The notes under the pieces: generated by a model
Told to the model about the DNA's origin: nothing
What the model saw: the letters and a program-made list of their open reading frames with translations, nothing else
The model's database searches: none
Position numbers and translations under genes: made by a program
Shown here: piece by piece, positions 1 through 64,000 of the stretch
Layout of the letters: every line of letters starts with the position of its first letter
Numbering within the stretch: position 1 is the stretch's first letter
DNA from: Brevibacillus sp.
Lineage (GTDB): Bacteria; Bacillota; Bacilli; Brevibacillales; Brevibacillaceae
DNA: 64,000 bases
Direction: 5' to 3'
Assembly (NCBI GenBank): GCA_017656235.1
Contig: JACDOF010000014.1
Coordinates: 1 to 64,000, forward strand

Positions 1-1307
1 AAATGGGCATCCGGCCAGAAGTGGCGTATGCGCAGGCTGCGAAGGAGACAGCATTTGGCAGGTTCGGCGGCGTGGTGACACGCGATCACCACAACTGGTG
101 CGGGCTGAAAACGACCAAGGGCGGTAGCAACAGCGACCCTTACGCCCACGCAAAGTTCCCGGATGATGAAGTGGGGGTACTAGCTCACCTGCAGCATCTG
201 GCCCTGTACGCGGGCGTGGAAGTCACGGGGCGTATCGTAGACCCCCGACACTTCTCGTCCATCGAAGGGACGGCCCCGACAGTGGAAGCGTTGGGCGGCA
301 AATGGGCACCGGCGGCAGACTATGGCCAGTCGATTGTTAGGGACTATCTGGCGGGGCTGCTGGAGACGAAAGTATCCACACCGCCTGTGGAAAAACCTGT
401 GGAACATTGGGCACAGCAAGACCATGACGAGCTGCGGGCTGCAGGATACCTGCTAAACGATCATAGTGGCACGTTCGATGAACCGGCTACAAAAGGAATT
501 GTATTCGCGCTGGTTAACCGGCTGAGGAAGACGATAGAGCATCAACCGCCGGCGGATACGCCGGTACCAGAAGTGCCCACTGAACCGAAACCGCCGGCGG
601 AACCTGAGCAACCGACTGATCCAGAACCACCGCCGGCGGAACCGACCAGCTACCCACCCTGCTGGCTGGCTGGCCCCGACGAGCCTTGCGTCCGAGATGA
701 CGGCTCAATCGACTGGAAAGGGCAGACACCTCCGCCGGGCGTGGAAGAACCGGAACAGCCCGCACCGCCCTGGGAAGAGACAATCGAGCGCGTAAAAAAC
801 GCCACGGTCTACGTCACTGTAAAGCATATGAACTACGGCACAGGCTGGCACATCGGGAATGGATACATTGTCACCGCCCGGCACAACGTGTACAACCAGG
901 ATGAGATCATAATCTGGATGCGCGACACGGGCACGAAGGACTACATCGCTCGGAAGGTGGCGATACACCCGGAAGTTGACCTGGCCATCTACCGCCTGGT
1001 TGGATCCGAGCCGAAAGAGGCCCTGCAACTGGCGGAAAAGCCCGTCACCAAAGGGCTGGAAGTCGGTCTGGTCGGCCACCAGAAGGGGCAGAACTGGGTA
1101 CACAAGTGTGGTCAAGTGACTCATATAACCGACAACAACCGCCCGTGGGCGTTTTCTGCCCGGTATGAACCCGACTCAGAGAAAGGAAATAGCGGTGGAC
1201 CTGTGTTCGACCAGTACGGGAAGGTGTACGGGGTGCATATCGGATATGGAAGCTGTGCCACGAATCTTCAGTTGTACCGCGACTGGATTGCCGAGCACAC
1301 CCGCTGA
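1..1307 (+). CDS. Secreted glucosaminidase (GH73-like) fused to trypsin-like serine protease, 5' truncated
   Basis: The reading frame is open at the window edge, so the true start and any signal peptide lie upstream; numbering here starts at the Met at base 3. Residues about 1-125 resemble the mannosyl-glycoprotein endo-beta-N-acetylglucosaminidase fold of phage and host wall hydrolases (AKETAFGRF carries the likely catalytic Glu). Residues about 135-178 look like an SLH-like or wall-binding stretch. A Pro/Glu-rich linker (about 180-258) follows, then a chymotrypsin-fold protease with His294 (TARHNV), Asp326 (EVDLAIY) and Ser397 (GNSGGPVF), a complete triad. The inferred role is an extracellular protein that acts on peptidoglycan and on protein. 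A terminator follows at 1341. The domain order is unusual; the domain calls are firm, the biological role is not known. Confidence 0.8.
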   Translation, partial: MGIRPEVAYAQAAKETAFGRFGGVVTRDHHNWCGLKTTKGGSNSDPYAHAKFPDDEVGVLAHLQHLALYAGVEVTGRIVDPRHFSSIEGTAPTVEALGGKWAPAADYGQSIVRDYLAGLLETKVSTPPVEKPVEHWAQQDHDELRAAGYLLNDHSGTFDEPATKGIVFALVNRLRKTIEHQPPADTPVPEVPTEPKPPAEPEQPTDPEPPPAEPTSYPPCWLAGPDEPCVRDDGSIDWKGQTPPPGVEEPEQPAPPWEETIERVKNATVYVTVKHMNYGTGWHIGNGYIVTARHNVYNQDEIIIWMRDTGTKDYIARKVAIHPEVDLAIYRLVGSEPKEALQLAEKPVTKGLEVGLVGHQKGQNWVHKCGQVTHITDNNRPWAFSARYEPDSEKGNSGGPVFDQYGKVYGVHIGYGSCATNLQLYRDWIAEHTR

Positions 1308-1340
1308 ATCTTTTCGTGTCAGCAAATCCCCAAAAAAATA

Positions 1341-1370
1341 CCCTCCGGCTTAATCGCCGGAGGGTTTTCT
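1341..1370. terminator. Bidirectional rho-independent terminator
   Basis: A perfect 9-bp stem, CCCTCCGGC (1341-1349) with GCCGGAGGG (1356-1364), has a 6-base loop. It is followed by TTTTCT on the plus side and preceded by an A-run that acts as the T-run on the minus side. It serves the rightward protease gene and the leftward gene ending at 1350, whose TAA stop lies in the hairpin loop. Confidence 0.85.
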
Positions 1371-1547
1371 GTAATCGAATACAATCCAGCCATGTTCTTC
1401 ATGGTCGGCGATGTATTCCTCTAGGTCTTCCCCTTCTTCACACCATGTGACGTGGAACATTCCTTCAAACTTTTTCGCTCTCTCTTCCTCCAATATATCC
1501 ATCGTTTTCCCGCTGGGGTCTAAGATGACCCCTACCCATTTGCTCAT
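1350..1547 (-). CDS. Small acidic hypothetical protein
   Basis: A 65-residue product begins at ATG 1547, preceded on the minus strand by AGGAGG at good spacing; a longer frame upstream lacks a ribosome site. The protein (starts MSKWVGVILD) is rich in Glu and Asp with no membrane segment or recognised motif. It is the last of three leftward genes and its start overlaps the stop of the gene at 1544-1726 by four bases, which implies translational coupling. I do not recognise the family. The neighbours suggest a mobile-element or phage-derived group. Confidence 0.6.
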   Translation of the reverse strand: MSKWVGVILDPSGKTMDILEEERAKKFEGMFHVTWCEEGEDLEEYIADHEEHGWIVFDYRKPSGD

Positions 1548-1726
1548 TTCAATTCCTCCTTCATTTTCGCAAATTGCTCCGCTTTCTGGCGGAGCCATAA
1601 CGGCCTACCCCTCTGATCTGTCGCATCTGGACGCGGAAACGCGCCCCGGTATTTCGGGTTCAGCGCCCGTTTCCCCGACTTGGCCACGTTTTGGCGAGTG
1701 GTTCCGAGGAGCTTCGCAAACTCCAC
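1544..1726 (-). CDS. Small HTH-like DNA-binding protein
   Basis: A 60-residue frame can start at GTG 1726 (VEFAKLLGTTRQNVAKSGKR). The stretch resembles the helix-turn-helix of excisionase or MerR-type small proteins, in which a residue pair like TRQ sits on the recognition helix. Residues upstream of the GTG (DLIGAVEFAKLL) continue the helix pattern, so the real start may be a rarer codon, possibly CTG near 1756, overlapping the stop of the upstream gene. It sits between two hypothetical genes in the same leftward operon. A DNA-binding role is inferred from the motif alone. Confidence 0.5.
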   Translation of the reverse strand: MEFAKLLGTTRQNVAKSGKRALNPKYRGAFPRPDATDQRGRPLWLRQKAEQFAKMKEELK

Positions 1727-1752
1727 GGCACCGATGAGATCGAGGGGCTTGG

Positions 1753-2097
1753 TCAGTTTCCCGCGACTTCCACCTCGTGGTTTTTCACTAGGAAGTCGTA
1801 GAGCCAGTTTTCTACGACCTCCAGATCCTGCGCGTGCAGGTCCTCGATCAATTGTTCAAACCGGAAGATCCCGTTCGGGTAGGTCGTGTTGAAGACGCAG
1901 TGGCGACCAATTGGTTTCAGGTCACCTTCCGCAACAGTCCGCTCATAATCGACCGTGACGGTGACGTCGGCGTCCTCGAGCTGGATGTCCAACATATAAT
2001 ATCCGTCCGGCTCCTTGATTTTTGTCGGCCCGAGCAGGTACTGTAGAGCCTCATCATGGGCAATGGTTGTTCCGTTTTGGAAAGTTTCGATTTTCAT
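1753..2097 (-). CDS. Hypothetical protein, 114 aa
   Basis: The start is set at ATG 2097 (MKIETFQNGT) because AGGAGA lies just upstream; the open frame extends further without a ribosome site. The protein is acidic, predicted mostly beta-strand in the first two thirds, with a helical C-terminal part (EQLIEDLHAQDLEVVENWLY). It has no signal peptide, membrane segment or known motif. It lies second in the leftward operon after the gene at 2117-2527. The family is not recognised. Confidence 0.6.
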   Translation of the reverse strand: MKIETFQNGTTIAHDEALQYLLGPTKIKEPDGYYMLDIQLEDADVTVTVDYERTVAEGDLKPIGRHCVFNTTYPNGIFRFEQLIEDLHAQDLEVVENWLYDFLVKNHEVEVAGN

Positions 2098-2116
2098 TTC
2101 TGATTCTCCTTTCCTC

Positions 2117-2527
2117 TTATGCGATGCGGGCCAGGACCGCATCAGCTTTGATTTCGTATACACGCCCGTTAACGACTTCTACGAAGTAGCGTCCGTTGTA
2201 CGGCTCGCACACCTCGTAGATTTTCCCCTCCTCCAGCTCGAACACTGTCCGCCCAGTGCGGCCGCTGTAGCTCCACTCCCGAGCGACCGGGTTCAGAAAC
2301 CGCCGCTCGAAGTTGTTTTTCGCGTGGCGGCCGACGATCTCGGCGATCCACTCTTTGCCGCCGCTCGGTTGGTGCCGGATGGCGAGCGTCGTGCGAGCCG
2401 GTACTTCTTTTTCAACCCCCTTCACGATCGCCCAAGCGCGCCGGAGAGCTTGGGACCAAGCGGCCATCGTGCGAACCCCTTCCTTTTTGAATATTCCCCA
2501 TGCCTTCCGCATTACCTGGGCTTTCAT
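2117..2527 (-). CDS. Phage-type hypothetical protein, 136 aa
   Basis: Of several clustered ATGs the one at 2527 (MKAQVMRKAWGIFKK) is best spaced from AGGAGG. Two successive amphipathic motifs of the form MRKAW...FSEALRRAW are typical of a small family found in Firmicutes plasmids and prophages; here they are MRKAWGIFKKEG and ALRRAWAIVKG. The C-terminal half is basic and beta-rich with the pattern VGRHAKNNFERRF. No enzymatic residues are evident. It is the first gene of the leftward operon, behind a promoter at 2578-2607. Family resemblance is from memory and the function is unknown. Confidence 0.6.
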   Translation of the reverse strand: MKAQVMRKAWGIFKKEGVRTMAAWSQALRRAWAIVKGVEKEVPARTTLAIRHQPSGGKEWIAEIVGRHAKNNFERRFLNPVAREWSYSGRTGRTVFELEEGKIYEVCEPYNGRYFVEVVNGRVYEIKADAVLARIA

Positions 2528-2577
2528 CCTCATCATCCTCCTTTTCGTTTTTCCTGTCGTCCCTTGCTGTTGTCTTC

Positions 2578-2607
2578 ATTGTACTCCGAAAAGGTTGCCT
2601 TTGTAAA
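2578..2607 (-). promoter_or_regulatory. SigA-type promoter of the leftward small-gene operon
   Basis: On the minus strand TTTACA (2607-2602) and TACAAT (2583-2578) are separated by 18 bases, about 50 bases ahead of the gene starting at 2527. It is divergent from the SOS-boxed promoter at 2657. Confidence 0.5.
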
Positions 2608-2656
2608 CCGAACAAAATACGAACATAATGTAAAGATTTTGTCGAATGCTTCCACC

Positions 2657-2701
2657 TTGATTAGCGAACACTTGTTTGGTTATACTAAGAACAAACGTTC
2701 T
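2657..2701 (+). promoter_or_regulatory. SigA promoter with two LexA (SOS) boxes
   Basis: TTGATT (2657-2662), an 18-base spacer and TATACT (2681-2686) form a promoter. Two Bacillus-type LexA boxes overlap it: CGAACACTTGTTTG at 2665-2678, inside the spacer, and AGAACAAACGTTCT at 2688-2701, at the start site, which has the exact GAAC-N4-GTTC core. This placement fits repression by LexA and DNA-damage induction of the YolD pair downstream. Confidence 0.8.
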
Positions 2702-2717
2702 GATCTGAGGTGACACC

Positions 2718-2888
2718 ATGAAAACCATGCTTGTGCCATTATATGGGGAACTGCGCCCTGTTCCTATTCTGACGGAAGAACATCTTCGCGTTTTGGGGCA
2801 GTTGCAAAAGGGTAAGATACCAGAAGAACATAGCGTCATCGAAGAACTTGCAGCCGCGGGACTGGTGAACTATGGCGCGAAAAATTGA
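2718..2888 (+). CDS. Small protein upstream of and overlapping yolD-like gene, 56 aa
   Basis: The frame runs ATG 2718 to TGA 2888 (MKTMLVPLYGELRP...), with GAGGTG as ribosome site. It overlaps the yolD-like start at 2872 by 17 bases, so the two are likely coupled. No motif is recognised; the second half is helical (HSVIEELAAAGLV). Being the first gene behind two LexA boxes, it should be part of the SOS response. Short proteins often precede yolD genes, but I cannot assign a family. Confidence 0.6.
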   Translation: MKTMLVPLYGELRPVPILTEEHLRVLGQLQKGKIPEEHSVIEELAAAGLVNYGAKN

Positions 2889-3216
2889 CGATGTGTTTGG
2901 TGCAAGTCGGTGGATGCTGCCGGAGCATGCGGCTGCCCTGATCGACTATGAGTTTGAAAAGACGCTCGTCCGACAGCCGACCATCGAAGAAGACGAGCTG
3001 ACCGAATTCAACCGCCTCATCTACGATTCAGTGCATCGGGACTACGCCGTCACCGTGCAGTATTGGGTGCCGATCCGGCGCAACCTGGGCGAGATTCGGA
3101 CGGTTTGGGGCTGGGTGAAGAAAATCGACGCCACGCACAAGCAGATCAAGGTTGTGAACGATGAGGACGTGGAATGGATCGACGTGAATAGGATTGTGGG
3201 TGTGTGGAAAGGCTGA
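2872..3216 (+). CDS. YolD-like family protein (SOS-associated)
   Basis: The 114-residue protein begins MARKIDDVFGASRWMLPEH and has the YolD-like pattern: a helical N-terminal half followed by a small SH3-like beta domain (VTVQYW, GEIRTVWGWVKKID, WIDVNRIVGV). Members usually sit beside UvrX-type Y-family polymerases in Bacillales and their mobile elements. No polymerase gene follows here, so it is an orphan. Its promoter carries two LexA boxes. The biochemical role of the family is not established. Confidence 0.8.
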   Translation: MARKIDDVFGASRWMLPEHAAALIDYEFEKTLVRQPTIEEDELTEFNRLIYDSVHRDYAVTVQYWVPIRRNLGEIRTVWGWVKKIDATHKQIKVVNDEDVEWIDVNRIVGVWKG

Positions 3217-3269
3217 ATGAAACCGCCTCCCTTACCCTCGCTGTTGCGGGGTATATTTTTGTGTATCCT

Positions 3270-3297
3270 TTGGCAATTTCTGAGTTGGTGGTATAAT
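3270..3297 (+). promoter_or_regulatory. SigA promoter of the DUF3800 gene
   Basis: TTGGCA (3270-3275), 16-base spacer, TATAAT (3292-3297). A run of G including GAGGGGGGG at 3312-3320 serves as the ribosome site for the GTG at 3328. Confidence 0.65.
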
Positions 3298-3327
3298 GTT
3301 GGGGGATATTTGAGGGGGGGCAGATCG

Positions 3328-4138
3328 GTGGAATACTTTATCTATTGTGACGAGTCTGAGCAGAAAGGTCATTTATTCAGCAAATTTTACGGCGGCGCAC
3401 TAGTTCGCAGTATACATATTAGTGAGGTAATACAGACATTAGAAGCGTGCAAAAAAAAATGGTTTAACTGGTGAGGTTAAGTGGACAAAAGTAACTCATC
3501 ATTATTTAGATAAATACATTAGCTTAATAGATACATTCTTTGACCTAATTAAGCAAGACAAAGTGAAGATGAGAGTCATGTTTCAACAGAATTTATTTGC
3601 GGAACCAAGGTTGAAGGGACTAACTAAACAACAAAGGGATGATTCGTTCTTTTTGTTATACTATCAATTTTTTAAACATGCTTTTGGTTTGCAATACTCT
3701 AATGAAACTGATCGCCCGGTTTATGTAAGGATATTTTTTGATCAGTTTCCAGACACTAAGGAGAAAGTGTCGATATTTAAAGACTATATCCATCGGCTAC
3801 AATATCAAACGGCATTCTTGCAGGCAAAATTAAAGATAAGGAAAGAGGACATTGTTGAAGTTACCTCTCATGATCATGTTGTCCTTCAATGCGCAGATAT
3901 AGTAACGGGTGCAATGTATTTTAGACTAAACAACCTCCACAGAGCCAAAACTGAAGGGCAAAGGGTACGCGGTAAACGCACACGAGCTAAAGAACAACTA
4001 TATAATCATATAAATGCAAGAATCCGAGATATTTACCCTCACTTTAATATCGGTATATCTACAGGGTTTAAAGGGGATGCGAGAAACAAATGGAACCATC
4101 CCTATAGACATTGGAGATTTATGCCTAATGAGACGTAA
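3328..4138 (+). pseudogene. DUF3800 protein, frameshifted at an A9 run
   Basis: The first part starts at GTG 3328 (VEYFIYCDESEQKGHLF), the DUF3800 signature with the conserved acidic YxDES, and ends at TGA 3472-3474. The second part continues in the next frame to 4138 and contains the rest of the domain (GEVKWTK, RIFFDQFPD, LQCADIVTGAMYF, KGDARN). The two frames join exactly at the A9 run at 3451-3459: with eight A the reading becomes CKKNGLTGEVKW, as expected for the family. DUF3800 has a predicted RNase H-like fold and is common on mobile elements. Base use is AT-richer than the neighbours. It may be a broken gene, a sequencing slip or a slippage site. A promoter-stem-terminator unit follows. 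Confidence 0.75.
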
Positions 4139-4147
4139 AGAAAAGTA

Positions 4148-4176
4148 TTGTATTATTCTGTAATCTTTGTTATCAT
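4148..4176 (+). promoter_or_regulatory. Promoter of candidate small RNA
   Basis: TTGTAT (4148-4153), 17-base spacer, TATCAT (4171-4176), ten bases after the DUF3800 stop. No translated frame with a ribosome site follows before the terminator at 4269-4294. Confidence 0.55.
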
Positions 4177-4182
4177 GATGAC

Positions 4183-4294
4183 TAAGAAGAAGCTCTGTCG
4201 AACCGAAGGCTTGCGTGCCTACGTGGGCTACTTAGTAGGGGAGATGGAGCTCACTACATGAACGGTTGCTCTCGATTAATACGAGAGTTTTTTT
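4183..4294 (+). ncRNA. Candidate structured small RNA downstream of DUF3800
   Basis: About 110 bases lie between a promoter and an intrinsic terminator. A 9-bp closing stem (with two G-U pairs) joins 4191-4199 to 4243-4251. Inside it are two small hairpins, AGGC/GCCT (4207-4210 with 4217-4220) and CTAC/GTAG (4228-4231 with 4235-4238), giving a three-way-junction shape; a competing helix CCTAC/GTAGG is possible. The terminator is CTCTCG/CGAGAG (4269-4287) followed by seven T. Structured RNAs that neighbour DUF3800 genes have been reported under DUF3800 motif names (from memory). Whether this is one of them is untested. Confidence 0.55.
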
Positions 4295-4335
4295 ATCCCC
4301 AAAACCCCCCATCCTTCGCCAAAGGATTCGACAAG

Positions 4336-4359
4336 CCCCCTGCAGAAAGAGGCAGGGGG
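4336..4359 (+). promoter_or_regulatory. Hairpin burying the ribosome site of the Xre gene
   Basis: CCCCCTGC (4336-4343) pairs perfectly with GCAGGGGG (4352-4359) over an 8-base loop. The 3' arm is the only Shine-Dalgarno-like sequence for the ATG at 4367, so the fold would block translation unless opened. Confidence 0.5.
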
Positions 4360-4366
4360 TGATTTT

Positions 4367-4573
4367 ATGGCCGTCAAATGTAGGATCGGTGACATGATCG
4401 ACCAACGGGGATTGAAGAAAAAGTTTGTAGCCGAGCAGCTGGGCCTTAACGAGTCGTACTTTTCCCGAATCGCCAGCGGCAAGGTGGTTCCGAATATCGA
4501 GACATTACACAGGATCGCGCGTTTTTTCGGCTGCTACATAGATGACTTGTACGAATTCGACTGTACTGAGTAG
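4367..4573 (+). CDS. Xre-family transcriptional regulator (HTH), 68 aa
   Basis: A single-domain Cro/C1-type helix-turn-helix: residues 6-60 carry KKKFVAEQLGLNESYFSRIASGKVVPNIETLHRIARFF, here seen as AEQLGLNESYFSRIASGK and PNIETLHRIARFF, the usual helices 2-4. The size fits phage and plasmid repressors that are just the DNA-binding domain. TGTAC pentamers lie at 4548, 4562, 4584 and 4623, at its 3' end and ahead of the next genes, and could be its operators. Its ribosome site lies in a strong hairpin. The targets are inferred only from proximity. Confidence 0.85.
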   Translation: MAVKCRIGDMIDQRGLKKKFVAEQLGLNESYFSRIASGKVVPNIETLHRIARFFGCYIDDLYEFDCTE

Positions 4574-4651
4574 AAAATTTTTCTGTACTGGACAGGCAAA
4601 TATTCTTTACTGGCGCATACACTGTACCAAACGGATGAGGAGGTATGGTGT

Positions 4652-4786
4652 ATGAAAGAACTGAAACTCTGGCTCAGGCTTCGGGTGCTGAACGAAATCC
4701 TGGCTCTGTGCCTCACGGCTGCCACAATCGGACTGGTGATCTGGTTCCTGTTCTGCTATTTGCCGGGTTGGACGGTGATGTTCTGA
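4652..4786 (+). CDS. Single-span membrane peptide, 44 aa
   Basis: ATG 4652 is 8 bases after GAGGAGG; an ATG at 4645 is too close to it. The product (MKELKLWLRLRVLNEILAL...) has a basic N-terminus and one hydrophobic helix (about residues 18-38, ATIGLVIWFLFCYL). The stop TGA overlaps the next start as TGATG, implying coupled translation. The size and composition fit a small phage or toxin-like membrane peptide, but no family is recognised. Confidence 0.5.
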   Translation: MKELKLWLRLRVLNEILALCLTAATIGLVIWFLFCYLPGWTVMF

Positions 4787-5007
4787 TGTGGATAGTCGAT
4801 CAGCGCATATGCGAGCTATGGACGATCAACAAGCGACGGCCACTGACTGATGACGAAATGACGGAATTCATCCATTGTATGGACGCTCACCTAAAACGGG
4901 CTTGGGAGATTGCGAAGTTGAAGAATCTGTCGCTTGTCGCCAGCATGACCAATGATGTGAAGTGGCAGCATGAACTGTGTGCGAAGTTGGAGCGGCTGAT
5001 GGGATGA
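4786..5007 (+). CDS. Small helical hypothetical protein, 73 aa
   Basis: The start is ATG 4786, overlapping the preceding stop; the longer open frame from 4645 would read through the upstream gene in another frame and is not preferred. The protein (MWIVDQRICELWTINKRRPLTDDEMTEF) is helical with conserved-looking WxINKRRPLT and a C-terminal KLERL. It resembles small proteins found in Bacillus prophages and integrative elements. The function is unknown. A terminator follows at 5010. Confidence 0.6.
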   Translation: MWIVDQRICELWTINKRRPLTDDEMTEFIHCMDAHLKRAWEIAKLKNLSLVASMTNDVKWQHELCAKLERLMG

Positions 5008-5009
5008 TG

Positions 5010-5037
5010 AAAGCCCTTCTCGCTTGAGAGGGGCTTT
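5010..5037 (+). terminator. Terminator of the small Xre-linked operon
   Basis: A 12-bp stem, AAAGCCCTTCTC (5010-5021) with GAGAGGGGCTTT (5026-5037), has a GCTT loop. It overlaps the stop region of the preceding gene. The T-run is short. Confidence 0.7.
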
Positions 5038-5101
5038 ACGCATAGTCCAGATGTGTTAAACTATATCAAGTTGATGTGATAATAATAATGAGGTGACATA
5101 C

Positions 5102-6202
5102 ATGGGTTTCTCTACAGGGATTGTAGGCCTGCCTAACGTCGGCAAGTCAACACTGTTTAACGCGATTACGCAGGCTGGGGCGGAGTCGGCCAACTATCCG
5201 TTTTGTACCATTGATCCCAATGTTGGCATTGTCGAAGTTCCCGATCCGCGTCTGAACAAGCTGGCGGAAATCGTGGTTCCCAATAAAATCGTACCTACGG
5301 CATTTGAGTTTGTTGACATCGCCGGTCTCGTAAAGGGGGCCAGCAAAGGTGAAGGACTGGGCAACCAGTTTTTGTCCCACATTCGGGAAGTAGATGCGAT
5401 CGCACACGTCGTGCGCTGTTTTGAAGATGAGAACATCACTCACGTGGCAGGGAAAGTAGACCCTTTAAGCGACATCGAGACGATCATGCTGGAGTTGATC
5501 TTTGCCGACCTGGAGTCTGTTGAGCGCCGCATCGAGCGGATCGGCCGCAAAGTGAAAGCGGGCGACAAGGAAGCCAAACAGGAGCTGGATGTCCTGGAGA
5601 AGCTGAAGGCGGCATTTGAGCAGGGACAGACAGCGCGCAGCGTTACCCTTGACGAGGAGGAGGCAAAGCTGGTGCGCGACCTGCACCTGCTGACGATCAA
5701 GCCAATGCTCTACGTCTGCAACGTGGCCGAAGACGGTGTACTGACGGCTGACGACAACCCGCACGTGCAGGCAGTGCGTCGGCACGCAGCCCAAGAAGGG
5801 GCGGAAGTTGTCGTTGTCAGCGCCAAGGTGGAAGCGGAAATCGCCGAGTTGGAGGGCGAGGACAAGCAGATGTTTTTGGAAGAGCTGGGACTGAAGGAAT
5901 CCGGTTTGGATCGCTTGATACGAGCAGCCTACCGACTGCTTGGACTGATAACCTATTTCACGGCTGGCGTACAGGAGGTGCGGGCCTGGACAATCCGCAG
6001 CGGGACAAAAGCGCCTCAGGCTGCCGGTGTCATTCACAGCGACTTTGAGCGTGGCTTCATTCGCGCCGAGGTGGTGGCGTACGACGATCTGATTGAGGCC
6101 GGGTCGGTCAGTGCAGCTCGGGAAAAAGGAAAGTACCGGTTGGAAGGAAAAGATTACGTGGTGCAAGACGGAGATGTCATGCATTTCCGGTTTAATGTGT
6201 AA
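5102..6202 (+). CDS. ychF: YchF/OLA1 family redox-regulated GTPase/ATPase
   Basis: The 366-residue protein matches the usual family length when started at ATG 5102 behind GAGGTGA; the GTG at 5093 is an in-frame extension. The G domain spans about 1-275: G1 GLPNVGKST near residue 8, G3 DIAGLVKGA and a NxxE-type G4 (NVAEDG), the change that gives YchF its ATP preference. An inserted coiled coil (about 125-180) and a C-terminal TGS domain (about 280-363) complete the family pattern. It is a cytosolic ribosome-associated P-loop protein. It precedes the rpsF operon, as in other Bacillales. Confidence 0.97.
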
Positions 6203-6211
6203 AGACTCTTC

Positions 6212-6240
6212 TTGCTATAGGGGTTTCATTTTGCTATAAT
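6212..6240 (+). promoter_or_regulatory. Promoter of the rpsF-ssb-rpsR operon
   Basis: TTGCTA (6212-6217), 17-base spacer, TATAAT (6235-6240), about 100 bases ahead of rpsF. Confidence 0.75.
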
Positions 6241-6248
6241 GCAAAAAT

Positions 6249-6340
6249 GCGAGTATTTTATGGGTGCATGCTAGAAATGCGTTTCCAATGAGGCACTCGC
6301 TCCTTGCCCGGACAGGGCCGCATAGTCCAAAAGGAGGTGA
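6249..6340 (+). promoter_or_regulatory. rpsF leader, candidate S6:S18 autoregulatory RNA
   Basis: CTCCTT (6300-6305) can pair with the ribosome site AAGGAG (6331-6336). Inside lie GCCC/GGGC (6306-6309 with 6315-6318) and a CCG triplet just 3' of it, the element that the S6-S18 complex is known to bind in rpsF leaders. An outer pair GCGAGT/ACTCGC (6249-6254, 6295-6300) may form an upstream hairpin. The layout fits feedback repression of rpsF translation. Confidence 0.6.
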
Positions 6341-6346
6341 ACAGGG

Positions 6347-6634
6347 ATGCGCCAATACGAAGTTATGTACGTATTGCGTCCAGACCTTGAAGAAGAGAAA
6401 GTGAAAGCGAACGTAGCTCGCTACAGTGAGGTTGTGACGAACTACGGCGGAGAAGTCACCAATCTTCAAGAGTTGGGTAAGCGTCGTCTTGCGTATGAAA
6501 TCAAGAAGTACCGCGATGGGTACTACGTGTTGATGAATTTCAAGGCTAATCCAGACGCAGTGGCAGAAGCAGAGCGTCTGATGAAAATTAATGACGACGT
6601 CATTCGTTTCCTCTTCGTAAGAGAAGACGAGTAA
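6347..6634 (+). CDS. rpsF: 30S ribosomal protein S6
   Basis: The 95-residue protein starts [19 protein letters not shown] with the S6 signature [24 protein letters not shown]6 binds the central domain of 16S rRNA as a heterodimer with S18, whose gene is two places downstream. AAGGAGG precedes the ATG and is likely masked by the leader hairpin. It is first in the rpsF-ssb-rpsR operon. Confidence 0.98.
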
Positions 6635-6659
6635 GAGTCGTCATGGGGAGGGGAACACA

Positions 6660-7121
6660 TTGTTGAATCGAGTCATTCTGATTGGTAACCTTACCAGAGA
6701 TCCGGAATTGCGTTACACTCCGAGCGGCGTTGCTGTCACCACGTTTACCCTTGCCGTCAACCGCCCGTTCAGCAATCAGGCGGGGGAAAGAGAGGCGGAC
6801 TTCATCAATGTTGTCGCTTGGCGCCAGTTGGCCGATCTTTGCGCCAACTATCTGCGAAAGGGCAGACAAGCCGCCGTCGAGGGCAGATTGCAAACGAGAT
6901 CGTACGACAACAAGGATGGCCGCAGGGTGTATGTAACGGAAGTGGTTGCGGAGAACGTGCAATTTCTGGGTGGTCGTGCCAGCGGGGAAGGAAGCGGCTA
7001 CGATCCGTCTTTTGGCGAACCTCGCCCGACCGGGAAGAGGAATGATCACGATTCATTCGATGACCCCTTCGCCGATGCCGGCAAGCCGATCAACATATCG
7101 GATGACGACTTGCCATTTTAA
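6660..7121 (+). CDS. ssb: Single-stranded DNA-binding protein
   Basis: The protein is 153 residues. Translation starts at TTG 6660 ([20 protein letters not shown]), with GGGGAGGGG upstream. The OB fold covers about 1-105, followed by a Gly- and Asp-rich tail and the acidic tip DDDLPF, which docks replication and repair partners. It coats single-stranded DNA in replication, recombination and repair. The position between rpsF and rpsR is the standard Firmicutes arrangement. Confidence 0.98.
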
Positions 7122-7186
7122 TCAAACGGACCATTTTTTCCATGTGGCGTAGTCTTTTACAACCCTGACAAAAAGGAGGGACGAAG

Positions 7187-7417
7187 ATGGCACGTAAAGG
7201 ACGTCCGAACAAACGTCGCAAAGTATGCTACTTCACGGTGAACAAGATCACCAAGATCGATTATAAAGACGTCGATCTGCTGAAGAAGTTTATCAGCGAA
7301 CGGGGCAAAATCCTGCCTCGCCGTGTAACGGGTACATCTGCCAGATACCAACGCAGACTGACTGTCGCAATCAAACGCGCCCGTCAAATGGCACTGTTGC
7401 CTTATACGGCTGAATAA
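7187..7417 (+). CDS. rpsR: 30S ribosomal protein S18
   Basis: The 76-residue basic protein carries the S18 signature [22 protein letters not shown] and [17 protein letters not shown]. Four Cys-type zinc ligands are absent except one Cys in VCYF, so this is the zinc-independent form. AAGGAGGG precedes the ATG. It ends the operon at the terminator at 7435. Confidence 0.98.
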
Positions 7418-7434
7418 TGAATACGAGTAAAGAG

Positions 7435-7462
7435 GAGGGCACAGTTCGCTGCCCTCTTTTTT
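7435..7462 (+). terminator. Terminator after rpsR
   Basis: GAGGGCA (7435-7441) pairs with TGCCCTC (7450-7456) over an 8-base loop, followed by six T. Confidence 0.9.
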
Positions 7463-7502
7463 CCTACGTAATGAAATCCTGCAAGGGAGGAGTCACGCTC
7501 CT

Positions 7503-8441
7503 ATGCCCAATCGGACGAGGCAGCTTGCTGAAAACGCATTGATGCTGGGGATTTCTGCTGTTTTGCTGCTGTTAGGTACATATACGATCGTCAGCGGGTT
7601 TGCCCTATCTGTGGTGCCCGTTCCGTTTATTCTGCTCGCCGTACGACGCTCAGTGCGGGACATGCTGCTGATCGTCGGGGCGTTTGCCTTTCTCGGACTG
7701 ATACTGGCGGGAATAGGCGGAGCGTTGTCCGGATTGATGATGGGATTGACCGGTCTTTCAATGGGTATCCTGTACAAAAAACGAAGAAGCGCACTGGCGG
7801 CTGTCATCGGCGGTGCAGGTGCGTTTTTGGCCTCGATCGTTTTATCCCTGGCCATTTCCACGTTTGTCATGGGCATCGACTTCGCTGGTGAACTGCGGCA
7901 GGTTACCCAACAAATCATCAGTGGAAAACTGCCCATTCCACTGCCACCCGGTCTGACCGAAGAGCAGTGGAAGAAAGAGATTGAACAGCAGATTGCCCTG
8001 CTGCTGTCGCTTTTGCCGTTTTTGTTCGTCATGGCCAGTTTCCTGATGAGCATTTTGAATCACTGGCTTGCCCGGGTTGTTTCGAATCGCTTGGGTCGGC
8101 CCCTTCCAGCGTTGAAACCCCTTCGGGAATGGTCCTTTCCTCGCTCATTGTTGTATTATTACTTTCTTTCCCTGCTTCTTTTGCTGATTTTTCGCAGTAC
8201 GTTGGAAGGGACGTTCTGGGGCAGCGCCATTCTCAACCTGAAAATCATGCTTGATGTGGTATTTGCCATTCAGGGGTTGAGTTTTTGCCTGTACTTTATT
8301 TTTTTGAAGAACTGGAAAAGAGTTGCTCCCGTGTTGATCGTCTCTCTATTTATTTTTCCGTTCTTAATGAATATACTTAGCTTAATAGGGATATTTGACC
8401 TGGGTGTTGGCTTGCGTAAGAGACTGGAACAAAGAAAGTAA
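7503..8441 (+). CDS. DUF2232 (YybS-like) polytopic membrane protein
   Basis: The 312-residue protein has about eight hydrophobic spans (for example residues 17-40, 46-63, 68-90, 103-127, 178-200, 218-240, 262-283, 290-305). YybS proteins of this family always precede gdpP in Bacillales, as here, with 15 bases between the genes. The first half resembles the membrane S-component of ECF transporters, but no transporter partner is present. It starts at ATG 7503 behind GGGAGG. The substrate and function are not known. Confidence 0.85.
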   Translation: MPNRTRQLAENALMLGISAVLLLLGTYTIVSGFALSVVPVPFILLAVRRSVRDMLLIVGAFAFLGLILAGIGGALSGLMMGLTGLSMGILYKKRRSALAAVIGGAGAFLASIVLSLAISTFVMGIDFAGELRQVTQQIISGKLPIPLPPGLTEEQWKKEIEQQIALLLSLLPFLFVMASFLMSILNHWLARVVSNRLGRPLPALKPLREWSFPRSLLYYYFLSLLLLLIFRSTLEGTFWGSAILNLKIMLDVVFAIQGLSFCLYFIFLKNWKRVAPVLIVSLFIFPFLMNILSLIGIFDLGVGLRKRLEQRK

Positions 8442-8456
8442 AGAGGAGCTGAGGAA

Positions 8457-10397
8457 ATGCCCAAGTTCCTTTTGAAACGTTGGTACGGGCTGCACATGGT
8501 CTTAGCGCTCAGCTTCTGTCTGCTGCTGTTGGCGATCCTGACAATGTACCACTGGTTATACGGGGCGATCGGAATCATCTGCGTGATTGGGCTGGTACTT
8601 GTTTCACGCTACCTGGAAAAGGAATTCCAGCGCGATCTGCGGATGTATCTGGCGACAATTTCCCACCGCGTCAAAAAGGCGGGGGAAGGCGTTATCCAGG
8701 AACTGCCGATCGGGATTGTCCTGTATAATGAAGAACAAATAATTGAGTGGACGAATCCGTACCTGCAAAAGATGACTGGAGACGACGCATTGATCGGCAA
8801 GTCTCTCTCCGAGGTGTTTCCGGAGCTGGAATGGAAACCGGAGCAGAAGCAGGTTGAGTTGATTCACGACGGAAACGTGTACGAAGTGCTTATACGTCCG
8901 GAAGAGCGGCTGCTTTATTTTACGGAGATCACCGAATACAAAGAACTGCTGAACCGCTACAATCGCGAAAGACCGGCCCTGGCGATCATCCACCTTGACA
9001 ATCTTGACGAAGTGAGTCAGGTGATGGACGACCAGAGCCGTACCCAGTTGTCGACCAGTGTGGCCGGCGTTATCAACGAGTGGGCGCAAAAGCACAACAT
9101 CTACTTGCGGCGGTTGAGCGCCGACAAGTTTTTGGCTGTGATGGATCGGGAGACCCTGGACAAGGTAGAAGAGAGCCGGTTTGATATCCTCGACGTCGTG
9201 CGTGAAATGACGGCTGACAACAAGATTCCGATTACCCTGAGCATCGGGGTGGCTGCCGGCGGTTCCTCGTTTGTCCAGCTTGGTCAAACCGCCCAGTCCA
9301 GTTTGGACATCGCGCTTGGACGCGGCGGCGACCAGGCGGCAATGAAGGTGGGCAACCGGCTGACCTTCTACGGAGGAAAGTCCAACGCCGTGGAAAAACG
9401 GACCCGTGTGCGTGCCCGCGTGATAGCTCATGCGCTGCGGGATTTAATCCACGAAGCCGACCACGTTATCGTAATGGGACACAAAAATCCGGATATGGAC
9501 TCCATAGGCGCTTCGCTAGGCGTGTTAAAAGCGGTTCAGGTAAACGGCAAGCAGGCTTACGTGGTACTGGATGAAGTGACACCGGCGATTGAGCGGCTGA
9601 TGGAAGAGGTTTATGCAAACGAGGAACTGGCCAAGTGTTTTGTCACACCGGAAGAGTCGCTTGATATCGTCACCAACCGTACGCTGCTGGTCATTGTCGA
9701 TACCCACCGGCCGGCGTTGGTGATAGAACCGCGTTTGCTGCAGGAGACCAGCCGAATCGTGGTCATCGACCACCATCGGCGGGCCGAAGACTTTGTCACC
9801 GACCCTGTGCTGGTCTATCTCGAACCGTATGCTTCGTCGACGGCTGAGCTGGTTTCGGAGCTTTTGCAGTATCAAAGTGACCGGATACAAATTGAAAACC
9901 TGATCGCCACGGCCCTGTTGGCGGGGATTGTGGTCGATACCAAAAGTTTTGCTTTTCGGACCGGATCACGAACGTTTGAGGCGGCTTCCTTCCTCCGGCG
10001 CAACGGAGCTGACACGGCTTCCGTGCAGCGTTTCTTGAAAGAAGATCTGAACCAGTTTGTGCGCCGGGCGAAGATTGTCATGAATACCGAAATTTTTATG
10101 GACAAAATGGCCATCGCCATCGGCAATCCGGAAGAGTCGTACACCCAGGTGGAAGTGGCGCAGGCAGCCGAGCTGCTGTTGACCCTGTCTGGCATCCATG
10201 CCTCGTTCGTTGTGGCCAGACGGGCTGACAATGCCGTGATGATCAGTGCCCGTTCGCTTGGCGACATCAACGTTCAGTCGATCATGGAACAGATGGGAGG
10301 CGGCGGTCACCTGACCGGTGCCGCTACACAGATCGAAGGCATCACGATCGAAGATGCCGTTGCGCAGTTGAAAGAAGTGTTAAAAAGCGCTTTGTAG
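8457..10397 (+). CDS. gdpP: Cyclic-di-AMP phosphodiesterase GdpP
   Basis: This membrane enzyme hydrolyses c-di-AMP to pApA and so sets cell-wall and potassium homeostasis. The 646 residues show two N-terminal membrane helices (about 12-55), a PAS domain (about 80-150), a degenerate GGDEF domain (about 165-300, SADKF where GGDEF would be) and a DHH/DHHA1 domain (about 325-646). Metal ligands are in [11 protein letters not shown] (near 340-350) and DHHR (near 437-440); [10 protein letters not shown] lies near 611. It is co-directional with yybS and rplI. Length and domain order match the family exactly. Confidence 0.97.
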
Positions 10398-10506
10398 CCG
10401 AGAGTCTCACGTATCGTTTCATTCGGCCTTAAAATGTCTCCAGACTCAGATCTGGCTTTGTGAAAGAAGCAATCGACGCAGTATCAGCCAGGAAGGAGGA
10501 ACGACG

Positions 10507-10950
10507 ATGAAGGTGATATTTCTCAAAGACGTGAAAGGTCAAGGCAAAAAAGGAGAGGTTAAAGACCTTTCTGAAGGATATGTGCGCAACTATTTGCTGC
10601 CGAAAGGATTTGTGGTAGAGGCAACGGAAGGAAACCTGAAAACACTGCAAAAGCAGAAGCAAAGTGAAGACCGGCGCAAGGAGCAGGAGAAGCAGGACGC
10701 GCTGGAACTGGCCAAAAAGTTGGAACAACTGACGGTCAACGTGACCGGGAAAGCAGGGGAAGGAGGCCGTTTGTTTGGTGCCATCTCCAGCAAGCAGGTA
10801 GCTCAGGCTCTGGAGCAGCAGCACGGCATAAAGATTGACAAGCGGAAACTGGAGATGGAACCGATTCGGGCGCTTGGTGTGACCCAGATCAAGGCAAAGC
10901 TGCACAATGAAGTGACGGCAACGGTAAAAGTGCATGTGACAGAGGAGTAA
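10507..10950 (+). CDS. rplI: 50S ribosomal protein L9
   Basis: The 147-residue protein begins [19 protein letters not shown], has the L9 signature [13 protein letters not shown], the long connecting helix (about 42-75, [20 protein letters not shown]) and the C-terminal domain with [17 protein letters not shown]9 sits at the base of the L1 stalk and helps hold the reading frame. GGAAGGAGG precedes the ATG. It lies between gdpP and dnaB as in Bacillus. Confidence 0.98.
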
Positions 10951-10987
10951 ATCGAGATTAGTTGAGGCAGTGAGTGAGGGGTGTGAC

Positions 10988-12337
10988 GTGAGCGACCTGT
11001 TCTTGGACCGTGTACCGCCGCAAAATACAGAAGCTGAACAATCCGTGTTGGGTGCCGTGTTCTTGTCAAAGGAAGCTCTGCACACGGCGATAGAAATCCT
11101 TCGTCCCGAAGATTTCTACAAAACGGCCCACCAGCGAATCTTTCAAACCATGCTGGATCTCTACGAAAAAGGAGAACCGGTCGACTTGGTTACGGTGACG
11201 GCCGAATTGCAGGATCAGAAGGTGTTGGAGGAGGTCGGTGGAGTCACCTACCTGACCAATCTGGCCAGTGCCGTGCCGACGGCGGCCAACGTGGAGTACT
11301 ACGCACGGATCGTCGAAGAAAAGGCGCTGCTCCGTCGCTTGATTCGCACAGCGACACAGATCGCCAATGATGGCTATACGCGGGAAGATGACGTCGGGCA
11401 GATCATTGCGGACGCTGAGCGGTATATTCTGGAACTGTCCCAAAACCGCAACAGTGGCGGGTTTATTCCCATACGCGACGTGCTGATGGAGACATACGAG
11501 CGGATTGAGTTTCTCAGCCAGCGAAAGGGAGAAGTAACCGGCATCCCGTCCGGTTACCCCGATCTGGATAAAATGACTTCCGGGTTTCAGCGTTCCGACT
11601 TGATTATTCTCGCCGCCCGTCCATCTGTCGGGAAGACGGCGTTTGCGCTGAATGTAGCGCAAAACGTTGCCGCACGTGCCGGCGAATGTGTGGCCATTTT
11701 TTCACTGGAGATGGCCGCATCCCAACTGGTGCAGCGGATGCTGTGTGCCGAAGGCAACATTGACGCCCAGAAAATGCGTACCGGCTGGTTGGATGAGGAT
11801 GACTGGCAAAAGCTGACGATGGCGATCGGAACGCTGTCCAAGGCGCCCATCTTTATTGATGATACCCCGGGTATTACGGTGCAGGACATTCGCGCCAAGT
11901 GCCGCCGGCTGCAAGCGGAGCGCGGCTTGGGCATGATTCTGATCGATTATCTGCAGCTGATCCACGGCCGCGGCCGCGGGGAAAACCGGCAGCAAGAGGT
12001 TTCGGAGATCTCGCGGACACTCAAGGGGATCGCCCGTGAACTGAACGTACCTGTCCTTGCACTGTCACAGCTCAGCCGCTCGGTAGAGCAGCGGCAGGAC
12101 AAGCGGCCGATGATGTCTGATATCCGCGAATCGGGTTCCATCGAGCAGGACGCAGACATTGTCGCCTTTTTGTACCGGGACGATTATTACAATCGGGAAG
12201 CGGAAAACAAAAACGTGATTGAAGTGATCATTGCCAAACAGCGTAACGGTCCAACCGGAACAGTCGAACTGGCCTTTTTGAAAGAGTACAACAAGTTTGT
12301 CAGCCTGGACCGTCATCATCGCGAAATGGCGGGATAA
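10988..12337 (+). CDS. dnaB: Replicative DNA helicase
   Basis: This is the hexameric 5'-3' helicase of the replication fork (named DnaC in B. subtilis). The 449-residue product is started at GTG 10988 (MSDLFLDRVPPQNTEAEQSVLG), behind GAGGGG; an in-frame GTG at 10970 adds six residues. The N-terminal DnaB domain covers about 10-115 and the RecA-like ATPase about 175-445, with Walker A ARPSVGKTA near 208-216, Walker B MILIDYLQLI, and QLSRSVEQR in the H4 region. The operon ends at the terminator at 12363. Confidence 0.97.
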   Translation: MSDLFLDRVPPQNTEAEQSVLGAVFLSKEALHTAIEILRPEDFYKTAHQRIFQTMLDLYEKGEPVDLVTVTAELQDQKVLEEVGGVTYLTNLASAVPTAANVEYYARIVEEKALLRRLIRTATQIANDGYTREDDVGQIIADAERYILELSQNRNSGGFIPIRDVLMETYERIEFLSQRKGEVTGIPSGYPDLDKMTSGFQRSDLIILAARPSVGKTAFALNVAQNVAARAGECVAIFSLEMAASQLVQRMLCAEGNIDAQKMRTGWLDEDDWQKLTMAIGTLSKAPIFIDDTPGITVQDIRAKCRRLQAERGLGMILIDYLQLIHGRGRGENRQQEVSEISRTLKGIARELNVPVLALSQLSRSVEQRQDKRPMMSDIRESGSIEQDADIVAFLYRDDYYNREAENKNVIEVIIAKQRNGPTGTVELAFLKEYNKFVSLDRHHREMAG

Positions 12338-12362
12338 CATGTGAAAATGCGATCAGGCCAAC

Positions 12363-12400
12363 AGCCACGCGGTACATGGAAACCGGGTGGCTTTGTTTTT
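12363..12400 (+). terminator. Terminator after dnaB
   Basis: AGCCAC (12363-12368) pairs with GTGGCT (12387-12392), extended by three pairs after one mismatch, and is followed by TTGTTTTT. Confidence 0.75.
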
Positions 12401-12554
12401 GACCCCTTTTTTACTCAAGCACTTTTGCAAGGATACGTGAATGGGCAACGCATCTTCATAAATCCGCATGCCGTGTTTTGGTTGGCGATGGGGACATGGC
12501 CGGGCTGCAGCGCGAGCAGACAATGGCTCCTTTGGGCCTTCCAGAGCCTGAATG

Positions 12555-12631
12555 ATATACGAACAAATTTCCTAAATATTAAATAATTGTTCGGGTTTTT
12601 GTTTGACACAAAAGGGTCTCTTTAGTACACT
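12555..12631 (+). promoter_or_regulatory. purA promoter with inverted PurR boxes
   Basis: TTGACA (12603-12608), 17-base spacer and TACACT (12626-12631) form the promoter. Upstream lie two inverted PurBox-like elements with GAAC at 12561-12564 and GTTC at 12589-12592; the second, read on the minus strand as AAACCCGAACAAT (12598-12586), has one mismatch to the Bacillus PurBox, the first has two. The arrangement matches PurR control of purA. The remaining bases between dnaB and purA hold no gene. Confidence 0.75.
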
Positions 12632-12634
12632 TAG

Positions 12635-13954
<1,320 letters not shown>

Positions 13955-14009
13955 ACAATCCGGATACGCGCAGCGGGAGCAACCGCGAACGATGATACCC
14001 AATACGTAT

Positions 14010-14048
14010 GGGGCTGTCCCAAACGTCTACCGACGAAAGGACAGCCCC
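14010..14048. terminator. Strong hairpin downstream of purA
   Basis: GGGGCTGTCC (14010-14019) pairs perfectly with GGACAGCCCC (14039-14048), with an inner CGTC/GACG helix (14024-14027, 14032-14035). No T-run follows, so termination is likely but not certain. Confidence 0.6.
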
Positions 14049-14112
14049 AATCTTCATTTCCCAAGCTGCCGGCACGGTCGCTCAGCAAGCAAATTCCTGG
14101 GCAATGTACCTT

Positions 14113-14147
14113 ATGTTAAGAAACGTAACATCATTGTGACGTATAAT
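14113..14147 (+). promoter_or_regulatory. Possible promoter with inverted repeat upstream of the small protein gene
   Basis: An inverted repeat ATGTTA-N7-TAACAT (14113-14118, 14126-14131) lies just ahead of a TATAAT (14142-14147). No good -35 is seen, so an activator may bind the repeat. The rest of 13955-14277 apart from the purA hairpin holds no gene. Confidence 0.4.
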
Positions 14148-14277
14148 CAATCACAGAAAAAAATTGCCTCTTGAACAAAGCGAGGCACTGTTTCATAAAT
14201 ATTGGCCGGGACACGCACCACCAACGATCATCTGGGCATATCGTATCCCATACCAAAACGAAATCGAGGTGTTTGCG

Positions 14278-14490
14278 ATGGGATTTGATCAGAAAGCGTT
14301 GAAGCTGGTGGGAAAGAACGTGGAGGTCAAGATGTTCAACGGCACGGTAATCAGTGGTACGATGTCGCACATCAGCAAAGGCTATGTTTGTTTTATCACC
14401 AATTATAAACAAGCGAATGAGGAAAAAACGACGTTTCGCCGCCTCGCACTAAGAGACGTCACGTCCATGGTGGAAGTAAAGAACGGTTGA
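14278..14490 (+). CDS. Small Sm-like hypothetical protein, 70 aa
   Basis: The start is ATG 14278 (MGFDQKALKLVGKNVEVKMF) because GAGGTG sits 6 bases upstream; the open frame reaches back to 14164 without a ribosome site. The sequence has the short alternating strands of an Sm/LSM-like barrel (GKNVEVKMFNGTVISGTMSH, then ALRDVTSMVEV at the C-terminus). LSM-type proteins bind RNA, but the similarity is a visual one and too weak to assign a role. It stands alone between purA and a leftward gene. Confidence 0.6.
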   Translation: MGFDQKALKLVGKNVEVKMFNGTVISGTMSHISKGYVCFITNYKQANEEKTTFRRLALRDVTSMVEVKNG

Positions 14491-14511
14491 ACCGGGCTGC
14501 ATCATCAAGAA

Positions 14512-14589
14512 GCCGCTGCCGTCTCCGGCTGCTTTCTGCCAGCCTATGAAACGCAGCGGGAAAGCGTTCGCCCAAAAAGCGGCAGCGGC
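14512..14589. repeat. Long-loop perfect 10-bp inverted repeat
   Basis: GCCGCTGCCG (14512-14521) is the reverse complement of CGGCAGCGGC (14580-14589), with 58 bases between. It lies between convergent genes and could extend the adjacent terminator structure. Confidence 0.5.
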
Positions 14590-14599
14590 AGCAAGCAAA

Positions 14600-14627
14600 C
14601 GCCCCCTTGCAGCCGGGTGAGGGGGCG
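14600..14627 (-). terminator. Terminator of the leftward stress-like gene
   Basis: CGCCCCCT (14600-14607) pairs with AGGGGGCG (14620-14627). Read leftward, a moderately T-rich stretch follows; it lies just beyond the stop at 14634. Confidence 0.65.
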
Positions 14628-14633
14628 CTTATC

Positions 14634-15005
14634 TCATATCTCGCCGCCGAAAGAACGGATTATCTCGGCTGCTTCGTCTCCCCGTTCTTCCGGCACTACT
14701 GCTGTGAGCAGCACGCTGCCATTACGGTCCTGCCCGCCGTCTGCCATACCGCTGGCGCTGGGATCGGCGGCAGCCAATACGCTGGCATCCCGTCCACTGG
14801 GGAAATCGGCATCCAGCGTCAAGTTGCCCAGACTGGGAATTTTCCCGCTGATCGGATTGATGACCTGCTCGACGCCTTCACCCGGATAGCGGTCGATGAT
14901 CTCTACCTGAACGGTCTCAAACCCGGCCTGTCTTAATTGTTCCGCTGCTTTATTCGCATTGTCTGCGGACTGAAATCCAGCCAAAATGTTTCGCTCCTTC
15001 ACCAT
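14634..15005 (-). CDS. Conserved hypothetical protein, possibly YflT-like stress protein
   Basis: About 123 residues. Three in-frame starts (ATG 15008, ATG 15005, GTG 15002) follow AGGAGG; 15005 or 15002 have better spacing. The N-terminal half (ILAGFQSADNANKAAEQLRQAGF...VEIIDRYPGEG) has the beta-alpha-beta look of YflT-type heat-induced stress domains. The middle is Asp/Ala-rich (AAADPSASGMADGG) and the C-terminus repeats a short ferredoxin-like unit (LLTAVVPEERGDEAAEIIRSFGG). No membrane segment is present. The stress link is a weak resemblance. Confidence 0.6.
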   Translation of the reverse strand: MVKERNILAGFQSADNANKAAEQLRQAGFETVQVEIIDRYPGEGVEQVINPISGKIPSLGNLTLDADFPSGRDASVLAAADPSASGMADGGQDRNGSVLLTAVVPEERGDEAAEIIRSFGGEI

Positions 15006-15086
15006 CATTCCCTCCTGAGAAAACAAAAAATTCCATAAAAGTAGTATGATTCATGGAAACCGATTCTATTCGACGGCATTTTACAC

Positions 15087-15116
15087 TTGATGGAGTTGTC
15101 TTTTATGTGGTACAGT
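15087..15116 (+). promoter_or_regulatory. Promoter of the M23 peptidase gene
   Basis: TTGATG (15087-15092), 18-base spacer, extended TGG-TACAGT ending at 15116. About 130 bases of untranslated leader follow to the ATG at 15248. Confidence 0.5.
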
Positions 15117-15247
15117 CGTTATAGTTGGTCTTTTTGGGCATTTTGATCTGCCTAAAGATTGGAAACAAGCAGGACTTTCGTTTGATTCAGCAATATTTCG
15201 AATATTCAAATCGACTCATGTCGGTAGGTTTTCAGGAGGGTCGGTTG

Positions 15248-16762
15248 ATGCAATTTGCCGAATGGAAAGCCTGGTTGCGTCGACGGGTGGAGCCAGTGCT
15301 GCGCCGCAGTCGACACCGGGTTGTGGAAGTTGCCAGTCACATTCGAACATATATACAAAACCACAAGAAACAGGCAGCCGCCGCTGCCGTGACAGCCACC
15401 ATTGCCGTCTCAGGTGCGGCATACGCCAACTACTACTATCATTCCAACATCATCTCGATTTACCACGTATACGTCAATGGGGAGGAAATCGGGGTTGTCA
15501 GCAGCCCGGAGGTAATCGAGCGATGGACGGAAGCCAAGCTGAAGGAAGAATCGAGCAAGCACGGCGGGCTTACGTTAAAGCTGACCGATTACATCACCTA
15601 CAAGGAAGAGCGGCTCTACAAGGGAAAGTATGACAACGAAGCGGCCTTGGCCGCGTTGTCGGAAATCGCAGACATCAAGGTGGAAGCGGTAAAAATTGTC
15701 GTGGACGGCAAGCTGGTCGGTTACGCCGCCAGCCCCAAAGATGCGCAGACCGTTTTCAACCGTTTGAAAGCAAAATACGTCGGTTCGGACGTCACAGAAA
15801 AAGAAAAGGCTCAGACAGCAAATGCGGCCTCGCTCCAATCGGCAGCCGCAGGCGCTGAGCAGGCGATCAAGAAAGTGCGCTTCAAGGAACAGGTAACCAC
15901 CGAGACCGATTCCGTACCGGCAGCGCAGGTCCTGACGGTGGACAAGCTGGAGGAGCTTTTGTCAAGGGGAACGTTTAAAGACGTCATACATACTGTACAG
16001 GAAGGCGACTGCATCACCTGCATCGCCAAACAATACGGGATCACATCCCAGGATATATACGCAAACAACCCCGGGATTACGGAAGACACTGTTTTGCAGT
16101 TGGGACAAAAAATCAATGTGACGGCGATCAAACCGTTGGTCACCGTGCAGGTTATCGAAGAAGTGGAACAAGAAGAAGTGATTCACTACACCGTGCAGAC
16201 ACGCAGCAACGGCCAGATGCCCAAAGGAGACAGCAAAGTCGTCCAGGAAGGAAAAGAGGGCATGAAGCGTGTCCGCTACGAAGTGATCCGGGAAAACGGC
16301 CAAGAAGTGGCCCGCAAGGTATTGGAAGAGGAAGTGCTGGAGGAACCGGTGCCCAAGATCGTGGAGCGCGGTACCAAAGTGATTCCTTCGCGTGGGACAG
16401 GCCGGTTGGCTTGGCCGGCCAAAGGCTATATCAGCAGCGGTTTTGGCATGCGCTGGGGACGCATGCATCAGGGGATTGACATCGCCGGTTCCGGCTCGAT
16501 TTACGCCGCCGACAATGGCCGGGTGGTCAGCGCCGGCTGGAACGGCGGCTACGGCAATGCAGTTGTGATCGACCACGGCAACGGCATTCAGACGCTTTAT
16601 GGCCACATGAAATCGATCAGCGTGAAGCCGGGTGACGTCGTCGCTAAAGGAAAAGTCATCGGTGTCATGGGATCGACGGGCAATTCCACAGGCGTCCATC
16701 TGCATTTCGAAGTACGCAAAAACGGCGTAGCGCAGAACCCGCTTCGTTATCTCGGACGCTGA
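15248..16762 (+). CDS. Membrane-anchored LysM/G5/M23 peptidoglycan peptidase
   Basis: The start is ATG 15248 (MQFAEWKAWLRRR) behind AGGAGGG; the frame is open further upstream. The 504 residues show a basic cytosolic segment, one membrane helix (about 42-58), an extracellular region with repeated G5-like modules, a LysM domain (about 248-292, VQEGDCITCIAKQYGI), a G5 domain (about 300-375) and a LytM/M23 zinc peptidase (about 390-503). Zinc and catalytic ligands are His407/Asp411 (HQGID) and His484/His486 (HLHF). It should cut peptide cross-links during wall growth. It precedes walR, whose product typically controls such hydrolases. Confidence 0.93.
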   Translation: MQFAEWKAWLRRRVEPVLRRSRHRVVEVASHIRTYIQNHKKQAAAAAVTATIAVSGAAYANYYYHSNIISIYHVYVNGEEIGVVSSPEVIERWTEAKLKEESSKHGGLTLKLTDYITYKEERLYKGKYDNEAALAALSEIADIKVEAVKIVVDGKLVGYAASPKDAQTVFNRLKAKYVGSDVTEKEKAQTANAASLQSAAAGAEQAIKKVRFKEQVTTETDSVPAAQVLTVDKLEELLSRGTFKDVIHTVQEGDCITCIAKQYGITSQDIYANNPGITEDTVLQLGQKINVTAIKPLVTVQVIEEVEQEEVIHYTVQTRSNGQMPKGDSKVVQEGKEGMKRVRYEVIRENGQEVARKVLEEEVLEEPVPKIVERGTKVIPSRGTGRLAWPAKGYISSGFGMRWGRMHQGIDIAGSGSIYAADNGRVVSAGWNGGYGNAVVIDHGNGIQTLYGHMKSISVKPGDVVAKGKVIGVMGSTGNSTGVHLHFEVRKNGVAQNPLRYLGR

Positions 16763-16798
16763 CCGCCAACCGGTCAGGCCGCTAAATAGAGGAGATCA

Positions 16799-16852
16799 CC
16801 CGCCGCAATCGGCGGGGAAAGACCGTCCTGAACAAAGGGGCGGTCTTTCTCC
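16799..16852 (+). terminator. Tandem hairpins after the M23 gene
   Basis: CCCGCCG/CGGCGGG (16799-16805, 16810-16816) with a CAAT loop, then GAAAGACCG/CGGTCTTTC (16817-16825, 16841-16849). The T-rich end lies within the second stem. It separates the M23 gene from walR. Confidence 0.7.
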
Positions 16853-16933
16853 TGTTTATGGAGATGCGCCTGATGCGGCAGGAAATTCATGCGGAAAAGT
16901 GGAATCCAATATAGAATAGAAGGGGTGAGCGGG

Positions 16934-17638
16934 ATGGCCAAACTCCTGGTCGTGGACGATGAAAAACCGATTGCCGACATTTTGAAGTTTACCTTGGAAA
17001 AGGAAGGCTACCAGGTGGTCTGTGCCTACGATGGCGAAGAAGCACTGATGCTGGTTGATTATGAAAAACCTGACTTGATCTTGTTGGATGTGATGCTGCC
17101 CGGTCGTGACGGCATGGACGTGTGCCGTACCGTACGGCAGTCTTATGATATGCCCATTATCATGCTGACGGCGAAAGACTCGGAGCTGGACAAGGTGCTC
17201 GGTCTGGAGCTGGGTGCCGACGATTACGTGACCAAACCGTTCAGCGCCCGGGAGCTGGTAGCGAGGGTGAAAGCGCATCTGCGCCGACAGAAGCCCAAAG
17301 GAGCAGAAGCGGACAGCCACTTTTTGCGTGTACACGAACTGGAAATTGATCTCAATTCCTACACGGTCATGAAAAACGGCGAGCCGCTCGATCTGACTCA
17401 CCGCGAGTTTGAACTGCTGACCTACATGACTCGTCACCAGGGGCAGGTCGTGACGCGGGAAGGTTTGCTCCAGGCGGTATGGGGCTACGATTACTTTGGC
17501 GATGTGCGGACGGTTGATGTGACGATCAGGCGGCTGCGGGAAAAAATTGAGGACGATCCCAGTCAGCCCAGGTATATCATCACGCGCCGCGGGTTGGGAT
17601 ACGTCTTTCGCAATCCCGGGGCGGGAGGGCAGCCGTAA
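16934..17638 (+). CDS. walR: Response regulator WalR (YycF)
   Basis: This OmpR-family regulator controls wall hydrolase and growth genes with WalK. Started at ATG 16934 ([17 protein letters not shown]) behind GGGTGAGC, it is 234 residues. The receiver domain (1-120) has the acidic pair DDE, phospho-acceptor Asp near 52 (LLDVMLPG) and Lys in TKPF. The winged-helix domain (about 130-232) shows [21 protein letters not shown] and RRGLGYVF. It overlaps walK by one base (TAATG), so the pair is coupled. Confidence 0.98.
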
Positions 17639-19476
17639 TGTGGCGGTTGCGCCTGTTCAAGACGATCCAGTGGAAGATTGTCGTCATTTACATGCTGCTG
17701 ATTCTGCTGGCGATGCAGTTTATTGGCGCGTATTTCGCCCGGGAAGTGGAGACGTACTACACCAACAACTTCTCGGAGACACTAAACGCCCAGGCGACCA
17801 TGCTGGCAGTCAATCTGGAGCGGCATTTGGACCCCTCGCGGGAGAAGAAAGACGCTACGCCCCAGATGATCAAGGAAGACATCGACAACCTGATCTACAA
17901 CCTGGTGGCATTGAATGGGGCCAAGGTGCAGGTGATCGACCAAAACGGGACTATTATCAGCACGACCGAATCGGAACAGGCGATCGTCGGGCAGCGCACC
18001 TCGCAGAACGAAGTGACGATCGCTTTGATGGGGACGCGCAACGAAGGATTGCGCATCGACCCGTTTACCGGGGATCGGGTAAAAGTGCTGGCCGTACCAG
18101 TGAAGAGGGGCAATATCGTCTTTGGCGCCGTTTACATGGTCGTGTCAATGGAACCCACGTATACCACGATTCGCAAAATCACCAACATACTCGCCACGGG
18201 GACGGGCATTGCGCTTGTGATGACGGCGGCGCTCGGCGTGGTTCTGGCCCGCACGATTACCAAACCGGTCAAGGAGATGACAAGGCAGGCGACGGCAGTT
18301 GCGGACGGTGATTTTAACCGGGCGGTACGGATTTACAGCGGTGACGAAATCGGCCAGTTGGGAATGGCCTTCAACTACATGACCGCACGGCTGAAGGAAG
18401 CAATCCTGCAGCAGGAAGAAGAACGGGAGAAGCTGTCGCAGATCCTGGCCAACATGAGCGACGGCGTGATTGCTGCCCAACGCGACGGCAGAATCATCCT
18501 GATGAATCGTTCCGCTGAGGAAATGCTGCAGGTGAGTGCGGTCGATGTCATGGCGGAAAAGAAGACCCTCTACGACGTGCTTCGTCTCCCTCCCGAAGAA
18601 GAGCTGCCGCTTTTGGAACAGAACGAACCATTGATGCTGGAGATGATGACGCCCAACCGGGACATGCTGATGCTGCGTGTTGCGTTTACACCGCTGCAGC
18701 AGGACAGCGGCAAAAAGGGCGGGATCATTGCCGTTCTGCAGGACGTGACGGAACAGGCCCGGCTGGATCAGCAGCGGCGGGAGTTTGTCGCCAACGTCTC
18801 GCACGAGCTGCGTACGCCGCTGACGACAATCAGGAGCTACGTGGAAGCCTTGTTGGAGGGAGCCGTGGAGGATCCCGAGCTTTCCCGGCGTTTTTTGCAG
18901 GTGACGTTGGCAGAGACCGACCGGATGACTCGGCTGGTCAACGATCTGCTGCAGCTCTCCCGTTTCGATTCGCAAGGCGTGCGGCTGCACCTGCGGCCAA
19001 TCCGATTCGCGCAGTTGATTCGCTATGCGGTCGATCGTTTCTCCATGCAAAGCGAGCAGCAGGGTATCCGTTTGTCGATTGAGATGGACGACGACCAGCT
19101 GCCGTTGGTATATGCCGATCAGGATGCGATGAATCAGGTGCTGGACAACCTGCTGTCCAATGCGATCAAGTATACGCCCAAAGGCGGCTCCGTCACGCTG
19201 CGGGTAAGAGTTGACCACCAGCAGCGGCGTGTCCTGGTGTCGGTTATCGACACCGGCATTGGAATTCCCAAACGCGACTTGCGGCGGATTTTTGAACGGT
19301 TTTACCGGGTGGACAAAGCGCGTTCGCGCAGCCAGGGGGGCACCGGGTTGGGTCTGTCGATTGCCCGCGAGCTGGTACAGGCACACGGTGCCGATATTCA
19401 CATCACCAGCGAGTTGAACGAGGGGACGACCGTCACCTTTTGGGTGCCGTTTGCCGAGGAAGGGAGGACGGCCTGA
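17638..19476 (+). CDS. walK: Sensor histidine kinase WalK (YycG)
   Basis: The 612 residues match the family layout: TM1 (about 12-33), an extracellular sensor domain (about 34-183), TM2 (about 184-205), HAMP (206-258), PAS (about 265-370), HisKA with phospho-acceptor His389 (SHELRTPLTT) and an HATPase domain with N box NQVLDNLLSNAIKYTP, G1 DTGIGIP and G2 GGTGLGLSI. It senses wall state and phosphorylates WalR. Its stop overlaps the walH ATG. Confidence 0.98.
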   Translation: MWRLRLFKTIQWKIVVIYMLLILLAMQFIGAYFAREVETYYTNNFSETLNAQATMLAVNLERHLDPSREKKDATPQMIKEDIDNLIYNLVALNGAKVQVIDQNGTIISTTESEQAIVGQRTSQNEVTIALMGTRNEGLRIDPFTGDRVKVLAVPVKRGNIVFGAVYMVVSMEPTYTTIRKITNILATGTGIALVMTAALGVVLARTITKPVKEMTRQATAVADGDFNRAVRIYSGDEIGQLGMAFNYMTARLKEAILQQEEEREKLSQILANMSDGVIAAQRDGRIILMNRSAEEMLQVSAVDVMAEKKTLYDVLRLPPEEELPLLEQNEPLMLEMMTPNRDMLMLRVAFTPLQQDSGKKGGIIAVLQDVTEQARLDQQRREFVANVSHELRTPLTTIRSYVEALLEGAVEDPELSRRFLQVTLAETDRMTRLVNDLLQLSRFDSQGVRLHLRPIRFAQLIRYAVDRFSMQSEQQGIRLSIEMDDDQLPLVYADQDAMNQVLDNLLSNAIKYTPKGGSVTLRVRVDHQQRRVLVSVIDTGIGIPKRDLRRIFERFYRVDKARSRSQGGTGLGLSIARELVQAHGADIHITSELNEGTTVTFWVPFAEEGRTA

Positions 19477-20867
19477 TGCGGATCAGGGAGCGGGTCAAGA
19501 CCGTACTGCTCAACCTGTTGGTGCTGACCAGTTTTGGCTTGACGGTTCTCTTGTGGAACAACCAGCCACAGTTTGAAGTGATCGCGCCGGCCACCTATGT
19601 GGAGCCGGAACCGCTCGGCATCGCCCATGATGTGGAGGAGTTAATCAGGCCCCAGGCCATCGTGTTTCACTACGGACAGGACCGGCACACCAAGGCCAGC
19701 CCGATCGATCCACCGTACACGATGGTTGCCAGTCAGATGGAGAAGTGGTACTTCTACGACTTTAACCTGTACGTGGTTACTGCCGAGCAGTGGCAGGCGT
19801 TAATGAGAGAGAAGCCGGGGATTGAAATCCGCTACCGGGCCGGCATACCGATCTCGGTCGTGCATGAGCTGTTTACGCTTCGCGGCGAGATGAGCCGCGA
19901 CATCGAGGAAATTGACCGCCTTTGGCTGTATCTGGAGGAGGACGAAGACATCGTCTACGCGCTGTTTATCTCCAGCGAGGAGCAAAAAATGGTACGAGCC
20001 CGTACGGTGGTCAGCCCGAAAGATTTGCGCGATTCGTATCTGCGTGTGGGCAACACCCTGCCGGAGCAATACCTCAAAGTGATGGAGGCCGATCTGTACG
20101 ATGCCGCTCAACTGAAGATATCCTGGCGCACCTTCTACCTGCCCAAAGAGACGAGCGTCATGCGGCTGTACCACTACAATTATCTGCCGATTACGGAAAA
20201 GGCGCTGATGGATGCGTTTTTCCTCGATCCAACGCTGGTACGCAGGATTTTGGAGCGGGACGGTACGATTATCTATACCGATGGCAGCCGTTCCATTCAG
20301 CTTCGACCGGAAAAACAGATGTTTACCTTTACCGACCCTGCTCTGCCGGAACGCAGGGGAGAGCTGACCATCGCCGACAAATTGCATGGAGCGGTGGCTT
20401 TCGTCAATCAGCATCTGGGGTGGACCGATTCGTACTATCTGGATAAAATCCTGCAGCGCCCTGGCGAGGGAGATGTCTTTGTCTTTCGTCAATATCTGGG
20501 GGCGTACCCGCTGATCGCCGGTGAAGGAAATGACGGCGAAACCATTACGATTACATCGGACGAAGGTCAGGTGGTCTCGCTCAAACAATCGCTGTTCGAT
20601 TACGATATATACATCAACTTTGACGAACAGGTCGTGATGTCCGGTCCGGAACTGTTTGCCTACGCGCGGGAGCAGCAGATTGACCTGAGCCTGGTTGACG
20701 ACGCCTATCTCGCTTATCGTCCCTCGGTCTACCCCGGCTACATCAAGCTCACTCCGGTCTGGGTACTGGAAAAAGCCAGCGGTGAGCAGCTGCTGATTGA
20801 GGCTGCATCGCGGCAGGCAGAAGGGAGGGGGACGACATGGACTGGAGTCGGGCAAAAACGATCCTGA
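19476..20867 (+). CDS. walH: WalH (YycH) regulatory protein
   Basis: The start is ATG 19476, inside the TGA of walK (TGATG). The 463-residue product has one N-terminal membrane helix (about 8-27, VLLNLLVLTSFGLTVLLW) and a large extracellular part, with the family's YycH pattern (FYLPKETSVMRLYHYNYLPI and AYRPSVYPGYIKLTPVWVL). YycH and YycI form a membrane complex that modulates WalK. It overlaps walI by 31 bases. Confidence 0.95.
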   Translation: MRIRERVKTVLLNLLVLTSFGLTVLLWNNQPQFEVIAPATYVEPEPLGIAHDVEELIRPQAIVFHYGQDRHTKASPIDPPYTMVASQMEKWYFYDFNLYVVTAEQWQALMREKPGIEIRYRAGIPISVVHELFTLRGEMSRDIEEIDRLWLYLEEDEDIVYALFISSEEQKMVRARTVVSPKDLRDSYLRVGNTLPEQYLKVMEADLYDAAQLKISWRTFYLPKETSVMRLYHYNYLPITEKALMDAFFLDPTLVRRILERDGTIIYTDGSRSIQLRPEKQMFTFTDPALPERRGELTIADKLHGAVAFVNQHLGWTDSYYLDKILQRPGEGDVFVFRQYLGAYPLIAGEGNDGETITITSDEGQVVSLKQSLFDYDIYINFDEQVVMSGPELFAYAREQQIDLSLVDDAYLAYRPSVYPGYIKLTPVWVLEKASGEQLLIEAASRQAEGRGTTWTGVGQKRS

Positions 20868-21625
20868 TCTGGGCCTTTCTGCTGCTCGATCTGTTTCTCG
20901 GTTATCAGGTGTACGCCTCGCGAACGCAGCAGTGGAACGACATCCAGTTGGTACATAAAGGAGCGGGCGACATCGAGCTGTTGCTTGCTCAGCGCAGCAT
21001 TACGCTTGCGGTCGAGATCCCCGAGGAAATCCCGCAGGTGCACCACGTCCATGTCGAGTACCTGACGGCGGATTCGTTGATGAATCTCCCGCTGCCGGCT
21101 GACCAACAAATGACCATCAGCGACTCGCTGATCATCGCCCGTTTTGACAAACCGATTCCGCTCAGCGAGGTGAAAAATCCGGCCGAGTTCTTGCGGGGGG
21201 TAAGTCAGCGGATCGTGTACGCGGATGAGTATCAGCCAGACAAGTACTACACCGGGCGGGGACTGCTCAGATACTGGCAGCAGTACGAGGGACTGCCGAT
21301 CTTTGTGGCGCCGCTGGAGTTTTTTGTTCACAAGCAGACGGTCACAGGCTACCAGCAATCCTATTTGCGGATTCGCAACCAGGGAACCGGACGGCAGGTA
21401 ATCTCCGCCTATACGGCGCTGCGCTCCTTGTTGGAGAAGCAGTTGATCCAGAATGGCGAGACCATCGAAGATGTGACAATGGGGTACTACGGGCACGAAT
21501 ACGATGCCGACATTCAGGTTCTGGCCCCGATCTGGCGAATTATCCATGACGGCAAGATTGATTATGTCAATGCGTTTACGGGTGCCGTCGAACGACCGGT
21601 GGACAGTCGGCTGTCCGCCAACTGA
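20837..21625 (+). CDS. walI: WalI (YycI) regulatory protein
   Basis: The 262-residue protein has one N-terminal membrane helix (about 9-24, ILIWAFLLLDLFLGYQ) and an extracellular YycI domain ending with LAPIWRIIHDGKIDYVNAFTG. AGGGAGGGGG precedes the ATG, which lies inside the walH frame. It pairs with WalH in the control of WalK. Confidence 0.95.
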   Translation: MDWSRAKTILIWAFLLLDLFLGYQVYASRTQQWNDIQLVHKGAGDIELLLAQRSITLAVEIPEEIPQVHHVHVEYLTADSLMNLPLPADQQMTISDSLIIARFDKPIPLSEVKNPAEFLRGVSQRIVYADEYQPDKYYTGRGLLRYWQQYEGLPIFVAPLEFFVHKQTVTGYQQSYLRIRNQGTGRQVISAYTALRSLLEKQLIQNGETIEDVTMGYYGHEYDADIQVLAPIWRIIHDGKIDYVNAFTGAVERPVDSRLSAN

Positions 21626-21663
21626 AAAAAGACAGCAGAGATAGAGGAAGAAGGGGATGCAGG

Positions 21664-22452
21664 TTGCGATTTAGCATATTGGCCAGCGGCAGTACGGGCA
21701 ATGCGATTTACGTCGGCACCGAGCGAGTGTCTCTGTTGATCGACGTCGGGATTACGGGAAAGCAGGCGGAAGCGGCGCTGAAAGAGATCGGCGTCCACCC
21801 GGGTGAACTGCAGGCCATTCTCGTTACGCACGAACACGTTGACCATATCAAGGGAATCGGGGTGATGGCCCGACGATACGAGATTCCCATTTATGCCAAC
21901 GAAAAGACCTGGCAGGCGATGGACGGCCAGATTGGCAGCATCGCCGAGAAGCAGCGGCAGCAGTTCGAGGTGGGCGAGACGCGGGAGTTTGGTGACCTCA
22001 GCGTACAGTCCTTCGGGATTTCCCACGATGCTGCTGAACCGATGGGTTTTTGCTTTTATCACGGCCGGAAAAAACTAAGTGTGGCTACCGACCTCGGCTA
22101 TGTCAGCGACCGGATCAAAGAGACGATCCGTGACGCTGACGCCTACATCTTTGAGGCCAACCACGACGTGGAGATGCTGCGCATGTCGCAGTATCCGTGG
22201 AGCGTCAAGCGGCGCATCCTGAGCGACGTCGGCCACCTTTCCAACGAAGCGGCCGGAGAAGCGCTGTGCGACCTCCTCGGCGGGCGGGCCGAGCGCGTTT
22301 ACCTCGCCCACCTGAGCAAGGAAAACAACTTGATGGAACTGGCTCAGCTTACCGTAAAGAACATTCTGGAAGAAAGCGGACTAAAAGTGGGCGACGATGT
22401 TCACCTGCGGGAAACCTACCCGCACCGTCCTACAAGAATGGAGGAAGTGTAG
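21664..22452 (+). CDS. walJ: WalJ (YycJ) metallo-beta-lactamase-fold nuclease
   Basis: The protein starts at TTG 21664 (MRFSILASGSTGNAIYV); the ATG at 21658 runs into a stop. The 262 residues carry the dinuclear metal motif THEHVDHIKG (about 56-65), a further His in SHDAAEP, Asp in ATDLG and His in LSHLS-type HLSKENN. YycJ proteins are 5'-3' exonucleases linked to mismatch repair and wall control. It is the last gene of the wal operon; its 3' end overlaps a leftward gene by 23 bases. Confidence 0.95.
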   Translation: MRFSILASGSTGNAIYVGTERVSLLIDVGITGKQAEAALKEIGVHPGELQAILVTHEHVDHIKGIGVMARRYEIPIYANEKTWQAMDGQIGSIAEKQRQQFEVGETREFGDLSVQSFGISHDAAEPMGFCFYHGRKKLSVATDLGYVSDRIKETIRDADAYIFEANHDVEMLRMSQYPWSVKRRILSDVGHLSNEAAGEALCDLLGGRAERVYLAHLSKENNLMELAQLTVKNILEESGLKVGDDVHLRETYPHRPTRMEEV

Positions 22453-22702
22453 CGGATGATCCCATGGCATCGGAGTGGTGCCTTTGGTTACGGAAGTCAT
22501 CGGATGAGTGATGGTTGTGCAAAAGCACCTGCCCATCGCGATGCCGTGCTTTTTCGTACAGCTCTTCACGGGAAATCACGCCTTTTTCGACAAGCAGTTC
22601 AATCAGGGAATCCAACAGCAGCGAGTTGTAGTAGTTGTCTTCGCGCAGGTCGGCCAGCTTGGCGGCGAGGTTGACCTCTTCCAGTGGAGAATAGTGTCTC
22701 AT
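22430..22702 (-). CDS. Hypothetical protein, convergent with walJ
   Basis: ATG 22702 (MRHYSPLEEVNLAAKLADL) follows GAAAGGATT; 90 residues. The helical core (LLLDSLIELLVEKGVISREELYEKA) resembles short helix pairs seen in nitrile-hydratase-like and other small Bacillales proteins, but no catalytic residues are visible. A His-rich C-terminus (LLHNHHSSDD) might bind metal. The function is unknown. Confidence 0.6.
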   Translation of the reverse strand: MRHYSPLEEVNLAAKLADLREDNYYNSLLLDSLIELLVEKGVISREELYEKARHRDGQVLLHNHHSSDDFRNQRHHSDAMGSSATLPPFL

Positions 22703-22930
22703 CTCTACCAATCCTTTCAACGAGAAACTGTCATCATACGGAATACGTGCAGCGATTCTAGTAACATCTTATCCGTATGGGAAGAAAATATGCCTGTTTT
22801 GCCGTTCCACAACCTTTCCATATTTCTCACGCCACTTTACCGAAACGATTTCGTATACTAAGGTTGAGAAATCGTATATCTGTGGAGAAAACCTGTTACC
22901 CTAGTAATACAGGAGGAAGGAGAGAGGAAC

Positions 22931-24163
22931 ATGGGCTTTTATGACGATATGTATCCTGTAGAACGGAAAAAACGTCGTGAGCACGGTGTCGGACGCCTGA
23001 TTCTGACCTCGATTACCTCCGCCGTAATCGGTGGCCTGGTTGTTTTGTTGATGCTGCCGACACTGTCGAAAGCAGGTTATATTTCGATGATGCAGTCCAA
23101 TCAGGCGTTTGCCAAAGACGAGACGACCGGCGCAGTCGCCACCAGCACGCTTGTTCAACCCGTCTCGGTCAGCGTCGATACGGCTACGGTGGAAGCGGTA
23201 GAGAAAGTAGAAGATGCGATTGTCGGCGTGATCAACATTCGGCGGGTAACCAACTTCTGGACGCAGCAAACCGGAACGGTCGAGAGCGGCCAGGGTTCGG
23301 GCGTCATCTTTGAGAAGAGAAACGGAAAAGCGCATGTCATCACCAACTACCACGTGATTGACCGGGCGGAGCGGGTCGAAGTCTCGCTGCCAAACGGGGA
23401 AAAGGTAGAAGCCAAAATCCTGGGGGCCGACCCCTTTACTGACCTCGCTGTGCTGGAGATTGACGGCTCTCAAGTAACAACGGTCGCGGAACTGGGCAAC
23501 TCCGATACACTGAAGGTGGGCGAACCGGCCATTGCCATCGGCAATCCGCTCGGGTTGGAGTTCTCCCGTACGGTAACGCAGGGGATCGTCAGTGGAGTGG
23601 ACCGGTCGATGCCGGTGGACCTCGACAATGACGGGCAAACCGATTGGGAACTGGACGTGATCCAGACCGATGCGGCGATCAACCCGGGGAACAGCGGTGG
23701 AGCCCTGCTTAACATTCGCGGTCAAGTGATCGGGATCAACACGCTGAAGATCGCGCGGGAAGACGTAGAGGGCCTGGGCTTTGCCATTCCGATCAACGAT
23801 GTGAAGGTGATCTCCAAGCGGTTGATGGAAGATGGCTACCTAAAGCGTGGTTACCTGGGGATCACGCCGCGTGATCTGACCACCATTCCGCGCTACGCCT
23901 GGAAGGAAGAGCTGCATCTGCCGGACGATGTGAAAGCAGGTGTGCTGATCTGGAATATTGGCCAGTTTACACCGGCAGCCAAAGCAGGACTGCGCCAATA
24001 CGACGTGATTGTGAAGCTGGATGATCAAGAGATCAGCAACGGAGCCCAACTGCGCAAGTATCTGACGCTGAAGAAAACAGCGGGACAAACGGTGGAAGTC
24101 ACCTATTACCGCGACGGTTTCCTCAAGACGACTACCGTGACGCTGGGCGAGCAGGGGAGATAA
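22931..24163 (+). CDS. htrA: HtrA-type S1C serine protease with PDZ domain
   Basis: The 410-residue protein is anchored by one helix (about 22-42) and faces outward. The protease domain (about 85-285) has His141 (NYHVID), Asp171 (FTDLAVLE) and Ser255 (NPGNSGGAL); a single PDZ domain covers about 300-400 (GVLIWNIGQFTPAAKAGL). It degrades misfolded exported proteins. GGAGGAAGGAGAGAGG precedes the ATG. The position after walJ is the standard Bacillales context. A short inverted repeat CGAAA-CGA-TTTCG (22841-22853) lies upstream and may be an operator. Confidence 0.96.
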   Translation: MGFYDDMYPVERKKRREHGVGRLILTSITSAVIGGLVVLLMLPTLSKAGYISMMQSNQAFAKDETTGAVATSTLVQPVSVSVDTATVEAVEKVEDAIVGVINIRRVTNFWTQQTGTVESGQGSGVIFEKRNGKAHVITNYHVIDRAERVEVSLPNGEKVEAKILGADPFTDLAVLEIDGSQVTTVAELGNSDTLKVGEPAIAIGNPLGLEFSRTVTQGIVSGVDRSMPVDLDNDGQTDWELDVIQTDAAINPGNSGGALLNIRGQVIGINTLKIAREDVEGLGFAIPINDVKVISKRLMEDGYLKRGYLGITPRDLTTIPRYAWKEELHLPDDVKAGVLIWNIGQFTPAAKAGLRQYDVIVKLDDQEISNGAQLRKYLTLKKTAGQTVEVTYYRDGFLKTTTVTLGEQGR

Positions 24164-24173
24164 GCCAGACCAA

Positions 24174-24205
24174 GAGGCACAATCCGTTCGTGCCTCTCAG
24201 TTTTA
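24174..24205 (+). terminator. Terminator after htrA (copy 1 of a repeated hairpin)
   Basis: GAGGCAC (24174-24180) pairs with GTGCCTC (24190-24196) across AATCCGTTC, then TCAGTTTT. A near-identical hairpin lies at 24820-24842. Confidence 0.75.
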
Positions 24206-24819
24206 AAACAACGTGTCGTGAACACGAGTGCGGGCGTTTTTCGCGCTCACTTCCGGTGGCCAACCAGCGAAGAAGCAGTCCAGGACCGCTTTACGACGAT
24301 CCGCAGGGGCAGCGTCAAAACGATGTCCCGCTCCGACGTAATGCTGCTGCCGCTGTGATTTCCCTGCGGGTCCGTCGTTTCGCTGGCAGGTTGGCCAAAA
24401 CGCTCGCTGGCGAAAAACGGCCCGCACTCGTCCCAGACGAGAGTTTTGAAACTCGTTCAGCACTGTACGGTGCCCTGTTCGACCCAAGATGCCTTCGGTA
24501 TCCTGCAGATTGAACACAAAGCGAGTTCTGACAGGAGAGCGGCCATTTTCCGAATGAACGACTTTGCCAACCATCCAAGCGGAGCAAGCCCGAAGCGGGG
24601 GCATCCGGGCGCAACATGGACAAACGGCGGAGCAGCGCTGCTTTTGCGCCCGCCCGCTTCGGGATGGCGAAGCGGACAAGTCTGGCTCCATTGGTGGTTG
24701 GCAACGGAGTGAAGAAAGGCAAATGGCCGCTTCCCTCTATCCAGAAACCTTCCTGCATCCTTGTTGGTCAGGCAACAGCGCGAGCAGGACTTTGGCTCCT
24801 TCGCGATACTTAGTCTCGT
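24197..24819. other. Non-coding stretch between htrA and bioY with large nested palindrome
   Basis: About 620 bases have no frame with both a ribosome site and protein-like composition; the open frames on both strands are Arg/Ser/Pro-rich shadows. From 24538 to 24731 the two halves are inverted, imperfect copies of each other. Weak pairing continues outward on both sides (for example GTTCTG near 24525 with CAGAAAC near 24741). Two near-identical terminator hairpins bound the stretch. It could be a large structured RNA or a degenerate inserted element. Confidence 0.6.
24538..24731. repeat. Nested interrupted palindrome (hairpin-forming element)
   Basis: Four perfect arms nest in order: AGCGGCCATTT/AAATGGCCGCT (24538-24548, 24721-24731), TTGCCAACCA/TGGTTGGCAA (24564-24573, 24695-24704), CCCGAAGCGGG/CCCGCTTCGGG (24589-24599, 24653-24663) and GGGCGCAA/TTGCGCCC (24607-24614, 24644-24651). 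The centre holds the palindrome AGCAGCGCTGCT (24631-24642). Forty paired positions in register cannot be chance. Confidence 0.85.
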
Positions 24820-24846
24820 GAGGCACGATCGGTTCGTGCCTCTTTT
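24820..24846 (+). terminator. Terminator hairpin (copy 2) upstream of bioY
   Basis: GAGGCAC (24820-24826) pairs with GTGCCTC (24836-24842) across GATCGGTTC, followed by TTTTC. Stem identical to the htrA terminator at 24174; only three loop bases differ. Confidence 0.8.
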
Positions 24847-24897
24847 CTATTTGCTGCAGCGATTGTTTATTGCACATCTTTCAAATGGGACGGATAT

Positions 24898-24928
24898 ATG
24901 TTAACCTATTGTATGTAAAGGTTAACAA
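24898..24928 (+). promoter_or_regulatory. BirA operator upstream of bioY
   Basis: ATGTTAACC (24898-24906) and GGTTAACAA (24920-24928) form the inverted repeat of the biotin repressor, differing from the TTGTTAACC consensus at one base, with a 13-base spacer. A candidate -35 TTGCAC is at 24870. The site is 15 bases before the TTG start of bioY. Confidence 0.85.
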
Positions 24929-24942
24929 AAGGAGGACTGCGC

Positions 24943-25509
24943 TTGGGTACGAAACACACCAAACTGAAAATGTTGATTCTTTGCGCCATGTTTGCGGCGA
25001 TCACGGCAGTACTTGCACAAGTGGAGATACCGCTGCCGATCGTCCCCATCAGCGGCCAAACATTGGCGGTAGGGCTGACGGCGACCATACTGGGGAGCCG
25101 GTACGGAGCCGTCTCCATGATCTGCTACCTGCTGCTGGGGGCGATCGGTGTGCCTGTCTTTGCGGAAGCAAAGGGAGGGGCCCACGTGCTGATCGGACCA
25201 ACCGGTGGATACCTGTTCGGCTTTGTCGTGACGGCTTACGTGACAGGGTGGATTCTGGAACGGACGCGCTTTACCTTTCCGATGGCCATGATCGCCAATA
25301 CCGTGGGGATGGTGATTACCCTGGCCATGGGGGCTGTCCAGTTAAAATACGTAATGGACATGTCCTGGGCCAACGCGCTTGCAGTAGGGGTGTATCCATT
25401 TATCGTGGTCGGACTGATCAAGGCATTTCTGGCCAGCTGGATCGGCATTATTGTCCGGAAGCGGCTGATACAAGCCAACCTGATCGAAAATCTGCCGAAA
25501 GCCGCTTGA
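24943..25509 (+). CDS. bioY: Biotin transporter substrate-binding subunit BioY
   Basis: BioY is the membrane S-component of the biotin ECF importer. The 188-residue protein has about six hydrophobic helices and the family motifs QVEIPLPIVPISGQTLAV (about 25-43), LGAIGVPVFAEAKGG and GPTGGYLFGF. It begins at TTG 24943 behind AAAGGAGG. No ECF ATPase genes are here, so it would use the shared energising module encoded elsewhere. The BirA operator implies repression by biotin. Confidence 0.97.
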   Translation: MGTKHTKLKMLILCAMFAAITAVLAQVEIPLPIVPISGQTLAVGLTATILGSRYGAVSMICYLLLGAIGVPVFAEAKGGAHVLIGPTGGYLFGFVVTAYVTGWILERTRFTFPMAMIANTVGMVITLAMGAVQLKYVMDMSWANALAVGVYPFIVVGLIKAFLASWIGIIVRKRLIQANLIENLPKAA

Positions 25510-25783
25510 GTCCTGTTTGAATGCCGCTTTCCTGTTTGGTGTTTTTGCTCCCAACCTGCACCGCCTGGCGTGAACAAGGATTGTTGCCCGGTATCAGTTG
25601 TTCACGTTACGGTTCGCTCTGCGGGTGTGGGAGCTCTTTTTTGATGAGCTGGAAAAGTCCGACTCACCATGCTGGAACCCACGGGGAAAATCTATGGCGT
25701 GGTTCTGTTGCTTTTCTTTTGCCCATCCCCTAAGGTAGAATGAAACTGGTTACCATGCGTGAGAAAGAGAGAACGAACTGCTT

Positions 25784-26278
25784 ATGTTTTCCTTTTTGCT
25801 ATGGCTTCACATTCTGGCCGGAACGGTCTGCCTGATAACCGGTTTGACCGCGGCTGCTGTAGAAAAACGAAAAGGGCTGCATACGGCGGCGGGAGAGGTA
25901 TACCACGCCGCGTATGTGCTGCTGTTTGTGACGTCTGCAGCCATGGCGATCATGCACTGGTCGGAGAGTGCGTATCTGTTTTATATCGCGCTGTTCTCCT
26001 ACGGGTTGGCGCTGATCGGCTATCTTTCCTGGAAGCGTCGCTGGCGCAACTGGCTGGGTAAACATATCGGGGGGATGCTGGGTTCGTACATCGGAGTGGT
26101 GACGGCTGTGCTGGTCGTCAACCACGCCAACATCCCGCTGGTTCGCGAACTGCCGATTTTGCTCGTCTGGTTTTTGCCCACCATCATCGGGACGCCGATT
26201 ATTTTTGCCGTGGCACGAAAGGATAACAAGAGAAGGAGCACGGGCAGTGGGGGAAAGGCGGCCTCATCGGCAGAATAG
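25784..26278 (+). CDS. Polytopic membrane protein, 164 aa
   Basis: The protein (MFSFLLWLHILAGTVCLITG) has about five hydrophobic helices and a charged, Lys/Ser/Gly-rich C-terminal tail. A His and Glu in the first helix pair (LHILAG, VYHAAYV) recall small DUF2306-like or heme-binding membrane families, but the match is loose. The ribosome site is weak (GAGAAAGAG). It stands alone between bioY and the CxxH/CxxC gene. The 270 bases after bioY show no other feature. Confidence 0.65.
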   Translation: MFSFLLWLHILAGTVCLITGLTAAAVEKRKGLHTAAGEVYHAAYVLLFVTSAAMAIMHWSESAYLFYIALFSYGLALIGYLSWKRRWRNWLGKHIGGMLGSYIGVVTAVLVVNHANIPLVRELPILLVWFLPTIIGTPIIFAVARKDNKRRSTGSGGKAASSAE

Positions 26279-26404
26279 CATTACCCGGGCCGACATGGAC
26301 GCAGTGTTTCATGCCGCTGTCCTGTGGTGGACAGATACGACACCGACAAACAAATTGTTCGAGGGTTCTCGTGGTACATACGGACAGAAAGGAAGAGTGC
26401 GGAA

Positions 26405-26647
26405 GTGGACACAAAAGAAAGGACGATACAGATTCAAGGCAAAGAGGCAGTTGTGGATGCTGACTTTCCGGTTCGGGTCAGCTGTGCGGAGCACGTGGAG
26501 CGGGAGCTGGACGACTACGTTGACCAGTATGAAGCGGCCCCCGACACGTACCCGATCAAGGACGTGGAAGACCCGGAGTTGAATAAAAGCTGCATGGTCT
26601 GCGGGGCGGAAGGCAGCGTCGTCCTGCTGCGCGTGAAGGGAATGTGA
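26405..26647 (+). CDS. CxxH/CxxC protein (BA_5709 family)
   Basis: Start is taken as GTG 26405 (MDTKERTIQIQG), 80 residues; an ATG at 26324 would extend it without support. CAEH (about residue 28-31) and CMVC (about 64-67) form the Cys/His pairs that name this small family, which occurs beside rlmH throughout Bacillales, as here. The residues suggest a zinc site. The role is unknown. It ends 3 bases before rlmH. Confidence 0.85.
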   Translation: MDTKERTIQIQGKEAVVDADFPVRVSCAEHVERELDDYVDQYEAAPDTYPIKDVEDPELNKSCMVCGAEGSVVLLRVKGM

Positions 26648-26650
26648 CCG

Positions 26651-27130
26651 GTGCAGATTACGGTTATCGCGGTTGGCAAACTAAAGGAAAAGTACCTCAA
26701 AGAAGGCATCAGCGAGTACAGCAAGCGGCTTTCTTCCTACTGCAAGCTGCGGTTCATCGAGGTGAACGATGAGAAGGCTCCCGATACCCTCAGTCCTGCC
26801 GAAATGGAACAGGTCAAACAAAAAGAGGGCGAGCGCATCCTCGCCCACCTCAAACCTGATCAATACATCATCGCCCTCGCCATCGAGGGACAGATGTGGT
26901 CGTCGGAGAAGCTGTCCAGCGAGCTGGACAAGCTGGCCGTACAGGGGAAAAGCCACGTCGCCTTTCTCATCGGCGGCTCGCTCGGCTTGTCGCCTGAAGT
27001 ACTGGAGCGGGCTCATGTGCTGCTCTCGTTTTCCAGGATGACGTTTCCCCATCAACTGATGCGGCTGATTTTACTGGAGCAGGTGTACCGGGCGTTTCGG
27101 ATCAGTCGGGGGGAACCGTATCACAAATAG
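26651..27130 (+). CDS. rlmH: 23S rRNA pseudouridine-1915 N3-methyltransferase
   Basis: RlmH methylates pseudouridine 1915 of 23S rRNA in assembled ribosomes. The 159-residue SPOUT protein begins at GTG 26651 ([19 protein letters not shown]) and has the AdoMet knot motifs [14 protein letters not shown] and [24 protein letters not shown]. Length and ending (RGEPYHK) are typical. It is the last gene of the conserved wal-rlmH segment; the AT-rich xylose island starts just after it. Confidence 0.98.
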
Positions 27131-27238
27131 AGGTAAAGCGGTGAGTTGAACTTATACTTGAAAATCCTTGATAGAATTTTCTTTCTAATCAAGGGTGTAG
27201 CAATTTCATATATCCTTTTGAAAGAACAAGAGCCCAAA

Positions 27239-27284
27239 CCCCGCTGAATGAGGAAATATCGTTCAGCGGAGTTTTGATATTTTA
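27239..27284. terminator. Terminator between rlmH and xylR
   Basis: CCGCTGAA (27241-27248) pairs with TTCAGCGG (27262-27269), followed by AGTTTTGATATTTT. Confidence 0.7.
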
Positions 27285-27339
27285 TTGCAGGTTCTATTCA
27301 TCCAATGGGTCAGCAGAGCCATATACATAAGCAATCATT

Positions 27340-28530
27340 TTAGCTGCTTTCAGATGTTAAGTCGATTTTTAGGAAATTTTCAATGGAAAATGCCGTCATT
27401 CCCAAGGAAGTGGAGTATTTGGCCAGTTGAGAAAAATCCAGTGTTAAATTGTCTTTAAAGAACCACAACAAGTTTTCTTTCAGCTTTCTTTCAACGGCTT
27501 CCCGAAGCCATTTTTCTGCAGACGCCATTCGGTTTCCGATTACAATTTGCTGGGGATTAAACGTATTAATGATGTTCGTGATACCAATTCCAAACATTTC
27601 TCCAACTTCCGCAAATATTTGAATGGCCTTTTTATCGCCCGTATTGGCCAATTCCATTAATTTCTCCAGGGAAATATCATTTTCATCATAGCCATTTTGA
27701 ATGGCCTTTTGAATCAATGCCTGTTCAGAGGCGTACAGTTCCCAACACCCAGAATTGCCGCAGCGGCATTTTCCGCCATTTACGTTAACCGTCATGTGGC
27801 CCATTTCTCCGGCATATCCCATGTTTCCTTGATAAAGGCGGCCATCGATAATCAGACCGACCCCGATTCCGATCCCTGCACTCACATAAACCATATTGTC
27901 GCTTTTTTGTCCGATTCCAAAAACCTTTTCTCCGTATGCTCCTCCATTTGCTTCATTTTCAATGATTACCGGTACATGGAACTTGTCCTCAATGATCTGT
28001 TTTAAAGGGATGTTTTTCCAACCCAGGTTTGGAGCCAACAAAACGGTTCCATTTTTTTGCACGATCCCCGGTACGCCAATGCCAATCCCGATCAATCCAT
28101 AAGGGCTTTTTTTCATGTTGCTTTTGAAATAAGTGATCATATCAATCACTTTGTTTAAAATCTCGGCATAATCCAAACGCTTCATGGAAATGATTTGTTC
28201 TAACAAAATTTCTCCTTTTAAATCGGTTAAAATACCCAAAATGTAATTGACACCGATGTCAATCCCAATGGAATATCCTGCGGAGGCATTAAAGATTAGC
28301 ATAATGGGTCTTCTGCCGCCGGTGGATTCTCCCGGTCCCGTTTCATAGATGAGATGTTCATCGATTAGCTCATTGACTAATGAAGAAACCGTTCCTTTGT
28401 TGAGATTGGTTAGACTGGCTATATCAGCTCGTGAGATTGGAGACCTGTTTTTTATGATTTCTAAGACGATCGATTTGTTTCCCTTTTTGACTACATGTTG
28501 GTTCCACGTCCTGGTCAGATCCACGTTCAT
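27340..28530 (-). CDS. xylR: Xylose repressor XylR (ROK family)
   Basis: The 396-residue protein has an N-terminal winged helix (about 18-80, SRADIASLTNLNKGTVSSLV) and a ROK sugar-binding domain (about 85-390) with the zinc motif CRCGNSGCWE and the nucleotide-like loop DIGVNYI. It closely follows the B. subtilis XylR sequence pattern (for example GGRRPIMLIFN, SPYGLIGIGIGVPG). It represses the xylose genes until xylose binds. It is divergent from the transporter operon, with its operator between them. Confidence 0.96.
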   Translation of the reverse strand: MNVDLTRTWNQHVVKKGNKSIVLEIIKNRSPISRADIASLTNLNKGTVSSLVNELIDEHLIYETGPGESTGGRRPIMLIFNASAGYSIGIDIGVNYILGILTDLKGEILLEQIISMKRLDYAEILNKVIDMITYFKSNMKKSPYGLIGIGIGVPGIVQKNGTVLLAPNLGWKNIPLKQIIEDKFHVPVIIENEANGGAYGEKVFGIGQKSDNMVYVSAGIGIGVGLIIDGRLYQGNMGYAGEMGHMTVNVNGGKCRCGNSGCWELYASEQALIQKAIQNGYDENDISLEKLMELANTGDKKAIQIFAEVGEMFGIGITNIINTFNPQQIVIGNRMASAEKWLREAVERKLKENLLWFFKDNLTLDFSQLAKYSTSLGMTAFSIENFLKIDLTSESS

Positions 28531-28580
28531 GTTTAATCCCCTCTGTCATCGTTTATAGATATTATACAGAACTTAACGTT

Positions 28581-28631
28581 ATTATAAACTTTGTTTATCC
28601 ACTAGACAAACAAAGTTTCTGCTGGTATACT
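28581..28631. promoter_or_regulatory. Overlapping divergent xyl promoters with XylR operator
   Basis: The operator is a perfect inverted repeat, AAACTTTGTTT (28586-28596) and AAACAAAGTTT (28608-28618). Rightward: TAGACA (28603-28608), 17 bases, TATACT (28626-28631). Leftward: TTGTCT (28609-28604), 17 bases, TATAAT (28586-28581). The two -35 boxes share bases inside the operator, so one bound repressor can block both directions, giving xylR autoregulation. Confidence 0.85.
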
Positions 28632-28685
28632 AAACGTAACATTTTTAGAATGTTTCAACAAATTTATCTTTTAGGGGGGATTCGC

Positions 28686-29981
28686 ATGAAAAAGAAAGCG
28701 ATTACATCATGGTCGCTGGCATTTGCGCTGATTTCAGTCTTGGCGGGGTGTTCAGGGAATCATGCAACAGATGCCGGCAGCAATCAGGAAGAAACGACCA
28801 TTTCCTTTATGCATTTATGGCCGGAAGGAAACTCGACAGCACATTACAACATTGTAAACGATATTATTGCTAAATATGAAGAACAGAATCCAGGCATTCA
28901 TATCGAAGTTGAAGTGTTAAGCAATGAGCAGTACAAGGAAAAAATAAAAGTGTTGTCGTCTTCTGATCAGCTTCCCGATGTTGGAATGACCTGGGCGGCA
29001 GGGTATCTGAAACCTTACGTGGAAGGAAACCAATTTACTCCTTTAAATGATCTGTTGGAAGGTGAATTTGCTGATTTATTTGTTCCAGGTACGGTCGATG
29101 CCTATACCATTGATGGAAAAACTTACGGTTTACCCCTTGAGTTGAATATTGCGCCCATTTTCTACAATAAAGCGATTTTTGATCAATATGGGCTGAATGT
29201 ACCACAAACCTATGAAGATTTCAAAAATGTCGTGAATGTCTTGACGGAAAATGGAGTCGCTCCCATTGCCTTGGGAAACAAAGACAGGTGGACAGGGTCA
29301 CTCTGGTATATGTACTTGGCGGACCGTATCGGCGGACCGGAACTGCTCACCCAGGCGATCAATGGAGAAAAGAGCTTTAACAATCCTGAATTAACTCAGG
29401 CTGCTGAGGAAACACAAAATCTGGTAAAAGCTGACGCCTTTGTGAAGGGATTTAACGGACTAAGTGACCAAGAAGCAAAAAGTTTATTTATGAACAGTCA
29501 GGCGGCCATGTATTTGATCGGATCCTGGGACTTGCCAAACTATACAACCAATGAAGACGTACCTCAAGAATTCAGAGATTCCATTGGCTACTTTAAATTC
29601 CCGGAAGTTAATGAGAATAGTGATGCTAACAGTTTTGTAGGAGGTCCTGGTGTAGGACTGTTCGTTGCGGAAAATTCTGATGTGAAAGAAGAAGCAAAAG
29701 ACTTCGTTCAATACTTTATTGAACAGTGGGGAGAACAGGCAGTTACCAAAGCAGGCGTGATTCCTGCCACGAAAGTGGATACATCCAAAGTAGACTTACA
29801 TGAAATGTACATTAGCGTACTAAACGATTTAAATAATGCCAGCAATATTACTCTTTTTGCAGACGTTCAGATGAATCCGGACGATGCGCAGGTACACCTT
29901 GACTTGATTCAGGCTTTGTTCGGGGTCGAAGTAACACCGGATGAATTTACAAAACAACATCAAGAAGCTCTTACCAATTAA
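28686..29981 (+). CDS. Sugar ABC transporter substrate-binding lipoprotein (family 1), likely xylo-oligosaccharide
   Basis: Start ATG 28686 follows GGGGGG; 431 residues. A lipobox LAGC near residue 22 (SVLAGCSG) marks lipid anchoring outside the membrane. The rest has the family-1 extracellular binding fold (ISFMHLWPEG, DVGMTWAAGYLKPYVE, AIFDQYG, VGGPGVGLFV). Context (two MalFG-type permeases, GH52 beta-xylosidase, XylA/B) suggests short xylosides as ligand. A cre-like site lies in its first codons. A strong hairpin follows before the permeases. No ATPase is present; a shared MsmK-type ATPase is likely. Confidence 0.9.
   Translation: MKKKAITSWSLAFALISVLAGCSGNHATDAGSNQEETTISFMHLWPEGNSTAHYNIVNDIIAKYEEQNPGIHIEVEVLSNEQYKEKIKVLSSSDQLPDVGMTWAAGYLKPYVEGNQFTPLNDLLEGEFADLFVPGTVDAYTIDGKTYGLPLELNIAPIFYNKAIFDQYGLNVPQTYEDFKNVVNVLTENGVAPIALGNKDRWTGSLWYMYLADRIGGPELLTQAINGEKSFNNPELTQAAEETQNLVKADAFVKGFNGLSDQEAKSLFMNSQAAMYLIGSWDLPNYTTNEDVPQEFRDSIGYFKFPEVNENSDANSFVGGPGVGLFVAENSDVKEEAKDFVQYFIEQWGEQAVTKAGVIPATKVDTSKVDLHEMYISVLNDLNNASNITLFADVQMNPDDAQVHLDLIQALFGVEVTPDEFTKQHQEALTN
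28692..28707 (+). promoter_or_regulatory. Candidate cre (CcpA) site inside the binding-protein gene
   Basis: AAGAAAGCGATTACAT matches WTGNAANCGNWWNCAW at all but one fixed position. An intragenic cre near the start of xylose genes is also the arrangement in B. subtilis xylA. Confidence 0.5.
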
Positions 29982-30013
29982 GAAAGATCAAACAGAAAGC
30001 AAATAACGAATAG

Positions 30014-30069
30014 GAAAAAGGGACATATACTATTCCAGCTAAGAATCGGCAAAAATATGTTCCTTTTTC
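30014..30069 (+). promoter_or_regulatory. Intercistronic stem-loop between binding protein and permease
   Basis: A 15-bp stem with one G-U pair joins 30014-30028 to 30055-30069 and ends in CCTTTTTC. It could act as a leaky terminator and as a 3' stabiliser that keeps binding-protein mRNA more abundant than permease mRNA. Confidence 0.7.
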
Positions 30070-30099
30070 ATCTCTATCAAGCACAGAAAGGCGATTCCT

Positions 30100-30978
30100 A
30101 TGAATAAAGTCTTGTCTAATAAATTCATGATTGCTTTATATGTTCTGCCTGCATTAATCCTTGTCGCGATACTCATCTTCATTCCATTAGGGCTGACTGG
30201 TTATTATGGCCTGATGGAATGGAGCGGTATCGGAGCAATGAAATTTATTGGACTGGAAAATTACAAAGAAGTCATCAAGGATCCCAAGTTCTGGAACAGC
30301 GTCTTGCATTCTTTTCTTCTGGCGTTGTTCTCCACTTTAAGTCTGGGAGTATACCTTCTGATTTCCTTGATACTGGCTTCCAAAATAAAAGGAAGCAGCT
30401 TGCTGAGAAAAATTTATTTAATTCCGATGCTTCTTTCTTCCGTTGCCATTGCTCAATTATGGATGAAAGTCTATCACCCTACCAATGGAATGCTCAATCG
30501 TTTTCTAAGCATTCTGGACATAGATAACCCTCCAGCCTGGCTGGCCGACCCATCCATTGTGTTATATGCCATTTTTATACCGATTTTGTGGCAATACGCC
30601 GGGTTTTATATCCTGATCTATTACGCCGCCTTAAAGAATATTCCTGAGGAATTGATTGAAGCGGCCAATATCGATGGCGCTACCCCATGGCAAATTGCCA
30701 TGAAGATAAAGATCCCGCTCATCTCCGGGATTATTAAAGTAACCGTTGTTTTAGCCATCGTTGGATCATTGAAATACTTTGATCTAATTTATGTCATGAC
30801 AGGCGGTGGTCCAAACGGTGCAAGCGAAGTCATGGCTTCTTATATGTATAAAGAAGCTTTTGGCAGCTATCACTTTGGCTATGGAAGTGCCATCGGCTTT
30901 TTCTTGTTAATCATCACGCTCGTAACTACTTTCTTTATTCGCAAACTGACCGCTTCCAAAGATGATGTCCAGTATTAG
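30100..30978 (+). CDS. Sugar ABC transporter permease (MalF/UgpA-type)
   Basis: The 292-residue protein has six predicted membrane helices and the inner-membrane EAA loop (EELIEAANIDGATPWQIAMKIKIPLI, here EELIEAANIDGATPWQ around 185-200). The first span is residues 12-33. It forms the channel with the next permease. AAAGGCG precedes the ATG. It imports the sugar delivered by the lipoprotein upstream. Confidence 0.93.
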   Translation: MNKVLSNKFMIALYVLPALILVAILIFIPLGLTGYYGLMEWSGIGAMKFIGLENYKEVIKDPKFWNSVLHSFLLALFSTLSLGVYLLISLILASKIKGSSLLRKIYLIPMLLSSVAIAQLWMKVYHPTNGMLNRFLSILDIDNPPAWLADPSIVLYAIFIPILWQYAGFYILIYYAALKNIPEELIEAANIDGATPWQIAMKIKIPLISGIIKVTVVLAIVGSLKYFDLIYVMTGGGPNGASEVMASYMYKEAFGSYHFGYGSAIGFFLLIITLVTTFFIRKLTASKDDVQY

Positions 30979-30988
30979 AGGTGTGCAA

Positions 30989-31816
30989 ATGATGAAGAAA
31001 CTCCCCAATATCCTGCTCTACACCATCTTAATTGCTATAGCCGTTTTTCAGATTTACCCACTTGTATGGCTGTTTATGTTCTCTTTAAAAAATAATCAGG
31101 AAATATTCGCGAAATCACCATTTTCATTACCAGAGGACCCTCAGTGGGAAAACTATGTCAAAGTTTGGACGAACGGCAACATAGGCACTTACTTCTTTAA
31201 CAGCGTGTGGATAACTGCTCTCTCGATTCTGTTAACCGTTCTTCTGGCCAGTATGGTCACGTTTGCGATTACACGTATGAAATGGAAATTAAGCAAATTG
31301 GTGCTCGGGCTATTTATGGTTGGGTTGATGATACCCGTTCATTCATCACTGATTCCCCTTTTCAGCATGTTTCTCAAGGCAGATCTCATTGATAACCCGC
31401 TTTCCATCGTCATCACGTATACGGCGTATAATCTGCCCATTACCATCATGATTTTGCTGGGTTTTTACTACAGCCTTCCGAGGGAATTGGAAGAAGCGGC
31501 CCTCCTGGACGGGTGTTCGGTGAACCGCTTGTTTTTCAAGATTATTCTGCCGATGACAACGCCGGTGATGTCTACTACTGTCATTATCAACATGATTTTT
31601 AACTGGAACGAATTCGTCTTTGTCAACACGTTTATCAGTTCTGACAAGTACAAGACATTAACCGTTGGGATTCAGAACTTTATCGGACAATACATGACGG
31701 ACTGGGGCGCAATCGGCGCCACATTGATGATCAGTATCATCCCGATATTAATTGCGTTTATCTTCTTTAGTGACCGAATCATTGAGGGAATAACGGCTGG
31801 TGCTGTTAAAGGATAA
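30989..31816 (+). CDS. Sugar ABC transporter permease (MalG/UgpE-type)
   Basis: Start is placed at ATG 30989 behind GAGGTG, giving 275 residues; an ATG at 30962 overlaps the previous gene. Six membrane helices and the EAA loop (ELEEAALLDGCSVNRLFFKI) identify a MalG-type subunit. It is the second half of the permease pair and ends 19 bases before the GH52 gene. Confidence 0.92.
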   Translation: MMKKLPNILLYTILIAIAVFQIYPLVWLFMFSLKNNQEIFAKSPFSLPEDPQWENYVKVWTNGNIGTYFFNSVWITALSILLTVLLASMVTFAITRMKWKLSKLVLGLFMVGLMIPVHSSLIPLFSMFLKADLIDNPLSIVITYTAYNLPITIMILLGFYYSLPRELEEAALLDGCSVNRLFFKIILPMTTPVMSTTVIINMIFNWNEFVFVNTFISSDKYKTLTVGIQNFIGQYMTDWGAIGATLMISIIPILIAFIFFSDRIIEGITAGAVKG

Positions 31817-31835
31817 ACACGGGGAGGTCGTATGC

Positions 31836-33947
31836 ATGCCGGAAAATATTTTTTTTAATGCTCACCATTCGCCTATTGGAGCGTACTCCAGCTTGACGCT
31901 GGGCTTTCCTGGAAGCGGAGGAGGCCTGGATCTGGAACTGGGACGGTCACCGAAAAAAAACATGTATATAGGAATTGAGTCTCTGGAAGAGGAAGGAAAG
32001 TATGAGGCACTGCCTTTCTTTGATGCAAAAGAAGACGAAAGCCTAAGGTTTGATATTGAAAATCCTGACCCTAATCCAGAAAAGCCAAACATTATCCGTC
32101 CATTTTCCAAACAGGAAGTGAAAAGAGAATTTCATTTGGGAACGGACACATGGAAAGCCGGTGATCTAACATTTACCATCTATTCACAGGTTCAGAGCAT
32201 TCCCGATCCACAATCAGCAGGGGACGAGGAGCTGAAGCTGACATTAGTTCCGGCTGTGCTTGCCGAATTGACGGTGGATAATCACAAAGGGAATAAACCC
32301 CGCAGAGCCTTTTTTGGCTATGAGGGCAGCGATCCGTATTCTTCCATGCGAAGAATCGATGATACCAGCCCTTTAATTGGGGTTGCCCAGGGACGGCTGA
32401 CGGCGGTTGCCACGAATAATGAACATGTGGAATCGGCGATGCATTTTAGTATGGAGGATATTTTAACAGCAGCCAATAAGGAAAATTGGACCTTTGGTTT
32501 GGGAACTGTTGGCGCATTGGTCATGGAAGTACCGCCCGGTGAGACGAAGACATTTCAGCTGGTGATCTGTTTTTATCGGGGGGGAATCGCGACGGCAGGT
32601 CTTGATGCGTCTTATTATTATACGAAATATTTTTCAAACATTGAGGAAGTAGCGGCTTTTGCCATGGACAACTTTGACATCATGAAAAAACGCGCTTTGG
32701 AGTCGAACCATCTGGTTGAAGCATCTTCCCTCAATGAGGATCAGAAGTTTATGATCACCCATGCCATTCGAAGCTACTACGGAAATACACAATTGCTGGA
32801 GTTGGACGGCAAGCCGGTCTGGGTTGTTAATGAAGGCGAATATCGAATGATGAACACCTTTGATTTGACCATCGATCACCTGTTCTTTGAGTTAAAAATG
32901 AACCCATGGGTGGTCAAAAATGTATTGAATCTGTTTGTCAATCGCTACAGTTATTACGATGAAGTGAAATTTCCAGGCGATGCAAAGCGATATCCGGGAG
33001 GCATCAGTTTTACCCATGATATGGGGGTAGCCAACACCTTCTCAAGACCCCATCACTCTTCTTATGAATTGTATGGGCTTGATGGTTGTTTCTCCCATAT
33101 GACCCATGAGCAGCTGGTCAATTGGGTGTTGACGGCAGCCGTTTATGCTGCCTGGACCAATGATCAAACATGGGTGAAAGAAAATCTGAAAATCTTTAAG
33201 GATTGTTTCGACAGTTTGGTCAACAGGGATCACCCTGATCCAGCAAAAAGAAATGGGATCATGGGCTTGGATTCGTCACGGACCAAAGAAGGTGCAGAAA
33301 TCACCACCTATGACAGTCTGGATATTTCCCTTGGACAAGCGCGGAACAACATCTATCTGGCCGGGAAAACCTGGGCAGCCTATGTGGCCTTGGAGAAAAT
33401 TTTTGCTGATCAGGGAGAAACAGAATGGGCAAAAAAAGCAGGAGAGCAGGCAGCGAAATGTGCGAAGACCATTACTTCCCATATGACACCGGAGGGGTAT
33501 ATTCCGGCTGTCATTGAGGGCAATAATCGCTCCAAAATTATCCCTGCCATTGAAGGGCTTGTCTATCCTTATTTTGCTGGCTGCAAAGAAGCGGTCCGTA
33601 TGGATGGAAAATACGGGGATTATATTCAGGCATTAAAAAAGCATCTGAAGACGGTTCTTCAAAAAGGGGTTTGCTTATTTGAAGATGGAGGCTGGAAAAT
33701 TTCATCGACCAGCAATAATTCCTGGCTAAGCAAAATCTATCTTAACCAATTTATTGCCCGGAAAATATTAGGTTTGCCATGGGATGAAAAGGGCAAGCAG
33801 GCAGACCGTGCCCATGTTCAGTGGCTAACCCACCCGGAATTATCTGTCTGGAGCTGGAGTGATCAAATTATCAACGGCAAAATTTCAGCCAGTAAGTACT
33901 ATCCGCGGGGAGTAACCAGTATCTTGTGGCTCGAGGAAGATCAATAA
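31836..33947 (+). CDS. GH52 beta-xylosidase
   Basis: This retaining enzyme removes xylose from short xylo-oligosaccharides. With ATG 31836 (MPENIFFNAHHSPIGAY), after GGGGAGG, it is 703 residues and lacks a signal peptide, so it acts on imported sugars. It follows the Geobacillus stearothermophilus XynB2 sequence closely. The reported nucleophile of that enzyme, Glu335, falls on Glu335 here (NEGEYRMMNT), and the acid/base Asp is in ITTYDSLD (Asp493 or Asp496). GH52 is a small family with few bacterial hosts, mostly thermophilic Bacillales. It ends the transporter operon. Confidence 0.96.
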   Translation: MPENIFFNAHHSPIGAYSSLTLGFPGSGGGLDLELGRSPKKNMYIGIESLEEEGKYEALPFFDAKEDESLRFDIENPDPNPEKPNIIRPFSKQEVKREFHLGTDTWKAGDLTFTIYSQVQSIPDPQSAGDEELKLTLVPAVLAELTVDNHKGNKPRRAFFGYEGSDPYSSMRRIDDTSPLIGVAQGRLTAVATNNEHVESAMHFSMEDILTAANKENWTFGLGTVGALVMEVPPGETKTFQLVICFYRGGIATAGLDASYYYTKYFSNIEEVAAFAMDNFDIMKKRALESNHLVEASSLNEDQKFMITHAIRSYYGNTQLLELDGKPVWVVNEGEYRMMNTFDLTIDHLFFELKMNPWVVKNVLNLFVNRYSYYDEVKFPGDAKRYPGGISFTHDMGVANTFSRPHHSSYELYGLDGCFSHMTHEQLVNWVLTAAVYAAWTNDQTWVKENLKIFKDCFDSLVNRDHPDPAKRNGIMGLDSSRTKEGAEITTYDSLDISLGQARNNIYLAGKTWAAYVALEKIFADQGETEWAKKAGEQAAKCAKTITSHMTPEGYIPAVIEGNNRSKIIPAIEGLVYPYFAGCKEAVRMDGKYGDYIQALKKHLKTVLQKGVCLFEDGGWKISSTSNNSWLSKIYLNQFIARKILGLPWDEKGKQADRAHVQWLTHPELSVWSWSDQIINGKISASKYYPRGVTSILWLEEDQ

Positions 33948-33955
33948 ATCCTTTT

Positions 33956-34567
33956 TTAGCTGTTCTTCTTTTGGGAGATTCGGTCAAAAGCATGCAAGCA
34001 AAGATATGTATTGATCCAGGCCGCAGAGCTGATACCAAAAAAGAACGCGATTCCCGGAAAATAGAAAAAAATGATCAGGAGTGATGAAAGGCTGATGAGT
34101 AAAAGGATGTCATGTAATGGACTGATCAGCATAATCAGAAAAGCGTTTTTCATGATCGACAACAGACCCATATCAAAATGAACATAAGCAGGGAAAACGT
34201 ACAAGAAAATAAGGATGAAAAAGAACAAAAAGACAAAACTCGAAAGATGGGCTGGACCAAAACTCTCATTTTGAGATAGAAATGCGATGTGGATAGCCAT
34301 GATGAAGAGGAGTGGCACCACAAAGAACAGCAAACGGTTCGCCGGCTTCCATTCTTGTTTGTAGATTTTCCAGTAGGTCTTCCATAAAGGCAAATCCCTT
34401 TCACCCTGAATCCATTTGCGCATGATGGAATAGAGCGCAGCGGTGGAAGGCATGAGCCCGAAAATAACGAGTCCAGCCAAAGTGAAGAACACCCATAAAA
34501 AATGGATCGCCGCAAACCTGGTAATCCATTCGCTTGTAACGTATAGGAATTGACCATATTTTTTCAT
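33956..34567 (-). CDS. YesL-like DUF624 membrane protein
   Basis: ATG 34567 (MKKYGQFLYVTSEWITRFA) follows AAGGAGAG; 203 residues. Five to six hydrophobic helices and the family pattern (FTLAGLVIFGLMPSTAALYSI and WKTYWKIYKQEWKPA) mark the DUF624 family, which accompanies sugar ABC transporters in Bacillales. It is convergent with the GH52 gene (8 bases between stops) and divergent from xylA. It probably assists assembly or regulation of the transporter; this is inferred from context. Confidence 0.85.
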   Translation of the reverse strand: MKKYGQFLYVTSEWITRFAAIHFLWVFFTLAGLVIFGLMPSTAALYSIMRKWIQGERDLPLWKTYWKIYKQEWKPANRLLFFVVPLLFIMAIHIAFLSQNESFGPAHLSSFVFLFFFILIFLYVFPAYVHFDMGLLSIMKNAFLIMLISPLHDILLLISLSSLLIIFFYFPGIAFFFGISSAAWINTYLCLHAFDRISQKKNS

Positions 34568-34708
34568 GTTGCTCTCCTTGTGGATAAAAGTGTATGAACG
34601 TTCACTCCTTTCAATATTATAAAGGAATGGACGAACCAATACATCATGACAATTCCAATCACAGGATACCGGCATGATGAAAAAATGAAAGGAAAGGAGA
34701 ATGCAGTT

Positions 34709-36031
34709 ATGGTGTTCGAAAAAGTAAACAAGATTCAGTACGAAGGTCCGAAATCTACCAATCCATTAGCATTCAAATTTTATAACCCGGATGAACTAGT
34801 TGGTGGCAAAACCATGAAAGAACATCTTCGTTTTTCAGTAGCCTACTGGCACTCATTCACTGGGGATGGATCCGATCCATTTGGTGCGGGCATCCATATT
34901 CGGCCCTGGAATCATTTAAAGGGAATGGATTTGGCAAAGGCTCGTGTAGAAGCTGCTTTTGAATTTTTTGAAAAGCTTGGCGTGTCTTATTTTTGTTTTC
35001 ATGATGTGGACATTGCGCCAGAAGGCGATACGCTGGCGGAAACCTTTGATAATTTGGATGAAATTGTCGCCATGATAAAAGATTATATGAAGAACAGCCG
35101 TGTGAAGCTGCTCTGGAACACAGCAAATTTGTTTACCCATCCACGCTTTGCCCATGGGGCGGCATCTTCCAATAATGCGGATGTGTTCGCGTTTGCCGCA
35201 GCCAAAGTGAAAAAAGGGCTGGAGATTGCCAAAGAGTTGGAAGCTGAAAACTATGTGTTCTGGGGCGGTCGCGAAGGATATGAAACCTTGCTCAATACCG
35301 ATATGAAACTGGAGCTGGATAATTTGGGACGCTTCTTCCATATGGCTGTTGATTATGCCAAAGAAATTGGATTTGGCGGACAATTCTTAATTGAACCAAA
35401 ACCAAAAGAGCCAACCAAGCATCAATATGATTTTGATGTGGCTTCCGGTCTTGCTTTCTTGAAAACCTACGGTCTGGATCCTTATTTTAAGTTTAATATT
35501 GAAGCCAATCATGCCACTTTGGCCGGGCATACTTTTGAACATGAGCTGCGCTACGCACGAATTCACGGCATGTTGGGTTCGGTAGACGCCAACCAAGGGG
35601 ATTTATTGCTTGGCTGGGATACGGATGAATTTCCAACTGATTTATATTCCACTACCTTGGCCATGTATGAAATTCTGAAAAATGGCGGATTGGGAACTGG
35701 AGGTTTAAATTTTGATGCCAAAGTGCGAAGAGGTTCCTTTGAACCGGAAGATCTATTCTATGCCCATATCGCTGGAATGGATAGTTTTGCAGTTGGCTTA
35801 AAAGTAGCTCACAACCTAATTGAAGATGGGGTTTTGGAAAAAGTGGTAGAAAGAAGATACAAAAGCTTTACCGAAGGAATCGGCAAGGAAATTGTAGAAG
35901 GAAAAACCGATTTCAAAAAGCTGGCCGAATATGCCTTGAAACATGATGCCATCCAAATTGAATCTGGCCATCAGGAGTTAATAAAATCTACCATCAATCA
36001 ATACTTGTTGAGTGCCTTTGCTGGTGAATAA
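34709..36031 (+). CDS. xylA: Xylose isomerase
   Basis: XylA converts D-xylose to D-xylulose. Started at ATG 34709 ([16 protein letters not shown]) behind AAAGGAG, it has 440 residues, the family's class II length. Active-site motifs are [10 protein letters not shown] (His and Asp of the ring-opening step), [35 protein letters not shown] and SVDANQGD, which hold the metal and catalytic Lys ligands. The palindrome TGAACGTTCA (34595-34604) lies upstream. It begins the xylA-xylB-galM operon. Confidence 0.98.
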
Positions 36032-36040
36032 ATGTAAGAT

Positions 36041-36066
36041 GGCTGACCAATATTTATTGGTTGGCC
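36041..36066 (+). promoter_or_regulatory. Hairpin between xylA and xylB
   Basis: A stem of up to 12 pairs (two G-U) joins GGCTGACCAATA (36041-36052) and TATTGGTTGGCC (36055-36066), followed by CTTATTCTTG. A weak terminator or RNA-processing site that tunes xylB relative to xylA is likely. Confidence 0.6.
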
Positions 36067-36111
36067 CTTATTCTTGTTACACTCATTGCGTGAAGCGGAG
36101 GGAATGAAGAT

Positions 36112-37611
36112 ATGAAGTATGTCATGGGGGTTGACCTGGGAACCAGTGCGGTCAAAGTCCTGCTCGTCAATCAACAAGGAGACGTTGTAGATGAAGCATC
36201 GAAATCTTACCCATTAATTCAGGAAAAAGCGGGATATAGTGAGCAGGACCCGGAAGTGTGGGTGACACAAACGGAAGCGGCGATACGTGAACTGGTAGAT
36301 AACTTTTCCGGAGATCCAGCTGCGATTAAAGGGATGAGCTTTTCCGGCCAGATGCATGGGCTGGTACTCCTTGATGAACGAGGAGAGGTTTTGCGAAACG
36401 CGATTTTATGGAATGACACTCGCACTACCAAACAATGTCTGGACATATATGAAAAAGTAGGAAAAGAAAAATATATCGAGATTACGAAAAATTTGGCCCT
36501 GGAAGGATTTACACTCCCGAAAATTTTGTGGGTCAAAGAGGTTGAGCCGGAGATTTTTCAGCAAGCCAGCCTGTTTTTATTGCCCAAAGATTATGTAAGG
36601 TATCGGCTCACCAATCAGATTCATATGGACTACTCTGATGCAGCCGGGACAGGTCTTCTGCATATTACGAAAAAGCAATGGAACAGGGATATTTGCCGTC
36701 AATTAGGGATTGATCGAAACATTTGCCCCCCATTAATCGAATCCCATGATTACGTGGGAACGATTTCGGCTGATGTTGCGGAGCGAACAGGTTTGCATCC
36801 TGATACAAAAGTGTTTGCCGGAGGGGCCGATAATGCCTGCGGGGCAATTGGCTCTGGCATTTTACAGGAAGGGAAAACCTTATGCAGCATCGGTACATCG
36901 GGTGTGGTCCTGTCCTATGAAGGTGATGGAAGCAAGAATTATCACGGAAAGGTCCATTTCTTTAATCACGGGAAAGAAAATGCGTTTTATTCCATGGGGG
37001 TGACCCTCGCGGCCGGATACAGTTTAAGCTGGTTTAAAGATACGTTTGCCCGGGAGATGAGTTTTGAAGATCTGCTGGCTGACCTCGCCAGTGTGCCAAT
37101 TGGTGCAAATGGTCTGTTATTTACCCCTTATATAGTGGGGGAAAGAACTCCCCATGCAGATGCAATGATCCGGGGGAGTTTTGTCGGAATGGACAGTTCC
37201 CACAAGCGAAAAGATTTTGTCCGTGCCGTAGTAGAGGGCATTACCTTTTCTCTGAATGAATCGATTGAAATGTTTCGAGATAACGGAAAAACGATTGATA
37301 CCATTGTTTCCATCGGCGGCGGTGCAAAAAATAAAGATTGGCTGCAAATTCAAGCCGACATTTTCAATGCAGATATTGTGAAGCTGAAAAGTGAACAGGG
37401 TCCTGGAATGGGAGCAGCTATGCTGGCTGCCTACGGCTTAGAATGGTTTGATTCATTAGAAGAATGCGCCGAAAAATTTATACAAGTGGATGAAGTCATT
37501 CACCCGATCCCTGAAAATGTGGAAAAATACAAACAATTATTCGCAATCTATCAAAATGTATATTTCCATACCCGAGAATTAAGTGAACAATTAGCTTCAT
37601 TTAGGAAATAA
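36112..37611 (+). CDS. xylB: Xylulokinase
   Basis: XylB phosphorylates D-xylulose with ATP to D-xylulose 5-phosphate for the pentose phosphate pathway. The 499-residue FGGY kinase begins MKYVMGVDLGTSAVK (phosphate-1 loop), carries SFSGQMHGLV (substrate region), GAGTxADNA-type GGADNACGAIGSG (phosphate 2, catalytic Asp) and GGGAKN near residue 404. It follows xylA by 80 bases. Confidence 0.97.
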   Translation: MKYVMGVDLGTSAVKVLLVNQQGDVVDEASKSYPLIQEKAGYSEQDPEVWVTQTEAAIRELVDNFSGDPAAIKGMSFSGQMHGLVLLDERGEVLRNAILWNDTRTTKQCLDIYEKVGKEKYIEITKNLALEGFTLPKILWVKEVEPEIFQQASLFLLPKDYVRYRLTNQIHMDYSDAAGTGLLHITKKQWNRDICRQLGIDRNICPPLIESHDYVGTISADVAERTGLHPDTKVFAGGADNACGAIGSGILQEGKTLCSIGTSGVVLSYEGDGSKNYHGKVHFFNHGKENAFYSMGVTLAAGYSLSWFKDTFAREMSFEDLLADLASVPIGANGLLFTPYIVGERTPHADAMIRGSFVGMDSSHKRKDFVRAVVEGITFSLNESIEMFRDNGKTIDTIVSIGGGAKNKDWLQIQADIFNADIVKLKSEQGPGMGAAMLAAYGLEWFDSLEECAEKFIQVDEVIHPIPENVEKYKQLFAIYQNVYFHTRELSEQLASFRK

Positions 37612-37636
37612 TAGAAATAGCAGAAGGGTTGAATCT

Positions 37637-38698
37637 ATGAATATTGAAGTATCAACGATCCAGGTCACAGAAGATATATCCTGGAAATGTTATCAATTAA
37701 CCAATGATAATGGGATGGAAGTCCAGTTTCTGGATTATGGCGGAGTCATTACAAAAATTCGGACTCCTGACCGAAAAGGAAATGTCGAAAACATTGTTCT
37801 GGGTTATAAAAACTATCGCGATTATCTCGATAATCCCGCATTTCTTGGCGGGATTATCGGGCGAGTTGCCGGGAGGATCAAAGGAGCAGCCTTTACCGTA
37901 AAGAATCAGACATACAAGGTTAGCGCCAATGAAGGAAGTAATCATTTGCACGGAGGAAAAACGCATTTTCATAAAGTTTTGTGGAAGTCATCGCCTTTTG
38001 TAACGGCGAATACAGTTGGGGCTCAGCTTTCCTACTTCAGCTCGGACGGGGAAGATGGATACCCCGGAAACGTTCAGGTGGATGTTATTTATGAATTAAC
38101 CAATGACAACGAATTGGTGATCAAATACCAGGCAAAGTCTGATCAAGCAACACCTCTGGCTCTGACCAATCACACGTATTTTAATTTGAGCGGGAATTTA
38201 AAGGAAACGATTCACAATCATCAGGTAACGATCTCTAGTCATCAATTTTTGGAATTGGACTCCAATCTGCTGCCGACAGGAAATATATCAGACGTCGAAG
38301 GGACACCTTTTGACTTTCGGCATGGACGTCTATTGAAAGATGGAATTGGTTCCAATCATCATCAAAATACGCTGGTGGGGAATGGGTACGATCACTATTT
38401 TCTTTTTGATAGACAACTGAAATACGATGTGTTGGTTCAGGATTTGCAAAGTGGTCGGCAGCTGATGATCTGCACCGATGAACCCGGCATGGTGCTGTAT
38501 ACGGGAAATAATCTGGGGACTGATCTGGAGCTTCTGGAACGGTCATCAAGAAAATATCTGGGACTATGTCTGGAAACGCAGGTTCATCCGGCATCACTGC
38601 ATTATCAGGGATTACCTTCGGTCATTCTGGAACCAGGGAAGGAGTATTCGAAGAAAACCGTTTTCCGGTTTAGTGTATCGTTCGTCTTTCACGGATGA
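37637..38698 (+). CDS. galM: Aldose 1-epimerase
   Basis: GalM interconverts alpha and beta anomers of aldoses, here probably xylose released by the GH52 enzyme, matching the anomer XylA prefers. The 353-residue beta-sandwich protein has GRVAGRIKGA, the catalytic His in NHTYFNLSG (near residue 178) and a Glu in LCLETQVHPASLH. It is the last gene of the xylose island. The last residues (FRFSVSFVFHG) are atypical, hinting at a slightly altered C-terminus. Confidence 0.95.
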   Translation: MNIEVSTIQVTEDISWKCYQLTNDNGMEVQFLDYGGVITKIRTPDRKGNVENIVLGYKNYRDYLDNPAFLGGIIGRVAGRIKGAAFTVKNQTYKVSANEGSNHLHGGKTHFHKVLWKSSPFVTANTVGAQLSYFSSDGEDGYPGNVQVDVIYELTNDNELVIKYQAKSDQATPLALTNHTYFNLSGNLKETIHNHQVTISSHQFLELDSNLLPTGNISDVEGTPFDFRHGRLLKDGIGSNHHQNTLVGNGYDHYFLFDRQLKYDVLVQDLQSGRQLMICTDEPGMVLYTGNNLGTDLELLERSSRKYLGLCLETQVHPASLHYQGLPSVILEPGKEYSKKTVFRFSVSFVFHG

Positions 38699-38763
38699 TT
38701 TTTGCTAGAGGACTCGGTTCATTAGCCCTTATTTCCTGCATCATTCGGTCACCCCCTCCAATC

Positions 38764-38808
38764 GATAATGAATATCATTATTACGAGAAAATGATAATCG
38801 ATATCATT
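38764..38808. promoter_or_regulatory. Two Fur boxes (upstream pair)
   Basis: GATAATGAATATCATTATT (38764-38782) and AATGATAATCGATATCATT (38790-38808) each resemble the 19-base Fur box. They lie about 170 bases upstream of the promoter used by the FecCD genes and may belong to a lost neighbouring gene. Confidence 0.75.
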
Positions 38809-38880
38809 TAAAAAAACAAGAACAACTTATTCAAGGTTGCAACATCAAATACAAGACGAAAGACGATTAACGACGGGAGG

Positions 38881-38925
38881 GTGCCGTGGGCTCTCGCCAA
38901 CGTCGTGCTGGACGAACTGGACTAC
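38881..38925 (+). pseudogene. Tiny relic of a group II intron reverse transcriptase
   Basis: The frame reads VPWALANVVLDELDY; LANVVLDELD is the hallmark of group II intron maturase/reverse transcriptases (the segment after the YADD-containing domain's upstream QG region). Nothing else of the enzyme remains nearby. It sits between two pairs of Fur boxes and suggests that an intron once inserted here and was lost. A chance match over ten residues is possible but unlikely. Confidence 0.5.
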
Positions 38926-38962
38926 GGCCCAATCGATTCGATATGTTCCGATGGTTTGATTA

Positions 38963-39026
38963 TTGACATTCGCGAATGAAAACCATTATCATTATGCTTG
39001 TCGTATTAATAATGAATATCATTATT
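38963..39026 (+). promoter_or_regulatory. Promoter of the FecCD operon with two Fur boxes
   Basis: TTGACA (38963-38968), 18-base spacer, TATCAT (38987-38992). A Fur box of lower match (38975-38993) covers the -10 and a strong palindrome, AATAATGA-ATA-TCATTATT (39008-39026), covers the start site. Iron-bound Fur would repress. Confidence 0.8.
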
Positions 39027-39051
39027 GCTAAATAAACGGGAGGGTTGCATC

Positions 39052-40083
39052 ATGTCATTAGAGCACAAACCAAACCCTCAAACGCAATCCCGTCCTCTCA
39101 TTGGTTCGTTCATTCTCCTTGGTGGCTTGGCGCTTCTTGCTCTTGGTTTGGCCATTTCGATTTCTGTCGGTGCAGCGGACATTCAACTGCTGACGGTATG
39201 GGAGGCGGTCTTTCATTTTAATCCTGATTTGACACAGCACCAGATCATACAAGAGCTGCGACTGCCCCGGGCGCTATGTGGAGCGATGGTTGGAGCCGGT
39301 TTTGCTGTGGCGGGATCGATTATGCAGGGGATGACCCGGAACCCCTTGGCAGACCCCAGCCTTCTCGGTGTAAATGCCGGTGCGGGCTTTGTATTGGCGC
39401 TTTGTTTTGCTTTTTGGCCTGGTCTGCCTTTTCATTACGTCATCCTGTTTTCATTTCTCGGCGCCGGGCTGGGTTCAGGACTCGTATACGGTATCGGTTC
39501 ATTGGCCAGAGGAGGATTAACCCCGGTCAGGCTGGTATTGGCTGGTGCAGCTGTTAGTGCCTTGCTCGTGGCACTCAGCGAGGGAGTAGCGATCTACTAC
39601 CAGGTTGGTCAGGAGTTAGCCTTTTGGTACGCTGGCGGTGTTGCGGGAACCACATGGCTTCACATTACGATCATGCTCCCATGGATGGCGGCTGGGTTGA
39701 TCGGGGCGCTGATGCTTTCCCGTTCCATCACGGTACTTAGTTTTGGGGAAGAGGTGGCTGCCGGTCTGGGACAGCGAACAGGTCTTGTCAAGCTGGCAGG
39801 TTCCTTGATCGTTCTGATCCTGGCGGGTTCGGCGGTGTCATCCGTTGGCATGATTGGCTTTATTGGTTTGGTGATCCCTCATGTGGCACGCTATTTGGTG
39901 GGAGTCGACTATCGTTGGATTATTCCTTGCTCGGCTGTTCTTGGCAGTTTGCTCATGGTTCTTGCCGACATTGGAGCAAGAATGGTCAATCCCCCTTTCG
40001 AAACGCCGGTTGGTGCCCTTATTTCCCTGCTCGGAGTGCCATTTTTTCTATACCTGGCCCGTAAGGAAAGGAGGGAATTGTGA
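39052..40083 (+). CDS. Iron-siderophore ABC transporter permease (FecCD family)
   Basis: ATG 39052 (MSLEHKPNPQTQSRP) follows GGGAGGG; 343 residues with nine to ten membrane helices. Family signatures are LRLPRALCGAMVGAGFAVAG, MQGMTRNPLADPSLLGVNAGA and GFIGLVIPHVAR. It would form a heterodimeric channel with the next gene product for a ferric siderophore. The stop overlaps the next ATG. Confidence 0.95.
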   Translation: MSLEHKPNPQTQSRPLIGSFILLGGLALLALGLAISISVGAADIQLLTVWEAVFHFNPDLTQHQIIQELRLPRALCGAMVGAGFAVAGSIMQGMTRNPLADPSLLGVNAGAGFVLALCFAFWPGLPFHYVILFSFLGAGLGSGLVYGIGSLARGGLTPVRLVLAGAAVSALLVALSEGVAIYYQVGQELAFWYAGGVAGTTWLHITIMLPWMAAGLIGALMLSRSITVLSFGEEVAAGLGQRTGLVKLAGSLIVLILAGSAVSSVGMIGFIGLVIPHVARYLVGVDYRWIIPCSAVLGSLLMVLADIGARMVNPPFETPVGALISLLGVPFFLYLARKERREL

Positions 40084-41111
40084 TGAGCCCTATACAGTCA
40101 GGAGCAGTGGAGCACAGAAGAAAAATTCGTGCAGTCAAGGTCATGGCTGTATTGGGAGCATGTATTGTCACCTCCTTCATCATTAGCATGAATACAGGTT
40201 TCATCAAGCTCTCGCCCTGGGAAGTAGTAAAGACGCTGTTTGGAGGAGGAACAGAAAAACAGGCGCTTGTCTTGTTTGACTTCCGGCTTCCTCGTATTGT
40301 TCTTTCTGTTTTGGTTGGAGCAGGGCTGGCTGTATCCGGGGCCATTTTGCAGGGAGTTTCCCGGAATGCATTGGCCGATCCGGGTTTGTTGGGAATCAAT
40401 GCTGGGGCAGGTCTTGCGGTGGTATTGTATGTTTCATTTTATCGGATAAGCGAAGGGGCTCCAGTTTTTTTATTGCCGTTAGTAGCGTTTGCAGGCGCTT
40501 CCTTAACCGCTGCCGCAATTTACTCCCTGGCCTTCAGAAGAGGACAAGGCATTACACCGACGCGGCTAATTCTTGTAGGGATTGCCATTTCCGCAGGGAT
40601 TAGCGCCGCAATGATCGTCCTTACGATTAAACTAAACCCCCAAAACTTCCAGTTTGTTTCCATATGGCTGGCTGGAACGATATGGGGGGCAGACTGGAAC
40701 TTTGTAACGGCTTTGCTGCCTTGGATCATGCTGCTGCTGCCATATGTCATGTATAAAGCTCGGGTATTGGATATTCTTCATCTGGGAGAGCAGCTTGCAA
40801 TTAGCCTGGGAACATCCACTGAACGTGAACGAATCAGACTGCTTGCTGCTGCTGTTGGGTTGGCCGGCTCATGTGTGGCAGTCGGAGGCGGGATCGGCTT
40901 TGTTGGCCTCATCGGTCCCCATCTGGCCAGGCGATTGGTTGGTCCCAAACATCAATATTTGATCCCCGCTTCCGCACTCACGGGAGGGCTGCTGCTTATT
41001 GTCGCGGACACATTGGCACGCTGGATTTTGCAGCCGTCGGAGATTCCCGTCGGCATTGTCGTAGCCGTTATTGGCGCTCCTTACTTTATCTATTTGCTGG
41101 TGAAGACCTGA
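40083..41111 (+). CDS. Iron-siderophore ABC transporter permease (FecCD family), second subunit
   Basis: ATG 40083 overlaps the previous TGA (TGATG) and follows AAGGAGGG; 342 residues. It shows the same FecCD signatures (FRLPRIVLSVLVGAGLAVSG, LQGVSRNALADPGLLGINAGA, GFVGLIGPHLAR). It pairs with the upstream permease. No FecE-type ATPase is found in the cluster, so it must borrow one. Confidence 0.95.
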   Translation: MSPIQSGAVEHRRKIRAVKVMAVLGACIVTSFIISMNTGFIKLSPWEVVKTLFGGGTEKQALVLFDFRLPRIVLSVLVGAGLAVSGAILQGVSRNALADPGLLGINAGAGLAVVLYVSFYRISEGAPVFLLPLVAFAGASLTAAAIYSLAFRRGQGITPTRLILVGIAISAGISAAMIVLTIKLNPQNFQFVSIWLAGTIWGADWNFVTALLPWIMLLLPYVMYKARVLDILHLGEQLAISLGTSTERERIRLLAAAVGLAGSCVAVGGGIGFVGLIGPHLARRLVGPKHQYLIPASALTGGLLLIVADTLARWILQPSEIPVGIVVAVIGAPYFIYLLVKT

Positions 41112-41199
41112 CAAAATGGAAGTAAATATTTAGGGCAGCTGTACACGAAGCGTGTAGATATCATTCATCACCATGATCACGTTCTCATGAGAAGGGGGC

Positions 41200-42165
41200 A
41201 TGAATATGTACAGGAAAAACTTGTTTCTATTGCTGACAGTCCTTTTCTGATACTGGCGGGATGCGGCAACCAGGAAAATAGCAGTCCCTCCCATACACCA
41301 GCAGCAGAAGAGAACAAACGTATTGTCAAACATCTAATGGGTGAGACCGTGATTCCTGATAAATTAGAAAAAGTTGTAGCGCTGCTGCCGGCCTATCAGG
41401 ATCACATTCTTGCTCTTGGTGAAAAACCATACGGTGTAACCGTAGAACCGCAGTTTGGAGGAAGTTATATCCCTTACCTGGCGGATAAGCTTCAGGACGT
41501 TGAGATTGTAGGAGAATCGACAAACGTGAATTTGGAGAAGATCCTTTCATTGGATCCCGATCTCATCTTCGTTGACAAATTTACGGCAGAAGAGATTTAT
41601 TCACAGCTGGAAAAAATCGCTCCAACCATTGTGTTGGGAACTGAAAATGACGAAGACTACTACAATCCGGACTTTTGGCAGCAAGACCTGTTAAAAATTG
41701 CAGAGGTATATGGCAAGGTAGAGCTTGCGAAAGAAAAAATAGCCGCCTTGGAACAGAAAGTTGCAGAAGTAAAGGAAAAAATAGACAAATTGGAACGTAA
41801 AAAATTGGCATTTTTGCGTATTCGTCAGAAAGCCGTACAAATATATCCACAAACAGGACATCCAATGGACTCTCTATTATATGAAAAACTGGGATTCGCT
41901 CCATCCGCCCTGACCGATAAAACAGAGCACGGCGAATTGTCATTGGAAGTCATCCCTCAACTCGACGCAGATTACATTTTCCTGCAAGTGGACTCCTCCG
42001 GAGGCCCGGATAACTTGAAGAAGATTACGGAAAGTCCTCTGTGGAAGGAACTGAATGCCGTTAAAAACAATCGCGTCTTTGAAACGGATTTCTGGATTTA
42101 CAAAAGCTGGGGACTGATTGGCCGTGATGAAATTCTACAATGAAGTCCTTACCTATTTGAAATAA
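41200..42165 (+). pseudogene. Siderophore-binding lipoprotein, frameshifted in signal peptide and C-terminus
   Basis: From ATG 41200 behind AAGGGGG the frame reads MNMYRKNLFLLLTVLF then hits a stop; the lipobox LILAGCGNQ follows in the next frame. One extra T in the T4 run at 41243-41246 would join them. The body (about 41250-42130) is a normal FecB/FhuD-type fold (VVALLPAYQDHILALGEKP, LDPDLIFVDKF, SWGLIGRDEI). Near the end, ILQ-stop is followed in another frame by NEVLTYLK-stop, so a second single-base loss is likely. As it stands, the protein could not be exported. It is either a decaying gene or a sequencing error. Confidence 0.75.
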
Positions 42166-42179
42166 TCGCGGCAGAAAGA

Positions 42180-42228
42180 GAACACGGTACATTCGACGGA
42201 GAGAGGTCGGATGTACCGTGTTCTTCAC
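42180..42228. terminator. Strong bidirectional hairpin
   Basis: An 18-bp stem with one G-U pair joins 42180-42197 to 42206-42223 across GGAGAGAG. It lies between the convergent binding-protein gene and the FhuF fragment. Confidence 0.75.
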
Positions 42229-42510
42229 TTATGAAACGCGTTCTTCGTCGGGAATAAGAGGACACGTAGCGCAGCAAAGGCTTTTGTCAGCCCCATGGAT
42301 CATATAGGCTAAACAGCAATGCTTACGGATATAGAAGGGACTGCTTCCATTTGGCGGCTGATACAAACGGAACTCCCCTTGTAAAGGATTTTGGCCGGTT
42401 TCACAAAATAATGGATCGGATACCAGCGCATTTAGATAAGCGTCGATCTTCTGTTCCTGATCGGGCAGCTCTGTGCGCAATTGTAAAGCAGTCTGATACA
42501 GGTTGTGTGA
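42229..42510 (-). pseudogene. C-terminal fragment of a FhuF-like ferric siderophore reductase
   Basis: About 90 residues remain, ending with FYIRKHCCLAYMIHG...SLCCATCPLIP, the CC...CxxC tail that binds the 2Fe-2S cluster in FhuF-type reductases, normally about 250 residues. Upstream the frame hits a TAG, and the sequence up to the Fur boxes at 42614 is not protein-like. The N-terminal two thirds are gone. It once would have released iron from the imported siderophore. Confidence 0.8.
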
Positions 42511-42613
42511 AACCTAGCTAACAATCAGGCTGCAGACAAACCTGCGTCCAGGGAAGGGTGCCAATTGTCCGTTACGAGCGCCTTTGCCTGGCCAACCGAG
42601 CGGAGAAACGACC

Positions 42614-42658
42614 GATAATGAAAATCATTATTACATATAAATGATAATTGTTATCATG
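42614..42658. promoter_or_regulatory. Two Fur boxes upstream of FhuF fragment
   Basis: GATAATGAAAATCATTATT (42614-42632) and AATGATAATTGTTATCATG (42640-42658) are near-consensus Fur boxes, spaced like the pair at 38764-38808. Confidence 0.8.
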
Positions 42659-42767
42659 AAAAGAAACAACGAAAAAATCATAACATGTTATGGATCAGGA
42701 AATATATGTAATCCCTCTCCCTTCTGTTTCCATCATGATGCCCCCTGCATTGACGCAGCATCTTATA

Positions 42768-42796
42768 TTGACAAACAATTGCTAAAATCATAAAAT
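42768..42796 (+). promoter_or_regulatory. SigA promoter of the dehydrogenase-aminotransferase-ABC operon
   Basis: TTGACA, 17-base spacer, TAAAAT. The palindrome CATAACATGTTATG lies 76 bases upstream of the -35 and may bind an activator. Confidence 0.75.
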
Positions 42797-42852
42797 AACA
42801 AAATGTAGTATTTTCATTCATATGATTGAATAAAGTTACGGGAGAGGTCATC

Positions 42853-43947
42853 ATGTTTACGAGTCCCGGTCCCGCTAAGTATGTGAGACAGGAAGGTTTG
42901 CTTAAGCAAATCGGTTCCTATATCAAAGCGTTTGGCGATCAGGCCCTGATCATAGGCGGCAAAACGGCCTTATCGGTCGTGGAACCCACCTTGATGGAGA
43001 GTTTGAAAAAGTACGGCATCGAAAGCAAAGGTACCGTTTGGTATGGCGGGGAGTGCTCATGGTCCAACATTGAACGAATGGCTGAAATCGTTCGTGAGCG
43101 CCAACCGCAGGTCCTTGTGGCAGTCGGGGGCGGCAAGGCCATCGATGCAATCAAATCCGCAGCCTTTGCCGTCAATCTTCCGCTCATTGCGGTTCCGACC
43201 ATTGCTGCCACCTGCGCGGCGGCCACTCCGATTGCCATCATTTACGACGACGAGGGGACATTCATCGAAATCAGTCATCGCTCCAAAACGCCTGATGTCG
43301 TCCTGGTCGATACTGGCGTGATCAGCAAAGCGCCGTATCGTTTTCTCGCTGCCGGGATAGGAGACACGCTGGCCAAGTGGTTTGAATCCTCCGCTTCCGT
43401 GAAAAAATGCGAGCCGACCGCCTTAAACAGAAGCGCGGTGAAACTGGCCGAGGAAGTCTACCAGATCCTTCTGGAAAAAGGCCCTTCCGCGTTGGAAGCA
43501 GTCAAACAGGGAAAAGTGGACCAGTCCGTTCACGATGTGGTCGACTGCATCATCCTGATCAGTGGAAGCGTTAGTGGGTATGGCGGGGATGATTGCCGTA
43601 CGGCAGGAGCCCATGCCATTTATTCCGGGTTGACGATCTTTCCCGAGGTGCATCAAACCTACCACGGGGAGATTGTTGCCTTTGGCATCCTCGCCCAACT
43701 GGTCATGGAAGGCAAAAGTGAGGAGACCATTCAGCAGCTGATCTCCTATTATCAGAAGGTGGGACTGCCATACACGTTGGAGGACATGGGGATAACCTCC
43801 TTGTCGCCGGATGACTGGAATCGCCTGGGGCAGGTCACGGTGGAGATCGAAGATATGGCAAACATGCCCTTTGAGGTGACTCCTGACATGGTGGTGCGCG
43901 CAATCCAGGGCGCAGATCAGATTGGAAGGATGGTCAAACGACAGTGA
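42853..43947 (+). CDS. Iron-containing alcohol dehydrogenase, GldA-like
   Basis: ATG 42853 (MFTSPGPAKYVRQEGLLKQ) follows GGGAGAGGT; 364 residues as in glycerol dehydrogenases. The N-terminal NAD fold has AVGGGKAIDAIK (about 90-101) and VPTIAATCAAATP; metal ligands are Asp in GIGD, His in AGAHAIYSG and His in HQTYHGE. It would reduce or oxidise a small carbonyl or alcohol. It overlaps the aminotransferase gene by four bases and shares an operon with an ABC importer. The substrate is not known; glycerol is only one option. Confidence 0.9.
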   Translation: MFTSPGPAKYVRQEGLLKQIGSYIKAFGDQALIIGGKTALSVVEPTLMESLKKYGIESKGTVWYGGECSWSNIERMAEIVRERQPQVLVAVGGGKAIDAIKSAAFAVNLPLIAVPTIAATCAAATPIAIIYDDEGTFIEISHRSKTPDVVLVDTGVISKAPYRFLAAGIGDTLAKWFESSASVKKCEPTALNRSAVKLAEEVYQILLEKGPSALEAVKQGKVDQSVHDVVDCIILISGSVSGYGGDDCRTAGAHAIYSGLTIFPEVHQTYHGEIVAFGILAQLVMEGKSEETIQQLISYYQKVGLPYTLEDMGITSLSPDDWNRLGQVTVEIEDMANMPFEVTPDMVVRAIQGADQIGRMVKRQ

Positions 43948-45053
43948 AGGTAGAGAATCTTGTCAGAAAGGTCTACCCCAACCTGACGCCATATATCAGC
44001 CAACTGCCGGATTTGCCGGTGGACGAACTGAAACAGGTGCTGGGAACAGACAAAGTATACAAGCTGTCCTTTAATGAGAACCCGTTGGGCCCATCCCGCA
44101 GAGCCATCGAAGCGATGCAGAAGTCCCTGTCCCAGTTGAATCTCTATCCCTGTTCATCGGGAAAAGCTGTCATCCAGAGGATAGCGGAAAAGGAAGGGGT
44201 TCATCCCCGCAGCATCATCCTGTCGAACGGTGCGGATGACATGATCCTCCTGACCGCTCAAACGTTTCTGGAGCCGGACGATGAGGTGATCATCCCCAAG
44301 GTGACGTTTGTCCAGTATTTGGCTGCGGCGCACTTAATGGGGGCCCGTCCGGTGATCTCTCCGATGAAGGAAGATCTCGGCATTGATTTGGCGGGGATTT
44401 TGGAGCGCATTACGCCCAAGACGAAGCTCATCTTCTTGTGCAATCCCAACAATCCCACCGGAACGGTGATTCCATCCGGCGAGCTGGAAGCGTTCCTGAA
44501 TGCGATTCCGGGGCACGTGCTGGTCGTGATTGACGAAGCTTATCATGAGTATGCGGATGGAGAAGAATACGTCTCTTCCGTGGAGTTTGTGAAGCAGAAA
44601 AAGAACGTGTTCGTCATCCGCACGTTTTCCAAGGTGTATTCGTTGGCGGCCGCCCGCATAGGGTACGGGATCGGACAAACAGAGGTTGTCGATGCGATTT
44701 CCCGCGTCAGACCGCCCTTTAACGTCAACGGTGTGGCCCAGGCGGGGGCCTTGGCCAGCCTGGATGATTCGGAACACGTAGCCGAATCCAAAAGAGTCAA
44801 CAACGTCGGAAAACAGCTGTTGTACGACTTGTTTGAAGAACTGGGCATGCCCTATTTGCGAAGCTTTACCAACTTTGTCTATGTGGATACGGGAAAAGAC
44901 AGCCAGGTGTTGTTTGAACGGTTGGCGAAACAGGGGATCATTGTTCGCACGCTCACCGGATACGGCCTCCCGACTTCTCTTCGCGTGTCGATTGGTCACC
45001 AAGAGGAGATGGAAGCATTTCGGCTGGCTTTTCAGCAAGTTCTTCGAGCATGA
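43944..45053 (+). CDS. HisC-like PLP-dependent aminotransferase
   Basis: The start is GTG 43944, overlapping the preceding stop (GTGA). The 369-residue class I/II aminotransferase shows LSFNENPLGPSRRA, LSNGADDMILLTAQTF, FLCNPNNPTGT, VIDEAYHEYA and the PLP lysine in TFSKVYSLAAARIGYG. It resembles histidinol-phosphate aminotransferase, but no his genes are near. Coupling to a dehydrogenase and an importer suggests amino-group transfer on an imported compound or its product. Confidence 0.9.
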   Translation: MKVENLVRKVYPNLTPYISQLPDLPVDELKQVLGTDKVYKLSFNENPLGPSRRAIEAMQKSLSQLNLYPCSSGKAVIQRIAEKEGVHPRSIILSNGADDMILLTAQTFLEPDDEVIIPKVTFVQYLAAAHLMGARPVISPMKEDLGIDLAGILERITPKTKLIFLCNPNNPTGTVIPSGELEAFLNAIPGHVLVVIDEAYHEYADGEEYVSSVEFVKQKKNVFVIRTFSKVYSLAAARIGYGIGQTEVVDAISRVRPPFNVNGVAQAGALASLDDSEHVAESKRVNNVGKQLLYDLFEELGMPYLRSFTNFVYVDTGKDSQVLFERLAKQGIIVRTLTGYGLPTSLRVSIGHQEEMEAFRLAFQQVLRA

Positions 45054-45075
45054 TGGGTAAAAGGAGGATGTTACG

Positions 45076-46107
45076 TTGAAAAAGTTTTTCTCTCTCTTGC
45101 TGTCCGTGATGGTCGCCCTCAGTGTGGCAGGGTGCGGCGGCGCTTCTCAAGAGACCGGTCAAAACCAACCTGCCCAAAATAACAGCCAGGATCAGCCGAG
45201 CGCTGAGGCAAAAGAACCGCTGAAAGTGACACTCCCTACGTGGACGGGATATGGTCCGCTGTTTTTGGCAAAAGAGAAAGGGTTTTTTGAAAAGCATGGC
45301 GTCAATGTGGAATTATCCATCATTGACGGGTTGGCTGAGCGGAAACAGGCTTTGGCAGGCGGTCAGGTAGATGGCATGGCGACGGCGCTTGATGTCCAGG
45401 TCACGTTGGCTGCCGCCGGCATTCCGATGGAAATCGTATGGCTCCTCGATGACTCGTATGGCGGAGACGGCATCATTGTAAAAAATGAAATCAACTCCGT
45501 AGCCGATCTGAAAGGGAAACAAGTCGCGTTTGAACAGGGATCGACCAGCCACCTGCTCCTGCTTACTGCTTTAAAACAAGCAAACCTGACTGATAAAGAC
45601 GTGGAAATGGTCCAAATGTCGGCAGGGGATGCTGGAGCCGCGTTTGTGGCGGGAAAAGTTGATGCAGCGGTAACCTGGGAACCGTGGCTGACCAAGGCAT
45701 CAAGTGCAAACGGAAAAATCCTCGTATCTACCAAAGAGCTCTCGGGAGTCATCGTGGACACGGTAGGGTTTAAAAAGGATGTCGTGGAAAAGCGTCCGGA
45801 TGATATCAAGGCCTTCGTGGCCGCGATGGCGGAAGCAATGGATTACTGGAAGCAAAACGAGGAAGAATCAAACAAAATCATGGCCCAAGGGCTCAAAATT
45901 GATCTGGAAGAGTTTACGGGAACGGTTTCCGGTCTGAAGTTTCTCGACAAGGATGATAACAAACGGCTGTTTGGTACTGGTGAAAAGAAGGGTGACATTT
46001 ACCAGTCTGCGAAGAATGCGATTGACTTCTACCTGGAACAAAAAATGATCGACACCGCTCCTAATCCGGAAGACCTTTTGAACTCGAAGTTTGTAGAGGG
46101 ATTGTAA
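45076..46107 (+). CDS. NitT/TauT-type ABC transporter substrate-binding lipoprotein
   Basis: It starts at TTG 45076 behind AAGGAGG; 343 residues. The lipobox VAGC (about 17-20) is followed by a Gln/Asn/Pro linker. The domain is of the SsuA/NMT1 type (TWTGYGPLFLAKEKGFFEKHG, GKQVAFEQGSTSHLLL, VDAAVTWEPWL). Ligands of this type include sulfonates, pyrimidines and related small molecules. No sulfonatase or thiamine gene is near, so the ligand is open. Confidence 0.92.
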   Translation: MKKFFSLLLSVMVALSVAGCGGASQETGQNQPAQNNSQDQPSAEAKEPLKVTLPTWTGYGPLFLAKEKGFFEKHGVNVELSIIDGLAERKQALAGGQVDGMATALDVQVTLAAAGIPMEIVWLLDDSYGGDGIIVKNEINSVADLKGKQVAFEQGSTSHLLLLTALKQANLTDKDVEMVQMSAGDAGAAFVAGKVDAAVTWEPWLTKASSANGKILVSTKELSGVIVDTVGFKKDVVEKRPDDIKAFVAAMAEAMDYWKQNEEESNKIMAQGLKIDLEEFTGTVSGLKFLDKDDNKRLFGTGEKKGDIYQSAKNAIDFYLEQKMIDTAPNPEDLLNSKFVEGL

Positions 46108-46134
46108 AGGAGAGCCCTGTCAGGGCCTCCTTTT
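46106..46134 (+). promoter_or_regulatory. Intercistronic stem-loop after the binding-protein gene
   Basis: AAAGGAG/CTCCTTT (46106-46112, 46127-46133) continues into GCCCTG/CAGGGC (46114-46119, 46121-46126) with one bulged A; four T follow. It begins in the stop codon and probably limits read-through to the permease. Confidence 0.65.
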
Positions 46135-46199
46135 CTCATGTGCGTCTGGTGAAGGCCTTGCTTCGCGATATGTTGATGGGAAAAAATGAGGGATGACAG

Positions 46200-46997
46200 A
46201 TGTGGAAAAATGTCTTTACCCCCAAAAAAGAGATCGCCAAACCGCTTTATACGGGGGCGGGGATCACGACCTTTCTGCTGCTGTTGGCGATCTGGTCCGT
46301 GCTGAGCTACGGCGGTTTCGTCAATCCGCTGTTCCTGCCCTCGCCGGGCCAAATTGTACGAACGGCCGTGGACATGTTTCAAAGCGGGGACATCCTGGGT
46401 GATATCGGCATCAGCTTTTCACGGGTGGCCCTTGGGTTTTTACTCGCGGCGCTGATCGGCGTCCCGCTGGGGATTCTGATGGGAACCTTGCGCATTGTGG
46501 AAGGGGCGTTTGAACCGATCATCGGATTTATTCGTTATATGCCGGCCTCTGCCTTTATCCCCTTGTTTATTTTATGGATCGGCCTGGGCGAAAGCGAAAA
46601 AATGGCGGTGATTTTCTTCGGGACCTTCTTTCAGCTGACGCTCATGGTGATGGACGTCACCAAAAACGTGCAAACCGAGTTGATCGAGGTGTCCTACACA
46701 TTGGGCGCCAACAGGTTCCAACTGTTCAGCCGCGTCATTTTGCCCGCCTCACTGCCGGGAATCGTGGATACGCTGCGTATTACGTTTGGCTGGGCCTGGA
46801 CCTACCTGGTAGTGGCAGAGCTTGTCGGAGCGTCCGACGGCCTCGGGTACATGATCATGCAGGCTTCCCGCTTCCTGAAACCGGATAAGGTCATCATTGG
46901 CATCATCATCATTGGCTTGTTGGGACTGCTGATGGATCTGTTGTTTAAAGCGATTTACCGCGCATCTTTTTCCTGGATGAGAAAGGAAGGATCGTGA
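46200..46997 (+). CDS. NitT/TauT-type ABC transporter permease
   Basis: The 265-residue protein has six membrane helices and the SsuC/TauC signatures (FGTFFQLTLMVMDVTKNV, EVSYTLGANRFQLFSRVILPASLPGI; the latter region is the EAA loop around 165-185). It starts at ATG 46200 behind GAGGG and ends one base before the ATPase gene. It is the channel for the ligand bound by the upstream lipoprotein. Confidence 0.94.
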   Translation: MWKNVFTPKKEIAKPLYTGAGITTFLLLLAIWSVLSYGGFVNPLFLPSPGQIVRTAVDMFQSGDILGDIGISFSRVALGFLLAALIGVPLGILMGTLRIVEGAFEPIIGFIRYMPASAFIPLFILWIGLGESEKMAVIFFGTFFQLTLMVMDVTKNVQTELIEVSYTLGANRFQLFSRVILPASLPGIVDTLRITFGWAWTYLVVAELVGASDGLGYMIMQASRFLKPDKVIIGIIIIGLLGLLMDLLFKAIYRASFSWMRKEGS

Positions 46998-46998
46998 G

Positions 46999-47781
46999 AT
47001 GACCACGCCAAAACTAGTCGTTGATCATGTCGGGAAGCGTTTCACCACCAAGAACGGGCAAGTGGTGGCTTTGGAACAAACCTCTTTTTCCGTCATGGAA
47101 GGAGAATTTGTCACCATCCTGGGCCCTTCCGGTTGTGGAAAGTCCACCTTGCTGCGGGTTGTTGCCGGGTTGGAAGAGCCGTCTTCGGGGCATGTGTACG
47201 TAGATGGAAAGGAGATACACGGACCGGGCCCTGACCGGGGCATGGTATTTCAATCATATACGCTGTATCCGTGGCTGACCGTAGAAGACAACATTACCTT
47301 TGGCCTGCAGCTGAGGGGCATCTCCAGGAAAGAGCGGAGAGAAGTGGCCCAGCATTACCTCGAACTGATTGGGCTCAAGGGGTTTGAAAAGCATTACCCG
47401 ATTCAACTGTCGGGAGGAATGAAACAGCGTGTAGCCATTGCCAGAGCACTCGCCAACGACCCCGAAATCTTGTTAATGGACGAACCTTTTGGCGCACTTG
47501 ACGCGCAAACACGCGCCATCATGCAGGAGATTCTGCTGAAGGTATGGGAGGAAACCAAAAAAACCATCCTTTTTATCACGCATGATGTGGAAGAATCCAT
47601 ATTCCTGGGAGACTCCATCTATGTCATGACGGCCCGACCAGGGCGCCTGAAGAAGAATATCAAGGTGCCGCTGCCCCGTCCTCGTGATTACCACTACAAA
47701 AACAGCCCGGAATTCCTGGCGCTCAAACAAGAATTGCTTGAGCTGATCCGCGAGGAAAGTTTGAAAGCGGTGAAACCATAG
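46999..47781 (+). CDS. NitT/TauT-type ABC transporter ATPase
   Basis: The 260-residue protein has Walker A GPSGCGKST (about 42-50), Q-loop VFQSYTLYPW, signature LSGGMKQRVAIARAL and Walker B ILLMDEPFGALDAQTR with switch His in ITHDVEES. These fit SsuB/TauB. It completes a full importer and ends the operon. A hairpin at 47820 separates it from helD. Confidence 0.96.
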   Translation: MTTPKLVVDHVGKRFTTKNGQVVALEQTSFSVMEGEFVTILGPSGCGKSTLLRVVAGLEEPSSGHVYVDGKEIHGPGPDRGMVFQSYTLYPWLTVEDNITFGLQLRGISRKERREVAQHYLELIGLKGFEKHYPIQLSGGMKQRVAIARALANDPEILLMDEPFGALDAQTRAIMQEILLKVWEETKKTILFITHDVEESIFLGDSIYVMTARPGRLKKNIKVPLPRPRDYHYKNSPEFLALKQELLELIREESLKAVKP

Positions 47782-47819
47782 AAGCAGGGCAGCGGCAAAA
47801 CGGGTGCATGAAACAGACA

Positions 47820-47856
47820 GCCGGGAATAGTTACCGTTAGTGGAACCGTTCCCGGC
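47820..47856. terminator. Hairpin between convergent operon and helD
   Basis: GCCGGGAA (47820-47827) pairs with TTCCCGGC (47849-47856); no long T-run on either side. Confidence 0.55.
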
Positions 47857-47868
47857 CAAATCCTGTCG

Positions 47869-50238
47869 TCACACCCGTTGTGGTTCCCGTTGGTACGTAT
47901 CGGGCGACAATCGGATGAGAAACGGACTGATCTCGCCGGTATAGTACAGGTGCAGCTCGTGCATCGCCCGGGTACAAGCCGTGTAGAACAGTTTGCGGTC
48001 GCTTTCCTTCCCGTACCGCTGGCGGGAAGCATCGTAGATAATCACGGCATCGAATTCGACGCCTTTGGCCAGGTAGGCGGGTATGACCAGAGCGCCTGCC
48101 GTGAAGGAAGAGGTCTCTTTCCCGATCAAATGGAGCGGGAAGTCACCTTGGAGGGCCGCATATGCCTCTGTGCATTCCCGAGCCGTTTTACAGATAACCG
48201 CGATCGTGCGGTGTCCGGCAGCCTGTAGTTCCCGGATGCGGCTTTTAATTTTCATGGCCAGCTCTGTCGAGTCCGCAGCCCGGGTTAAGGTGGGCAGCCG
48301 GCCATCCCGGTTAATCGGTTCTATTGACTCCCCTCCGGGGATGAGCTGACGTGTGAACTCGACGATCTGCCGGGTGGAACGGTAACTGCGGGTCAAGGTG
48401 ATGGTCTCTTTCTGAGCCGTGCCAAACAGCGACGCCAGCGACGCAAACCCAAAACTGCTGGTGGCGTGGGCGTAGATGGCCTGGTTTCGATCACCCAGCA
48501 CCGTCATTTTGCAGCGGGGGAACAGCCGCTTGATGAAAGCAAACTGAAACGGCGAGTAATCCTGCGCTTCATCGATAAAGACGTGCCGAACAGCCGTGTT
48601 GACGCGAAACCCTTCGAGCCGTTCTTTCAAGTACAAGAATGGCGTTGCGTCTTCGTACGCCAGCTCGGATCGATCCAGCCGCTCCACCGTCTGCCGACAG
48701 ATGGCCTGCCATTCTTGAGCTGGCGGCAGTTCCACTTCGGACGCAAAACGGCAGACCAGTTCCGGATCGGCAAACAACTGCCGGTAGATGGCGGGAACGT
48801 CGATGAAGCGCAGTCGTTTTACTTCCGTTCGCAGTGGTTTGAAGTGCCTGTTTACCACCGCGGCAGCCAGCACTTTTTCTTCCAGTCGGTGATCGTCAAA
48901 CGTACGTCCTCGAAACCGCTGCTTCTTCTTTTGAAGCTGCCGATAGGCCCACTGGTACGCCTCCTGGTCAAGCAGCTCCACTTCCTCCAATACCCATTGT
49001 TTCTTCCGTTCCAGCCGCGCTTGTTCTTTCAACTCCGCAAGCAGCCAATCGGCTGTTAATCTCAGCCGATTGGGAATGGGCAGGGAAGCGTCAAGCGAAT
49101 AGAAACGTTCCTTGATCTGCTCGGCGGCGACAACCGTTTGCCCCTGGAACACGAGATCGGTAAAGATCATCCCTTCCCCGGCGAGATAGGCAAGATAGCG
49201 TTCCATGAGATGTAGAAAGGGGAGGGAGGACTTGTAACGGATGCCGTTGAGTCGAGTCTCATAACCCGTTTCACCGCTGGCGGTATGCACGTATTCCAGT
49301 TGTTCAAAAGGGTCTTCCAGGCGAAAGATTTTGCCCAGTCGGTGTTCCAGATACTCCTGAAAGGTCGTCTGCTGCACATTTTCCTCCCCCAATTCGGGAA
49401 GGACGGTGGAGATGTAACTGGTAAACATCGGGTTCGGCGAAAACAGGACGATATGTTCGGCTCGCAGTGTATCCCGGTAGCGGTACAGCAAATAAGCGGC
49501 TCGTTGCAGGGCGGCTGACGTCTTGCCGCTGCCCGCCGCCCCTTGTACCACCAACAGGTCGCTGTGGGTATTGCGGATGATCTGGTTCTGCTCTTTTTGG
49601 ATGGTCGCGACAATGTTTTTCATCTTGGTATCGGCGTGTTTGCCCAATACTTCCTGCAATAGCTCATCGCCAATTGTCACGCTGGTGTCAAACATGCTCC
49701 GGATACGTCCGTCACGAATGACGAACTGCCGTTTCAGCTCCAGCGTGCCGCTTACGGATCCCCCGGGTGTGTCGTACTGTGCAGGTCCGGGCGGATAGTC
49801 GTAGTACAGACTGGCCACCGGTGCCCGCCAATCGTAAACAAGGAAGGTTTCCTCGTCTTCATCGAGGAAAGAAGCGATGCCCAGATAGATGCGCTCGGTT
49901 GTTTGAGCTCCGTTTTCCTTGAAATCAATCCGGCCGAAGTAAGGAGACTCTTTCAGCTTCATCAAGGTGGTCAATTCACGGTGGGCATGACGGTGGGTAC
50001 GTTCCCGTTCCGCCAGTACTTCCGCCTGCTGTTTCATGCTGGCGTATGTTTCCACCGTTTCGTTCGGGTCATCGAAGTTAACGGTAACGTCATCCCAGAA
50101 GTGCTTGCGGATATGAACGACTTCTTCCTTGATCTGGCTGACATCTTGCTGAAGAGCAGCGATTCGGTTGGTGATCGCGTTTACTACCTGATCGACACGC
50201 TGCTGCTCTTCCTGCCATTCTTGTCTCTCCGTACTCAC
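47869..50238 (-). CDS. helD: RNA polymerase recycling helicase HelD
   Basis: HelD is a UvrD/Rep-like ATPase that frees stalled RNA polymerase from DNA. GTG 50238 behind AAGGAGCG gives 789 residues, near the B. subtilis length. The N-terminal coiled-coil arm (about 1-70, rich in Gln/Glu) precedes the 1A domain with Walker A GAAGSGKT (near 232), and helicase motifs VFIDEAQDYSPFQ, GDRNQAIY, LTRSYRST and AYLAKGVEFDAVIIYDA, YTACTRAMHEL. It is divergent from the symporter gene. The identification is firm. Confidence 0.95.
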   Translation of the reverse strand: MSTERQEWQEEQQRVDQVVNAITNRIAALQQDVSQIKEEVVHIRKHFWDDVTVNFDDPNETVETYASMKQQAEVLAERERTHRHAHRELTTLMKLKESPYFGRIDFKENGAQTTERIYLGIASFLDEDEETFLVYDWRAPVASLYYDYPPGPAQYDTPGGSVSGTLELKRQFVIRDGRIRSMFDTSVTIGDELLQEVLGKHADTKMKNIVATIQKEQNQIIRNTHSDLLVVQGAAGSGKTSAALQRAAYLLYRYRDTLRAEHIVLFSPNPMFTSYISTVLPELGEENVQQTTFQEYLEHRLGKIFRLEDPFEQLEYVHTASGETGYETRLNGIRYKSSLPFLHLMERYLAYLAGEGMIFTDLVFQGQTVVAAEQIKERFYSLDASLPIPNRLRLTADWLLAELKEQARLERKKQWVLEEVELLDQEAYQWAYRQLQKKKQRFRGRTFDDHRLEEKVLAAAVVNRHFKPLRTEVKRLRFIDVPAIYRQLFADPELVCRFASEVELPPAQEWQAICRQTVERLDRSELAYEDATPFLYLKERLEGFRVNTAVRHVFIDEAQDYSPFQFAFIKRLFPRCKMTVLGDRNQAIYAHATSSFGFASLASLFGTAQKETITLTRSYRSTRQIVEFTRQLIPGGESIEPINRDGRLPTLTRAADSTELAMKIKSRIRELQAAGHRTIAVICKTARECTEAYAALQGDFPLHLIGKETSSFTAGALVIPAYLAKGVEFDAVIIYDASRQRYGKESDRKLFYTACTRAMHELHLYYTGEISPFLIRLSPDTYQREPQRV

Positions 50239-50309
50239 AGAACCGCTCCTTTTCACGAGAATCTTGTTCGGAAACATAAACATGTGGACAAAATGTTTCA
50301 GACAATACG

Positions 50310-50338
50310 TTGACAAACCAGCACTCTTGTGCTAAGAT
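50310..50338 (+). promoter_or_regulatory. Promoter of candidate small RNA upstream of the symporter
   Basis: TTGACA (50310-50315), 17-base spacer, TAAGAT (50333-50338). The transcript would run into the terminator at 50444 before any gene. Confidence 0.6.
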
Positions 50339-50344
50339 TATGTT

Positions 50345-50473
50345 GGGTAATTATGATAAAATATTATAGAATGAATCGAAGCCGGTACTTATTTTAACAT
50401 AGTATTGAACTTGTTTTCAATCATATTTATCATCAAAGGTATGACGGAGACAGCATGACGTCTCCGTTTTTTT
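50345..50473 (+). ncRNA. Candidate small RNA or attenuated leader
   Basis: About 125 bases between a good promoter and an intrinsic terminator (ACGGAGAC/GTCTCCGT, 50444-50451 and 50460-50467, then six T) contain no supported frame. The symporter has its own promoter further downstream, so the terminator is not needed for it. The RNA is AT-rich with little other structure; it may be an sRNA or a vestigial attenuator. Confidence 0.45.
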
Positions 50474-50535
50474 GTTAGAAACGATACGCAGGTTGAGTTT
50501 CCCATCATTTACTTAAAGAAAATCTGAGAAGAAGG

Positions 50536-50564
50536 TTGTTTGTCGGCAAAACTTGATTTATAAT
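50536..50564 (+). promoter_or_regulatory. SigA promoter of the AGCS symporter
   Basis: TTGTTT (50536-50541), 17-base spacer, TATAAT (50559-50564), about 40 bases before the TTG start at 50611. Confidence 0.75.
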
Positions 50565-50610
50565 TCAAAACGCAGGAAAAATTCAAATTTTTGCACAAGG
50601 GGGGAGTTCG

Positions 50611-52065
50611 TTGGAACAGTTTTTTGTCACGATTAACGAGATACTGTGGAGCCAACCGATGATTTATCTCTGTCTTGGCGTAGGACTTTTCTTTTCGTTA
50701 ATAACACGCTTTTTACAGGTAAGACATTTGAAAGACATGGTTCTTCTGATGTTCAAAGGGAAGAGCTCCGATGCCGGTGTCTCCTCGTTCCAGGCTCTGT
50801 CGATCGCCTTGTCGGGCCGTGTGGGTACAGGTAATATCGCGGGAACGGCGACGGCGATTTTCTATGGCGGACCTGGCGCCGTGTTCTGGATGTGGGCCAT
50901 TGCTTTCATCGGAGCTGGAAGCGCTTTCGTAGAATCGACATTGGCTCAAATTTACAAAGAAAAGCAGGATGGCCAATACCGGGGTGGTCCGGCCTATTAC
51001 ATCGAAAAGGGTACAGGCTGGAAGTGGTACGGCATACTGTTTGCCATTTCGGCATTTGTCGCGATGGCGATGCTGATGCCGGGTGTCCAGTCCAATGCGA
51101 TCGCATCCGGTCTGGAAAATGCGTTTGGAATCAGCCCAACGGTAACGGGATTGGGAATCGTGCTGCTGCTGGCTTTGATCATTTTTGGCGGGGTGAAGCG
51201 GATTGCCCGGGTAGCCCAGTACATTGTGCCGTTCATGGCTGTCGGTTACATTCTGGTATCCCTGCTCATCGTCCTGGTCAATATTACGGAACTGCCGGCG
51301 GTACTGGCCCTGATCTTTAAAAGCGCATTTGCGGTCGATTCTGTCTTTGGCGGCATTATCGGGATGGCGATCTCCTGGGGCGTAAAGCGTGGCGTATACT
51401 CCAACGAAGCGGGTCAAGGAACGGGTCCGCACGCCGCTGCTGCCGCCGAGGTTTCCCACCCGGCCAAACAAGGGCTGGTGCAGGCTTTCTCGGTCTATAT
51501 CGATACCCTTTTGGTGTGCTCGGCAACGGCATTCATGATTCTGTTTACCGGTATGTACAACACGCAAGCACCAGATGGGACGTTTCTCGTCAACAATCTG
51601 AGCGGCGTGGAGGCGGGACCGGCCTTTACGCAAGCAGCCGTTGAGACGGTTCTACCCGGCTTCGGCTCGGGATTTGTGGCGGTTTCGCTCTTCTTCTTTG
51701 CCTTTACTACCATCATGGCTTACTACTATATCGCGGAAACCAATATTGCCTATCTCACCCGTGGAAGGGACAGCCGGATACCGATGTTCATCTTGAAGGT
51801 GGTTCTCCTTGCCGCTGTATTCTACGGATCCGTCAAAACGGCAAGCATCGCCTGGACGTTGGGGGACATTGGCCTGGGCATCATGGTTTGGCTGAACCTG
51901 ATTGCCATCCTGATCCTGCATAAGCCGGCGATACAGGCCCTGAAGGATTATGAGGAGCAGAAAAAACAAGGACGTGATCCCGTGTACAACGCAGAGAAGC
52001 TGGGTGTGAAAAATGCGGATTACTGGGTAAAGGAATACAAGAGGGATCAGGAACAAGCTTCGTAA
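50611..52065 (+). CDS. Alanine/glycine:cation symporter (AGCS family)
   Basis: The 484-residue protein starts at TTG 50611 behind GGGGGGAG and has about ten to eleven membrane helices. Family signatures include ALSGRVGTGNIAGTATAI and GVKRGVYSNEAGQGTGPHAAAAA. It imports alanine or glycine (perhaps glutamine) with Na+ or H+. It is monocistronic, with a terminator at 52106. The amino acid specificity cannot be read from the sequence. Confidence 0.95.
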   Translation: MEQFFVTINEILWSQPMIYLCLGVGLFFSLITRFLQVRHLKDMVLLMFKGKSSDAGVSSFQALSIALSGRVGTGNIAGTATAIFYGGPGAVFWMWAIAFIGAGSAFVESTLAQIYKEKQDGQYRGGPAYYIEKGTGWKWYGILFAISAFVAMAMLMPGVQSNAIASGLENAFGISPTVTGLGIVLLLALIIFGGVKRIARVAQYIVPFMAVGYILVSLLIVLVNITELPAVLALIFKSAFAVDSVFGGIIGMAISWGVKRGVYSNEAGQGTGPHAAAAAEVSHPAKQGLVQAFSVYIDTLLVCSATAFMILFTGMYNTQAPDGTFLVNNLSGVEAGPAFTQAAVETVLPGFGSGFVAVSLFFFAFTTIMAYYYIAETNIAYLTRGRDSRIPMFILKVVLLAAVFYGSVKTASIAWTLGDIGLGIMVWLNLIAILILHKPAIQALKDYEEQKKQGRDPVYNAEKLGVKNADYWVKEYKRDQEQAS

Positions 52066-52105
52066 ACCAACCGCGAGTTGGAGAAATGGTATGTTTGTCC
52101 GCAAG

Positions 52106-52142
52106 AGGGGATGTCTCCGTTAGGTGGGACATCCCCTTTCTC
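52106..52142 (+). terminator. Terminator after the symporter
   Basis: AGGGGATGTC (52106-52115) pairs with GACATCCCCT (52128-52137), followed by TTCTCT. Confidence 0.8.
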
Positions 52143-52281
52143 TACGTACGCGGAATGTGCAGGTGTTCGGGGAACCGTAGGGATCATTGATTAGGGCCAA
52201 ACAGGGGTTTTTGTAGAAATGTCCAATTCATGAGAGTAGACGAAACCGGATCAGGAATAAAAAAGAAAGGTGGCTGCACAT

Positions 52282-53136
52282 ATGAAGCATTCAACCCTCC
52301 TGGCCAAGATTGAGAATGATATGGATCGGTTTACAATCGCGGAGAAGAAAGTTGCAGCCTATATATTGAAGCATGCGGAAATGGTCCCCAACATGACGAC
52401 GAAAGAACTCTCCAAACGGGCGGGAGCAAGTGAAGCCAGTGTTGTCCGTTTTTGCAAGACAATCGGGATTAACAGCTTTACAGCGTTTAAAATGGCCCTG
52501 GTTCGCGATCTGATCCGGTCAGATATGAACGTAAGCGACTTTTCCGTCATTCACAAACAGGATACGCCATATGATATGTTCCAGAAGGTACTCTACCACA
52601 ACAAGACAGCGATTGAAGAAATGACCACAACGCTTGAAAAAAAAGAGTTGGAAAAGGCCATTGAGGCGATTTTGGGTACGAAACAGATTATTTTTTACGG
52701 GGTGGGCGGTTCTTTTGCGGTCTGCATGGACGCCTGCCACAAATTCCAAAAGATTGGCTACCAATCTGCACTACATGCTGATTTTCACCTGATGCTGCCG
52801 GTGGTATCCAATATGAAGAAAGGTGAAGTGCTGGTAGCGATTTCTGTGAGCGGCAGCACCAAGGAAGTACTGGATATGGTCCGGTTTGCCAAAAAGAAAG
52901 AGGTTACTGTAATCGCGATTACCAATATGGCCAAATCGCCATTGTATAAAGAAGCGGACATCAAGCTGTGCACGCCAACCATTGAACAGGATTTCCGCGT
53001 CGGCAACATGGCTTCACGCATCATGCAATTGACCCTTATTGATACCTTGTATATCAGCGTCTTTAACCGCATCGGCCATTCCATTATGGACAGGTTTAAC
53101 GAGATTCGGGAAGAAGTCCTGAAATCAAGGAGATAG
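52282..53136 (+). CDS. RpiR-family transcriptional regulator
   Basis: ATG 52282 (MKHSTLLAKIENDMDRFTIAE) follows AAAGGTGG; 284 residues. The N-terminal RpiR helix-turn-helix (about 1-77) has MTTKELSKRAGASEASVVRFCKTIG; the C-terminal SIS domain (about 125-250) binds phosphosugars (IIFYGVGGSFAV, VAISVSGSTKEVLDMV). It probably controls the PTS operon that follows, sensing a phosphorylated amino sugar or glucoside. An inverted repeat at 53175 may be its operator. Confidence 0.93.
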   Translation: MKHSTLLAKIENDMDRFTIAEKKVAAYILKHAEMVPNMTTKELSKRAGASEASVVRFCKTIGINSFTAFKMALVRDLIRSDMNVSDFSVIHKQDTPYDMFQKVLYHNKTAIEEMTTTLEKKELEKAIEAILGTKQIIFYGVGGSFAVCMDACHKFQKIGYQSALHADFHLMLPVVSNMKKGEVLVAISVSGSTKEVLDMVRFAKKKEVTVIAITNMAKSPLYKEADIKLCTPTIEQDFRVGNMASRIMQLTLIDTLYISVFNRIGHSIMDRFNEIREEVLKSRR

Positions 53137-53174
53137 GCAAGGAAGGAAAAGAGGAGGTGTTTTTTTGCCCGATG

Positions 53175-53250
53175 TGAAATATTGTTTCGGAAAATTTCAA
53201 TTATAGTTTGATTGAATGTTTCAAAAATGGTAAAATGTAATCGCTTCCAA
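53175..53250 (+). promoter_or_regulatory. PTS operon promoter with cre site and candidate RpiR operator
   Basis: TTGATT (53208-53213), 17-base spacer, TAAAAT (53231-53236). The cre at 53235-53250 (ATGTAATCGCTTCCAA) matches WTGNAANCGNWWNCAW at every defined position and overlaps the start site, so CcpA should repress. Upstream, TGAAAT-N13-ATTTCA (53175-53180, 53194-53199) is an inverted repeat fit for the RpiR protein. Confidence 0.8.
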
Positions 53251-53323
53251 TAGAAAATATGGGATATGATGAGGAATTCCCGCCAAGGAAAATAGAGAAC
53301 CGATTGTCAAAGGAGGGTTTTTG

Positions 53324-53629
53324 ATGAGAATACTGTTTGTCTGTTCTGCTGGCATGTCCAGCGCGATTGTGGTAAACGCGCTCAAAAAGGAAGCCGAGAA
53401 AAATGGCATCGAGATGGAAGTGCTGGCGGTCAGTACACAGGAGTTTGGCGAGGAGGTGAAAAAAGGATGGGATGCTGCCATGGTAGCCCCGCAGGTGCGG
53501 CACCGTTTTGATTGGTTGAAAAAAGAGGCAGAGGCGGCTTCGGTCCCCTGTGATCTGATCCCGCCACAAGCATACACGCCATTAGGCGGGCCACTTCTTT
53601 TTCAAAAAGTGAAAGAGTTGGTAGGCTAA
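53324..53629 (+). CDS. PTS lactose/cellobiose-family IIB component
   Basis: ATG 53324 (MRILFVCSAGMSSAIVV) follows AAAGGAGGG; 101 residues. The phospho-Cys is Cys7 in the loop VCSAGMSS, as in CelA. It passes phosphate from IIA (gene at 56682) to the incoming sugar on IIC. It is first in the operon. Confidence 0.95.
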   Translation: MRILFVCSAGMSSAIVVNALKKEAEKNGIEMEVLAVSTQEFGEEVKKGWDAAMVAPQVRHRFDWLKKEAEAASVPCDLIPPQAYTPLGGPLLFQKVKELVG

Positions 53630-53665
53630 CGCAGTGAAGCGCAGACAGACAAGGGAGGGATTCAT

Positions 53666-54940
53666 GTGGACAGGGTTGTAAACTTTCTGGACAGGTATTT
53701 TTCCGGACCGGTAGCGCGATTGGCTGAGCAGCGTCATTTGCGAGCCATTCGCGACGGCGTCATTTCCGCATTACCCTTTATTATCATCGGCAGTTTTTTC
53801 CTGATTATTGCATTTCCTCCGGTACCTGCTGATTGGGCCATCGCCCAGTGGGCAAAAGAGCATGTGTTGGAAATCTTGATTCCTTATCGACTTACCATGT
53901 TCATCATGTCACTTTATATCGCGTACGGCATCGGCCACAATCTGGCCAAGAGCTACAATGTTGATCCGCTGGCAGGTGCCCAGATTGCCATCGCGGCCTA
54001 TTTGCTCACCATTGCGCCCAAAGTGATGGACGGCGTTGGATATGTCCTGCCAATGACCAACTTGGGCGGTCATGGTTTGTTTGTGGCGATGTTGTCTTCT
54101 ATTTTTGCCGTGGAGATTCTGCGCATCTGCAAACAAAAAAACATCACAATCAAAATGCCGGAGCAAGTGCCGCCGTCATTGATTCGTTCTTTCGAAGCCC
54201 TGATCCCGGTAGCGATTGTGATTGTTCTGATGACGATGATCACCGTTGTGCTTGGCCTTGACTTGCACTCATTGGTTGATAAACTGGTCGCCCCGCTCGT
54301 TCAGGCTGGGGATAGTCTGCCAGGTATCCTGATCCCGGTCTTCCTGATTACGTTTTTCTGGGCATTTGGAATCCATGGCGTCTCCATCGTTGGAACCATA
54401 GCACGGCCGCTGTGGGAAGTTTACCTTGCCAAAAACGCAGAAGCCGTGGCAGCGGGGGAAACGATTCCACATGTTGCGCCGGAAACATTTTACCAGTGGT
54501 TCATCTGGATTGGTGGCTCCGGGGCTACCCTGGGACTCGTAATCTGCATGTTGTTCTTCTCCCAATCCAAATACAGCAGAACGTTGGGTAGAACAGCCGT
54601 TGTGCCGGGAATCTTCAATATTAACGAACCAGTCATTTTCGGGGTGCCCATTGTATTAAACCCAACGATGATCATTCCGTTTGTGCTGACACCGCTGATT
54701 ACGGCGACACTCTCCTATTTTGCAACCGTACTGGGGTTTGTAAATCCAACGTATATCATGCCTCCGTGGACGCTGCCCGCACCAATTGGCGCTTACCTGG
54801 CCACCGGAGGCGATTGGAGAGCCGTTATTCTTGTTTTCATCAACATCGCGATTTCATTCGTCGTATACTTCCCGTTCTTTAAAATGTACGAGAAGAAAAT
54901 CCTGGAACAGGAAAAAATGGAAGAAACGGTTGGGGCGTAA
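53666..54940 (+). CDS. PTS lactose/cellobiose-family IIC component
   Basis: The 424-residue protein starts at GTG 53666 behind AAGGGAGG. About ten membrane helices and the family motifs (IRDGVISALPFIIIGSFFLI, FFWAFGIHGVSIVG, PGIFNINEPVIFGVPIVLNP) identify a CelB-type permease. The conserved NEP(V)IFG holds the catalytic Glu. It imports a beta-disaccharide as its 6'-phosphate. Confidence 0.96.
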   Translation: MDRVVNFLDRYFSGPVARLAEQRHLRAIRDGVISALPFIIIGSFFLIIAFPPVPADWAIAQWAKEHVLEILIPYRLTMFIMSLYIAYGIGHNLAKSYNVDPLAGAQIAIAAYLLTIAPKVMDGVGYVLPMTNLGGHGLFVAMLSSIFAVEILRICKQKNITIKMPEQVPPSLIRSFEALIPVAIVIVLMTMITVVLGLDLHSLVDKLVAPLVQAGDSLPGILIPVFLITFFWAFGIHGVSIVGTIARPLWEVYLAKNAEAVAAGETIPHVAPETFYQWFIWIGGSGATLGLVICMLFFSQSKYSRTLGRTAVVPGIFNINEPVIFGVPIVLNPTMIIPFVLTPLITATLSYFATVLGFVNPTYIMPPWTLPAPIGAYLATGGDWRAVILVFINIAISFVVYFPFFKMYEKKILEQEKMEETVGA

Positions 54941-54985
54941 CGAACTGCCGAAACAAGGCGTGGCAAGAGAGGAGAGGAAGAAGCG

Positions 54986-55270
54986 ATGGGCGACAGCAGC
55001 TTCATCCGGTTTCGTTTTCGCAGCGCTTTCTTTTTCCTTGCATTTGTGGTAGCCGCAAACCTGATCTTTACTCCCTTGCTTACCTTAATCGGGCTGACCA
55101 AGCAGGTAAGTTTGTTTATCCTCAACAGCCTGTCAGGCGGGATCGGAGTAACCATCGTTTTCCTCTATTTTGAAGGAAAATACAGGAACCGCACTCACGC
55201 ATGGAAGTTTTTTGCAGGCTCCTTGGTTGTTTGTACACTCGCCAGCTATTATCTGGTATTTCTGTTTTAG
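54986..55270 (+). CDS. Small three-span membrane protein within the PTS operon
   Basis: The 94-residue protein (MGDSSFIRFRFRSAFFFLAF) has three hydrophobic helices (about 13-35, 43-62, 75-94) and a Lys-rich loop. GAGAGGAG precedes the ATG. It lies between IIC and the GH4 gene, an unusual place for a non-PTS gene. It resembles no family I know; an accessory to the IIC permease is a guess from position. Confidence 0.6.
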   Translation: MGDSSFIRFRFRSAFFFLAFVVAANLIFTPLLTLIGLTKQVSLFILNSLSGGIGVTIVFLYFEGKYRNRTHAWKFFAGSLVVCTLASYYLVFLF

Positions 55271-55321
55271 GATAGAGAGATACATGGACGCATTCTTTCC
55301 AAGCGGAGGAGAGTCGGTATC

Positions 55322-56659
55322 GTGAAGGAAGACGGCGTAAAGATTGTCACCATTGGTGGCGGCTCCAGCTATACGCCGGAACTGGTGGAAGGATTTTTGA
55401 AGCGTTACGATGAATTGCCGGTCCGGGAGTTATGGCTGGTCGACATTGAAGAGGGAAAAGAGAAGCTGGAGATCGTGGGGAACTTGTGCAAGCGTATGGT
55501 CCGCAAAGCGGGCGTCCCCATGGATATTTATCTCACGCTTGATCGTCAGGAGGCGTTGGAAGACGCTGATTATGTCACAACGCAAATGCGTGTCGGCGGG
55601 TTGGCAGCGCGGATAAAAGACGAGCGCATCCCGCTGCGGCACGGTATCATTGGGCAAGAAACAAACGGAGCGGGTGGCTTGTTTAAGGCACTGCGGACGA
55701 TCCCCGTACTGCTGGAGATTGCGGAAGAAATGCATAAGCTGTGCCCGGATGCCTGGCTGATCAACTTTACCAATCCGGCGGGCATGGTTACCGAGGCGTT
55801 GCTGCGATACAGCCGGCACCAAAAGGTAATCGGGATTTGCAACGTGCCGATCACCACCAAGATGACGCTGGCAAAAATGCTGCAGGTGGACGAGCAGCGT
55901 CTTCACATCGACTTTGCCGGGTTAAATCATCTGGTGTACGGACTTCGTGTTCTGGTGGACGGCAGAGATGTGACCGCTGATGTGTTGGATTTGCTGGCTG
56001 CCCCGGAAACCCAAATGTCGATGCAAAACATCGCTCCGATCCCGTGGGAGCCTGCTTTTCTCAAGGCATTGGGGGTGATTCCGTGTCCCTATCACCGCTA
56101 CTACTACAAGACCAAACAAATTCTGGAGGAAGAACTGGCGGCCTTCGCCTCCGGAACCACACGCGCCGAAGTTGTGCAAAGGCTTGAAGACGAACTGTTT
56201 CGCCTGTACCGGGACAGAACGCTGGACAAAAAGCCTCCGCAGCTGGAAAAGCGCGGTGGTGCCTACTACAGCGATGCTGCCTGTCGTTTGATCTCTTCCC
56301 TGCACAACGACAAACGAGATATCCAGACCGTTAACGTTCGGAATGATGGAGCCATCCAGGGAATTCCCGATGATTCGGCGGTTGAGGTAAATTGCATCAT
56401 CACGAAAGCAGGACCCAAACCGCTTGCCGTAGGCGAACTTCCCGCCGCCATCAATGGACTGGTACAGCAAGTCAAGTCGTTTGAACGAGTTGCGGTTGAA
56501 GCAGCTGTAACCGGTTCCTATGAAAAGGCTCTGCTGGCGATGACGATCAATCCATTGGTGCCCGGTGATGAGGTAGCCAAAGCGGTCCTGGACGAGATGC
56601 TGGAAGCTCACAAGGAATATCTGCCGCAATTTTTTGGCCATGCCGGCAAGAGCACATGA
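55322..56659 (+). CDS. GH4 family 6-phospho-beta-glucosidase-like enzyme
   Basis: GH4 enzymes cleave phosphorylated disaccharides by an NAD- and Mn-dependent redox-elimination route. The 445-residue product starts at GTG 55322. The NAD loop is TIGGGSSYTPELVEG (about 9-23); metal and catalytic residues are in NFTNPAG, GICNVP (Cys near 174) and LNHLVYG (His near 202). The sequence type (CelF/LicH-like) suggests 6-phospho-beta-glucosides such as cellobiose 6'-phosphate. Confidence 0.94.
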   Translation: MKEDGVKIVTIGGGSSYTPELVEGFLKRYDELPVRELWLVDIEEGKEKLEIVGNLCKRMVRKAGVPMDIYLTLDRQEALEDADYVTTQMRVGGLAARIKDERIPLRHGIIGQETNGAGGLFKALRTIPVLLEIAEEMHKLCPDAWLINFTNPAGMVTEALLRYSRHQKVIGICNVPITTKMTLAKMLQVDEQRLHIDFAGLNHLVYGLRVLVDGRDVTADVLDLLAAPETQMSMQNIAPIPWEPAFLKALGVIPCPYHRYYYKTKQILEEELAAFASGTTRAEVVQRLEDELFRLYRDRTLDKKPPQLEKRGGAYYSDAACRLISSLHNDKRDIQTVNVRNDGAIQGIPDDSAVEVNCIITKAGPKPLAVGELPAAINGLVQQVKSFERVAVEAAVTGSYEKALLAMTINPLVPGDEVAKAVLDEMLEAHKEYLPQFFGHAGKST

Positions 56660-56681
56660 GACAGCAGGGAGGAAGAGAAAC

Positions 56682-57014
56682 ATGGAGCATTTGATGAAAA
56701 ACGAACAGGATATTTTTAACATCATTGTCCACAGTGGAAACGCCCGAGGACTTGCGTTTGAGGCGTTGACAGAGGCAGAAGAATACCGCTTCGGCAAGGC
56801 CGAAGAATTGATGAAGCAGGCTGACGAGGAGTTAACTCTGGCCCACAAAACCCAAACCGCATTGATTCAGGCGGAGTTAAACGGCAGCGGCCCGGAAAAA
56901 TCGCTTTTGATGATTCATGCCCAGGATCATCTGATGACCGCCATGAGCGAGTACAAACTGATTGAACACATGATTCGGATTATCAAGAAACTAAAGGCGG
57001 AGCAAAACAGATAA
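56682..57014 (+). CDS. PTS lactose/cellobiose-family IIA component
   Basis: ATG 56682 (MEHLMKNEQDIFNIIVHSG) follows AGGGAGG; 110 residues. The helical IIA fold has the phospho-His in MIHAQDHLMTA (near residue 78-82) and the metal Asp beside it. It takes phosphate from HPr to IIB. It follows the GH4 gene by 20 bases. Confidence 0.95.
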   Translation: MEHLMKNEQDIFNIIVHSGNARGLAFEALTEAEEYRFGKAEELMKQADEELTLAHKTQTALIQAELNGSGPEKSLLMIHAQDHLMTAMSEYKLIEHMIRIIKKLKAEQNR

Positions 57015-57051
57015 CAACCATATGGGAACGGTACAGGGAGGTGCAAGGTGG

Positions 57052-58134
57052 GTGAACCGGCTTGGCATTTCAATCTACCCGGAACATTCAACTGTCGAAA
57101 AGGATAAGGAATACGTGGATCTGGCGCATTCGCATGGGTTTACCCGAGTGTTTACCTGCTTGTTATCCGTTGAAGGCGACGCAGAGAGCATCTTGGCCGA
57201 CTTCCGGGAGATCATCGAGTATGCCAATCAGCGGGACATGCAGGTGATCGTCGATATTGCACCGCGGGTGTTTGCCAAATTGGGGATTTCCTATAACGAT
57301 TTGTCTTTCTTCCACAAACTGGGAGCTTACGGTATTCGCCTAGACCTTGGATTTACCGGGCATGAGGAAGCCTTGATGACCTACAATCCCTACGGCTTGA
57401 AAATCGAAGTGAACATGAGCAGTGGCACGAAATATATCGACAACCTGTTCACACATCAGCCGAATCGGCATAACCTGATAGCTTCCCACAACTTTTATCC
57501 GCATCGCTACAGCGGATTATCCCTTGCCCACTTTCTTGCCTGCAGCAAGCAGTACAAGGAGTACGGTATTCGGACGGCGGCGTTCGTCAACTCACAGACA
57601 GCAACCTTTGGTCCATGGCCCATTATGGAAGGTATGTGCACGCTGGAAATGCACAGGTACCTGCCCATTGATGTACAGGCAAAGCATCTGTTTGCAACCG
57701 GCTTGATTGATGATGTGATCATCGCAAACGCCTATGCCTCCGAGGAGGAATTGCGTGCGCTGAAGCAGGTGAATCCCGAAATGCTGACGTTTCGTGTGGA
57801 TCTGCACGAGACGATTACGGAGGTGGAGCAAAAAATCGTACTGGATGAACTTCACGTGTACCGCGGCGATGTTTCCGACTACCTGATCCGGTCCACACAA
57901 TCGCGCATCAAATACAGGGAGGAGGCATTTCCCCCTACTTATACCCCGCCGATTCGGCGTGGTGATATTTTAATCGAAAACGAACGGTACGGCCAGTACA
58001 AGGGAGAACTGCAGATCGCTCTTCAGGACATGGAAAACACAGGCAAGACCAATGTGGTAGGGCGCATTGTAGAGGAGGAGCTTTTCCTTTTGGACTATTT
58101 GCAGCCATGGAGCAAATTTTCTTTTACCCGATGA
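57052..58134 (+). CDS. DUF871 / MupG-like phospho-sugar hydrolase
   Basis: Start is taken as GTG 57052 (MNRLGISIYPEHSTVEKDK) behind GGGAGG; an ATG at 57022 lacks a ribosome site. The 360 residues show a TIM-barrel (about 1-245: GFTRVFTCLLSVEG, DIAPRVFAKLGI, GIRLDLGFTG, HNFYPHRYSGLS) and a small cyclophilin-like C-terminal domain (about 250-358). DUF871 proteins include MupG, which cleaves MurNAc 6-phosphate-GlcNAc. With the GH4 enzyme it may let the operon handle more than one phospho-disaccharide. Confidence 0.88.
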   Translation: MNRLGISIYPEHSTVEKDKEYVDLAHSHGFTRVFTCLLSVEGDAESILADFREIIEYANQRDMQVIVDIAPRVFAKLGISYNDLSFFHKLGAYGIRLDLGFTGHEEALMTYNPYGLKIEVNMSSGTKYIDNLFTHQPNRHNLIASHNFYPHRYSGLSLAHFLACSKQYKEYGIRTAAFVNSQTATFGPWPIMEGMCTLEMHRYLPIDVQAKHLFATGLIDDVIIANAYASEEELRALKQVNPEMLTFRVDLHETITEVEQKIVLDELHVYRGDVSDYLIRSTQSRIKYREEAFPPTYTPPIRRGDILIENERYGQYKGELQIALQDMENTGKTNVVGRIVEEELFLLDYLQPWSKFSFTR

Positions 58135-58182
58135 GGTGTTAGAGGAGCAACAGAGATGGAGCAAGCCCTTAACGAAAGCGAG

Positions 58183-58217
58183 AGGGACACCTTGCCTTTT
58201 CAGGGAGGTGTCCCTTG
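58183..58217. terminator. Terminator between PTS operon and K+ channel gene
   Basis: AGGGACACCT (58183-58192) pairs with AGGTGTCCCT (58206-58215). Both flanking genes end here. Confidence 0.7.
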
Positions 58218-58227
58218 CTCTGGTCGA

Positions 58228-59259
58228 TCAAGCCTGCCGCAAACGTTGATATGTCTCCTTGTCGCAGATGACAAACAGGCGGGCATCCTCCGCAATGGTC
58301 TCATCCAGGCGGCGATTGATGTTGAGATGCTGCCCTTCGGAGACGAGTGTAGCCCCTTCGCTTAACAGTTCGGTAAATGCGTCCCGGTAGGTTTTCCAAT
58401 GGGGCCGTTTCTTGATCTCGTACAGATCGTCTCCCACCTGTGTCGACAAGAGCTGCGTCACGATTTTGGAGGCACCGGGACTGAAAGCGGAGCGGACGGC
58501 CAATTGCGATACCGTGTCGGTTCCGAGGATGAATTCGTCGACGTTGACATGTATGAAGTTCTGAATATTGTCCCTGTCTTTCACTTCCACGATCGTGTAG
58601 ATGTCGCTGTAATGGCGCTCAATCGCCGTTGCAATCAGCAGGGTTTTGCCATCGATAAAGGAAGTGTCGCGGATGACGTTTTGATACTCCGTTACCTCGT
58701 TGGCAAAGATAAAGGCGGCTTTGGCTTTGGCCAGGTTGGCTCGTTCCATCGTGTCCTTGTGTACGGGATTGCCCTGGATATAATGGACCCTGTTATGAGT
58801 GATAGGTGTTTTCGCAAGCTGGTCAATCAGCACGACTTCTACGGCAGGGTCGCTGTTCAGGATTTCCTGGATGGCCAGTTCTGCATTTTTGCTCCAGTCG
58901 ATGATCACGAAATGGTTTTCGCCTTGGTAACGCAACTTCCCTTCCTCCTTTTTCCGGTTGTAAACAAAAATGAAGTCTACCGTTTTGCTGATGACGACCG
59001 AGATCAGGCCGATGCCGAAGATGTACAGAAAAATGCCGAGGAACTTGCCGGCAACCGTCTGCGGATAAAAGTCGCCGTATCCGACCGTCGTAACGGTTGT
59101 CATCACCCACCAGAAACCGTTAAACGGATTTTCATACGTGTCCGGCTCCAGCCAGTAGATCAAAAACGAACTGATCAGGATCAATAAAGTGGACACGAGA
59201 AAAATGAAACGACTGCTTACCTGTATGAATCGCAAAAAGAGTTTTTGGAAAAATATCAT
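58228..59259 (-). CDS. Potassium channel with TrkA-N regulatory domain
   Basis: ATG 59259 (MIFFQKLFLRFIQVS) follows GGAGGGG; 343 residues. Two membrane helices flank the K+ selectivity filter TVGYGD (near residue 58-63), then an RCK/TrkA-N domain (about 110-230; VIIDWSKNAELAI, YIQGNPVHKDTMERANL) and a C-terminal TrkA-C-like part. It resembles YugO of B. subtilis and may be gated by nucleotides such as c-di-AMP, as known for some relatives. Confidence 0.93.
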   Translation of the reverse strand: MIFFQKLFLRFIQVSSRFIFLVSTLLILISSFLIYWLEPDTYENPFNGFWWVMTTVTTVGYGDFYPQTVAGKFLGIFLYIFGIGLISVVISKTVDFIFVYNRKKEEGKLRYQGENHFVIIDWSKNAELAIQEILNSDPAVEVVLIDQLAKTPITHNRVHYIQGNPVHKDTMERANLAKAKAAFIFANEVTEYQNVIRDTSFIDGKTLLIATAIERHYSDIYTIVEVKDRDNIQNFIHVNVDEFILGTDTVSQLAVRSAFSPGASKIVTQLLSTQVGDDLYEIKKRPHWKTYRDAFTELLSEGATLVSEGQHLNINRRLDETIAEDARLFVICDKETYQRLRQA

Positions 59260-59399
59260 CCCGCACCCCTCCAACAATCGCCATACGAACCTTATTCTTT
59301 TCTAAAGTATAACAACCTGTATCTGCATTCAACCTGTAACCACGACTGATTGCCCGCTACCCCAAGATCCCGTCGGGGGCATCCACGAAAATAATAGAA

Positions 59400-59429
59400 A
59401 AAACCTGCTACCTTCGAGGATAACAGGTT
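59400..59429 (-). terminator. Terminator of the pirin gene
   Basis: On the minus strand AAACCTG and CAGGTTT (59429-59423, 59406-59400) form the stem, followed by TTTTTCTATTATTTT. Confidence 0.75.
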
Positions 59430-59443
59430 TAGGCAGACATGTA

Positions 59444-60148
59444 TCAAACCAAATCAATCAGCATGAAACGCGCTCCCGTTTTGGTGGTCAGATTCAATTC
59501 GGTTGTATCCGTAATGCGCGCTGAATCACGCCTGCTTAACGTCGTATCACCATTGATCACAACATCGCCCTCGATGACAAACAAAAAGATTCTGCGGCCG
59601 CTCTGTTGGGTAAAGGTGATCTGCTTGTCTTTCTCCAAATCAGACAAATAGATGGTTAAATCCTGATGGATATGGGCCACATCATCAGAAGACGGGTTCC
59701 TGGTTACAACGGGAAGAAGCTGATTTTTCATCTTGTTTACATCAAAGTTTGTTTGTTGATAGGAAGGGGGCAAACCGGTTTCCTCCGGCAGAAACCACAT
59801 CTGCAAAAAGTTCACGTCTTCTGTAGAAGAGGGATTCATCTCTGAATGAACCACCCCTGTTCCGGCCGTCATTCGCTGCACTCCTCCAAAGGTTGTGGTT
59901 GCAGTATGGCCGGTACTGTCCTTATGCTCCAAATAACCTTTCAACACGATTGACACGATTTCCATCTCTTCATGGGGGTGGGGACCAAACCCCATGCCAG
60001 GCTTTACGATATCATCGTTTAATACGCGCAGCGAACCAAAGTTCATGTTTTGCGGATCGTAATACTCTGCAAAGGAAAAGCTAAAGCTGCTTTTCAGCCA
60101 TCCGTGGTCAGCCGTATATCGCGATTCTGCGGGATAAACGTTGATCAT
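59444..60148 (-). CDS. Pirin family protein (quercetinase-like cupin)
   Basis: ATG 60148 (MINVYPAESRYTADHGWLKS) follows GAGGTG; 234 residues. It is a bicupin with metal ligands in the first cupin: HPHEEMEIVS (His-His-Glu) and GGVQRMTAGTGVVHSEMN (His near 102). Members of the YhhW/YxaG-like group act on quercetin or other quinone-like compounds. A putative MhqR operator overlaps its start site, in line with a role in quinone or electrophile stress. Confidence 0.92.
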   Translation of the reverse strand: MINVYPAESRYTADHGWLKSSFSFSFAEYYDPQNMNFGSLRVLNDDIVKPGMGFGPHPHEEMEIVSIVLKGYLEHKDSTGHTATTTFGGVQRMTAGTGVVHSEMNPSSTEDVNFLQMWFLPEETGLPPSYQQTNFDVNKMKNQLLPVVTRNPSSDDVAHIHQDLTIYLSDLEKDKQITFTQQSGRRIFLFVIEGDVVINGDTTLSRRDSARITDTTELNLTTKTGARFMLIDLV

Positions 60149-60241
60149 TGAAAACACCTCTCTCGATATTACTACCACTCTCTCCCTTTCGTGGACACCG
60201 GAGTCGTGGTATGAAAAAAACAAAATATCTCGAATGAAATT

Positions 60242-60293
60242 ATCTCGAATTCGAAACAAATCATATTATACTGCAGCGTTTTTTGTCAACCAA
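60242..60293 (-). promoter_or_regulatory. Promoter of the pirin gene with MhqR-like operator
   Basis: On the minus strand TTGGTT (60293-60288), 17 bases, TATAAT (60270-60265). The plus-strand sequence ATCTCGAATTCGAAAC (60242-60257) lies at the start site; it agrees with the MhqR box ATCTCGAA-TTCGAGAT except at the last three bases. A second TATCTCGAAT copy is at 60226-60235. Confidence 0.6.
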
Positions 60294-60295
60294 AG

Positions 60296-60443
60296 GAGAG
60301 CTGATCCGCAGTCGATTATTCTGGGGGGCTTGATTCGGACCAAAGAACAGACGAGCGAAGCCCTGCGGCACGGTGCAGATGCGGTATCGCTCAGCAAACC
60401 GGGGTTGTGGCACGTCCTTGCGCAAACGAAGCCAGAGGGATGA
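60296..60443 (+). pseudogene. C-terminal relic of a GlpP-type antiterminator
   Basis: The frame reads DPQSIILGGLIRTKEQTSEALRHGADAVSLSKPGLW, matching the end of GlpP (glycerol 3-phosphate-responsive mRNA-binding antiterminator; its GGLI.TKE.. phosphate loop). About 48 residues of the usual 180-190 remain and there is no start. It is a remnant left after loss of the glpP gene. Confidence 0.7.
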
Positions 60444-60512
60444 ACCCCGCATTTGTCCTCCACATAAGATGGAAAGAGCCGATAATGGCACATTTTAGGA
60501 GGAGGTTGTTTT

Positions 60513-61052
60513 ATTTACGCATATCCTTGGCTGGTCCACTACCTGCCGGTCTCGACCTATTATCCAGAGGAGAGCGGAACGGCTCGTGCGATTGCACACA
60601 TCAAAGGGGGACCGCTGGCGCCCCAACTTCGCGGCACCGTGGTATTTACCGATGTTTCCGGCGGAGCAGAGGTGTGTGCAGAGATATCCGGGCTTCCGCC
60701 CTATCAGCCGGGAAGCGCCAATCAAGCTCCGATTGGGCCGCACGGTTTTCACATCCATGAAAACGGAAGTTGTGAAATAGGCGATCCGGATAATCCGTTT
60801 CAAGCCGCAGGCGAACACTGGAATCCGACCGACCAGCCGCACGGCAATCACGCTGGTGACTTCCCCGTTCTCTTTTCCAACAACGGTTACGCTTGGATGT
60901 GCTTTTTTACGAATCGCTTTCGGGTGGCAGACGTGATTGGAAAAACGGTCATCATCCATCAAAATCCGGACGATTACCGGACACAACCGGCTGGCGACTC
61001 CGGCAAGCGATTGGCGTGCGGCATTATCCAGCCGTACCGGGAAAACATTTGA
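60513..61052 (+). CDS. sodC: Copper/zinc superoxide dismutase-like protein, apparent ATT start
   Basis: The frame is open only from the TAA at 60483 and has no ATG, GTG or TTG until GTG 60639, inside the conserved fold. AGGAGGAGG ends 7 bases before ATT 60513, giving MYAYPWLVHYLPVSTYYP and 179 residues. It has the Cu/Zn ligands in GFHIHENGSC, HWNPTDQPHGNHAGDFP and VIIHQNPDD, the Cys pair and the end RLACGII. No signal peptide is seen, as in B. subtilis YojM-like proteins of this type. The AUU start is unusual; a start from a lost ATG is the alternative. Confidence 0.85.
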   Translation: MYAYPWLVHYLPVSTYYPEESGTARAIAHIKGGPLAPQLRGTVVFTDVSGGAEVCAEISGLPPYQPGSANQAPIGPHGFHIHENGSCEIGDPDNPFQAAGEHWNPTDQPHGNHAGDFPVLFSNNGYAWMCFFTNRFRVADVIGKTVIIHQNPDDYRTQPAGDSGKRLACGIIQPYRENI

Positions 61053-61095
61053 TATTTTTTCTTGCGCAGGGAAATCATTCGTGATACAGTTAAAA

Positions 61096-61113
61096 CATCA
61101 AAAAAATTTGATG
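61096..61113 (+). promoter_or_regulatory. ArsR operator upstream of arsR
   Basis: CATCAAA-AAAA-TTTGATG is an 18-base palindrome matching the ATCAAA/TTTGAT ArsR sites at 61470 and 61492. It lies just before the arsR start, implying autoregulation. Confidence 0.8.
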
Positions 61114-61125
61114 CAGGTGACAGCA

Positions 61126-61452
61126 ATGAAGCAACTGCCGCTATTGAGCAGCATGGACGAAACGTTTGAACGGTATGAAGCAAAGTTCAAGGCTCTGGCC
61201 GATAAGAAGAGATTGCAAATCATGTACGAATTGACGCAGCGGGGAAAGGTTTGTGTATGTGATTTGGCGGAGATCATGGGGATGGCCCAGTCCAAGTTGT
61301 CCTATCACTTAAAGATTCTTCTTGATGCCGGTCTGATCACAAAAGAGACAGATGGGACCTGGAACTACTACGAATTAAATCATGGCGAGGTCAATCACCT
61401 TCTTTCCGAGGAACTTTGCTGCATTTTTCGCGCCAGCAATCATTGCTGCTAG
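61126..61452 (+). CDS. arsR: ArsR/SmtB-family arsenic repressor
   Basis: ATG 61126 (MKQLPLLSSMDETFERYEAKF) follows AGGTGA; an ATG at 61111 is in the operator. The 108-residue winged-helix protein has Cys43-Val-Cys45-Asp-Leu at the start of the DNA-reading helix (the As(III) pair of classical ArsR) and extra cysteines at the C-terminus (ELCC, NHCC). As(III) binding would release DNA. It is followed by two further operators and arsI. Confidence 0.92.
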   Translation: MKQLPLLSSMDETFERYEAKFKALADKKRLQIMYELTQRGKVCVCDLAEIMGMAQSKLSYHLKILLDAGLITKETDGTWNYYELNHGEVNHLLSEELCCIFRASNHCC

Positions 61453-61469
61453 GTTTTTTTACACCAAAC

Positions 61470-61507
61470 ATCAAATTTTTTTGATAAAAACATCAAATTA
61501 TTTTGAT
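61470..61507 (+). promoter_or_regulatory. Two ArsR operators upstream of arsI
   Basis: ATCAAATTTTTTTGAT (61470-61485) and ATCAAATTATTTTGAT (61492-61507), centre to centre 22 bases (two helical turns), just ahead of the arsI start. Confidence 0.85.
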
Positions 61508-61523
61508 ATAGGGAGGATTGCCC

Positions 61524-61973
61524 ATGAAGTACGTTCACGTCGGCATCAATGTGACAAACCTGGAGAAATCGATCGCCTTTTACTCCAAGCTGTTTGGTAC
61601 CGATCCGGTAAAGGTAAAACCGGATTATGCCAAGTTCCTTCTTGAGTCACCAGGGTTGAACTTTACACTCAACGCCAGGCAGGAAGTGAGTGGGAATCAG
61701 GTCAGTCACTTTGGTTTTCAGGTAGCCTCTACGGAAGAAGTCCTTGCCCACAAAGACCGCTTGGAGAAGCTCGGTTTGTTCGCAGATAAGGATGAATTCA
61801 ACACAGTCTGCTGCTACGCGACTCAAGATAAATTTTGGGTTCGCGACCCGGACGGCAACGAATGGGAGTTTTTCTATACGAAATCGGATGCTGACATCCC
61901 TCATGATGAGGCGAGTGCTTGCTGCACTCAGGATACAAAAGCGAAGAAGCAGTTTCACCGATGTTCCTCGTGA
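61524..61973 (+). CDS. arsI: ArsI organoarsenical C-As lyase
   Basis: ArsI demethylates trivalent methylarsenite to As(III). ATG 61524 (MKYVHVGINVTNLEKSIAFY) follows GGGAGG; 149 residues. Its metal ligands are in the positions reported for ArsI: His5, His62, Glu115, and the substrate thiols are the vicinal pair Cys96-Cys97. A C-terminal Cys-rich tail (SACC, HRCSS) is also present. The vicinal CC separates it from other glyoxalase/bleomycin-resistance proteins. It shares ArsR operators with arsR; no ArsM or efflux gene is near. Confidence 0.94.
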   Translation: MKYVHVGINVTNLEKSIAFYSKLFGTDPVKVKPDYAKFLLESPGLNFTLNARQEVSGNQVSHFGFQVASTEEVLAHKDRLEKLGLFADKDEFNTVCCYATQDKFWVRDPDGNEWEFFYTKSDADIPHDEASACCTQDTKAKKQFHRCSS

Positions 61974-61995
61974 AAAATACCAGTTTCATGTAAAG

Positions 61996-62036
61996 AAGGA
62001 GAATCAGCAGATGAAGCCGATTCTCCTTGTGTGTTT
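61996..62036 (+). terminator. Terminator after arsI
   Basis: AAGGAGAATC (61996-62005) pairs with GATTCTCCTT (62019-62028), then GTGTGTTTT. It lies inside a weak 35-codon frame (62011-62118). Confidence 0.8.
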
Positions 62037-62076
62037 TGCACCAGGCAGTTATGTAGAGCTGCTGCCAGTGCTGTGC

Positions 62077-63546
62077 TTAGCGAAACGATTGCTGCAGCTT
62101 GGCCGCCAACTCGCTTAGCTGGCCGATTTCTTTCGTAATGTGGTTGATTTTTTCATGCTGTGTCTCTGCGGTGGCAAACAGCTCTTCCAGGCTGGCGACC
62201 GACTCCTCCGTCACCTGGGTGATGGTAGACATCTCCTGGGACACCTCGCTTGATCGCCGCTTCACCTGATCCATGCTGGCACGCACGTTTTCAACAGCAC
62301 CGAGGAACCCTTCCATTCCTGCTTTCACTTTCTGAATGGAGGCCAGCGTGCGGTTGGTCAGCTCTTGCCCCTTGGAAACGGAAGATTCGCCGTTTTTCAT
62401 CTGCTCAACGGCGTTCTGGCTCTCCTGATGCAGCGACTGCAGGATGGCACTGATCTCCTGGGTGGCTTGAGCACTTTGTTCGGCCAGCTTGCGCACTTCG
62501 TCAGCCACTACGGCAAATCCGCGACCGTGCTCGCCGGCGCGAGCCGATTCGATGGCGGCATTAAGAGCCAGCAGATTGGTTTGATCGGCAATTTGATGAA
62601 TCGTCCCGACGATTTGTTCCACCTTGTCCGACTGCTGATTCAGTTGATAGATGGTTTTGGAAGCTACGCGGACGGTTTCCACGATATGCTGCATCTGCTG
62701 CGACAGCTCGTTCATCATCTCGATGCCCGTCTCCAGGCGGCGGTTGTTTTTCTCTGCTTCTTCCTTGATTGCGTTGGCTTCCTTGTTGACCTGCTCGATT
62801 TCCCGGTCGATTGACCGGACTTCTTCGTCGATCTTCACCGTCGAATTCGCCTGAGTTTCCATACCCGTTGCCACTTCACGGAACGCGACCATCATTTCGT
62901 CATTGTTCCGTTTTGTCACTTCAGCGTGGTCGTGCACTTGAACCGATGTGCTGTCCAGCTGTTCCGTTACATACTGAATGTCGTCAAGCAGCTTGCGCAG
63001 GCGCTGCTCCTTTTCTTCCGCTTCGCTGCGTGCCGCTTCCACTTTGGCCAAGGTGACCTGTCCTGCTGCACAGAGGTAAGAGAGAGCGGCAATCATCAAG
63101 ATGAAAGCGATCACTTTCAGCAACAAATCTATCTCGGAATAATCCCCTTGAAAGATGTGGTAATACCCGGTGTAATACCCGACCACCGTGGCAATCAACA
63201 GCATCGTTCCGCTGGAGACGATCAGCTTCCAATCGAGGTAAGCAGCGAGGAAGCCAAGAATGATAAAGGAGAGGTAGGACATTTCTGGCAGCTGACTGTA
63301 GTGATCAAACGAAATGGAGTAAAACAGGAAGCCGATGGCTACCAAATACCTGATCCACGGACTATTTTTGTTGATAAAATAATAGGGAGAAACGATCAGT
63401 GTTACCAGCAAGCCCAGCGAAACCAGTGAAAAGTAGGAAATGTCTTCATACAGGGCGAGCCAACCGGCAATCCAGAGATGGTTCCAGAGAAGAAAAATCA
63501 TAAATCCTTCTTTGTTGGTTAAGGTGCTGCGGATTACATGCAGCAT
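62077..63546 (-). CDS. Methyl-accepting chemotaxis-like receptor with multi-span membrane domain
   Basis: ATG 63546 ([17 protein letters not shown]) follows AGGGGGG on the minus strand; 489 residues. The N-terminal 175 residues form about six membrane helices without an extracellular sensor domain or HAMP domain. A coiled-coil signalling domain follows (about 180-489) with the conserved hairpin tip region [40 protein letters not shown], here about residues 330-370. It probably senses membrane-related signals (redox or energy) and drives CheA. It is alone. Confidence 0.92.
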
Positions 63547-63817
63547 ATCACAGTGCCCCCCTTTCGTTTGTCTGCGGGTCTCTGTCAAAGGAATTACCCG
63601 CGGGAAATCTGGAATAAACCACTATTTACATTTTACACGGGATTGTTATCCTTGGACTGTCAATATAGTTAAGAAATATTGAAATGTTTACATTATTGCC
63701 CTTTTTAGACCATCGGAAATCGTCCCAAAACAGGCAGCAACCTGCGATGAACATGATCATACACGGACCGCGATGCGGCAGAATAAAAAAGCAAGCCCGA
63801 GACAAGGGGGGTAACAA

Positions 63818-64000
63818 ATGATTCTGATCAGTGCTTGTATGGCTGGACTGGCAACCCGTTACGACGGGAAAGACGCTTATGTGGAAGCTGTGGATCAGTT
63901 GGTGAAGAACGGAAAAGCGATGCTGGTCTGTCCCGAACAGCTTGGCGGTCTGCCCACGCCGCGGCTGCCTGCGGAAATCGTTGGAGGTGACGGCTATGAT
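63818..64000 (+). CDS. DUF523 (YbbK-like) protein, 3' truncated by window end
   Basis: ATG 63818 (MILISACMAGLATRYDG) follows AAGGGGGG. The visible 61 residues match the DUF523 start, with the Cys of SAC and the CPEQLGGLPTPR motif. The family is small, cytosolic and of unknown function. The frame is intact up to the window edge. Confidence 0.9.
   Translation, partial: MILISACMAGLATRYDGKDAYVEAVDQLVKNGKAMLVCPEQLGGLPTPRLPAEIVGGDGYD

Follow-up and report, generated by a model that had tools for sequence, protein, structure and literature searches.

We report that an element at 4189-4253 on the forward strand of the window (the whole stretch of Brevibacillus sp. DNA analyzed here, 64,000 nucleotides in length) is a further member of a known RNA family, the DUF3800-VIII RNA (RF03075), whose homologues adjoin genes for a DUF3800 protein in diverse bacteria and also occur alone in phages. 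On the basis of sequence comparisons and a modelled protein structure, we favor, with somewhat less than even confidence, the proposal that the RNA and the protein constitute an RNA-controlled nuclease defence module, and that the solitary phage RNAs might be decoys keeping the nuclease silent. The relevant features of the window are as follows:

3331..3474, + strand: N-terminal part of DUF3800 (GTG start at 3331 by homology; the frame ends at 3474)
3449..3457, + strand: run of nine A (A9), the site of the frame break; the two halves match in different frames
3455..4138, + strand: C-terminal part of DUF3800, in a second frame (PF12686, E 2.5e-7)
4148..4176, + strand: possible RNA promoter, recognized by eye (weak -35 TTGTAT, 17-base spacer, TGT-TATCAT -10)
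4189..4253, + strand: DUF3800-VIII RNA hairpin (RF03075, 53.7 bits; covariation in homologues)
4268..4294, + strand: intrinsic terminator with T7 (stem 4268-4288 plus the T run; from the scan and the sequence)

A covariance model search of the whole window with all 4227 Rfam families returned RF03075 as the only match at the gathering level (53.7 bits against a gathering score of 40.2; E 3.3e-7). The RNA starts 51 bases downstream of the stop codon of the gene with the PF12686 domain, and the match bears out both the contention of the first-pass annotation that a structured non-coding unit lies directly 3' of a DUF3800 gene and its suggestion that a DUF3800 RNA family of Rfam might account for it. 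In the fold of 4148-4300 the predicted 9-bp closing stem is present (4191-4199 paired with 4243-4251). In place of the two hairpins thought to lie inside this stem, there is one stacked hairpin with internal loops, comprising the long closing stem, an asymmetric internal loop (GAA versus ..GUAG), and, innermost, a hairpin of 9 bp; what had been read as the second hairpin is the terminator. The GAA (4205-4207) opposite AGUA/UGUA (4236-4239) appears to resemble a bulged-G (sarcin-ricin type) module. The fold energy of the window copy (z of -0.43 for the 153 nt unit and -1.46 for the 65-nt core) is not unusually stable and is weak evidence, so that support for the structure comes from homology and covariation. 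The terminator scan recovered the proposed 7-T terminator as an intrinsic terminator, with its T7 at 4288-4294. The proposed promoter stands in part: the match to the consensus is weak (3/6 for TTGTAT at 4148-4153 and 5/6 for TATCAT at 4171-4176, with a TGT before the -10), and it falls below the threshold of the consensus scan, which lists a different weak site instead (ATGAGA/TATTAT, 4128-4156). Nevertheless, the -10 recognized by eye ends 12 bases before the RNA, and the same spacing occurs in homologues.

A survey in Nucleic Acids Research in 2017 is said to have described the DUF3800 RNAs. RF03075 is mentioned in no paper of the literature searched, which also yielded no published function for the DUF3800-VIII RNA and, in the portions of the sources available, no assigned function for the DUF3800 RNA classes.

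The DUF3800 gene of the window is frame-broken. Its segment 3331-3459 matches the DUF3800-VIII protein model and aligns to residues 1-42 of a relative from Alicyclobacillus, to which the C-terminal part is 67% identical. The break at the A9 may be real, may be an assembly error, or may be bypassed by slippage. Intact relatives of the gene exist elsewhere; a genome-wide search with the protein model found no second copy of this DUF3800 type in this genome, which holds one copy of the RNA, and the intact protein partner presumed in the earlier reading was thus not recovered here. As the nuclease gene is broken, the window RNA is probably left without an active partner, and this counts against our preferred model of an RNA-controlled nuclease. 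We entertain as a real, if tentative, possibility that the window copy is a decayed remnant of no present function, with a broken gene and a drifting hairpin. While the frame break and the modest fold energy speak for such decay, the hairpin has retained the conserved core, its score is well clear of the gathering cut-off, and the proposed decay concerns the window copy alone and not the family.

Positions 1-5116 of the window have no match in the ~11.5 kb upstream of ychF in two genomes of the same genus. In these congeners an MscS-like gene (named from its sequence) lies upstream of ychF, whereas here it is found near the end of another contig. Given the congeners without the cassette and the displaced MscS-like gene, we conclude that the cassette lies in an insertion beside ychF. 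One of the window genes on its left side encodes an endolysin joined to a trypsin-like domain, and such a neighbor, judged by its sequence, fits a prophage or prophage remnant. The corresponding single ORF (3-1307) combines a glucosaminidase-type endolysin region with a trypsin-like protease domain, which is an unusual lysin layout. In a sample of 398 genomes that was drawn from the class and includes the present one, 9 contain the RNA at E 0.001 or better and 8 of these 9 exceed the cut-off, indicating a sporadic distribution. The idea that the pair is a protein-RNA system on a mobile element hence gains from the phage-like setting, namely the endolysin and the absence of the cassette from two congeners, but suffers from the broken partner gene.

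Protein searches recovered 20 loci on genome contigs, spanning Bacillota, Bacteroidota, cyanobacteria, and proteobacteria (as labelled in the records), and in all 20 the RNA lies at the 3' end of DUF3800. Eighteen reach the RF03075 gathering score; in the other two, L028 and L033, the internal loops are longer, and a model constructed in this analysis gives them 48.0 and 47.1 bits, respectively. There is some redundancy, in that L034 has the same DNA as L035, and the contig of L031 also carries L036, a remnant. On viral contigs, five of the six DUF3800 places found by protein have the RNA, and at the sixth the contig stops within it. The RNA is on the same strand as the gene in 6 of 23 measured loci and on the opposite strand in 17, and in these 23 loci it is always at most 77 bases from the stop codon or overlaps it. 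The expectation that the stem recurs at other DUF3800 loci is thus confirmed, as an RNA with conserved pairing adjoins the homologues; no intact DUF3800-VIII without the RNA was encountered among the loci examined, except L012, where the contig ends inside the RNA. A copy of the RNA in a Riemerella phage scores 34.8 bits, below the cut-off, and a Citrobacter plasmid protein (28% identical) has no RNA match. On the small, mobilizable Citrobacter werkmanii plasmid NZ_CP084292.1 (L039), a distant DUF3800 gene adjoins an annotated PemK/MazF toxin gene and is without an RF03075-type RNA. Shigella phage Henu10 (OQ791282.1) carries the same DUF3800 gene, at the same identity, as 13 Riemerella phages, and since the gene is shared with these its host label looks doubtful.

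At several loci (the window, L005, L007, L014/L031, L016/L036, L024, and L034/L035) DUF3800 is broken or deleted and the RNA is kept. As a sequence pattern this fits a harmful protein that would be held by the RNA; however, the gene is about twelve times longer than the RNA, and more frequent breakage is expected from length alone, which counts against our preferred model. Geomicrobium sp. JCM 19039 has direct copies, L031 and L036, ~41 kb apart, one of which has the DUF3800 coding part deleted and the RNA kept. We considered these as prophage att sites and dropped this idea, as L036 is the same locus minus most of the DUF3800 coding part, with the RNA kept; it reads as a probable decayed duplicate of the L031 locus.

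In the 23 linked RNAs 87.8% of the cells pair, against 33-46% for slid partners, and 17 of the 25 pairs are changed on both sides; their covariation score is reached by no shuffle. The excess of G-U over A-C cells (105 versus 11) indicates the transcribed strand. Of 28 linked loci, 18 have a promoter (at least 9 of 12) at a distance of 4-32 nt upstream of the RNA, where shuffles lead one to expect 3.2, and 20 have a T-run downstream of the RNA; these 28 include the window, where the listed site differs from the promoter recognized by eye, and L024, where the RNA start is blurred by duplication. The -10 box of most linked loci ends 4-14 nt ahead of the hairpin, which is followed by the T-run. 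With its own promoter and a T-run directly after the hairpin, the transcript is likely to be little more than the hairpin itself, and as this leaves little or no room for a guide beside it in most linked loci, we consider a guide RNA unlikely. Likewise, a cis-regulatory element or 3' UTR of DUF3800 is largely rejected by the opposite orientation in 17 of 23 loci and the separate promoter in most linked loci; the occurrence of the RNA on either strand of the gene points to action in trans rather than to a riboswitch or 3' UTR. By these sequence criteria, we consider it most likely that the DUF3800-VIII RNA stands on its own and functions in trans as an sRNA.

An AlphaFold2 model of the Alicyclobacillus relative (mean pLDDT 86.2) has as its best structural match RNase HII, 1eke (Foldseek E 9e-5; Z 10.6 over 172 residues, rmsd 3.4), which ranks above the RNase HI and Argonaute-type rows. 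The model thus supports a predicted RNase HII-like fold for DUF3800-VIII, in agreement with the RNase H-like fold attributed to DUF3800 by the first-pass annotation. The catalytic acidic residues of RNase HII are a D-E pair, located on the first strand, plus two more Asp. Among the relatives of the DUF3800-VIII protein, D8, E9, E50, D139, and D191 are invariant or nearly so, and the D-E pair on the predicted first strand together with two later aspartates appears to resemble this catalytic set. A sequence search of solved structures gave no significant match (best E 0.57, to a ribosomal protein), NCBIfam has no family for the protein, and in PHROGs it matches only a family of unknown function. 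In the parts available of the respective reports, one account links DUF3800 to Cas12a2 loci and assigns it an RNase H fold that shows a catalytic rearrangement (PMC10910872), and another places it in VI-F and V-A2 loci as an accessory nuclease (PMC12669027).

Selected neighbors of 11 loci were examined for contextual associations. In Nostoc the RNA-gene pair is flanked by HsdS and HsdR within a type I restriction operon, and in a Pseudohongiella MAG it comes after HsdS-HsdR; these type I restriction settings, inside or after the genes, are loci L028 and L029. On the viral contig L013 an AAA_21 ATPase and a PtuB-like HNH protein (below the curated cut-off) constitute a Septu-like pair beside it. 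Moreover, the three DUF3800-VIII proteins tested with PADLOC score 51.6 to 77 bits against its candidate family PDC-M04A. Other neighbors are of ordinary or phage type, such as GH25 lysins, a large serine recombinase, an LXG toxin, aldehyde dehydrogenase, and mannosyltransferase-type proteins. The defence setting is hence recurrent but not universal, and the many linked copies with ordinary, non-defence neighbors count against the proposed module.

DNA similarity and pattern scans of viral contigs uncovered solitary copies of the RNA. Among 27 viral records, 26 have the RNA (24 over the cut-off) and seven have DUF3800; 20 of the 27, including SPbeta-like phages and Brevibacillus phage Jimmer2, have the RNA without the gene, a proportion that is not a frequency in nature because the records were chosen for having the gene or the RNA. 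Five of the 20 RNA-only records are described as complete phage genomes (Goe14, phi3T, SPbetaL2, BUCT082, and Jimmer2), and the IMG/VR records among the 27 may be fragments. A more sensitive protein model found DUF3800 in none of these 20 records and in both positive controls. The SPbetaL2 RNA scores 32.5 bits, below the cut-off, and the Goe14 record already annotates its copy as DUF3800-VIII. The RNAs of Goe11 and Goe14 are identical over 57 of 57 bases to a gene-linked RNA of Bacillus mojavensis, and this match stays inside the hairpin. Compared with their closest linked RNA, 19 of the 20 solitary viral RNAs are 82-92% identical (L064 is 71% identical), whereas the 80-base flanks reach 39-55% against the same linked loci, near background, so that the similarity is mainly that of the RNA. 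Between phage types the RNAs are 77-89% identical and most flanks 45-58%, with some pairs sharing one flank at 68-88%.

The solitary phage RNAs come from only a few phage lineages, and their own alignment, the misaligned L064 included, shows no covariation beyond shuffles. Pairing in their closing stem is weakened, to 63.6% of the cells, and two copies fold poorly. Given these features, some of them may be decaying. When viral and chromosomal solitary copies are pooled, a promoter of the linked type is present at 1 of the 20 that are distinct, against 0.8 expected; its absence is compatible with expression from phage operons. The lack of covariation, the weakened stem, the poor folds, and the missing promoter speak against a decoy role. 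Solitary copies also occur in chromosomes (L006 and L008 above the cut-off, L009 and L010 below); G240, the genome holding L008, has no PF12686 match at all. Such chromosomal copies count against our proposal.

We infer from these patterns a two-part module of a nuclease with a predicted RNase HII-like fold (DUF3800-VIII) and a separately transcribed hairpin sRNA of about 66-110 nt that would act on it in trans. The nuclease would bind the hairpin via the conserved GAA/GUAG internal loop, and the bound hairpin would keep this potentially toxic enzyme inactive until a phage upsets the balance. The system would thereby resemble an RNA antitoxin-based defence module carried by prophages and restriction islands, and the RNA-only phages would use their RNA as a decoy to silence the nuclease. 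More specifically, the solitary RNAs of the SPbeta-like and Jimmer-like phages could be counter-defence elements that keep the putative protein-binding core without the closing stem or promoter; for the module and this counter-defence together, sequence patterns make a possible but doubtful case.

It is unlikely, in our assessment, that the RNA is instead an obligatory cofactor activating or positioning the nuclease in an effector RNP, with the solitary phage copies as non-productive competitors like solitary CRISPR repeats. The tight linkage and the conserved core are as expected for a cofactor, and the weakened closing stem of the phage copies would suit a binder unable to activate. However, the close-set -10 and T-run of most linked loci leave little space for a guide, and broken genes with a kept RNA occur, while an intact DUF3800-VIII gene without the RNA was not seen. 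Still less probable is an independent phage sRNA, with a host or phage target, that travels with DUF3800 only as a fellow prophage accessory: the RNA does stand alone in 20 of the 27 viral records, and the SPbeta-like phages keep it at one place near yonN/yonO, but in all 20 genome loci it abuts the gene, which is too tight an association for two independent accessories. Regulation of DUF3800 expression by the RNA, as antisense or terminator where convergent and as a 3' UTR element where tandem, appears highly improbable, for although the RNA abuts or overlaps the gene end in the 17 opposite-strand loci, the same sequence and structure occur on both strands and also without the gene, and what is conserved is the internal loop rather than any complementarity to the gene.

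The proposed RNA-controlled nuclease module invites comparison with several known systems. The window copy shares with the RF03075 DUF3800-VIII RNA its sequence, structure, and gene linkage, and differs only in the frame-broken linked gene. In type III systems the antitoxin RNA consists of tandem repeats before the toxin gene. No tandem repeats were found around the window RNA, which is single-copy and downstream, so that this layout is absent; a single downstream copy, unlike the type III repeats, counts against a model resembling an RNA antitoxin. As far as the portions available of the sources go, the type III toxin-antitoxin ToxIN (PMC5772629, PMC5086642) shares with our system a nuclease, a small structured RNA, and a mobile or phage-defence setting; here, in contrast, there is an RNase HII-like fold and a single RNA that has its own promoter and follows the gene on either strand, and antitoxin activity is putative. 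The same limits of source apply to the mimicry of ToxI by a phage RNA (PMC3475682), which likewise involves a phage-borne RNA similar to the RNA component of a protein-RNA pair; that mimicry was proven by escape mutants, whereas the decoy role here is proposed from solitary copies. The RNA-based anti-CRISPRs, or Racrs, in the part of the report available (PMC10651486), are also solitary defence-linked RNAs in viral genomes without effector genes, but there is no CRISPR here, and inhibition is putative. The anticodon nuclease PrrC, as covered in the accessible part of its description (PMC2610378), is similarly a nuclease gene linked to hsd genes, as at L028 and L029; the DUF3800-VIII system differs in its fold, its accompanying RNA, and the location of most copies outside hsd operons. 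Finally, the DUF3800 proteins of Cas12a2 and other class 2 CRISPR loci share the RNase H fold and defence setting but are, in the sections available, CRISPR accessories, some fused to TPR domains (PMC10910872, PMC12669027), whereas here we have a stand-alone pair.

Should the pair indeed prove to be a defence module whose RNA is also carried alone by phages, the RNA family would be accounted for, a DUF3800 subfamily would gain a role, and RNA decoys acting on a defence other than CRISPR would extend beyond the ToxI mimic. In that case the other DUF3800 RNA classes would represent the same arms race in parallel forms. We consider the counter-defence idea, itself reached by inference, to be the valuable part. 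SPbeta-group phages such as phi3T carry the RNA, which makes Bacillus subtilis a ready test host. The literature search for sRNAs of the SPbeta yon region found only unrelated papers, and among the matches listed for papers naming DUF3800 none is on SPbeta by title.

The phage loci show additional structured elements beside the solitary RNA. In Goe14 an annotated 'skipping-rope' RNA (L040:2691-2800) lies ~1.2 kb before it, beside an HU gene. In L041, L043, L045, and L048-L055 a short hairpin (CGCUGA..UCAGCG or GGCU..AGCC around ACCCGUAA) is found directly 5' of the solitary RNA; by eye, its stem is changed on both sides between the two groups of SPbeta-like phages that have this extra hairpin.

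Follow-up and report, generated by a model that had tools for sequence, protein, structure and literature searches.

The nested palindrome that lies between the htrA-like and bioY-like genes, in a 64,000-nucleotide stretch of Brevibacillus DNA (the window), is very probably module B of a non-autonomous element (MITE) of the IS1182 group. Matching copies of terminator-like hairpins were found on the two sides of MITE and IS1182 insertions. We consider it likely, with less confidence, that the IS1182-group transposase gauges its target by fold and not by a fixed spacing. Both joinings would fall where the stem of a hairpin begins and ends, which would make the duplication of 11-31 bp the stem-loop itself and double the terminator.

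Layout of the element between htrA and bioY

The palindrome, reported earlier from a sequence-only reading, was present where that reading had placed it. Its paired arms (24538-24548/24721-24731, 24564-24573/24695-24704, 24589-24599/24653-24663 and 24606-24614/24644-24652) enclosed a central palindrome, GCAGCGCTGC, at 24632-24641. Folded as RNA, the segment 24500-24770 gave an energy of -117 kcal/mol (z = -4.56), which was equalled by 0 of 200 shuffled sequences; the opposite strand gave z = -3.80. The extent proposed by the sequence-only reading was too narrow, as the palindrome is part of a 623-bp element, and a second hairpin, with a fold stronger than that of module B, had been overlooked (Table 1).

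Table 1. Features of the element and its surroundings in the window
Feature	Position	Strand	Basis
htrA-like serine protease gene, upstream	22931-24163	+	ORF; homologue with 89% identity at the equivalent position in sister genome G001
Left hairpin copy, AGGCACAATCCGTTCGTGCCTCT	24175-24197	.	21/23 identical to 24821-24843
Composite element (probable MITE), modules A-B-C, 623 bp	~24198-24820	+	Aligned dispersed copies and boundaries
Left terminal inverted repeat (TIR), degenerate, CAGTTTTAAAACAAC (consensus CAGNNTGNAGACAAA)	24198-24212	+	Alignment with intact repeats elsewhere; 3 mismatches
Hairpin module A	24224-24431	+	18-bp outer arms 24224-24241/24414-24431; fold z = -5.50
TIR-like start of module B, CAGATTGAACACAAA	24506-24520	+	1 mismatch to TIR consensus
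Hairpin module B (the nested palindrome)	24538-24731	+	Arms, fold, dispersed sites, compensatory changes
Right-end module C, degenerate TIR at ~24808-24820	24770-24820	+	Matching segments beside other copies
Right hairpin copy, then T-rich sequence	24821-24843	+	Near-copy of 24175-24197
bioY-like gene, downstream	24943-25509	+	ORF; 81% identity homologues in sister genomes G001 and G002

Both modules were flanked by a short hairpin, AGGCAC..GTGCCTCT. The upstream copy adjoined the element without a gap and its T run was gone; the downstream copy kept its T run and is presumed to be the working htrA terminator. A BioY scan of a collection of genome contigs matched only three Fictibacillus loci.

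Module C had its own TIR variant (CAGGAGACAAAG...) and was inverted at the left end of two further copies (L026 and L010). Since module C is found inverted at one end or the other of further copies, the elements seem to swap ends. Elsewhere in the window (42526-42612), CAGGCTGCAGACAAA, a perfect terminal repeat of IS1182 type, was followed by the GGCCAACCGAGCGGAG motif seen in the MITE hairpins; this segment probably represents a truncated relative of the element.

No Rfam family matched the region of the element at gathering score. The only Rfam match in the window was a DUF3800-VIII RNA (RF03075, 53.7 bits) at 4189-4253, just 3' of the ORF at 3563-4138.

Dispersed copies, their ends and an IS1182-family partner

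The element is repeated at dispersed sites and carries terminal inverted repeats. Comparison of the region with its own genome (3.6 Mb) returned 66 matching pieces, and searches with each hairpin module (A, 24210-24440; B, 24495-24755) gave at least 40 candidates. Pattern counts identified at least 55 A sites and at least 63 B sites in this genome, with 0 matches to the reversed patterns. Module A preceded module B wherever both were present. Copies in the genome were often truncated, and tandem A-B-A-B arrays occurred. Three tandem arrays (L005, L007 and L012) carried a similar short hairpin, of the type CCGCTC...GAGCGG, between successive elements, which suggests either repeated insertion into the duplicated hairpin or amplification of the unit.

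Relatives of the B type, ~75-78% identical, were found in both sister species, G001 and G002, where module B stood alone between two TIRs in units of ~262-266 bp. TIR-bounded single units measured ~250-570 bp and contained no transposase. The element had no match in 57 genomes outside the genus, and no similar DNA was found in phage and plasmid records.

Copies were bounded by the terminal inverted repeats CAGnnTGnAGACAAA; when aligned they started with CAGATTGCAGACAAAG and finished with CTTTGTCTACACGCTG, which form imperfect inverted repeats of ~15 bp. Such ends are also those of IS1182-family insertion sequences. Sister genome G001 contained an intact insertion sequence (IS) in several copies, 1545 bp long with a 499-aa transposase; that of locus L150 scored 491.5 bits against NF033551, for which the cutoff is 270. 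The G001 IS ends, CAGATTGCAGACAAA...CTTTGTCTACAGGCTG, were as in the MITEs, and the MITE and the intact IS1182-family IS of the sister species have their terminal repeats in common. IS1182-family ISs (NF033551) differ from the MITE in encoding a transposase, whereas the element here has none and carries large internal hairpins.

At two loci in G001 (L152 and L153), IS1182 copies lay ~6 kb apart, with AAAGAACCGAGTTTTGTCGGTTCTTT to the left of one and to the right of the other. The two copies apparently have one hairpin in common, which suggests recombination between copies or a composite insertion.

A search of the element's own genome for an IS1182 transposase gave weak matches below the cutoff only, and the one of these that was tested (C12) was an IS1634-family protein. 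Current mobility in this genome is unsupported, as no IS1182 transposase was found there. For this reason, and from the divergence of the flanking duplications, the family looks old in this genome. The window copy is probably old and immobile, given its diverged flanking duplications and degraded ends.

Pairing within the internal hairpins

Among 45 B elements from three species, compensatory double changes were present at 13 of the 47 consensus pairs. The outer arm read GCGGCCA, GCGTCCC or GTAGCTC according to species, each with a matching partner. Comparison of these sequences indicates that the internal pairing is maintained or repeatedly restored. On the + strand, G-U mispairs stood to A-C mispairs at 13:4 in module B and 13:6 in module A, as counted pair by genome over pairs predicted on both strands, a weak excess that depends in part on the folding strand.

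The pairing could conceivably be kept as an aid to mobilisation, with the hairpins acting as DNA during transposition in the form of folded single-stranded or cruciform ends. We hold this to be possible but doubtful. Hairpin B lies between TIRs in three species and keeps its pairing while its sequence changes, and the same transposase system appears to pick hairpins as targets. Against this, a module was partly deleted in two copies (L021, 376 bp, and L025, 337 bp), yet both retained two TIRs and a duplication.

It is less probable, and on balance unlikely, that selection keeps the hairpins as a non-coding RNA, or as a regulator acting at the RNA level (a stabilising 3' UTR, for instance), which transposition happens to have spread. 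The compensatory changes and the mild G-U excess would suit such a role, and transcription from htrA would cross the element to reach the downstream terminator. However, copies face either way with respect to the terminator, modules A and B fold more favourably on opposite strands, and Rfam offered no match. DNA-level correction of quasipalindromes, moreover, can give compensated changes without selection.

The sequence-only reading had offered a structured RNA or a mobile element made of inverted copies. A structured RNA is not established: the pairing is compensated, but the element lies in both orientations and a DNA cause is possible. The mobile element is retained. Its description as inverted copies holds loosely, and it is better described as a MITE whose terminal repeats are of IS1182 type and whose interior holds hairpin modules. 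As support for an element, that reading had named numerous copies at unrelated loci with duplicated flanks, and these were indeed found. Compensatory changes, which it had named as support for an RNA, were seen across three species, but they are compatible with either an RNA or a DNA cause.

Repeats of the REP/BIME/REPIN type are likewise extragenic, palindromic and present in high copy number. A repeat of this kind, moved by a RAYT (IS200/IS605-like) transposase, would also be intergenic, modular and found in tandem, as the element is; we nevertheless judge this origin highly improbable. The hairpins of the element are ~200 bp, not 20-40 bp, its 15-bp TIRs are of DDE type and shared with a DDE IS, and its target duplications are long. 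Y1-type elements make no such TIRs or target duplications, and the proposal is contradicted by an IS1182 partner whose ends are identical. A group IIC intron was also considered, and was abandoned given the TIRs, the duplications and the IS1182 partner.

Terminator hairpins at the insertion sites

The terminator-like hairpins flanking the MITE and IS copies varied by locus, and matched each other across the element. Flank matching was assessed for 62 TIR-bounded copies, with mismatched flank pairs as the control. The match between a copy's own flanks lay above the 99th percentile for mismatched pairs in 22 of 26 copies in G002, in six of seven MITEs and eight of 12 ISs in G001, and in eight of 17 copies in the element's own genome (G000). 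Many duplications were perfect, among them those flanking L141 (AAGCGTCCGGGTTCGCACCCGGACGCTC) and the L150 IS (AAAAAGGGAAGCCGGGTCGGCTTCCCTTTTT). Beyond the genus, in G049 and G015, two ISs of the IS1182 family showed the same hairpin duplication. The htrA-bioY gap of G001, an empty site in another species and not in another strain, contained a single terminator, GAGGCGCGA...TCGCGCCTCTTTT, with the element absent. Insertion into the htrA terminator would account for the hairpin copies on either side of the element in the window.

Terminators are often paired, and the flanking hairpins might in principle be independent or convergent terminators instead of a target duplication. Many insertions do lie between convergent or same-direction genes, although this classification is crude and some loci are spanned by open frames. 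This explanation is scarcely credible, as the flanks match per locus and not between loci, often with no mismatch over 21-31 bp, loop included, and it is contradicted by the mismatched-pair control.

In total, 46 duplications were identified among TIR-bounded MITE and IS copies, with lengths of 11-31 bp and a median of 23. Of these, 35 formed a palindrome whose stem scored at least 6, compared with 3% of shuffled sequences, and in 34 of the 35 the foot of the stem lay no more than 2 nt from each end of the duplicated segment. What is duplicated is the entire hairpin, from one foot to the other, and in most copies the duplication directly abuts the element ends. Folding of the 32 nt downstream of the element gave a median of -14.3 kcal/mol, compared with -4.5 kcal/mol for same-locus controls (p = 2.6e-22). 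Relative to the terminator the element had no consistent orientation, and both were found. One IS1182 copy in G001 (L149) had a duplication of only 8 bp (ATGATATA) at an AT-rich site with no clear hairpin. Hairpins may therefore be preferred and not required.

The target duplication made by DDE transposases is normally of fixed length. Under the preferred reading, in which the transposase gauges its target by fold, an IS1182 transposase would move the MITE in trans, as their common ends suggest. The target would be a folded hairpin, either cruciform or single-stranded, and the element ends would be joined at both feet of its stem. Gap repair would then copy the stem-loop and leave the hairpin doubled, and tandem arrays would arise where a duplicated hairpin was struck again. 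As a rule at least one of the two hairpin copies retains its T run. Termination is therefore probably preserved, which would make insertions cheap and let copies accumulate. The retention of a working terminator would explain why the host tolerates so many copies.

The ends and sequences of the BOX and RUP repeats of pneumococcus differ from those of the element here, from which they are set apart by description and not base by base. BOX and RUP (PMC3049150), and other bacterial MITEs, are likewise small, non-coding, dispersed, intergenic, structured and modular. Duplication of terminator hairpins by other bacterial MITEs or modular repeats was not found in the literature searched. Palindrome targeting by some IS1182 members is attributed to Siguier et al. 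2015 in passages of PMC4923244 and PMC5678879. For the staphylococcal elements IS1272 and TnSha1, of the IS1182 family, the same passages describe terminator hairpins chosen by structure, with no primary-sequence consensus, which are deleted or replaced without target duplication. As described there, the hairpin is removed, whereas here the whole hairpin is duplicated. In PMC5678879, path 6b of Fig 13 does draw a duplication, but solely as something the model allows, with no example in those passages. No earlier account of this MITE family, or of IS1182 elements duplicating hairpins, was found in the literature searched, outside which lie the main IS-family reviews.

In 46 copies, MITE and IS together, the ends of the duplication track the feet of a hairpin, though the best-studied member of the family, IS1272, removes its hairpin. 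If a target measured by its fold is the correct reading, these insertions would be a natural case of the duplicating path that is merely drawn for IS1272 in that figure, and the element could enter terminators and leave termination intact. This natural set of insertions makes the reading of DNA secondary structure by a transposase testable. The finding also accounts for one kind of large intergenic palindrome in these bacteria, which might otherwise pass for a new structured RNA, and it points to a route by which terminators may be multiplied.
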